A program made the translations under genes and the position numbers. From positions 1 through 29,105 of the IMG/VR virus record IMGVR_UViG_3300025120_000357: a DNA stretch of 29,105 nt. One strand, 5' to 3'. Shown piece after piece: positions 1-29,105 of the stretch; the first letter of the stretch is position 1, and each line of letters opens with the position of its first letter. The notes below the pieces were generated by a model that saw only the letters and a program-made list of their open reading frames with translations, did not search any database and had not been told where the DNA came from. Origin of the DNA: a virus.

Positions 1-1025
1 TGCTCTCACAACTGGCCAAGGCGATCGTGAAGACAGACAAGCGCACCAAGTCAGGCACGAGGGTAGTCATGGAGTCCTACTCGGACTATCCGGACGGCGT
101 GAAGAACAACGCCAAGAGAGGCATCGAGCTCAATGACAAGAACGGCAACAAGTGCGCCACCCAGGTGGGCAAGGTCAGAGCCCAACAACTCGCCCAAGGT
201 GAACCCATCTCCTTGGACACCGTCAAGCGCATGGCCTCCTATCTGTCACGAGCAGAGGAATACTACGACGAGGGCGACACCTCGGCGTGTGGCACTATCT
301 CGTACCTCTTGTGGGGTGGGAAGGCTGGCCTTCGGTGGGCCGAGTCCAAGCTCAAGGAGGAGTTGTGGGCGGCATTGCAAAAAGAACTCGGCTCAGAACT
401 TCAGGAATGACCTCCCCAAATACTCATACTAAAAACGGGCAAACCATGACAATCCAAGAACGAGTCCAGGACGTATTCAACCGCTTTAATGTCAACCTCA
501 CCGTGAGCGAAGAGCCGCGCGTGGATTTGGCAGAGGCCGTACTTGAAAACGGCACAGTTATCTACACCGACGGCGAGGACTTCGCAGAAGGTGAGGAGGC
601 GTATATCATCAACGACGAAGGGGAGCGCATCCCTCTCCCTCCTGGGGACTACGACTTGGCCGACGGAGGCCGCATCTCCATTGGAGAGGTAGGCAAGGTC
701 TCCAAGGTTGAGAAGCCCGGAGGCGGCGACGCCAAGAACGTGGACAAGGGTACGCCCAACATCGACGTCACCAAGCCCATAAAGAAGAAGCCCGCACCCG
801 ATGCAGGTGGAGGCGATGCAGGAGGAGGCAAAGGCGCCCCCGTAGGAGGCAAGCCTGGCAAAAAGAAGAAACTCACCTCGGAAGAGGACCAACCCAATGA
901 CATGAAAGTCGAATTTAACCGCGAGGAGGTTTTGGCCGTCCTCACCGATCGCTTCCCCGACTTGGGAGAAGAGCTCGCACAAGCCATCGCCTCGGCAGTT
1001 GCTGACGTCTACGCCCCTGAAGTGG
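1..1025. repeat. Terminal near-repeat, left copy
   Basis: This block matches the last 1025 bases of the window at a constant offset of 28080, with 42 substitutions and no indels by my count (about 96% identity). Bases 1-76 and 899-1025 are identical to the other copy; all differences fall in 77-898. Most are third-codon-position silent changes in the protease and scaffold genes. It is best read as the overlap of a circular genome assembled from two strain variants, not as a true duplication. Confidence 0.9.
3..410 (+). CDS. XkdF-like head maturation protease, C-terminal part (5' end cut by window)
   Basis: The reading frame is open from base 3 and continues the C-terminal domain of the full protein encoded at 27549-28490. 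It ends ELGSELQE, where the other copy reads ELGSQLQE. The visible part is the C-terminal domain often attached to Bacteroidota phage XkdF-like proteins, with the conserved stretches SDYPDGVKNNAKRGIELN and SACGTISYLLWGGKAGLRW. No start codon belongs here: the GTG at 27 is an internal valine. The scaffold gene follows after 35 nt. The gene is probably the same locus as 27549-28490, seen as a variant allele. Confidence 0.85.
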   Translation, partial: LSQLAKAIVKTDKRTKSGTRVVMESYSDYPDGVKNNAKRGIELNDKNGNKCATQVGKVRAQQLAQGEPISLDTVKRMASYLSRAEEYYDEGDTSACGTISYLLWGGKAGLRWAESKLKEELWAALQKELGSELQE

Positions 1026-1345
1026 TGGAAGAGGAAGCCAACGAAGAGGAGAAGGAAGAGATGAACGTCGAAGAGACGACCGCAGAGACCACCGAAGAAG
1101 CCACCGAGGAATTGGAGGTAGAAATCGAGGTCGAGATGAGCGAAGAAACCAAAGAGAAGTCCGAAATGGACGCTCTCAAGGAGGCCCTTGAACTGACCAA
1201 CGCCCGTATCGAAGAGATGCAGAAGTTGGCCGCCCACTCCGGGTTGAAGCACAAGGCCCCCACCCCCAAGCCCACACAAGTGGAGCTTTCCAAAATGTCA
1301 ATCGAAGAGCGCGTCCGCGCCCTTGCATCACAATTTAATTCTTAA
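446..1345 (+). CDS. Putative capsid scaffolding protein
   Basis: A 299-residue protein between the XkdF-like protease and the major capsid gene, the usual place for a scaffold. Residues 1-85 form a compact N-terminal region (MTIQERVQDVF...; VLENGTVIYTDGEDF). Residues about 90-150 are a Gly/Lys/Pro-rich low-complexity linker with DAGGG repeats and a KKKK patch. The C-terminal half is strongly acidic and helical (runs of E, then a predicted coiled coil around DALKEALELTNARIEEMQ), as expected of scaffolds. The last 15 residues, MSIEERVRALASQFN, resemble the first 15, MTIQERVQDVFNRFN. I chose ATG 446, preceded by the A-rich aaaaacgggcaaacc, over upstream in-frame codons that overlap the protease gene. 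It could also be a head-assembly protein retained in the virion. Confidence 0.65.
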   Translation: MTIQERVQDVFNRFNVNLTVSEEPRVDLAEAVLENGTVIYTDGEDFAEGEEAYIINDEGERIPLPPGDYDLADGGRISIGEVGKVSKVEKPGGGDAKNVDKGTPNIDVTKPIKKKPAPDAGGGDAGGGKGAPVGGKPGKKKKLTSEEDQPNDMKVEFNREEVLAVLTDRFPDLGEELAQAIASAVADVYAPEVVEEEANEEEKEEMNVEETTAETTEEATEELEVEIEVEMSEETKEKSEMDALKEALELTNARIEEMQKLAAHSGLKHKAPTPKPTQVELSKMSIEERVRALASQFNS

Positions 1346-1348
1346 GCT

Positions 1349-2266
1349 ATGGCCGATATGGTTATCAGCAGTAACTACGCAGGGACGGCCGCCGTTCCTT
1401 TTGTAGCACCTGCAATCTTGAGTGCAGACACCATCGCGAATGGGTACTGCACCGTCCTCGAAAATGTTCGTTACAAAATCAACCTCCGCAAGGTAACAGG
1501 CGGAACCATCGAGGCTCGCTCTTGCGACTTCGGTGCAAATGGTTCTTTGGCCATCGCCGACGTCCAGTTGGTCTTGTCCGAGTTGCAAGTCAACGAAGAA
1601 ATCTGCAACCACGAGTTGGCTCAATCTTGGGCCGCCGAGCAAATGCGCGGAAACTTCGCTCCTGTCCCCGCTGACTACGAGCGTTTCTTGGCTCAATACA
1701 TCTCCACTCGCGTGGCAGAGAACATCGAGCAGAACATTTGGCAGGGTAACTTCTCAAGCGTCCCAGGAGCCGCCGCCACCCATCAATTGTACGATGGTAT
1801 CGTAGCAAAGTACGTGGCCGGTGCACAAACCAACGACCAAATCATCGGAGCGGCATTTGACGCCACTACCATCGACGACCGCTTGTCCTCTTTGGTTAGC
1901 TTGTTGCCTGACTCTTTGGTTGGCGACCCCGCCACCAAAATCTACATGAGCCGGAAGAGCTTCCAACTGTACTTCCAATTCTTGGCCGCAGGAGATAACA
2001 ACCCAGTCCTCGCCACACAAATGGCGAAGTTCTACCTCGGGTACGAAATCCTCACACCTGCCGGATTCCCGGACGACGTGTTGTTGGGTTCTCGCGTTGA
2101 CAACTTGTACTTTGGTACTAACGTCTTGACCGACCACGTAGAGGCTCGCTTCATCGACCTCCGCAACACCACCGGAGCCGACCTCACTCGCATTTTGATG
2201 ATGTTCGACGGAGGAACGCAACTCGTGGACGAGGCGTCTTGTGCAGTTGTTCGCCGCCTTACTTGA
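1349..2266 (+). CDS. Major capsid protein
   Basis: A 305-residue protein starting 3 nt after the scaffold stop. Its N-terminus (MADMVISSNYAGTAAVPFV) and general character fit the HK97-fold major capsid proteins of Bacteroidota siphoviruses. These follow an XkdF-type protease and scaffold in the order seen here. It has no signal peptide or membrane segment. Many codons are the same few (GAC, GCC, TTG, AAC), suggesting strong expression. A stable hairpin follows 16 nt after the stop. The fold is inferred from context and family resemblance; a coat protein other than HK97-type is unlikely given the terminase, portal and protease set. Confidence 0.8.
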   Translation: MADMVISSNYAGTAAVPFVAPAILSADTIANGYCTVLENVRYKINLRKVTGGTIEARSCDFGANGSLAIADVQLVLSELQVNEEICNHELAQSWAAEQMRGNFAPVPADYERFLAQYISTRVAENIEQNIWQGNFSSVPGAAATHQLYDGIVAKYVAGAQTNDQIIGAAFDATTIDDRLSSLVSLLPDSLVGDPATKIYMSRKSFQLYFQFLAAGDNNPVLATQMAKFYLGYEILTPAGFPDDVLLGSRVDNLYFGTNVLTDHVEARFIDLRNTTGADLTRILMMFDGGTQLVDEASCAVVRRLT

Positions 2267-2282
2267 TAACTAACCGAGAGAC

Positions 2283-2302
2283 GGGGGGGCTTCGGCTCCC
2301 CC
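2283..2302 (+). terminator. Hairpin after the capsid gene (weak terminator or mRNA stabiliser)
   Basis: An 8-bp stem, GGGGGGGC paired with GCTCCCCC (one G-T pair), closed by a TTCG tetraloop. No T-run follows, so it may stabilise the capsid transcript 3' end or only partly terminate. Confidence 0.6.
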
Positions 2303-2323
2303 ATATCTCCTAAACCCTAAACA

Positions 2324-2857
2324 ATGGCTTGTTCATTAACACTTACAGGAAGAGGCGTAGGGTGCAAGGATGCCCTCGGAGGAATCAAGCGTATCTACGT
2401 GGCCCAATGGTCCGACGGCCTTTGGGATCCCATCTTATCCGGTGAGGTTGCAGACGTTACCGCCGCGACTACGTTCTACACCTACGACATGACACGCGGA
2501 AGCGGGTCTCTAACGCAGACCATCACCTCTGACCTTGCCGCCGGCACGGTCTTCTTTGACCAAGTTTGTAGCGTAACCTTCAACAAGGCCGCCGCGACAG
2601 ACATCGCCGAAATCTCGAACCTCGTCAAAGGCCGTATGGCCGTCCTCGTGCAGGACAACAATGACAACTGGTTCGTGGTGGGACACAAGAACGGCGTCGA
2701 GGTTTCCGGAGGTACTGCCCAAACAGGCACTGCCGCAGGAGACCAAAACGGATTTACCCTCGAGTTCTCCGCCCAAGACGTAGCCCCCGCTCCATTCTTG
2801 GCTGTGACCGCTAACGTGCCCGACGGGTCCGATATCACTATCACCGCCGCGCCGTAA
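2324..2857 (+). CDS. Putative major tail tube protein
   Basis: A 177-residue protein with the N-terminus MACSLTLTGRGVGCKDALGG, followed by IKRIYVAQW. This is the pattern of tail-tube or major structural proteins in Bacteroidota siphoviruses. The rest is beta-rich with short Gly/Thr/Ala segments (TRGSGSLTQTITSDL; VGHKNGVEVSGGTAQTGTA) and no membrane segment. It lies between hairpins at 2283 and 2906, as do many highly expressed virion genes, and comes straight after the capsid. The start is ATG 2324, preceded by aaccctaaaca. The role is inferred from family resemblance and position; a head decoration protein is the main alternative. Confidence 0.6.
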   Translation: MACSLTLTGRGVGCKDALGGIKRIYVAQWSDGLWDPILSGEVADVTAATTFYTYDMTRGSGSLTQTITSDLAAGTVFFDQVCSVTFNKAAATDIAEISNLVKGRMAVLVQDNNDNWFVVGHKNGVEVSGGTAQTGTAAGDQNGFTLEFSAQDVAPAPFLAVTANVPDGSDITITAAP

Positions 2858-2905
2858 TCGTTTGACTATACCGGGCCGCCTTATGGCCGTTATCGTTACA
2901 AGGAG

Positions 2906-2931
2906 GGGGAGGGCATTGGCTCTCCCCTTTT
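2906..2931 (+). terminator. Rho-independent-type terminator after the tail-tube gene
   Basis: A 9-bp stem, GGGGAGGGC paired with GCTCTCCCC (one G-T pair), with loop ATTG, followed directly by TTTT. It sits in the 87-nt gap between the tail-tube gene and the next structural gene. Confidence 0.75.
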
Positions 2932-2944
2932 ACTTACCAAGAGA

Positions 2945-3346
2945 ATGATTCATCTACAACCGAACACAGGCAACCAATTCATCTACGTGTCGCCCTTCCA
3001 GGCGCGGAAGTTCTTGGCATCATTCACGAACTACCTCCTCATCTTCACGAACGTGGCGACAGAGGAGACCTTTGCTTGTGTTATGAGCGTGGCCGTAGAC
3101 AACGCCCGCTACACCAAGGCCGGAATCGGAACGGATGGAGCTGCACCTGAAGACGGGGAGGTGCTCATCACAGAGAGCGGCCTCTACACCTACGAAATCT
3201 ACGGGCAAAACAGCACCACCAACACCGACCCCACGGACGCCACGGTGGTGGGCTTGTGTGAGATTGGACCTTGTAAGGTTGCCGACTCTGCCGCGTGGAC
3301 AATCCCGAGCGTAACAATCCCCGACAACGTCATATATTACGAGTAA
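2945..3346 (+). CDS. Small phage structural protein, function unknown
   Basis: A 133-residue protein beginning MIHLQPNTGNQFIYVSPFQ. It has alternating hydrophobic residues typical of a beta-rich virion protein and the segment GLYTYEIYGQNSTTN, which I associate with small structural proteins downstream of capsid genes in Bacteroidota phages. It ends at 3346 and the portal ATG follows with no gap, so the two are probably co-translated. It lies just downstream of the terminator at 2906. It has no membrane segment or signal peptide. It could be a head decoration, joining or tail protein; I cannot choose between them. Confidence 0.55.
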   Translation: MIHLQPNTGNQFIYVSPFQARKFLASFTNYLLIFTNVATEETFACVMSVAVDNARYTKAGIGTDGAAPEDGEVLITESGLYTYEIYGQNSTTNTDPTDATVVGLCEIGPCKVADSAAWTIPSVTIPDNVIYYE

Positions 3347-5236
3347 ATGGATTTACTAAAACTCAACGAGTACCAAGAGCGGTCCTACGCCGAGCGTCCC
3401 TCCAATATGGGCTACGTCTCTTATGGCGACGACAACCTCTTCCCGCAGTACCTTATCGACCTCTTCAAGTCGAGCGCAACCCACAACGCCCTCTGTACCT
3501 CCATCGCTTATATGATATGTGGCGACGGCGTACAGGCCGACACGTTGGACGCCCGCCTCAAGATTCAAGAGTGGGGACTACAAGACGAAGTCCGAAAGGC
3601 TTGCCTCGACCTTAAAATCCAAGGCGGCTTCGCGTTGGAGGTCGTGTATTCCATCGACCGCACCACGATCGCCAAAGTGCGCCATTGCCCTTTTGAGAAC
3701 GTAAGGAGTGCCGAGGTAAACGAAGACGAGAAGGTCGACTTCTACTACTACTCCAAGGACTGGGGCGACAGGAGGCAAGAGCCCGAAGTCATCCACGCCT
3801 TTGACCCCGAGGCGGCGGTGGAACACCCCGTCCAAATCTTGTACGTCAAGCCTTTCTCTCCCGGCTCGTACTACTACCCCAAGCCCGACTACATCGGCTC
3901 CATCAACTACATTGAGTTGGACAAGGAGATAGGGGTCTACCACATCAACAATATCAAAAACGGCCTGGCTCCGTCCTTTACGATTCACTTCAAGAACGGC
4001 GTCCCTGCCCAGGAGGAGCGTCGCAAGATTCGCAACGACATAGAGAGGCAGTTGGCCGGGGCTACCAATGCGGGCAAGTTCATCATAACCTACTCGGACT
4101 CCCCCGACAGGAAGCCCGACTTCGAGCCGTTCCCGCTCTCGGATGCAGACAAGCAGTACGCCTTTCTCTCCGAGGAGGTCGTGGCCAAGATCATGGTCGG
4201 ACACCGCGTGACCTCTCCTATGATGTTTGGCGTTATGGTTTCCGGCAAGTTGGGAGGAGGCTTGGAGCTCAAGACCGCAGAGATAATCTTTGGAGAGGAC
4301 GTAATTGCACCATATCAAATGGTCGTCACGACAGCCCTTGAGAGCATCTTCAACGCCGCAGGAGCTCCCGCACAAATTACCCTGTACAAGCCCGAGGCCG
4401 AAGAGGCCAACGTGGACATCTCATATACAGGTATCCAAATCTCCTCGGCAGTTGACATCATTGCCAAGGTAGCCACGCAAGAACTGACCAAGCCGCAAGC
4501 CGTGCAACTCCTTGTGGCAATGCTTGGCTTCGACAGAGCTACGGCAGAGGGTCTCTTCGAGGACGAACCACTCACCCCCGCCCTACCCGTCCCACAACAG
4601 GAACTTTCTGAAGAAGTACCCAAAGCCAAGTCCGAGGTCGCCGACTATCTTATTGATTTAGGCGAGGAGGTAGACGAAGATGAGTGGGAACTCATCGACG
4701 AGAGAAAGGTGGACTACGAAAATGAGGAGATGCAGGACGCCTTGTGGACGTTTGCACGAGCTATCCCCGGAAGCTCTGCCGAGCGCTCAAGCCGTGGCGT
4801 AAGCGAGCAAGATAACGAACTCATCCGCGTCCGCTACGCCTACGCCCCCAAGGTGACAGGAAAGAACGGCAACCCCTCGCGCGACTTCTGCACGAAGATG
4901 GTAGCCGCCGGAAACCGCGTATGGAGAAAGGAGGACATCATTGCGTCAGGCAACCGCGCCGTGAATCCCGGATGGGGGCCAAATGGGGCTGACACCTACT
5001 CCACATGGTTACATAAAGGCGGGGGGTCATGCCAACATTTTTGGGAGCGTCGGACGTACCTACGCAAGGACAACGACCGTATCTCGGTGAGCCAAGCCCG
5101 CAAGCTAATTCGTGAGGCAGGGCTTGAGCCGCTTGAGGTCAACGACCCGCTCGTCGCCAAGCGACCCCGCGACACACAAAACAGAGGCTTCCTTCCGTCC
5201 AACGAAGCCGCCAAGAACATCTCAACACCCCGATAA
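3347..5236 (+). CDS. Portal protein with extra C-terminal domain
   Basis: A 629-residue protein. Residues 1 to about 410 look like a portal: an N-terminal YGDDNLFPQYLIDLF segment (typical of portals in this group), a central domain with WGLQDEVRKACLDLKIQGG, and a helical part with SGKLGGGLELKTAEIIFGED before a C-terminal helical crown-like region (QELTKPQAVQLLVAMLGFD). After an acidic linker (residues 440-470), residues about 495-600 form a separate domain (SRDFCTKMVAAGNRVWRKED; VNPGWGPNGADTYSTWLHKG) that recurs at the C-termini of Bacteroidota phage head proteins. The 629-residue length is above a usual 400-500-residue portal because of this addition. It starts directly after the previous stop and is followed with no gap by the connector gene. 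Confidence 0.75.
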   Translation: MDLLKLNEYQERSYAERPSNMGYVSYGDDNLFPQYLIDLFKSSATHNALCTSIAYMICGDGVQADTLDARLKIQEWGLQDEVRKACLDLKIQGGFALEVVYSIDRTTIAKVRHCPFENVRSAEVNEDEKVDFYYYSKDWGDRRQEPEVIHAFDPEAAVEHPVQILYVKPFSPGSYYYPKPDYIGSINYIELDKEIGVYHINNIKNGLAPSFTIHFKNGVPAQEERRKIRNDIERQLAGATNAGKFIITYSDSPDRKPDFEPFPLSDADKQYAFLSEEVVAKIMVGHRVTSPMMFGVMVSGKLGGGLELKTAEIIFGEDVIAPYQMVVTTALESIFNAAGAPAQITLYKPEAEEANVDISYTGIQISSAVDIIAKVATQELTKPQAVQLLVAMLGFDRATAEGLFEDEPLTPALPVPQQELSEEVPKAKSEVADYLIDLGEEVDEDEWELIDERKVDYENEEMQDALWTFARAIPGSSAERSSRGVSEQDNELIRVRYAYAPKVTGKNGNPSRDFCTKMVAAGNRVWRKEDIIASGNRAVNPGWGPNGADTYSTWLHKGGGSCQHFWERRTYLRKDNDRISVSQARKLIREAGLEPLEVNDPLVAKRPRDTQNRGFLPSNEAAKNISTPR

Positions 5237-5803
5237 ATGGCACTTACCGCAGAAGTTCTCTTCGTCAACCCTGACTATATCAAACGCCTCACCCAACTCA
5301 ACGGGGGGGTGGAGGATTCGGTCATGGTTCCCGCCATCATTTTGGCACAAGACAAGCACCTCCAAAACTACCTCGGCACGGACCTCCTCGAGAAGCTCAA
5401 GAGCGACATCGCGGGAGCCGGACCGACGGGCGACTACGCCACCCTCCTCGACGACTACGTGAGGAAGGCCACGGTGTGGTGGAGTATGGTAGAGATGATT
5501 CCCAACTTGTACGTGAAGCTCGACAACGGGGGCCTTGTTATCCGTGTGAGCGACGACACCCAAGCCATCTCGGAAAGCGACCTACACCGAGAGGTGGAGA
5601 ACGCACGGCAGAACGCCCAGTTCTACACGACGCGCATGGTCGAGTACCTCTGCAACAACTCGTCCCTCTTCCCCGAGTACAACTCAAACTCGGGCGCGGA
5701 GATGAGCCCCGAGCAACAGGTCTACTACCAAAACGGCATGACCATCTCCGGGGGCCACGACAGAATCGACCCCGACCTCGCGCGAAAAATCTTCTACGAT
5801 TGA
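5237..5803 (+). CDS. Head-tail connector/adaptor-like protein
   Basis: A 188-residue, mostly helical protein starting directly after the portal stop. It contains PAIILAQDKHLQNYLGTDLL and a DYATLLDDYVRKATVWWSM segment. This is the layout of the head-tail adaptor-like proteins that follow the portal in Bacteroidota phages (I associate it with the DUF6712 family from memory). Its likely role is to join the portal ring to the tail. The C-terminal 40 residues (SPEQQVYYQNGMTI...) look less ordered. It is the last head gene before the T9SS-type genes, after a 39-nt gap. Family assignment is moderate; the structural role rests mostly on position. Confidence 0.6.
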   Translation: MALTAEVLFVNPDYIKRLTQLNGGVEDSVMVPAIILAQDKHLQNYLGTDLLEKLKSDIAGAGPTGDYATLLDDYVRKATVWWSMVEMIPNLYVKLDNGGLVIRVSDDTQAISESDLHREVENARQNAQFYTTRMVEYLCNNSSLFPEYNSNSGAEMSPEQQVYYQNGMTISGGHDRIDPDLARKIFYD

Positions 5804-5842
5804 ACCGGGCCGAAAATATCACACTCCTTAAACGCTGGATAG

Positions 5843-7720
5843 ATGCGAAACGTTCTCCTGCTCCTTGTCCTTCTCCCCCAATGGTTAGCGGCGCAGGAGT
5901 GCCACGTACTGGAGTCGCCAAGAAGGATGGGAATACAAAGGGCTCTGCCCACCCTCGAGGATGAGTGGGTTAAAACCTTGCCCTTGGTGTTCCACATCGT
6001 CCACACAGGAGGAGAGGAAAACATCACAGACGCACAGGTGCTCTCCTCCGTGCAAGCGGCCAACGAACACTTCCGAGAAGGAGACGTCGACACCCGGATA
6101 GATTGGTGCTTGGCGCAACGCGATCCGCAGGACAACCCTACCTCCGGGATAACGCGGTACAATGCGAGCGCGTGGCCCGAGTATGTAGCCGACGGGGTAG
6201 CCTCTTCGTCTACGTTTGACGGCTTCAACGACTTCACCCTCAAGAGTTCCGTGGGTTGTTGGAATCCCGACGAGTACGTCAACGTCTACATCGTGTCCGA
6301 AATCAACGGCAACGACGCCCAAGGGGGGACGCAAGGGTACGCCTACCTCGGCCCCACAGGAGATTGTAGGGACGGCGTGGTGGTGCTTTACAATGTAACG
6401 GGAACGGAGGGAGAGCTCAAGCCTTCGCGCGACCAAAGCAAGACCCTCACCCACGAGCTTGGCCACTACCTCACCCTATACCACACCTTCTCCAATACCA
6501 ACTCGTGCAACCCCTCGGGCAACTGCGAGACGTCAGGGGACTTCGTATGTGACACTCCACCCACAACCCTAAACACGGGGTGCTCTTCTTCGTGTGAGGC
6601 TATGGTCGAGAACTTCATGGACTACACCTCGCAGGACTGCAAGACCACCTTTTCCGTAGGTCAGGCGGAGCGGATGCACGGGTGCCTCTTGGGAGCGCGT
6701 GAAGACCTCCCTTTCTCTGCGGGTTGTGTTCCCTCGGTAGAGTACGACGTAACCATCGCAGACGTCACCTACGAGACGCCTTGGTGCACCACAGAGCAGG
6801 ACGTATGGGTGACCATCGTAAACCAAGGCACGGAAGCCTTCCCGTGGGTAGACGTGGACCTGTACTGCAACGGCGAACAACTCGTCCAAACAGTCCCCAA
6901 CCTCGGCCCAAGTGCCTCCGCCTCCGTCTTCTTCGAGGGCGTCTATGTGGAAGGAGCCCAGCTCCTCGAGGTGCAGGTATTTAGCCCCCTAGACGAGTAC
7001 CTCGAGAACAACTACATGGGACTCCCCTTGGAGACGTTTGAAGGAACCCTTGCCACCATCGAAGTCAAGCCCGACATCTTCGCCGCCGAGTGTTCGTGGG
7101 AGTTGCTCGACGCCTCGGGAGAGGTTGTAATTGGAGACGACGGATACCCCTTTGGGTCGGGTCAAGAGTACACCTACCAAACCTGTCTCGGGCAGGAGTG
7201 CTATACCCTTAACGCCTACGACACGGCAGGGGACGGCATGGTCTTTCCTTTTGGAGGCAACGGAAGCATCGGGGTATTTGCGGGCCTCGATACCTTGGCA
7301 TGGATCGCGGACGAGGAATACTACTTCACCTCCCGAGAGTTCTGCAACACCTTCCCCGCGTGTCCTCTCGACTACGACGGCAACGGCACAATCGGAAACG
7401 GGGACATCCTTGTCATGCTCTCCTACTACGGATGCGAGGAAGACTGCCCCTACGACCCCAACCAAGACGGGATGGTGAGCGTCCAAGACCTCTTGTTTAT
7501 GCTCTACAACGTGGGAGAATGTGAGGTGGAACTTGACTTCTCACCCGGCACGTACCTCGGGATCGTTACGGCGGAGCCTTCCTTGGCTTCTTTCTTGAGT
7601 GGCAAGCCCCGCATCTTCGACGCTATGGGGCGGCGCGTAGACGTACCCTTCGACCAACTGGCCTCCGGGGTGTATATCTTACGGCACAACGGACAAACGC
7701 GAAAGGTCTTCGTCCAATGA
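5843..7720 (+). CDS. Secreted pappalysin-like (M43) metalloprotease with T9SS sorting domain
   Basis: A 625-residue predicted zinc metalloprotease exported by the host. Residues 1-18 form a signal peptide ending LAAQ. The catalytic domain (about 45-295) carries HELGHYLTLYH, with zinc ligands H204, H208, H214 and catalytic E205. It also has the Met-turn FMDYTSQDC (M259) followed by GQAERM, the arrangement of M43 pappalysin/cytophagalysin enzymes; several Cys pairs suggest disulfides. Residues about 300-395 resemble a CARDB-like Ig-type domain (VWVTIVNQGTEAFPWVDVDL). Residues 507-559 hold two dockerin/EF-hand-like calcium loops (DYDGNGTIGNGD, DPNQDGMVSVQD). The C-terminus (IFDAMGRRVDVPFDQ; SGVYILRHNGQ) matches a type A T9SS sorting domain. 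It overlaps the next gene by ATGA. Such a host-surface enzyme is unexpected in a phage late operon. Substrate unknown. Confidence 0.85.
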   Translation: MRNVLLLLVLLPQWLAAQECHVLESPRRMGIQRALPTLEDEWVKTLPLVFHIVHTGGEENITDAQVLSSVQAANEHFREGDVDTRIDWCLAQRDPQDNPTSGITRYNASAWPEYVADGVASSSTFDGFNDFTLKSSVGCWNPDEYVNVYIVSEINGNDAQGGTQGYAYLGPTGDCRDGVVVLYNVTGTEGELKPSRDQSKTLTHELGHYLTLYHTFSNTNSCNPSGNCETSGDFVCDTPPTTLNTGCSSSCEAMVENFMDYTSQDCKTTFSVGQAERMHGCLLGAREDLPFSAGCVPSVEYDVTIADVTYETPWCTTEQDVWVTIVNQGTEAFPWVDVDLYCNGEQLVQTVPNLGPSASASVFFEGVYVEGAQLLEVQVFSPLDEYLENNYMGLPLETFEGTLATIEVKPDIFAAECSWELLDASGEVVIGDDGYPFGSGQEYTYQTCLGQECYTLNAYDTAGDGMVFPFGGNGSIGVFAGLDTLAWIADEEYYFTSREFCNTFPACPLDYDGNGTIGNGDILVMLSYYGCEEDCPYDPNQDGMVSVQDLLFMLYNVGECEVELDFSPGTYLGIVTAEPSLASFLSGKPRIFDAMGRRVDVPFDQLASGVYILRHNGQTRKVFVQ

Positions 7721-8715
7721 GGTGGTTTCTGTTCTTTATCCCGTTCCTTTCGTGGGGACAATGTGACATAGAGATTGTGGGCTTCAATCCTATCTCCACC
7801 GACATCACGCTAGCCATCAACGGGGCGGCGTGTGGCACGGAAGCGGATAGTATTGGAGAGTTCCTCTTGGCTCTCACGTTCAACCCACCCCTCGAGGACA
7901 ACCCTTTCCCGTGCTTCTACGACGACGGGTGGGCTTTGCTCATCTTCCCCCTAGACTTCCCAGGGTTTGAGATAGGACAAGGGCCGGACAACATCGTGCA
8001 ACAGGGCGACACCCTCACCTTCAGCCTCTTGGAGACGCCACTCTTTGGAAGCGGGACGGCAGATTGTTGGATTGAGATTTTGCAGAGCGGATCGTACTAC
8101 GAGGAATGCCTCATCCTGACCGTGTGGCAAATCAACGACAGCGACGGAATAACCGGAGAGCCTGGCCTCGGAGGGTTTGCGTACCCCGACACGGACATAT
8201 TCAACAGCTTCATCCAGTTCTCTTTGAACGGAGCCTGTGACCCTCCTCCCCCTCCCCTTGTCGAGGGTTGTACAGACCTCTTCGCCTTCAACTATAACGA
8301 GGGCGCAACGGAGGAGGACGGCTCTTGCATCTACCAAGGATGCCTCGACCCTGACGCCCTCAACTACTGCGAGGAGTGCACGGTGGAGGGGGAGTGTGAG
8401 TACCTACCCGAGGAGGGCGAGAACTGCAACGACCCCCTCATCTATACGTCCAACACCTTCACCCCTAACGGCGACGGCCTCAACGATTATTGGAAGCCCG
8501 TAACACGGAGCGAGTGTTGGTGGCGGTGGGAGTGCCGCATCTTAAACCGCTGGGGGACACTTGTGTGGGTAAGCTACGACCCGCAAGACAAGTGGCTCGG
8601 CAACCGCCTCGGGTACTTCGTCCCGGACGGCGTGTACGTCTACACGATAAAAGCCACAACCTTTCAATCCACCAAAGCCGTATCGATCAACGGCCAAATC
8701 TCTGTCTTCAGATGA
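7717..8715 (+). CDS. Secreted protein with gliding-motility-type (T9SS type B) C-terminal domain
   Basis: A 332-residue protein with a signal peptide (MRWFLFFIPFLSWGQ). Residues about 16-175 are a novel beta-rich, Cys-containing domain I do not recognise. A PPPPP linker leads to a GCTDLFAFNYNEGATEEDGS repeat at 183-205 and a second, shortened one (GCLDPDALNYCEECT); these Cys-rich repeats are common in secreted Bacteroidota proteins. Residues 246-332 begin NTFTPNGDGLNDYWKP and continue with ILNRWGTLVW and PDGVYVYTIKA, the hallmark of the gliding-motility-associated C-terminal domain (CHU_C type), a type B T9SS signal. It starts by ATGA overlap with the metalloprotease and ends by ATGA overlap with the lysis cassette, so it is co-translated with both. 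Surface adhesin or protease partner are possible roles. Confidence 0.85.
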   Translation: MRWFLFFIPFLSWGQCDIEIVGFNPISTDITLAINGAACGTEADSIGEFLLALTFNPPLEDNPFPCFYDDGWALLIFPLDFPGFEIGQGPDNIVQQGDTLTFSLLETPLFGSGTADCWIEILQSGSYYEECLILTVWQINDSDGITGEPGLGGFAYPDTDIFNSFIQFSLNGACDPPPPPLVEGCTDLFAFNYNEGATEEDGSCIYQGCLDPDALNYCEECTVEGECEYLPEEGENCNDPLIYTSNTFTPNGDGLNDYWKPVTRSECWWRWECRILNRWGTLVWVSYDPQDKWLGNRLGYFVPDGVYVYTIKATTFQSTKAVSINGQISVFR

Positions 8716-8915
8716 ACAATGAAGTGTTTATAAGTTTAGTGCCTTCCCTTATGGCCGCAGTAGGCGTGTGGGTTAGTTTGAACGGAGAGGTAGCAAAGCT
8801 CAAGGGGCGCGTGTATCGACTCGAGAACGATCACAACGAGCTCAAGGGGATGCTTCGCGAATGCGTGGAAGGCATCCAGGACTTGAAGATACTCCTCGCC
8901 AAGAAAGGACTCTGA
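8712..8915 (+). CDS. Small membrane-anchored coiled-coil protein (lysis-associated?)
   Basis: A 67-residue protein starting at an ATGA overlap with the previous stop. An N-terminal hydrophobic segment (FISLVPSLMAAVGVWVSL) is followed by a charged, heptad-like helix (AKLKGRVYRLENDHNELKG) and a short tail ending AKKGL. This layout is common in small proteins just upstream of endolysins in Bacteroidota phages (I associate it with the DUF7365 group from memory). It could be a holin or a holin accessory protein. The endolysin ATG follows directly after its stop, supporting a lysis role. Confidence 0.55.
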   Translation: MNNEVFISLVPSLMAAVGVWVSLNGEVAKLKGRVYRLENDHNELKGMLRECVEGIQDLKILLAKKGL

Positions 8916-9272
8916 ATGTACAAATACTTCAAGCTCTCCGAATTTGACTCACCCGACCAACCGGGAAGCGGTGAGATGATGGAGCACGAGGTCGTCCAAG
9001 CGTTGGACATAGCCCGCGATATTTACGGCTTTCCCATCATTGTCACGAGCGGCTTCCGTTCTGTGGCCCACAACAAAGCCATCGGCGGCTCTCGCAAGTC
9101 TTCGCACCTCCTGGGGTACGCCGTGGACATAGCCGTACCGAATAGCCGCCGCCGTTTCCTTCTTATGGAGGCCCTCTTGGATGCGGACTTCACGAGGTTT
9201 GGGATAGGGGAGGACTTCATCCACGTAGATATGGACCCCCAAAAAGACCCCAACGTCATATGGACCTACTGA
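8916..9272 (+). CDS. Peptidase M15-family endolysin (D,D-/L,D-carboxypeptidase type)
   Basis: A 118-residue single-domain zinc peptidase predicted to cut peptidoglycan peptides. The M15 metal site is visible: H64 and D71 in SSHLLGYAVDIA (HxxxxxxD) and H103 in FIHVDMDP, preceded by the typical VTSGFRSVAHNKAIGG segment. There is no signal peptide, so it needs a holin for release; candidates flank it at 8712 and 9982. Length matches small phage M15 endolysins. It starts immediately after the previous stop and its 3' end overlaps the metallophosphoesterase gene by 13 nt. Confidence 0.85.
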   Translation: MYKYFKLSEFDSPDQPGSGEMMEHEVVQALDIARDIYGFPIIVTSGFRSVAHNKAIGGSRKSSHLLGYAVDIAVPNSRRRFLLMEALLDADFTRFGIGEDFIHVDMDPQKDPNVIWTY

Positions 9273-9985
9273 AAGAGACCCGCCCCCGCATCAAGGGGAG
9301 CATGAGGAAAGCATACGACTGGCTCACCGAGAAGAGCTCCCGCGTCCTTGTCATCGGAGACCTGCACTGTCCCTTTGATTTGGACGGATACCTCGAGCAC
9401 TGCCAAGAAATATACTCTCGGCACAACTGCAACCGGGTGGTCTTCATTGGGGACATCATCGACAACCACTACTCGTCCTACCACGAGACAGACCCGGACG
9501 GGTTTGGCGGTGGGGAGGAGCTTGAGAGAGCCATCCACCACGTCTCCCGGTGGAGCGACGCCTTCCCTCGTGCGGACGTCCTCATCGGAAACCACGACCG
9601 AATCATCATGCGCAAGGCTTTCAGCTCTGCGATCCCCAAGGCGTGGGTGAAATCGTACAACGAAGTCCTCGGGACGGATTGGAACTGGTCGGAACAACTC
9701 GTCATTGACGGGGTGCAGTACGTACACGGGGAAGGTGGGACCGCACGAACCAAGGCCAAGAACGATATGATGAGCACCGTACAAGGCCACGTCCACACCC
9801 AAGCTTACACCGAGTGGATGGTGGGCCGCAACTTCCGAATCTTTGGAATGCAAGTAGGTTGTGGCATAGACCACGACGCATACGCTAGCGCATACGCTCG
9901 GCACTACAAGAAGCAAGCCATCGGATGTGGGGTTGTTATCGGTGGCGAGGTTGCCATAAACTGCCTCATGACGCTGGGATCGTGA
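9260..9985 (+). CDS. Calcineurin-like metallophosphoesterase
   Basis: A 241-residue predicted metal-dependent phosphoesterase. The family motifs occur in order: GDLHCPFD (metal site 1, residues about 33-40), GDIIDNH (around 65), GNHDR (around 113), and GHVHTQ near residue 176. It has no signal peptide, so it is cytoplasmic. ATG 9260 overlaps the endolysin end; ATG 9302 is an alternative start that would lose the weakly conserved N-terminal 14 residues. The substrate cannot be read from sequence: nucleic acid ends or cyclic/di-nucleotides are options. Its place inside the lysis cassette is odd for a DNA-repair enzyme. Confidence 0.8.
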   Translation: MDLLKETRPRIKGSMRKAYDWLTEKSSRVLVIGDLHCPFDLDGYLEHCQEIYSRHNCNRVVFIGDIIDNHYSSYHETDPDGFGGGEELERAIHHVSRWSDAFPRADVLIGNHDRIIMRKAFSSAIPKAWVKSYNEVLGTDWNWSEQLVIDGVQYVHGEGGTARTKAKNDMMSTVQGHVHTQAYTEWMVGRNFRIFGMQVGCGIDHDAYASAYARHYKKQAIGCGVVIGGEVAINCLMTLGS

Positions 9986-10212
9986 AGACCAAAGAGAACC
10001 CCTGGCTCAAGTTTATCTCGCGGCTTGACGTCACCGAGGTGTTCAAAACCAAGGGCGACCTCCGCAGGTGGTCCGCCAAGCGCACCATCGGAGGCGCGAT
10101 TGTAGCCGAGGCCCTTTGGCAGGTCCACGAGTTTGGCTTATCTTGGGAGGGCATAGTGCTCGCAGGTATAGGGGTTCTGCCCTTGTGCCTTTCCTTCTTC
10201 GAAAGGGTGTAG
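9982..10212 (+). CDS. Small membrane protein, holin candidate
   Basis: A 76-residue protein beginning with GTG 9982 in a GTGA overlap with the phosphoesterase stop. A charged N-terminal half (KFISRLDVTEVFKTKGDLRR) is followed by one or two hydrophobic segments (TIGGAIVAEALWQ and IVLAGIGVLPLCLSFF) and a short charged end (ERV). Small size, membrane segments and position at the end of the lysis cassette fit a holin. A terminator follows within 25 nt, closing the late transcription unit. No enzymatic motif is present. Confidence 0.5.
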   Translation: MKTKENPWLKFISRLDVTEVFKTKGDLRRWSAKRTIGGAIVAEALWQVHEFGLSWEGIVLAGIGVLPLCLSFFERV

Positions 10213-10236
10213 CGTTTTGATTTATTCAACAGGCGG

Positions 10237-10269
10237 AAGCCCCTCGAAACGTCGGGGGGTTTCTTTTTT
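10237..10269 (+). terminator. Rho-independent terminator closing the late/lysis operon
   Basis: Stem CCCCTCG / CGGGGGG (one T-G pair) with loop AAACGT, extended by A-T pairs, followed by the T-rich tract tttctttttt. It separates the holin-like gene from the early promoter 22 nt downstream. Confidence 0.85.
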
Positions 10270-10290
10270 GCAAATTATTTTGCAGAATCC

Positions 10291-10321
10291 TTTGGAGGAT
10301 ACAAAGTTTGTTGTATCTTTG
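10291..10321 (+). promoter_or_regulatory. Bacteroidota-type promoter for the early region
   Basis: TTTG at 10291-10294 (-33 box) and TATCTTTG at 10314-10321 (-7 box, consensus TAnnTTTG) are separated by 19 nt, the known spacing of the primary-sigma promoter of Bacteroides and relatives. It lies between a terminator and the first early gene, in the most AT-rich intergenic stretch I noted. Transcription should start a few bases downstream, about 20-25 nt before ATG 10350. Confidence 0.8.
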
Positions 10322-10349
10322 GGATATGAATAACTCAAACCCCAACACC

Positions 10350-10508
10350 ATGAACAACACAGTCCAAAACCCCGCAATTCTTGCCTACTACTACGGCACA
10401 ATGTCGACAAACGAACTTCACAGCCGTAAAGAAAACCCCACCTCAATCGACGATGCTCGCTTATTGGATGCTGAATTGAACAACCGCAAGGCAGCCCTTT
10501 CAAAATAA
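10350..10508 (+). CDS. Small early protein, unknown
   Basis: A 52-residue protein, the first gene after the early promoter. It is polar, with NELHSRKEN and DDARLLDAELNNRKAAL, probably helical; I do not recognise it. ATG 10350 is chosen because it is preceded by aaccccaacacc, a leader shared with other starts here, and lies downstream of the expected transcription start. In-frame codons further upstream fall in the promoter. First-gene position suggests an early host-takeover or regulatory role, which is inference. Confidence 0.6.
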   Translation: MNNTVQNPAILAYYYGTMSTNELHSRKENPTSIDDARLLDAELNNRKAALSK

Positions 10509-10520
10509 ACAACCCACAAC

Positions 10521-10548
10521 GGGGGGCTCCGGCCCCCCTTTATTTTTA
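10521..10548 (+). terminator. Strong hairpin with T-tract after the first early gene
   Basis: A 7-bp all-GC stem (GGGGGGC / GCCCCCC) with a TCCG tetraloop, followed by tttattttt. It should terminate or attenuate early transcription after the first small gene, so downstream early genes need read-through or another promoter. Confidence 0.85.
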
Positions 10549-10564
10549 CCTAAATTCCAACACT

Positions 10565-10708
10565 ATGAGCCAACAAGAACTCAACCAACTGCACGGCCTT
10601 TTGAATAGTTTCAAGCGTACAATGATGACCAAAGATCACACGATGGAAGACCTCCACGCTGTGTTGAATACTGCCTTCATCGTTTCAGAAACAAAGCCGA
10701 ACGCCTAA
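10565..10708 (+). CDS. Small early protein, unknown
   Basis: A 47-residue ORF, MSQQELNQLHGLLNSFKRTM..., ending SETKPNA. It is largely helical by composition, with no recognised motif. Support comes from its leader attccaacactATG, nearly identical to those of the genes before and after, and its tidy spacing (10 nt to the next ATG). It could be a small regulator or anti-host protein; nothing in the sequence decides this. Confidence 0.55.
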   Translation: MSQQELNQLHGLLNSFKRTMMTKDHTMEDLHAVLNTAFIVSETKPNA

Positions 10709-10718
10709 CCCCAACACT

Positions 10719-10871
10719 ATGCCCAAGCCAAAAAGCACCAAGGGAGAAGACCTCGCTTGGAACATCTGCACCCGCCTTCGCGGGAACGAATTTAAGGACA
10801 TGACCCTCGGAGAGATTGACGACTTCCGCGCGGAGATGGCCAAGTTCCTCGACCTCAAGAAAGAATGGTAA
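10719..10871 (+). CDS. Small early protein, unknown
   Basis: A 50-residue ORF starting MPKPKSTKGEDLAWNICTRL and ending DLKKEW. Basic N-terminus, helical remainder; no family recognised. The leader taaccccaacactATG repeats the motif of its neighbours. Its stop overlaps the next gene's ATG (TAATG), indicating translational coupling. Confidence 0.6.
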   Translation: MPKPKSTKGEDLAWNICTRLRGNEFKDMTLGEIDDFRAEMAKFLDLKKEW

Positions 10872-11278
10872 TGCAACACGCCCGAAAAACATTTGTCCAA
10901 TGGCTGAACAAATGCGAGACAGGAAAAACGACAGAAGGCACAAGAGCCGTTGCCAAGAAAGCACTCAAAGAAAGAGATGCAGGGAATATAAAGGAGGCCG
11001 AGTACTTGTTGCTACAAGCCAAAGGTGAATGGTACATGGCCGAAGAAAAACACGCAAGGAAAAACAACCACAACTACTACGCCTCAAGAATGAAACAAGC
11101 CTACAACAACCTCAAGCCGAACGGCGTAAGCCACACGGCATACCCCGACCAACCCGCCCAGGACTTCAACGAATGGTCGGCGCATATCACATCCCAAGAG
11201 ATCGCCCGAGACGCGGACGAGTTCAAACGCAAGTTCGACTCCTTGTGGGGCGACTTCAAGAAGAGCATCCAAGGGTGA
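10871..11278 (+). CDS. Early protein of unknown function, helical and charged
   Basis: A 135-residue hydrophilic protein, rich in Lys, Glu and Ala, with long predicted helices (AVAKKALKERDAGNIKEAEY; ARDADEFKRKFDSLWGDFKK). No catalytic or DNA-binding motif is evident. ATG 10871 overlaps the previous stop by one base (TAATG); ATG 10865 two codons upstream is possible. The end overlaps the next gene's GTG start by 4 nt. Confidence 0.6.
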   Translation: MQHARKTFVQWLNKCETGKTTEGTRAVAKKALKERDAGNIKEAEYLLLQAKGEWYMAEEKHARKNNHNYYASRMKQAYNNLKPNGVSHTAYPDQPAQDFNEWSAHITSQEIARDADEFKRKFDSLWGDFKKSIQG

Positions 11279-11523
11279 GCTACTACGACAAGAAGCGGCA
11301 GGAGAGAACCACGACGTCCATCATTCCTTTGGGTGCGGTGTTCATGCCCGACAACGGAATGCAAGCCGACCCGGAGAGGATGGAGGAGTTGGGGTACACT
11401 TGCCACATCGACACCCAGCACCCCGACAGGCACGAGCCCACGCGTTGGTATTTCAACACGGAGAAGAATAGAGACAAAATCAAAATCGGAATCGAGGCAC
11501 GAGGCTTCGAGGTCATCAACTAA
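11275..11523 (+). CDS. Small early protein, unknown (GTG start)
   Basis: An 82-residue protein beginning at GTG 11275 in a GTGA overlap with the previous stop. Recognisable blocks are SIIPLGAVFMPDNG, ELGYTCHIDTQHPD and TRWYFNTEKN, suggesting a small alpha/beta fold; no family assigned. A longer in-frame extension to 11029 exists but its extra part is an out-of-frame reading of the previous gene, so I reject it. Confidence 0.55.
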   Translation: MSYYDKKRQERTTTSIIPLGAVFMPDNGMQADPERMEELGYTCHIDTQHPDRHEPTRWYFNTEKNRDKIKIGIEARGFEVIN

Positions 11524-11535
11524 ACACCCTTTACT

Positions 11536-11973
11536 ATGTCTGAAGAGACTACAACAATCCAAAGCCTGACCCCACAGGGCTCCTTCGAGAGCAATGGGAA
11601 AACCTTTTACAAGTTCGATTGCATCCTCGAGAACGGCCTCGTGGGAGAGGTGAGCGCACTAACCCAAGACCGATGGAACGAAGGCCAAGAGGTCATGGTC
11701 AAAAGCCACGAGAGTACCAAATGGGGTCCACGCCTCAAGCTCGACAAGCCGGGCTTCAGCGGCGTACGTTCGTGGGACAACGTGAAGACAGGCTCTGCCC
11801 CCGTCAAGTCCAACGACGACACGACAAAGAGCATCGTGGCAAGCTGGGCCGTCGGGTGTGCTATGCAAGCGGCGGGCGATCCTACCCAAGAGAACTACGA
11901 CTCGGTCGTCCTGCACCTTGCACGTATTGCCCTCCTCGCTCGTGACACCATCAAAAAGGAGGTACAACTCTAA
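11536..11973 (+). CDS. OB-fold-like (ssDNA-binding?) early protein
   Basis: A 145-residue protein. Residues 1-80 alternate like a small beta-barrel (SFESNGKTFYKFDCILENGL; GEVSALTQDRWNEGQEVMVK; KWGPRLKLDKPG), which resembles an OB-fold nucleic-acid-binding domain. Residues 95-145 form helices (SIVASWAVGCAMQAAGD; VLHLARIALLARDTI). This layout appears in phage early proteins next to replication genes, so a single-strand DNA-binding role is plausible but unproven. It does not end in an acidic tail like classical SSB. The TAATG overlap at 11971 couples it to the next gene. Confidence 0.55.
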   Translation: MSEETTTIQSLTPQGSFESNGKTFYKFDCILENGLVGEVSALTQDRWNEGQEVMVKSHESTKWGPRLKLDKPGFSGVRSWDNVKTGSAPVKSNDDTTKSIVASWAVGCAMQAAGDPTQENYDSVVLHLARIALLARDTIKKEVQL

Positions 11974-12173
11974 TGTGGGAGAACGGAAACCCAAAGGACT
12001 CGGGGTGGTATCTCGGAGCTTGGAAGATGGGGGAGACCTACATCTACCAAGTGGCCAAGTGGACGGGGACGGAATGGTACTCTTCGATGAAGGAGAGCCC
12101 CACCACCTGGCAAGAGATTGACTGCCCCGAGTTACAATACCAAATGCTGAACGAATTAAACCCAACACAATGA
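11973..12173 (+). CDS. Small early protein, Trp/Tyr-rich (DUF551-like?)
   Basis: A 66-residue protein with SGWYLGAWKMGETYIYQVAK and WTGTEWYSS followed by a conserved-looking W. This recalls the short DUF551-type phage proteins (GxYL...VAxWxGxxW), a family without known function. ATG 11973 overlaps the previous stop and the stop overlaps the next ATG (ATGA). Confidence 0.6.
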   Translation: MWENGNPKDSGWYLGAWKMGETYIYQVAKWTGTEWYSSMKESPTTWQEIDCPELQYQMLNELNPTQ

Positions 12174-12451
12174 AACGAAACAACAAAATGTGGAGCAACC
12201 ACGAAGACATCACTCTGAAGAAGCTATACAAAGCAGGGTCGAAGGATGAAGAAGTCGCCGAAATTCTCGGGCGTTCTATGTATGCAGTCAGGCAACGAAG
12301 GTATCGCAAACGCCACCGCGTAAATGCTGGGGAACCTCAAGTCAAGATTCAGTTCAAAGAGCCAAAGAAGGAAGCGAAATACACGCGCTATATGAAGCCC
12401 GCCACCGAGGTATCTATCTTGTGGGGACTTGTCAAATTCTCGAAGGCATGA
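12170..12451 (+). CDS. SANT/Myb-like DNA-binding protein
   Basis: A 93-residue basic protein. Residues 7-45 (MWSNHEDITLKKLYKAGSKD, then EEVAEILGRSMYAVRQRRYR) form a three-helix SANT/homeodomain-like domain with the W at its start and a basic recognition helix, typical of phage DNA-binding regulators. The rest is basic, ending ATEVSILWGLVKFSKA. It is translationally coupled on both sides by ATGA overlaps, with leader ttaaacccaacacaATG. Next to the Cro-like gene it probably regulates transcription of the early region; target sites are unknown. Confidence 0.65.
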   Translation: MKRNNKMWSNHEDITLKKLYKAGSKDEEVAEILGRSMYAVRQRRYRKRHRVNAGEPQVKIQFKEPKKEAKYTRYMKPATEVSILWGLVKFSKA

Positions 12452-12675
12452 AGGACTATATAGCGACCCACTTCGGTACGCAAAAGGACTGCGCTCGTGA
12501 GCTGGGGGTAACCCCGGCCACGGTGCAGAACTGGATCAAGAAGAACCCACGCGGCATCTTGAAACACGGCCCGGAGATAGTAGCCAAGAAGAACACGACG
12601 TGGCTACAACTACAAGGGGAGGTCATGTACCGCGAGCACGAGCTCCGCGACCTTGTGCCTATCCGAGAGACGTAA
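12448..12675 (+). CDS. Cro/XRE-like helix-turn-helix protein
   Basis: A 75-residue protein with a helix-turn-helix at residues 10-30 (TQKDCARELGVTPATVQNWI), as in Cro or YdaS-type regulators. ATG 12448 is chosen for its ATGA overlap with the previous stop; an in-frame GTG at 12421 lies inside the previous gene. The C-terminal part (TTWLQLQGEVMYREHELRDL) could allow dimerisation. There is no visible integrase or repressor pair, so a lysogeny switch is not shown; control of early genes is more likely. Confidence 0.7.
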   Translation: MKDYIATHFGTQKDCARELGVTPATVQNWIKKNPRGILKHGPEIVAKKNTTWLQLQGEVMYREHELRDLVPIRET

Positions 12676-12700
12676 CACACGCCTCTCATATCTTTACCGA

Positions 12701-13396
12701 ATGCAGCGAGAATTTCTAGGGGTATGGATTCCCGCCCCAATATGGTTGGACAAACGCCTCACGCTTGTGGAGAAGGCCCTCCTCGCAGAGGTCGAATCTT
12801 TCACAGGCAACGGCAAGAGCTTCCACAAATGCAACGAGACCATCCAAACGGAATACGGCATCTCACGCAACACGATCGCAAGGGCATTCCGCAAGCTCGA
12901 ACAGCTCGAGTTTGTGGAGATAAACTTCAACGGAAGGGTCCGCCACGTCCGTGTCCGTGCAGGCAGCATCCCCAAAATGGGGAGGCAGAGTACCCAAAAT
13001 GGGGAGGCAGCATCCCCAAATAATACCTCTACTAATACCAGTAAAAGAACAAGAGACAATACATCTAAACACAAGGGGGTGGTGATGCCATTCGAGGACA
13101 AGGAATTTGTCGAGGCTTGGAAGAGCTGGAAGGACTACAAGAAGACCGAGCACGGCTTCAAGTTCAAAAGCCGGACAAGCGAGCAAGCCTCCCTCCATCA
13201 ATTACAAACCCTCTCGGGCGGCGATTGCGCCAACGCCGTCCGCATCATTGGGCAGAGCCTCGCCAACGGTTGGAAAGGTTTCTTTGCCCTCAAAAACCAA
13301 ACGAATGAAACAAGACGCCCTGGACCTTCAGACGGGTCACTCATTGAAGAACATCTCCGCCGCCTCGCGAATGACCCCCGAGGAGGCATGGAGTAA
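12701..13396 (+). CDS. Phage replication initiator-like protein carrying the origin repeats
   Basis: A 231-residue protein. Residues 1-75 are a winged-helix domain of the type in phage O/replisome organiser proteins (WIPAPIWLDKRLTLVEKALL; then GISRNTIARAFRKLEQLEFV as the recognition part). Residues about 85-125 are a low-complexity linker encoded by 22-bp DNA repeats (see 12962-13070), a layout like lambda O with its origin inside the gene. The C-terminal part (EDKEFVEAWKSWKDYKKTEH; GWKGFFALKN) is a DnaD-like or primosome-loading-type segment typical of phage initiators. Start ATG 12701 has a 25-nt gap from the Cro-like gene. It overlaps the next gene's ATG 13305 by 92 nt. Confidence 0.75.
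   Translation: MQREFLGVWIPAPIWLDKRLTLVEKALLAEVESFTGNGKSFHKCNETIQTEYGISRNTIARAFRKLEQLEFVEINFNGRVRHVRVRAGSIPKMGRQSTQNGEAASPNNTSTNTSKRTRDNTSKHKGVVMPFEDKEFVEAWKSWKDYKKTEHGFKFKSRTSEQASLHQLQTLSGGDCANAVRIIGQSLANGWKGFFALKNQTNETRRPGPSDGSLIEEHLRRLANDPRGGME
12962..13070. other. Candidate replication origin: 22-bp iterons plus AT-rich segment
   Basis: Three direct repeats start at 12962, 12984 and 13006, exactly 22 bp apart. The first two (ggcag....cccaaaatgggga) match at 19 of 22 bases; the third matches the first over its first 15 bases and then runs into AT-rich DNA. Each of the first two contains the palindrome-like CCCaaaatGGG. Bases 13021-13070 are only 30% G+C (15 of 50). Repeats plus an adjacent AT-rich stretch inside an initiator gene are the organisation of the lambda origin. 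Since 22 is not a multiple of 3, the repeats are read in different frames, pointing to selection on DNA, not protein. Confidence 0.65.
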
Positions 13397-13931
13397 AGGC
13401 ACAAACGTCATAGCGGCATATCGCACCGATCCCGCCCGCGTAGAGGCCACCCTCATCCTCCTACTCAAGGAAACACTCACCTACCTGGAATACAACAAGA
13501 CCATCCGCTCGGACCAAGATTTGTTGGATGCCGTCCACCATCTACGGGACAACTTTCCCGAGATGAAGCTCGAGGAGTGGGCCATAATTATGAACCGATT
13601 GAAGACGGGAGAGTACCGCCCAGGGTACGAGCGTTTGAAACTTCCGGAATTATGCGATATATTCCAACAATATGGAGGGGAGAGAGCGGCAGTACGTGAG
13701 GGCAACTGGAACGAGTTGAAGAAACACGCTCCCGATCGCTTGAGCGACGTCCAACTCGACACCCTCTACGACAACTACAAGAAGAGACGTGTTAAACAAA
13801 AGGAAGAACTCGAGAAAGCCCGCGAAATCCAGCCCGTCAAAGTCGACGAAAGGGGACGGTGGAAGCATATCCCGTACCAAAGCCCCCAAGAAGAAGAGGT
13901 TCAACAGGAGCGCGGCAGTCAAGAAACTTGA
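13305..13931 (+). CDS. Replication-associated protein, unknown function
   Basis: A 208-residue mostly helical protein. Its central part (DLLDAVHHLRDNFPEMKLEE; WAIIMNRLKTGEYRPGYERL; LCDIFQQYG) matches a pattern I know from proteins that follow initiators in Bacteroidota phages; a helicase-loader or primosomal role is possible but not shown, and no Walker motif is present. ATG 13305 is chosen because the upstream sequence is A-rich (caaaaaccaaacgaATG), despite a 92-nt overlap with the initiator gene; ATG 13371 is the fallback. The end overlaps NinG. Confidence 0.6.
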   Translation: MKQDALDLQTGHSLKNISAASRMTPEEAWSKGTNVIAAYRTDPARVEATLILLLKETLTYLEYNKTIRSDQDLLDAVHHLRDNFPEMKLEEWAIIMNRLKTGEYRPGYERLKLPELCDIFQQYGGERAAVREGNWNELKKHAPDRLSDVQLDTLYDNYKKRRVKQKEELEKAREIQPVKVDERGRWKHIPYQSPQEEEVQQERGSQET

Positions 13932-14298
13932 CTCCGTGTTCTCGCAGTACGTCAGGCTTCGCGTCACAGACTACAGAGGGATGGGGGAGTGCTACACCTG
14001 CCATTCGCAAAGATTTTGGGGCGAGGTTGATGCCGGACACTTCATGAGCCGCGCTTGTATGTCAACAAGATGGGACGAACATAACGTCCAATTCCAGTGC
14101 AAGAGGTGCAACGGCTTCCGGAGCGGGGAGCAATACCTCTTCGCCCAGCACCTCGACAGGGAGCACGGCGAAGGCACGGCGGAGGCCCTGCATATAGCCT
14201 CCAAGCAAATGCGTAAGTTCTCCCGCGAAGAGTTGGAGAGTATGTACCACCACTACAAAAGGCGAGTCGATGAGCTCCGGAGCACGAAAGGACTTTGA
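13789..14298 (+). CDS. ninG: NinG/Rap-like recombination protein (HNH-type)
   Basis: A 169-residue protein, basic at its N-terminus. It shows the NinG (Rap) family signature: KKLDSVFSQYVRLRVTDYRG, then GECYTCHSQRFWGEVDAGHF with MSRACMSTRWDEHNVQFQCK and CNGFRSGEQYLFAQHLD. The CxxC pairs and histidines form the predicted zinc site of an HNH-like fold. In lambda, Rap acts on branched recombination intermediates. The only upstream start is GTG 13789, which gives a 143-nt overlap with the previous gene, so the true start is uncertain; the family core begins around residue 44. Confidence 0.85.
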   Translation: MLNKRKNSRKPAKSSPSKSTKGDGGSISRTKAPKKKRFNRSAAVKKLDSVFSQYVRLRVTDYRGMGECYTCHSQRFWGEVDAGHFMSRACMSTRWDEHNVQFQCKRCNGFRSGEQYLFAQHLDREHGEGTAEALHIASKQMRKFSREELESMYHHYKRRVDELRSTKGL

Positions 14299-14749
14299 CG
14301 CCTGGTTCTCCGAAAGCTACGAGGAACTCGTGGCCATAGGTCAACGCCTCCACCGGGACTCCCGTGACCTCGTGCACCACACTTACCTCGAATGCGTCGA
14401 GAGGATAGAGCGCAACCCCGAGGTGGTGCGCAACCTGCCCGGATACTTTCACCGCTCTATGTGGACGGCTTCGGCCAACGTCTTCCGCAAGCTCTACACC
14501 TTCCACCCGACGACAGAGGTAGAGCCTGTCAGCGACTACGACTTGAGCGAGGCGATCCGCAAAGAGGAGGCCCTCATCATGGCCAACCATCTCTCGTGGT
14601 TTGACAGAACGGTCCTCACGCTTTACCTTGAGGGGTGGAGTATGGCCGAGGTCGCCCGAGGGTCGGGCGTGAACGTGAACACCTTGTACAAGTCAATCGA
14701 ACAATCCAAAAAAAAGCTCCGAGATGTTATTCGTAGACGCACACCGTAG
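14270..14749 (+). CDS. Phage-encoded sigma-70-like (ECF-type) sigma factor
   Basis: A 159-residue protein with the two-domain plan of small sigma factors. Residues 25-70 resemble region 2 (HRDSRDLVHHTYLECVERI; NLPGYFHRSMWTASANVFRK), and residues 105-155 resemble region 4 with a helix-turn-helix (WFDRTVLTLYLEGWSMAEVA; NVNTLYKSIEQSKKKLRDVI). It would redirect host RNA polymerase, most likely to late genes. ATG 14270 overlaps the end of ninG by 29 nt; its 3' end overlaps the next gene by 26 nt. Confidence 0.7.
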   Translation: MSSGARKDFDAWFSESYEELVAIGQRLHRDSRDLVHHTYLECVERIERNPEVVRNLPGYFHRSMWTASANVFRKLYTFHPTTEVEPVSDYDLSEAIRKEEALIMANHLSWFDRTVLTLYLEGWSMAEVARGSGVNVNTLYKSIEQSKKKLRDVIRRRTP

Positions 14750-15113
14750 GGCCGAGAGGCTCGCCACCTGTAAAGAATGCGAGCACTACGTCGAGAAGAC
14801 GAAGTCGTGCGGGCCTCTTATCAAGGAAGCCTTCACGGACTCCCCTTTGTGCGGGTGTTATATGCCCGCCAAGACCAAGCTCAAGGTCGCCTCGTGTCCC
14901 CTCGACAAGTGGGAGGCTACCATCTCCCCCGAAGAGATAGAAGAGATTCGAGAGTTCCTCAACAGGGACAAGGACAAGCTCACCAAACAAGAGCTGACCG
15001 CCTTCTCTCGGAAGTACCTAAACGGAAAGGCCGCAAGCTCCTGTCCTCCATGCAACAGAACACTGATGAACAAACTTAAACACATAGTTGACAATGCCGA
15101 TTCCCAAGCCTGA
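14724..15113 (+). CDS. Cys-rich, probably zinc-binding small protein
   Basis: A 129-residue protein. Its N-terminal half has several Cys residues in a metal-site pattern: CKECEHY, SCGP, PLCGCYMPAKTKLKVASCP. This arrangement recurs in Bacteroidota phages, with no known function. The C-terminal segment SSCPPCNRTLMNKLKHIV adds another CxxC. It overlaps the sigma factor gene at its start and the next small gene at its end. A role in transcription or zinc-dependent binding is guesswork. Confidence 0.6.
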   Translation: MLFVDAHRRAERLATCKECEHYVEKTKSCGPLIKEAFTDSPLCGCYMPAKTKLKVASCPLDKWEATISPEEIEEIREFLNRDKDKLTKQELTAFSRKYLNGKAASSCPPCNRTLMNKLKHIVDNADSQA

Positions 15114-15234
15114 ACCACAAGAAGAGATGCAGGACTACCTCGACCGCTGTATGGCGGACGATGTTATGAGCTCCGAGTACCCCAACAGAATGCAACGCCT
15201 CGCAATATGCGCCAAAGAATGGACCAAGAAATAA
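15094..15234 (+). CDS. Small conserved phage protein
   Basis: A 46-residue protein: MPIPKPEPQEEMQDYLDRCM, then ADDVMSSEYP and QRLAICAKEW. The P-E-x-x-x-x-x-F/Y-x-x-R-C-M ... Q-R-x-A-x-C motif is widespread in phages as a small protein or as a domain of larger structural proteins; its function is unknown. It overlaps the previous gene by 20 nt and the next gene by 16 nt. Confidence 0.65.
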   Translation: MPIPKPEPQEEMQDYLDRCMADDVMSSEYPNRMQRLAICAKEWTKK

Positions 15235-15563
15235 ACACCAACGTGTGGATGATGGTGGGAGCCATAGAGCGACCAAGAGACCACGGAAAGAAAGCCGAGA
15301 AGCGCAAGGTCGAACGCGCCATAGATATGTGGGGCTACACCTGGGACGAAATCATGGACGACAACCGACAGGCGTACAGGGTAGAGGCTCGGATGATAAT
15401 CGCGAAGTATCTTCGGGACAAGAAGTGGACCCTTAAAGCCATAGGCACATACATGGGGGGACGCGATCACGCCACGGCCCGATACAACGTCATCAAGTGC
15501 GAGGACTTCATCCATACGGAGAAGGACTTCCGCGCGAAATATTATCAATTCCTAAACGCATGA
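15219..15563 (+). CDS. Protein with DnaA domain IV-like helix-turn-helix
   Basis: A 114-residue protein. Its C-terminal part (VEARMIIAKYLRDKKWTLKA; IGTYMGGRDHATARYNVIKC) closely follows the DnaA-box-binding signature of DnaA domain IV (GGRDHxT with preceding helices). It has no ATPase domain. It may bind DnaA-box-like sites to start phage replication or block host initiation; neither is shown here. ATG 15219 is chosen; ATG 15207 in frame also exists. Its end overlaps the next ATG (ATGA). Confidence 0.7.
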   Translation: MDQEINTNVWMMVGAIERPRDHGKKAEKRKVERAIDMWGYTWDEIMDDNRQAYRVEARMIIAKYLRDKKWTLKAIGTYMGGRDHATARYNVIKCEDFIHTEKDFRAKYYQFLNA

Positions 15564-15796
15564 CCCTCCGCAAAGTTAAACGCCTACTCAACGAGTGCGA
15601 CGACTTCCTCGTCTTTACAATGACGAAGAGCAATGAAGAAACCGCCAACTTCGGCGTCTACCATAAAGACCCCGAGAGCTGGGAGATACTCCTTAACCTT
15701 GCCGTCAACGATTACCAGGTCAGAGAAACCCTACGAAACGTCCTCAATGCAGCCGATACATATAGAGCCGAGCAAGCTTCGGACGAGTCCGAGTAA
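15560..15796 (+). CDS. Small phage protein, unknown
   Basis: A 78-residue acidic protein: MTLRKVKRLLNECDDFLVFT at the N-terminus, then NFGVYHKDPESWEILLNLAV, and a helical acidic end. No family recognised. ATG 15560 overlaps the previous stop (ATGA); its 3' end overlaps the ParB-methyltransferase gene by 50 nt. The longer in-frame extension upstream to 15497 lies entirely within the previous gene and is rejected. Confidence 0.6.
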   Translation: MTLRKVKRLLNECDDFLVFTMTKSNEETANFGVYHKDPESWEILLNLAVNDYQVRETLRNVLNAADTYRAEQASDESE

Positions 15797-16796
15797 CCCC
15801 CGAGCCATCCGGGACAACGCGATGGAGAAACTCATGCTCTCGATTGCAGAAGACCCGGAGCTCATGGAGGCCCGTCCTTTGATTGTAAACGACAGGATGG
15901 AGGTGTTGGCAGGCAACCAACGTTTGAGGGCCTGTATAGCCCTTGAATGGCCCACCGTGCCTTGTGTGGTTGTTGACTGGGACGAGGCGAAGCAACGCCG
16001 CGCCATGATTAAGGACAACGTCTCCGCAGGCGAGTGGGATCAAGATATGCTTGCCAACGAGTGGGAGGTAGAAGAACTCAAAGAGATGGGGCTCAATCTT
16101 GATTGGGACGAACCCGAGGAGAGGGAGGGACTTACCGACCCCGACGACGTGCCGGAAGTACCGGAGGAGCCCACCACCAAACTCGGAGACGTATGGCTCT
16201 TGGGTGAGCACCGTGTCATGTGTGGCGACTCGACCAAAGCCGAGGACGTGGAACGACTTATGGACGGCGCTACGGCTGAAGCGCTTGTAACAGACCCTCC
16301 CTATGGTATCGGCATAAGCTCAAACCCCGTACGGCAGAAACACGAGAAAAAAAACTGGGATGCGTCGGCAGTAGAGCCCAAGCAATTTTTGGACATGGTA
16401 GAACAAGCAATTATTTGGGGAGGCAATTACTTTGACCTCCCTCCCGCAAAAGGCTTTTTTGTATGGGATAAAAAACAGCCCGAGAACTTTACGCTTGCCA
16501 TGTGCGAACAGGCTTGGACCAACATTGACACCCCCGCCAAAATCTACCGTTTAAGCGTGACATCCTACGCAAAAGAACACCCCACGCAAAAACCCGTCGA
16601 CCTCATGGAGTGGTGCATAGAGAAAACACAAGGCACAATCTTTGACCCATTTTTGGGTTCAGGGTCAACACTCATTGCCGCAGAGAAGACGGGGCGCAAA
16701 TGCTACGGGATGGAACTAGACCCTAAATACTGCGACGTAATTGTAAAGCGATGGGAAGCATTCACAGGTAAAAAAGCCACACTATGGAAGCAATGA
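15747..16796 (+). CDS. ParB-like nuclease/DNA methyltransferase fusion
   Basis: A 349-residue two-domain protein. Residues 1-100 are a ParB/Spo0J-like N-terminal domain (SPSNPRAIRDN; RPLIVNDRMEVLAGNQRLRA). Residues about 155-349 are an N6-adenine or N4-cytosine methyltransferase with the catalytic DPPYG at 183-187 and the AdoMet-binding FDPFLGSGSTLIAAE from 299, in the beta-class order. Such fusions are common in phages and usually protect DNA from host restriction. ATG 15747 is chosen; more upstream in-frame sequence is a shadow of the previous gene. Bases 16381-16500 are 40-45% G+C, lower than most of the window. No restriction partner gene is present. Confidence 0.85.
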   Translation: MQPIHIEPSKLRTSPSNPRAIRDNAMEKLMLSIAEDPELMEARPLIVNDRMEVLAGNQRLRACIALEWPTVPCVVVDWDEAKQRRAMIKDNVSAGEWDQDMLANEWEVEELKEMGLNLDWDEPEEREGLTDPDDVPEVPEEPTTKLGDVWLLGEHRVMCGDSTKAEDVERLMDGATAEALVTDPPYGIGISSNPVRQKHEKKNWDASAVEPKQFLDMVEQAIIWGGNYFDLPPAKGFFVWDKKQPENFTLAMCEQAWTNIDTPAKIYRLSVTSYAKEHPTQKPVDLMEWCIEKTQGTIFDPFLGSGSTLIAAEKTGRKCYGMELDPKYCDVIVKRWEAFTGKKATLWKQ

Positions 16797-17146
16797 AAGC
16801 CAACAAAACCGACACCAAAAAAGAGGCGATGCTACAAGCCCTCGAGAGGTCGCTCGGGATCGTGACCACCGCTTGCAATGCCGTAGGCATCAACAGGTCC
16901 ACCCATTACGAATGGCTCAAGAGAGACCCGGAATACGCCCAGGACGTCCGAAACATCGAAGGGCGCACCCTGGACTTCGCAGAGAGCCACCTTCACAAGC
17001 TTATCAAAGAGGGCAACCCAGCCGCCACCATCTTCTTCCTGAAGACGAAGGGCAAGCGTAGGGGGTACGTGGAGAGGCAAGAGATAGAGGTGGCAGAGAA
17101 GAAGCCCCTCTCGTGGTTCACCGACGACAACTCGAGCGTCTCATGA
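16784..17146 (+). CDS. Terminase small subunit-like protein
   Basis: A 120-residue protein with a helix-turn-helix (TTACNAVGINRSTHYEWLKR) followed by DPEYAQDVRNIEGRTLDFAE and a helical oligomerisation-like segment (HLHKLIKEGNPAATIFFLKT) ending with KGKRRGY, the layout of phage small terminases that bind packaging DNA. ATG 16784 is preferred over ATG 16793 because its leader, aaaaagccacact, matches other starts in this genome. It overlaps the methyltransferase gene by 13 nt. The large terminase follows, separated by two genes. Confidence 0.75.
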   Translation: MEAMKANKTDTKKEAMLQALERSLGIVTTACNAVGINRSTHYEWLKRDPEYAQDVRNIEGRTLDFAESHLHKLIKEGNPAATIFFLKTKGKRRGYVERQEIEVAEKKPLSWFTDDNSSVS

Positions 17147-17331
17147 CCAAGAGGGAAAACAAGATACTCGTGGCCCGCTTGCTTAACGAGCGCGGATTGC
17201 CGTTTGAGTTTATGCCCTCGGGTCAATTCAAGGTCCAAGGCATCTTCTATAATTACAGGGCCAAGAGCTACGCCAAGGGTGGGGAGTGGTATCGCTTTAA
17301 TTCTCACAAGGACTTTGTGAATAGTTTATGA
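17143..17331 (+). CDS. Small protein between terminase subunits, unknown
   Basis: A 62-residue basic protein: MTKRENKILVARLLNERGLP, then GQFKVQGIFYNYRAKSYAKG and FNSHKDFVNSL. It could be a small fold with beta-strands and helices; not recognised. ATG 17143 and its stop lie in ATGA overlaps on both sides, so it is translated together with the small terminase and the methyltransferase. Confidence 0.6.
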   Translation: MTKRENKILVARLLNERGLPFEFMPSGQFKVQGIFYNYRAKSYAKGGEWYRFNSHKDFVNSL

Positions 17332-17927
17332 TTGACCTCCGCCACATTGACTGCATGGAGTACCTCGCCACCTGCGAGGACAACGCGTTTGAGCTTGCCA
17401 TTGTAGATCCGCCATATACAAACAACATCCAAGGTCTTAAAGCGGGAAACAATCGGTCACACTTTAATTACGAAGCCTTGTCGCAACCACCAACATCATC
17501 ATATATAAACGAGCTTTTTAGGATTAGTCACAACCAAATAGTTTTCGGATTTAACTATTTTCTAAACCTTATGCCTGCGACCAATTCTGTTTTGTGTTGG
17601 TGGAAACATCAGAACGGGCATTTTTCGGAATGCGAATACGCATGGAGTTCATTTGGCAAAAGCAGGTTATTTGACAGACCTTATCAAAAAGACATTGGCA
17701 ACAAAATCCACCCAACGCAAAAGCCTGTCGAGCTGTACGAGTGGCTTCTCATGAACTACGCCAAGGAGGGCGACCGCATCCTTGACACGCACCTCGGCAG
17801 TGGCTCCATTGCCATCGCTTGCCACAATCTCGGGTTTGACCTCGTGGGGTGTGAGCTGGACAAGGACTACTTCGACGCCGCAAGCAATCGCCTAGAGAAG
17901 CACAAGCAACAACTCCGGATGTTTTGA
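17328..17927 (+). CDS. DNA methyltransferase (N6-adenine or N4-cytosine type)
   Basis: A 199-residue stand-alone methyltransferase. The catalytic motif DPPY is at residues 27-30 and the AdoMet site DTHLGSGSIAIACHNLGF begins at 153, with HPTQKPVELYEWLL ahead of it, the order of beta-class enzymes. The middle part (about residues 45-125), expected to read the DNA target, is encoded by clearly AT-rich DNA (91 of 240 bases G or C over 17461-17700), while the flanks reach 63%. It is short for the class but has all visible core motifs. It is coupled by ATGA at both ends and lies between the terminase genes. No nuclease partner is present, so it likely protects the phage genome. Confidence 0.85.
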   Translation: MIDLRHIDCMEYLATCEDNAFELAIVDPPYTNNIQGLKAGNNRSHFNYEALSQPPTSSYINELFRISHNQIVFGFNYFLNLMPATNSVLCWWKHQNGHFSECEYAWSSFGKSRLFDRPYQKDIGNKIHPTQKPVELYEWLLMNYAKEGDRILDTHLGSGSIAIACHNLGFDLVGCELDKDYFDAASNRLEKHKQQLRMF

Positions 17928-19093
17928 GGCAACCCGCCACATACTACCACGTCAAAACTTCAGACGCCAAGGTGCAGGTCCACCAAGGCGGGACACGTAG
18001 CGGCAAGACCTACTCTATACTCACCGCCCTCGTGGAGCTATGCCACCGCAACGAGAACGCGGGGTCAGTCATAACCATAGCACGGAAGACATTCCCCGCG
18101 ATCCGTGCCTCTGTCATGCGGGACTTCTTCGAGATACTCGAGAGGGAGGGAATCTACGACGTCAACCTCCACAACAAGAGCGAGGCTACCTACGTCCTCT
18201 TCGGAAACCTCGTGGAGTTCATCAGCGTAGACCAGCCCGCGAAGGTCAGGGGCAGGCGCCGAAATTTGCTTTTTTGCAACGAGGCGACGGAGCTGACCTT
18301 GGAGGACTGGCGGCAGCTAATAATGCGTACTACAGGCATGGAGGGAGGGCCCACAGCCATCATCGACTTCAACCCCTCGGACGAGTTCCACTGGATATAC
18401 GACCACGTGCTCACAAGGGACGACCATGAGTTCTTTCAAACCACATACAGGGACAACCCCTACCTCACGCCCAACACGGTGGCAGAGATTGAACGCCTAC
18501 AAGATGCCGACCCCGACTACTGGCGGGTCTATGGATTGGGAGAGCGTGGGGTAAGCCGTGCCACCATCCTCACACATTATAAGCAAGTGCCCCAGGTTCC
18601 CGACGGGTGGAAGCTTATGACCGTGGGCCTCGACTTCGGATATACCAACGACCCCACCGCCATCGTAAAGGTCTACACGGACGGGCATGGCTTCTGCCTC
18701 GACGAGATATGCTACGCCACCGGACTCACCAACGCGGACATCTCCCGCACCCTCAAAGAGGCCGAGGTGGGAAAGACCATGGTAGTGGCTGACTCGGCAG
18801 AACCCAAGAGTATCGACGACATCCACGGCCACGGCATCAACGTCCACCCCGCCCGCAAGGGTAGGGACTCGGTGCGCTCGGGCATCGACTTCCTACGCTC
18901 CCGTCCTCTCCTTATCACAGAGAGAAGCCTCAACGGCATCAAAGAGCTCCGGAACTACAAGTGGAAGGAGGACAAGAACGGGCGTCAAATCAACGAGCCC
19001 GTGGACGCCTTCAACCACTTCATCGACGCCACGCGCTACGCGATCACATGGAATCAAACGAACCCCAACTTTGGGCAGTACGCCCTCGGCTAA
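17924..19093 (+). CDS. terL: Terminase large subunit
   Basis: A 389-residue ATP-driven DNA packaging motor and nuclease. The ATPase part has Walker A GGTRSGKT (residues 22-29) and a Walker B-like LLFCNEAT with E120. The RNase H-like nuclease part has D237 in GLDFGYTNDPT, D290 in VVADSAEP, and D361 in VDAFNHFIDATRY. This is the PBSX/Terminase_3 arrangement at a typical, slightly short length. It begins at TTG 17924 in a 4-nt overlap (TTGA) with the methyltransferase stop; an ATG start would lose the N-terminus and Walker A. Packaging mode (cos or headful) cannot be read from this gene alone. Confidence 0.9.
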   Translation: MRQPATYYHVKTSDAKVQVHQGGTRSGKTYSILTALVELCHRNENAGSVITIARKTFPAIRASVMRDFFEILEREGIYDVNLHNKSEATYVLFGNLVEFISVDQPAKVRGRRRNLLFCNEATELTLEDWRQLIMRTTGMEGGPTAIIDFNPSDEFHWIYDHVLTRDDHEFFQTTYRDNPYLTPNTVAEIERLQDADPDYWRVYGLGERGVSRATILTHYKQVPQVPDGWKLMTVGLDFGYTNDPTAIVKVYTDGHGFCLDEICYATGLTNADISRTLKEAEVGKTMVVADSAEPKSIDDIHGHGINVHPARKGRDSVRSGIDFLRSRPLLITERSLNGIKELRNYKWKEDKNGRQINEPVDAFNHFIDATRYAITWNQTNPNFGQYALG

Positions 19094-19127
19094 CTTCAGG
19101 AAACCAAACCTTTGAACTCAATAAGAT

Positions 19128-19781
19128 ATGAAGCTCCGCCTTCCCGCCAACTATTCAGACCTCACACTCAAGCACCTCCAGGTGTTGGAGACATCGACCG
19201 ACCCTGTGGCACGGGTGCAAGCCGTCACGGGTCTCACCTTTGCAGAGCTACGCAAGATGCCCCACCAACTTATCGCAGAGGCAGACAATCACATCGACCA
19301 CCTGCTCTCTCGTGAGGTGTCGCACTTTCAAAAGACGCTCACCCTAGACGGGGTAGAGTACGGCTTCATTCCCGACTGGGCAACCTTTAGCGCGGGGGAG
19401 TGGATTGATATGGAGTCCGCCACACGGGACTTTTGGAAGACGGCCACCAAGGCCATGTCTATCCTCTACCGACCCATCGACAGGAAGTGGGGGGACAAGT
19501 ACACCATCGCCGACTACACGGCCAATGAAGACCCCAAGCCTTTCGAGGCTATGCCCGCTCCATCTGTGGCGGGTGCGTTGCTTTTTTTTTGGACTACCGA
19601 AACCGAACGACGGAGAGCTATGGAGTCCTCTTTAATCAACACGGCGACGGAGGCGATCCGTTCTATGACAAGTGGGAATGGTATCCGGCCCTCTACTCTT
19701 TGGCTGGGGAGGATGTTCTCAAGGTGGACGAAGTCACCCGCCTCACCGTCGGCCACGTATTCACCCACCTCGCCTTCCTGA
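19128..19781 (+). CDS. Tail assembly chaperone-like protein, zero-frame product
   Basis: A 217-residue product of the unshifted frame. Residues 1-150 are clearly coding: MKLRLPANYSDLTLKHLQVL, VTGLTFAELRKMP, VEYGFIPDWATFSAGEWIDM, then a helical stretch ending APSVAGALLFFW. After the T-run the zero frame continues into RWTKSPASPSATYSPTSPS-like low-complexity sequence, which reads like a shadow of the -1 frame. The shorter product may still be the major one, as gpG is relative to gpGT in lambda. Position after the terminase and before the tail-terminator gene fits the tail module. Confidence 0.55.
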   Translation: MKLRLPANYSDLTLKHLQVLETSTDPVARVQAVTGLTFAELRKMPHQLIAEADNHIDHLLSREVSHFQKTLTLDGVEYGFIPDWATFSAGEWIDMESATRDFWKTATKAMSILYRPIDRKWGDKYTIADYTANEDPKPFEAMPAPSVAGALLFFWTTETERRRAMESSLINTATEAIRSMTSGNGIRPSTLWLGRMFSRWTKSPASPSATYSPTSPS

Positions 19782-19831
19782 AAGATTTGGAGTACAAGCG
19801 CAAACAAGACAAAGCAATGGCCCGCACATGA
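19128..19831 (+). CDS. Tail assembly chaperone-like protein, -1 frameshift product
   Basis: If ribosomes slip back one base at 19583-19589, the first 154 residues join 80 residues of the -1 frame (DYRNRTTESYGVLF...). That tail includes FYDKWEWYPALYSLAGED, VLKVDEVTRLTVGHVFTHLA and LKDLEYKRKQ, which has normal protein composition and resembles C-termini of tail proteins in this phage group. Its stop forms an ATGA overlap with the next gene, as at many junctions here, which supports real translation of this frame. Together with the zero-frame product this is the two-product pattern of phage tail chaperones (lambda G/GT). A missing T in the run would instead make it one plain gene. Confidence 0.6.
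19583..19589 (+). promoter_or_regulatory. Candidate -1 ribosomal slippery site T TTT TTT
   Basis: Within a run of nine T (19582-19590), the zero-frame codons are CTT TTT TTT TGG; T TTT TTT fits the X XXY YYZ slippery rule. After a -1 slip the frame continues TTG GAC TAC. GGACT at 19591-19595 and AGTCC at 19624-19628 could form a weak 5-bp downstream stem. Confidence 0.55.
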
Positions 19832-20988
19832 TTACCTTCAACAATATCGTCTCCAAGTTCGAGGAGTTCTGTACGGACCACTTCTTCATCAAGACGTTCT
19901 CGTATGGCTCTCCTGCGGACGTGGACCTCGACAAGTTCGAGCAGTACCCCCTCCTCCATCTCGTGTACACCGGAGGCGATTACAACTCACCCAAGGCCAA
20001 GACCTACAACCTCGAGGTCTACATCCTCACCCTGCCCCCTTCCGAGGCAGACAAGAACGCCCAACAGAAGGAAGCGATAAGCGACGCGGAGCAGGTAGCC
20101 GAGGACATCCTCGCGGACATTCAGAACGGAGGCAATATCTTCCAATTCGGGTTCATGTACGACCTGGTCAACGCCTCGGTGACACCTTTGGAAGAAGAGA
20201 AGAGCAACGCCCTTGCAGGGTGTCTCCTCGATATGGCCATCCAAGTGCCATATACCTACGACTCGTGCAACGCTCCCCTCACGGGAGTAGAGCCCGAGGG
20301 TAGCACCACCCCCAGTTTCAAGGCGCGGGGCCTTCTACGGGTACGCGAAGAGGACGGAAGCCCGGACGTGTTAAGCGTGGCCACCATGAACGTACCGAAC
20401 GGATCGCTGACCGACGACGGAGACGGGGAGATATCCTTGACGTTTGACAGCTTGCCAACAGGGTCAGAGGGGCAGACCCTCGTATACCAAAGTGGCGCGT
20501 GGGTCGCAGGGTATCCCATATCGACAGGGCAACAAACCATCTTCAAAAGGTTTAGCCCGTCAACACAAAGGACGCTCAACGTCGGTTTGACCACTTGGAA
20601 CTTTGGCGACCTCTTGGGGGGTAGTGTCACCTTTGACAACGCTATCCGGGCAGGGGCCGCCTTTGGGTTTAACTCAACGGGCCTGACGCTCCAAGCCTCT
20701 CCCATTACCGCAAACAGCGACGTACAAGTGGAGGTGAAGTACGAGATAACCTTGGACACAGCGGGCACGTGTGTGCCTTCTATAGTCAACAAGACAGGCT
20801 TCTTTGGCCAAGTTGCTATGGCCTTCCCAACCCATACGGCGGCAGGGACAACTACCCACACCGTGACAAGCAACACAACGCAAAGCCTGTTCTACCAACT
20901 CTCGAATACCATAGGCTTCTCGTTCTTTAGCACGGTGACAGGCACGTACCGCATCCACTACATCAAAGTCACAATCGACCATGCATAA
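19828..20988 (+). CDS. Tail terminator-like protein fused to a C-terminal beta-rich domain
   Basis: A 386-residue protein. Residues 1-140 resemble tail-terminator or completion proteins: MITFNNIVSKFEEFCTDHFF, FEQYPLLHLVYTG, NLEVYILTLPPSEADKNAQQ and DAEQVAEDILADIQNGG. Residues 150-386 form a separate beta-rich part with LLRVREEDGSPDV, GSLTDDGDGEISLTF and GQTLVYQSGAWVAG, motifs I associate with phage fibre or surface domains, followed by a jelly-roll-like pattern. Normal terminators are about 130-170 residues, so this is a fusion. ATG 19828 overlaps the preceding -1 frame stop (ATGA). The in-frame extension to 19672 is a shadow of the chaperone gene. Confidence 0.65.
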   Translation: MITFNNIVSKFEEFCTDHFFIKTFSYGSPADVDLDKFEQYPLLHLVYTGGDYNSPKAKTYNLEVYILTLPPSEADKNAQQKEAISDAEQVAEDILADIQNGGNIFQFGFMYDLVNASVTPLEEEKSNALAGCLLDMAIQVPYTYDSCNAPLTGVEPEGSTTPSFKARGLLRVREEDGSPDVLSVATMNVPNGSLTDDGDGEISLTFDSLPTGSEGQTLVYQSGAWVAGYPISTGQQTIFKRFSPSTQRTLNVGLTTWNFGDLLGGSVTFDNAIRAGAAFGFNSTGLTLQASPITANSDVQVEVKYEITLDTAGTCVPSIVNKTGFFGQVAMAFPTHTAAGTTTHTVTSNTTQSLFYQLSNTIGFSFFSTVTGTYRIHYIKVTIDHA

Positions 20989-21163
20989 CCCTTTCGAGTT
21001 TACCGACGAAGAGAAGGCCGCCACAACGGGCCAAGAACAACTCGCGATGTTTACGCGCTTGGTCGACTTCGTAAACGAACGCCTCGCCGAAATTGAGAGC
21101 TTGCAGACAGACGTCGAGCAAGCCAAGGACGATATCGAAAACATCAAAAACCCCACCAAATAA
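20981..21163 (+). CDS. Small coiled-coil protein
   Basis: A 60-residue protein, MHNPFEFTDEEKAATTGQEQ followed by LVDFVNERLAEIESLQTDVE and QAKDDIENIKN, a strong heptad-like helix. Its ATG overlaps the end of the previous gene by 8 nt and a small membrane-protein gene starts 1 nt after its stop. A tail or lysis accessory role is possible; function unknown. Confidence 0.6.
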   Translation: MHNPFEFTDEEKAATTGQEQLAMFTRLVDFVNERLAEIESLQTDVEQAKDDIENIKNPTK

Positions 21164-21164
21164 C

Positions 21165-21323
21165 ATGGATTTTATTTTGAACAACTGGGCTGAACTCGCC
21201 CTCATCGTAATTACGGCCGCTGGCTCAATCACGGCGCTCACTTCAAGCGAACAGGACGATACTATTGTTGACGTTCTCAAGCGCATCCTTAACGCCGTCG
21301 TCCTCGGACGCTCCAAGAAGTGA
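21165..21323 (+). CDS. Small single-span membrane protein
   Basis: A 52-residue protein with one hydrophobic segment (NWAELALIVITAAGSITALT) followed by SSEQDDTIVDVLKRI and a basic end, NAVVLGRSKK. This pattern is frequent in Bacteroidota phages, often beside tail genes, sometimes called holin-like. Its stop overlaps the GTG start of the next gene (GTGA). Its location far from the endolysin makes a holin role less likely than for the proteins at 8712 and 9982. Confidence 0.6.
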   Translation: MDFILNNWAELALIVITAAGSITALTSSEQDDTIVDVLKRILNAVVLGRSKK

Positions 21324-21889
21324 AGGAGACGGATTTCCAAAAGGTTCTCGCGGAGTTTGCCGAAGACGTAAACAACGCCGCCAAGCGTACCCTGGGCTCC
21401 CGCACGATCGGGAAGAATAGGAGCTACGGCGTGGCCTCGCGCTCCTTGCAGAAGTCCCTGACATATCAACTGAAAGGCGACCGCGTTTCTTTCGGGTCTC
21501 CCCTGCCTTATGCCACCTTCATCCATTGGGGTGTGAATGGCACGAAGAAGAACCGCAACGCGCCCTACTCGTACACCAACAAGCAACCTCCAAGCACCGC
21601 CTTCTACGACCCCAAGAACCCAACAAAGGGATGGCTCTACAAGAAGGGCCTCCGCCTACGCGATAAGGACGGGAAGTTCATCAAGCAAACGGAGAGCCGA
21701 CTCAAGAGCGCGGCCTTCCTTATCGCTCGCTCAATCAAGCGCAAGGGTATCGCGGGACTGAGGTACTACTCTATCGCCTTGGAGAGCGTCGTCCCACAAT
21801 ACACCGAGAAGCTCGGCGCGGCGTTGGCAGAGGACGTCGTGGGCTCCCTTAACTTCACCTTTGGCAACCTGACAATCAAGACCAAATGA
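21320..21889 (+). CDS. HK97 gp10-like / tail completion protein
   Basis: A 189-residue basic protein starting at GTG 21320 in a GTGA overlap. Features include an N-terminal helix (TDFQKVLAEFAEDVNNAAKR), VASRSLQKSLTYQLKGDRVS, SPLPYATFIHWGVNGTKKNR and helices near the C-terminus. The YATFIHWGVNGTKK segment recalls gp10-type tail or neck completion proteins, which join tail and connector. Its place just after the tail-terminator region agrees. Family resemblance is partial; it might be another virion-joining protein. Confidence 0.6.
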   Translation: MKETDFQKVLAEFAEDVNNAAKRTLGSRTIGKNRSYGVASRSLQKSLTYQLKGDRVSFGSPLPYATFIHWGVNGTKKNRNAPYSYTNKQPPSTAFYDPKNPTKGWLYKKGLRLRDKDGKFIKQTESRLKSAAFLIARSIKRKGIAGLRYYSIALESVVPQYTEKLGAALAEDVVGSLNFTFGNLTIKTK

Positions 21890-23205
21890 ACTTCTCTTTT
21901 GATACCCAACAAATAGACACCTCCGCACCCGTCCTGGCAAGACGTGCCACACGCTTGAGGTGGAGCGATAGTGATAACGACCCCATAGACGCATGGCTCG
22001 TCAAAAGATACGATGGCACCTATGCAAATCCGACTCTAAATTTTCGGGAGCAGTTCTATGTCTCACCATACCAAACCAACAACCGCGCGGGAATCAACCT
22101 GGAGAACTTTCAAAACAATGTTGCCTATAACTTAGGGGCGGCACAGTTCACCAACGTTGACTTCCCAGCCGGCGGCGTTATAGGGGCAAGACCTGCTGGA
22201 AAGACGTTTGGGGCGTCATATCAAAATAATGAGACGACCTTCGAGGTTTACTCTGTCACGGGAGGCACGGTGTCCTCGGTTTTAGGAACCTTCACGTATC
22301 GCCCCATCACAAGTTCCAAAGTCCAGCAAAAAGACCTTACAAGCGTCTACCTTTTGGAGCAATACTATCCGGACGACGCAACAAAGCAAGGCTTCCTCAC
22401 TAACCGCCCGGTCTCCACCGACCACACTCGATACGATATGGCCGTAGAGGACGAGGCTATGGTTGCCCTCTTTCAATTTGAAGAGTTGGACTACGTGTAC
22501 GCCACAGGAAAAAACCTCAACAACTGCGATTGGGCCTCTATGATATACCGCGCCAAGCTCAACGACGGGACAACTCTCACGGCCCATACCATGAGCCTGG
22601 GGGTGACGCCTCCTGCCGGATATAGTAACTCCCTCCTAAACGTCCCCATAGGGCCGTACAATATGCGGGATTTCGTGTGGACGGATGCAACCTTCAGCAC
22701 CCAAACGAGCGCGTGGGATTACATAGAGATACAACCTTACGACGGGGGCACGGCCCTCGCCTTACCTATTCGAGTATTTAAGGACTGCCGACCTATCAAG
22801 CACTCACCCGCCCAGCTCATGTTCATCAACGACCTTGGAGCACCCGAGTACCTACGTTTTGACGGCAGGGTAATAGATAGGTTTGACACCGGATCGAGAG
22901 ATACCTATAAGTTCAACGATGGAGATTTCGCGGTGGCCAACACCTATGTCTTTCCCTTCTATCCTCACGCTGAAGTGCCTCAAAGCAAAGGGACGCAAAC
23001 GCTTGTACTTTCAGAGGACTTCTTCACGGATAACGAGAGAGAGCTCTTCAAGCAAGCTATGACTTCAAGTCAATGTTTGGTTAGTTTCAAGGGCACTTGG
23101 TTGCCGGGCTTTATATCGACAAGCACCTACAATCATGAAGAATCGGCCTCGCGCCTCCTTCCTATCCGTTGCGAGGTTCAAATCTTAAACGATTTGCTAT
23201 GTTGA
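21886..23205 (+). CDS. Minor tail structural protein (distal tail-like)
   Basis: A 439-residue beta-rich protein. The C-terminal third has features common in tail structural proteins of this phage group: NVPIGPYNMRDFVWTDATF, DYIEIQPYDGGTALAL, FKDCRPIKHSPAQLMFINDL and GAPEYLRFDGR. The first half (RREQFYV-like strands; NFQNNVAYNLGAAQF) may be a carbohydrate- or sheath-type fold I cannot identify. ATG 21886 overlaps the previous stop (ATGA), and the next gene begins 7 nt before its end. A distal tail or minor tail role is inferred from position between terminator and hub. Confidence 0.55.
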   Translation: MNFSFDTQQIDTSAPVLARRATRLRWSDSDNDPIDAWLVKRYDGTYANPTLNFREQFYVSPYQTNNRAGINLENFQNNVAYNLGAAQFTNVDFPAGGVIGARPAGKTFGASYQNNETTFEVYSVTGGTVSSVLGTFTYRPITSSKVQQKDLTSVYLLEQYYPDDATKQGFLTNRPVSTDHTRYDMAVEDEAMVALFQFEELDYVYATGKNLNNCDWASMIYRAKLNDGTTLTAHTMSLGVTPPAGYSNSLLNVPIGPYNMRDFVWTDATFSTQTSAWDYIEIQPYDGGTALALPIRVFKDCRPIKHSPAQLMFINDLGAPEYLRFDGRVIDRFDTGSRDTYKFNDGDFAVANTYVFPFYPHAEVPQSKGTQTLVLSEDFFTDNERELFKQAMTSSQCLVSFKGTWLPGFISTSTYNHEESASRLLPIRCEVQILNDLLC

Positions 23206-25586
23206 CGCTTGGGCTGGGGGGTCAAGGTTCAGCATTGAAACTCTTGGACTTGTACGCGGACGAGCCTTTTGTCTTGTCTTTGCAGTACAACGACGTGCAA
23301 AACATTCAAACCCCGACAGGTAGCTACTCTCAAACCCTGACAGTACCGTATGGTACTTTGACACCCTCACTTGGTCAAATTTTCGAGCCCGGATATATAC
23401 CCGCAGGAACAGAAAACACGGACAACAGAACGCTCTTCTTCAAAAAGAGATACCCTGCGGTTCTATATACCGGGGGGGCCGTCATCATGCAGGGCTTTGT
23501 GCAGGTCAAGCGTATGGTGGAGACCGACGGGAGGAAAGACGTCGAGCTTGTCTTCTTTACTGAAAACCTTGATATCTCAAAGAAGGTAGGCGACAAGAAG
23601 CTCTCCGACCTCAACCTCTCGGCGTACAACCACCTCCTCAACTCTACCAATATCCAACAATCTTGGACACTATTTGGAACAGCGCCTGGCCCGGAGGTGC
23701 GCTATGGACTTATCGACAAGGGTTTCAACTGGTCCTTCCCTGACAACCCCCCATGGGCTGAAGACGACGGACTATGGCAAGGGGAGCTCACGCCATACAT
23801 GAGGCTCAAGGAACTCATCACTCAAATCTTCACCGATGCGGGTCTTACGTTCGTGTCGGACTTCTTCGATACGGCGGACTTCAAGAATATGTACCTGCCC
23901 GCATACAACGGCAGTGCCTCGGTGAGTGAACAGGGCGAGACAGACAACACCATTGGAGTGGGATTGGATGGAGACCAAGACGGAACCTTTGGACTTGGGA
24001 ACTTGCAGATGCAGGAGACCATCACAGGGGCAAGCGATCCGGGCAACAACTGGACCGCCGCCGGAGGGTACGACTACACCGTACCCTATACGGGATATTT
24101 TGGGATGAGGTTCCATTGCCGTTGGAGTTTGGGGGCTACTGCCTCGCACTATGTCAAGGTGTACCTATACAAGAACGGGGTGAACATCGCCACCCTGGTG
24201 GACACCACACAAACGTCCGCCACTTATGCAGGATTCCCGGCCTTTACCCGTTCGGGTTCTCTGACTTGGGACGACGTCCTTTTTTCGGCGGCGGCCAACG
24301 GAGGGGTGTTGAACAACACATACGTCCTTGGAAGTGGATTTTTGTTTGAGGCTGGGGATGAGATTGAGATAAGAAGACAAACCAATGGCGCGTCCGCCAA
24401 GATTTTTGGAGGAGGAACAGGGACGCCCGCAGTAGGACAAGAGAACACCACGTCCTTGGAGATTTTCCAAGTCTCCGCACCCCTCTCCGGGCAGACGGTG
24501 GACATGGCCCTCAATATGCCGGACCTCAAACAGATGGACCTCTTGCTCTCTTTGCAGAAGATGTTCAACTTGGTCTTCATCCCAAGCGGCATCCCGAACC
24601 AATTTATCATCGAGCCCCATGACGACTACTTCGCCACAGGCACGGAGTACGATTGGCACTCCAGAGTGCACCGGGACAAGAGCGTGACTATGTACCCCAC
24701 CACGGACCTACAGGCCAAGGAGTACAAATGGACGTACCGCGAGGGCATCGACTTCATCTCTGACGAGGTAGAGAAGTCCTTCGACAGGGTTTACGGAGAG
24801 TACAAAGTAACCGACCCGGACAATGACTTCGCCACAGGCGAGAAGAGCCTCGAGACGACGACAGGCAACTACATCTTCTCCCTTATCCCAGGCTCTTCGT
24901 TTCCTATCCATAGGAGCCTACAACAAGACGGAACGGGGGTAAAGAACCCCCTCGCCATGATCGCGTATTGGTGTGGCCTCACCGAGAACTTCGGAGAATG
25001 GTATTTGAGAGCTGACGACGGAACGACGGCGGCAGGTACTAACTTCTTCCCTCTGTTCTCTCCGTACTCTGCGGACCTGCCAACCATCACAGACAACGAC
25101 CTCAACTTCGGGATGGAGGCGGCCTTTGTGCGGCAGACGTGCAACCCCTTGAATACCCTCTATTACAAATACTGGAAGAAGTACGTGAGGGAGTTGTACT
25201 CGGAGGACTCGCGTATCTTGGAATGCACCGTCCAGCTCAACAACCACGAACTCCTGACCTGGAAGTGGTCCAACAAGGTCTACATCAACGGAGCCTTTTG
25301 GCGCGTATTGTCGATGCAGAAAGACCTCTCCTCCGAGGCAGGGGTAAAAATCAAATGCCAAAAGGTACTCCTCGACGGCCCCGACTGCGCCGACGTACCG
25401 ACCTCGTTTGTTCCTAAAGAGAACTACATCCTCTTCAACGACTCCACGGCGGGTTCTCCTGACTACGGATCGGAGGAGTGCTGCACGAAGTACGGATACC
25501 GGTGGATGGCCAACACGACACCCATCGGAGGCGTCACCCCCGTGAACCTATGCCGCTCAAGAAACCAAACAATACAACCAACGTGA
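23199..25586 (+). CDS. Tail hub/baseplate-like protein
   Basis: A 795-residue protein. The N-terminal 130 residues (LKLLDLYADEPFVLSLQYND; VQNIQTPTGSYSQTLTVPYG; KRYPAVLYTGGAVIMQGFVQ) match the start of large tail proteins in Bacteroidota siphoviruses, where this domain sits near the tail tip. The following part includes LTPYMRLKELITQIFTDAGL and TADFKNMYLPAYNG. A middle section (around residues 245-400) looks like an inserted beta-sandwich (YTGYFGMRFHCRWSLGATAS), and the C-terminal 200 residues have VNPL-like and KWSNKVYING segments. Start ATG 23199; codons up to 23169 in frame overlap the previous gene. It probably forms the tail tip hub; receptor-binding is possible but unproven. Confidence 0.6.
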   Translation: MLTLGLGGQGSALKLLDLYADEPFVLSLQYNDVQNIQTPTGSYSQTLTVPYGTLTPSLGQIFEPGYIPAGTENTDNRTLFFKKRYPAVLYTGGAVIMQGFVQVKRMVETDGRKDVELVFFTENLDISKKVGDKKLSDLNLSAYNHLLNSTNIQQSWTLFGTAPGPEVRYGLIDKGFNWSFPDNPPWAEDDGLWQGELTPYMRLKELITQIFTDAGLTFVSDFFDTADFKNMYLPAYNGSASVSEQGETDNTIGVGLDGDQDGTFGLGNLQMQETITGASDPGNNWTAAGGYDYTVPYTGYFGMRFHCRWSLGATASHYVKVYLYKNGVNIATLVDTTQTSATYAGFPAFTRSGSLTWDDVLFSAAANGGVLNNTYVLGSGFLFEAGDEIEIRRQTNGASAKIFGGGTGTPAVGQENTTSLEIFQVSAPLSGQTVDMALNMPDLKQMDLLLSLQKMFNLVFIPSGIPNQFIIEPHDDYFATGTEYDWHSRVHRDKSVTMYPTTDLQAKEYKWTYREGIDFISDEVEKSFDRVYGEYKVTDPDNDFATGEKSLETTTGNYIFSLIPGSSFPIHRSLQQDGTGVKNPLAMIAYWCGLTENFGEWYLRADDGTTAAGTNFFPLFSPYSADLPTITDNDLNFGMEAAFVRQTCNPLNTLYYKYWKKYVRELYSEDSRILECTVQLNNHELLTWKWSNKVYINGAFWRVLSMQKDLSSEAGVKIKCQKVLLDGPDCADVPTSFVPKENYILFNDSTAGSPDYGSEECCTKYGYRWMANTTPIGGVTPVNLCRSRNQTIQPT

Positions 25587-25756
25587 AAGACCCCAAGCAT
25601 ATCATGAGAGCCGTGGACCTACTCCAAGCGGCCAAGGTGAAAGACCCTCTCCCGCGTTGGCTCGTCCCCTTGGACTACGCCCTCGCGTGTCTATACCTCG
25701 CCTCCTTCTTTGGCGTTTGTATCTATCTCCTGCATAAACTATTCACATGGCTGTAA
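25550..25756 (+). CDS. Small membrane protein
   Basis: A 68-residue protein with a basic N-terminal half (MPLKKPNNTTNVKDPKHIMR) and a hydrophobic segment (LACLYLASFFGVCIYLLHKL) near its end. It overlaps the hub gene by 37 nt and the tape measure by 10 nt. ATG 25550 is chosen because the earlier in-frame part is a shadow of the hub gene. A location between hub and tape measure is often used by small chaperone-like or membrane proteins; role unknown. Confidence 0.55.
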   Translation: MPLKKPNNTTNVKDPKHIMRAVDLLQAAKVKDPLPRWLVPLDYALACLYLASFFGVCIYLLHKLFTWL

Positions 25757-27552
25757 AGCAAGAAGTCGTCCTCGAGTTTAACGCGGACACAAGCGACGTA
25801 CAGAAAAGCCTCTCAGGTCTTGACAAGGACTTCGACAAGGTAGGCAAGTCGGCCAACGATGCCGCCGAAGAGGTGGAAGGTTTGGCGGAGGCTACCGAGG
25901 ATGCCGCAAAGAATACCGAAGACCTCGGGAAAAATTCCAAGAAGGCCGGGTCGGATATGAAGAAGGCGGGCAAGACAGGGGCCGCAGGGTTCAAACTTGT
26001 GGGGACTGCCATCAAAGCCACGGGCATCGGTCTCCTGGTTGGCCTTGTGGCCAAGCTCGTGCAGAAGTTTACGGAAAATAAAACCGTAGCGGAAGCCTTG
26101 GAGGTAGCCTTTGCGGGGATTGGTGCAGTCATCAACGTCATCGTGGACGCGGCGGCTCCCTTGGGAGACCTCCTGATCGACATCTTTACGAACCCCCAAC
26201 AGGTCATCGAAGACCTCAAGGACAAACTCACCGACCTCTTTGGAAGCCCCAAGGAGGCTTTGCTCAACTTTGCCAACCTCCTAAAGGAGAACATCATCAA
26301 CCGCTTCGAGGGTTTGTTGGAGCTCTTGCCCCAGCTTGCCGAGGCAATCAGTTTGGTATTCGAGTTGAAGTTTGCAGAAGCCGCAAAGACGGCGGCTGAC
26401 GCCGTGGGCAAGGTGACTCTTGGAGTAGAAAACGTCACGGACAAAGTAGTCGAGGCCGCAAGTGCGGCGGCTGACTTTGCCGCGCCCTTTGTCAACTCGG
26501 CCAAGGAAGCCATCGACGCAAGCACCCTCCTCACACAAAAGCAACAAGCCCTCCGAGATGCACAAAGGGAACTGAACGTAGCGACCGCAGAAGGGGCCGC
26601 AGAGGTGGAGGAACTCAAGAGGCAGAGCGACGACCAAAGGCTCTCGACGGAGGAAAGGATTGAAGCCGCCACACGAGCCGCAGAAATCAACCAACGCTTT
26701 GCAGATGAGAACGTAGCTATCTCTCAACAGAGAGCCCAGCTACTTCGTGAGGAGATAGCCCTGCAAGGAGAGACCGCCGAGAGGTTGGACGAGTTAGCAA
26801 GTGCAGAGATTGAAGCGGCCAACGCCGCACAAGCAAGCTCCACGATCCAAACGGAACTACAAAACAAACTCTTCGCCCTCAACCAAGAAGCCATCGCGCA
26901 ACAAGAGGAGAAGATAGCCCTCGATAAAGAGGCCGCCTTGGTCTTGGAGGAGACGTTAGCGGAAGAGGCAAGGCTAAAGGATGAAGCGGCAAAAGAAGAC
27001 AAGGACAGGAGGGACAAGGAACGCGACGAAGAGCTTGCCATCGCCGAAGAAATCAAAGCGGCCAAGATAGGTATCGCAAGGTCGTCCCTCGATGCGATTG
27101 CGGCCATCAACGAGGCATTCACGGGAGAGAGCGAACAGGAACAGAAGAAAGGCTTCGAGAGGAGCAAGAAGATTCAAGCGGCCCAAACACTAATCTCGAC
27201 CTATGAGAGTGCTGTCCAGGCGTTCAAATCGTTGGCGGGTATTCCCGTCGTCGGTCCTGCCTTGGGTACTGCCGCCGCCGCCGCCGCAACCGTGACGGGT
27301 TTGGCCACAGTGAAGAAGATAAACCAACAACAATTCAACGGGGGCAGTGAGTCCGCTGGGCCTTCCTACTCGGGTGCGGACGTCTCCGCTTCCGTTGCCG
27401 AAGTACAACAGACGCCACAAGCCCCATCCCTCGACCTCGGGTTCTTAGGAGAAGGCGCACAAAGTCAGGTCATAGAGACCTACGTCATCTCCGAACAAGT
27501 TACCTCGGCACAACAGGCCAACAAGAAAATCCAAGACCAAGCAACACTATGA
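25747..27552 (+). CDS. Tape measure protein
   Basis: A 601-residue, mostly helical protein. It starts MAVKQEVVLEFNADTSDVQK, typical of short tape measures, then a coiled-coil stretch (SANDAAEEVEGLAEATEDAA). A hydrophobic segment follows (VGTAIKATGIGLLVGLVAKL). The middle is Ala/Glu-rich (residues about 255-460; AQRELNVATAEGAAEVEELK) with many charged heptads, and a second hydrophobic stretch lies near the C-terminus (AGIPVVGPALGTAAAAAAT). Tape measures set tail length; at roughly 0.15 nm per residue, 601 residues suggest a tail of about 90 nm. It overlaps the next gene by ATGA. Confidence 0.8.
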   Translation: MAVKQEVVLEFNADTSDVQKSLSGLDKDFDKVGKSANDAAEEVEGLAEATEDAAKNTEDLGKNSKKAGSDMKKAGKTGAAGFKLVGTAIKATGIGLLVGLVAKLVQKFTENKTVAEALEVAFAGIGAVINVIVDAAAPLGDLLIDIFTNPQQVIEDLKDKLTDLFGSPKEALLNFANLLKENIINRFEGLLELLPQLAEAISLVFELKFAEAAKTAADAVGKVTLGVENVTDKVVEAASAAADFAAPFVNSAKEAIDASTLLTQKQQALRDAQRELNVATAEGAAEVEELKRQSDDQRLSTEERIEAATRAAEINQRFADENVAISQQRAQLLREEIALQGETAERLDELASAEIEAANAAQASSTIQTELQNKLFALNQEAIAQQEEKIALDKEAALVLEETLAEEARLKDEAAKEDKDRRDKERDEELAIAEEIKAAKIGIARSSLDAIAAINEAFTGESEQEQKKGFERSKKIQAAQTLISTYESAVQAFKSLAGIPVVGPALGTAAAAAATVTGLATVKKINQQQFNGGSESAGPSYSGADVSASVAEVQQTPQAPSLDLGFLGEGAQSQVIETYVISEQVTSAQQANKKIQDQATL

Positions 27553-28490
27553 GAATCGTAGAACTAATCATCGACGAAGACGCGGAGCTGTATGGCATCG
27601 ACGCCATCTCTCTCGTCGACCGTCCCGCCATCGAGCTCGACTTCATCGCGCTCAAAGAACAGAGGGTAAACTTCGCAGAAGCCGACACCGACAAGCGTAT
27701 CCTTGTAGGCCCTGCCCTTGTACCCGACAAACCCATCTACCGCAAGAACGGGGACGACGAGTTCTACGTCTACTTCTCCAAGGGTACGGTGAGGAAGGCG
27801 GCGGAGCTTTACCTCAAGCACGGCAATCAAGCCAACCACACCCTCGAACACGAGCACAATATCAACGGCCTCACCGTGGTAGAGTCGTGGATGGTAGAGG
27901 ACAAGGAGAAAGACAAGTCGAACTACTACGGCCTCGACGTTCCTGTGGGGACGTGGATGGTAGCCGTCAAGGTGGACAACGAGGCCATTTGGCAAGAGTG
28001 GGTCAAGGAGGGCAAGGTCAAAGGCTTCTCCATCGAGGGGTACTTCGTCGACAAGATGAAGAAGAACTCGGAGGACGAGATGCTCTCACAACTGGCCAAG
28101 GCGATCGTGAAGACAGACAAGCGCACCAAGTCAGGCACGAGGGTAGTCATGGAGTCTTACTCGGACTATCCGGACGGCGTGAAGAACAACGCCAAGCGAG
28201 GCATCGAACTAAACGAGAAGAACGGCAACAAGTGCGCCACCCAGGTGGGCAAGGTGAGAGCCCAACAACTGGCTCAAGGTGAACCCATCTCTTTGGATAC
28301 CGTCAAGCGCATGGCCTCCTATCTTTCACGAGCAGAGGAATACTACGACGAGGGCGACACCTCCGCGTGTGGCACTATCTCGTACCTCTTATGGGGTGGG
28401 AAGGCTGGCCTTCGGTGGGCCGAGTCCAAGCTCAAGGAGGAGCTGTGGGCGGCGTTGCAAAAAGAACTCGGCTCACAACTTCAGGAATGA
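27549..28490 (+). CDS. XkdF-like head maturation protease (S78_2-type), full copy
   Basis: A 313-residue protein. The N-terminal 180 residues match the XkdF-like putative serine protease family of phage heads: DAISLVDRPAIELDFIALKE, VYFSKGTVRKAAELYLKHGN, TLEHEHNINGLTVVESWMVE and GKVKGFSIEGYFVDKM. The C-terminal part (residues 195-310) is the domain with SDYPDGVKNNAKRGIELN and YYDEGDTSACGTISYLLWGG also seen at 3-410. It should process the scaffold and capsid during head maturation. ATG 27549 overlaps the tape measure stop (ATGA), with leader aagcaacact. The scaffold gene follows 35 nt downstream. Confidence 0.75.
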   Translation: MRIVELIIDEDAELYGIDAISLVDRPAIELDFIALKEQRVNFAEADTDKRILVGPALVPDKPIYRKNGDDEFYVYFSKGTVRKAAELYLKHGNQANHTLEHEHNINGLTVVESWMVEDKEKDKSNYYGLDVPVGTWMVAVKVDNEAIWQEWVKEGKVKGFSIEGYFVDKMKKNSEDEMLSQLAKAIVKTDKRTKSGTRVVMESYSDYPDGVKNNAKRGIELNEKNGNKCATQVGKVRAQQLAQGEPISLDTVKRMASYLSRAEEYYDEGDTSACGTISYLLWGGKAGLRWAESKLKEELWAALQKELGSQLQE

Positions 28491-29105
28491 CCTCCCCAAA
28501 TACTCATATTAAAAACGGGCAAACCATGACAATCCAAGAACGAGTCCAAGACGTATTCAACCGCTTCAATGTCAACCTCACCGTGAGCGAAGATCCGCGC
28601 GTAGATTTGGCAGAGGCGGTCCTTGAAAACGGGACAGTTATCTACACCGACGGCGAAGACTTCGCAGAAGGTGAGGAGGCGTATATCATCAACGACGAAG
28701 GGGAACGCATCCCTCTCCCTCCTGGGGACTACGACTTGGCCGACGGTGGCCGTATCTCCATTGGAGAGGTAGGCAAGGTCTCAAAGGTGGACAAGCCCGG
28801 AGGCGGCGACGCCAAAAACGTAGACAAGGGTACGCCCAACATCGACGTGACCAAGCCCGTAAAGAAGAAGCCCGCACCCGACGCAGGTGGAGGCGATGCA
28901 GGAGGAGGCAAAGGCGACGCCGGAGGAGGCAAGCCTGGCAAAAAGAAGAAACTCACCTCGGAAGAGGACCAACCTAAAGACATGAAAGTCGAATTTAACC
29001 GCGAGGAGGTTTTGGCCGTCCTCACCGATCGCTTCCCCGACTTGGGAGAAGAGCTCGCACAAGCCATCGCCTCGGCAGTTGCTGACGTCTACGCCCCTGA
29101 AGTGG
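28081..29105. repeat. Terminal near-repeat, right copy
   Basis: This block matches 1-1025 at 42 differences and no gaps. The last 127 bases (28979-29105) are identical to 899-1025 and the window stops there, while differences fill 28157-28978. An exact terminal match of 127 bases is what a de Bruijn assembler with k=127 leaves where a contig loops back. So this is best read as two strain variants of one locus on a circular genome of about 28,080 bp. Confidence 0.9.
28526..29105 (+). CDS. Putative capsid scaffolding protein, 5' part (cut by window end)
   Basis: The first 193 residues of the scaffold described at 446-1345, as a second allele. It differs at a few residues: E to D at 22 and in KVDKPG, I to V before KKKPAP, GAPVGG to GDAGGG in the linker, and N to K in PKDMK. 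The leader and start are the same. It is truncated by the window end, not by mutation, and is probably the same single-copy gene. Confidence 0.8.
   Translation, partial: MTIQERVQDVFNRFNVNLTVSEDPRVDLAEAVLENGTVIYTDGEDFAEGEEAYIINDEGERIPLPPGDYDLADGGRISIGEVGKVSKVDKPGGGDAKNVDKGTPNIDVTKPVKKKPAPDAGGGDAGGGKGDAGGGKPGKKKKLTSEEDQPKDMKVEFNREEVLAVLTDRFPDLGEELAQAIASAVADVYAPEV

Follow-up and report, generated by a model that had tools for sequence, protein, structure and literature searches.

The 29,105-nucleotide stretch of phage DNA that we analysed (hereafter the window) very probably carries an origin of replication that lies within the gene for its own initiator, of the lambda O or RepA_N plasmid kind, in which the winged helix-turn-helix (wHTH) domain of the protein would bind the iterons of its own gene, an A+T-rich stretch would open and a helicase would be recruited. 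Comparison with relatives also makes it likely that phage initiators with such a wHTH share one recognition code, in which the third residue of the recognition-helix tip sets the two bases flanking a near-constant CAAAATG heptamer in Bacteroidota, Firmicutes and Proteobacteria phages, so that origins and their cross-compatibility would be readable from sequence. Phage origins are mostly unmapped; if the rule is true, origin and initiator specificity become predictable from one gene in many uncultured phages, and direct tests become possible both of origin incompatibility between phages and of how new specificity evolves within a coding sequence.

Self-comparison of the window resolved two full palindromic iterons in direct tandem on the + strand, iteron 1 (AGGCAGCATCCCCAAAATGGGG, 12961..12982) and iteron 2 (AGGCAGAGTACCCAAAATGGGG, 12983..13004), which are identical at 19/22 positions and near-invariant across relatives, and a third copy (AGGCAGCATCCCCAAATAATAC, 13005-13026) that is identical to iteron 1 at 16/22. 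Since its right palindrome arm is missing, we consider the third copy as a half iteron (AGGCAGCATCCCCAAAT, 13005..13021, + strand, recognised by self-comparison and in relatives), and the array therefore comprises about 2.5 iterons, a low number that counts against the origin reading. The CAAAATG heptamers occupy positions 12973-12979 and 12995-13001, and the arms of iteron 1 are TCCC and GGGA, the last base of GGGA belonging to the next repeat. The original prediction described three repeats exactly 22 bp apart, two of them 19/22 identical; start-to-start distances are indeed 22 and 22, and the place is correct, although the array starts at 12961, one base before the 12962 proposed. The period-22 self-match (33/40) is the sole match of at least 31/40 for periods 12-40 in the whole 29 kb, the best self-match among 100 dinucleotide shuffles being 26/40, and the iteron pattern with up to 3 mismatches occurs at these two places only (0 expected). 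The peptides differ from repeat to repeat, as had been claimed (SIPKMG, STQNG and ASPNN). The repeats are real, and the earlier observation of them is confirmed.

The gene that carries the repeats (12701..13396, + strand) encodes a protein of 231 amino acids with, in order, an N-terminal wHTH, a disordered linker and a C-terminal helical domain, an arrangement drawn from Pfam, PHROG and an AlphaFold2 model. Its proposed identity as a replication-initiator homologue is borne out by PF13730 (HTH_36), to which it scores 32.2 bits in a Pfam scan against a gathering cutoff of 25, and by PHROG 678 (phrog_678, 'replication initiation O-like'), matched with an E of 3e-13 over residues 6-209, near the whole length. 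The Pfam scan (E up to 1) gave no match of the window protein to PF06970 (RepA_N), and there was none to PF04492 (Phage_rep_O), to which lambda O itself scores 123 bits; aligned directly with lambda O, the window protein reaches an hhalign probability of 0.1%, and a PDB fold search returned weak wHTH matches alone, none with E <0.001. The AlphaFold2 model is moderate (mean pLDDT 65, pTM 0.36) and consists of a wHTH with its recognition helix at residues 56-68, a stretch at residues 91-124 modelled with low confidence, whose codons fall in the iteron and A+T-rich DNA, and a bundle of C-terminal helices. The recognition-helix tip, S55-R56-N57-T58 (codons at 12863..12874, + strand), was located from the model helix and from the association and hold-out tests described below, and contains N57, a residue of the class for which the rule expects CC beside the heptamer. 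The helical domain at the C-terminus (roughly residues 126-195, codons at 13076..13285, + strand), delimited from relatives and the model, is swapped for an unrelated domain in relatives with the same wHTH and iterons.

The repeat DNA is itself constrained, since synonymous sites are frozen in the iteron block but vary elsewhere. We found 33 relatives in IMG/VR; in the nearest of these about 80 bp of the repeat and adjoining DNA is almost unchanged, and over ten non-identical sequences synonymous codon identity is 0.992 within 12956-13036 versus 0.657 outside. The block is likewise near-invariant in L010, L012 and L013 despite their different C-terminal domain. The same synonymous test applied to four other iteron classes gave p values of 1.7e-5, 8e-7, 0.03 and 0.10, which are not strict probabilities as the sequences are kin. 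The claim that the repetition is kept for a function at the level of DNA thus holds in the window gene and extends to other iteron classes.

Using the N-domain alone as query, we collected 80 loci, and linker iterons of 22-23 bp persist in relatives down to 31-44% N-domain identity. In the near clades, tandem repeats are found in every readable linker, with a period of 22 bp, or 23 bp among L113-L126, and the palindrome arms vary between groups and agree inside one gene. Distant relatives have iterons at the same place with different arms, often in the form arm-CAAAATG-arm', and the repeats are less regular in the most distant members. Conservation of the repeats in related phages had been put forward as a check, and as every readable near-clade linker has iterons, the opposing case of a gene present with its repeats absent was not encountered there. 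The repeat unit is under a hard dual constraint: because a 22-nt unit rotates the reading frame, only sets of three copies can be added or removed unless other indels compensate, and the one clear copy-number change, a single event in L069 relative to its class, is of exactly +66 nt, or three repeats, with the frame kept. Scanning bacterial genomes with the N-domain profile revealed no relative. A DNA-pattern search for two CCCAAAATGGG motifs also matched initiator genes of unrelated phages, most of which have N at the third tip position (the script for these proteins required a helix-like pattern and did not require N). The spacing of CCCAAAATGGG pairs in viral contigs is mixed, 22 being the commonest (19), followed by 21 (12), 23 (10) and 24 (9); many of the pairs have nothing to do with initiators and are repeats or sites resembling operators. 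In five bacterial genome loci (L220, L251, L275, L281 and L288), CCCAAAATGGG pairs with a spacing of 21 bp lie at the starts of open frames with a LFGKTRRAVLALLYG-like motif, or close to them, and look like operators of another family, and cyanobacterial contigs (L218, L239, L249, L287 and others) carry CCCAAAATGGGAGAGGG-like pairs with a spacing of 36-40 bp, which are probably an unrelated dispersed repeat.

Among classified genes with a readable tip, the iteron class agrees with the recognition-helix tip in 20/20, 16/16, 7/7 and 3/3 genes by class, counts that are not independent, the sequences being kin, and that include one class without the heptamer (CCGWAA-TTWCGG), outside the base rule given below. 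C-terminal types A and B are both found with three iteron classes, so the arms follow the helix tip and not the C-terminal domain. A Firmicutes phage initiator family, gathered solely by the 53 amino acids before the recognition helix (80 kept of roughly 560 relatives, as in the hold-out scan), has arm-CAAAATG-arm' iterons with many different arms and a recognisable site in 62/76 members. When the two families are pooled (66 non-redundant cases), no column covaries more strongly with either heptamer-flanking base than the third tip residue (p 5e-5 by permutation, each distinct tip being counted once). The rule read from these sequences, whose scope is tips ending in T or S and CAAAATG-type iterons, predicts CC when the third tip residue is N, G at -2 when it is R, T at -1 when it is S, A, P, V or M, and G at -1 when it is D, K being ambiguous. 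Identity-matched pairs show that the signal is carried by the tip and not by overall relatedness: below 40% identity outside the tip, the -1 base is shared in 85% of pairs with the same third residue and in 20% of other pairs, and at 80% identity or more these values are 100% and 34%. Sebago and phiIPLA88, for example, share 92% of residues beyond the tip and have arms of GTAT and GGGA.

The rule, derived from the training data, was recorded in writing before the new scan. This hold-out comprised 40 new proteins, homologues of the training set in which the tips SENT, SGST, SSAT, SLRT, NERT and SADT were new; the 27 covered by the rule all agree (27/27, and 12/12 distinct tip-arm combinations), a result equalled by 13 of 200,000 permutations, and the remainder are 8 proteins without a recognisable site and 5 with K, I or an unread tip. 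In a further set of 20 cultured phages from several phyla, those covered and having the standard heptamer agree in 8/8 cases (4 by script, 4 with tips read by eye), as do, by eye, the Geobacillus, Pseudomonas AF and USP_18 phages, which have a variant heptamer. K or I is present at the third tip position in 4 of the 20, and 5 of the 20, whose tip ends in a residue other than T or S, lie outside the rule, among them Bacteroides phage B124-14, which would contradict it. The residue-to-base rule was not found in the literature searched, which takes in few subscription journals, and it appears to be new.

The repeats are followed, as predicted, by a 50-bp stretch of 30% G+C (13017..13066, + strand), a candidate unwinding region. 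In it, ACCTCTACTAATACa (13027-13041) is nearly invariant at codon level across relatives, and the codons ACC-TCT-ACT-AAT-ACA just 3' of the iterons are almost fixed (14/14 for ACT and ACA). The T spacing in ACCTCTACTAATACa recalls TnnT, a DnaD-type single-stranded DNA motif bound by B. subtilis DnaD (PMC10201434), a resemblance that is suggestive only. Firmicutes homologues (L313-L438) have a second phased element, AGAGACTAC-like, at about 14, 25, 37 and 49 bp past the last heptamer, with 1.37 occurrences per 100 bp there versus 0.02 elsewhere in the genes; the TE motif that it encodes has the codons ACA and GAG in 89/91 uses, and the element, whose counterpart in the window is weak, may serve in strand opening or single-strand binding. 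A conserved downstream gene (13305..13931, + strand, start uncertain between 13305 and 13371), identified by synteny, overlaps the 3' end of the initiator and adjoins it in 43 relatives across iteron classes. It gave no match to a family of known function; in several cultured homologues this position is taken by a helicase or loader gene, a synteny that makes the gene product a candidate helicase-recruitment partner.

In the mechanism that we propose, the N-terminal wHTH would bind the 22-bp palindromes midway along the gene, with iterons recurring every two helical turns and each probably holding one dimer; dimer binding is suggested by the palindromes and by the lambda precedent (PMC5043065). 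The nucleoprotein complex would open the adjacent A+T-rich stretch, and the C-terminal domain, joined by a flexible linker that the origin DNA itself would encode, would recruit the host's replicative helicase jointly with the protein from the overlapping downstream gene, both the opening and the recruitment being proposed after lambda O-P (PMC6022878), pSK41 Rep (PMC5703833) and synteny. An initiator with N-terminal DNA-binding domain, tandem constrained repeats within the coding sequence and an adjacent A+T-rich stretch, three of the marks of an origin inside an initiator gene, are found here. The earlier interpretation is therefore supported in those parts that sequence can address; the cumulative GC skew, another of the checks proposed, has no switch at the locus, in a window that lacks end repeats and is possibly a fragment.

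Binding of these iterons by the initiator's own wHTH is supported by our data, the covariation being strong, and the same data would suit repeats that act as an operator, controlling transcription or the synthesis of the protein itself while replication begins elsewhere, for binding by itself does not prove origin function and the CCCAAAATGGG pairs 21 bp apart near other bacterial genes look operator-like. We nevertheless regard an operator as improbable, given that the site is mid coding sequence and not at a promoter, that an A+T-rich stretch follows the repeats as in lambda, that the homologues are replication initiators adjoining helicase or loader genes, and that the precedents of pSK41 and lambda both concern origins (PMC5703833, PMC7466680). 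As RNA, the palindromes can also fold into hairpins, which reach z values of -2.4 to -3.6 in four relatives, so that the conserved element might work in the mRNA by affecting translation or stability; this is very improbable, as the window itself reaches just z -1.5 and as hairpins leave unexplained why direct repeats keep a constant spacing of 22-23 bp, why the non-palindromic GGCAG between the cores is conserved and why the arms match the recognition-helix tip. Finally, the encoded segment is predicted to be disordered and resembles a flexible linker, as it would if the repeats were kept for their peptide or were a chance low-complexity linker without DNA function. We give this almost no credence: different frames yield different peptides from successive repeats, the near-frozen synonymous sites already refute it, repeats with altered arms persist in distant relatives, and chance is excluded by the shuffles.

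Other genes of the window include one for a 118-aa protein like the DnaA DNA-binding domain alone (15207-15563; PF08299, E 8.7e-7, 29.3 bits, slightly under the cutoff of 31.5), which shares the early region of the initiator, one in which a ParB N-terminal domain is fused to an N6/N4 DNA methylase domain in a single protein (15633-16796), and one for a second methylase (17328-17927). Among the virion and lysis genes lie two secreted-type genes (5843-8715), unusual cargo in a phage, for a 625-aa M43 metallopeptidase-domain protein and a 332-aa protein with a type IX secretion signal domain (CHU_C). Because of the type IX secretion signal domain, the host of this uncultured phage is probably a member of the Bacteroidota.

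Lambdoid phages, SPP1 and RepA_N plasmids are already known to have origins within initiator genes: lambda O is the experimental precedent, with the origin inside gene O (PMC7466680), and phage 80alpha ORF20 and SPP1 G38P are described with the origin in the gene (PMC5499656). The predicted likeness to lambda holds for layout, for how the iterons are built and for the several frames in which they are read, but not for direct protein similarity, in view of the hhalign and PF04492 results above. As in lambda, the proposed origin lies mid initiator gene with an A+T-rich stretch on the same side, the iterons are palindromic (lambda's annotated arm-CAAAACG-arm', ATCCCTCAAAACGAGGGA, is also read in several frames), and the protein has an N-domain, a linker and a C-domain, with a partner gene overlapping the 3' end; by contrast, lambda iterons are spaced 20, 24 and 23 bp whereas those of the window are strictly at 22, and lambda O belongs to PF04492, its link to the window protein being solely the shared phrog_678 profile. 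In pSK41, Rep boxes lie inside rep (PMC5703833), and as in the arrangement proposed here, the wHTH N-domain of pSK41 Rep binds central repeats of its own gene and the linker is encoded by the origin; in pPR9, a PF13730 N-domain and its origin have moved together onto another C-domain, and the plasmid replicates (PMC5703833). Unlike the window, pSK41 and pPR9 are staphylococcal plasmids, and pSK41 has a RepA_N domain, not PF13730. The DnaD-like phage initiators (Staphylococcus phages Sebago and phiIPLA88, Bacillus phage vB_BhaS-171 and others from Firmicutes and Proteobacteria phages) differ from the window in arms, C-terminal domains and hosts, with N-domains less than 40% identical where BLAST detects similarity, but have the same wHTH-linker-C-domain build, a helicase or loader gene adjoining in several of them and, as in the window, arm-CAAAATG-arm' linker iterons at 22-23 bp.
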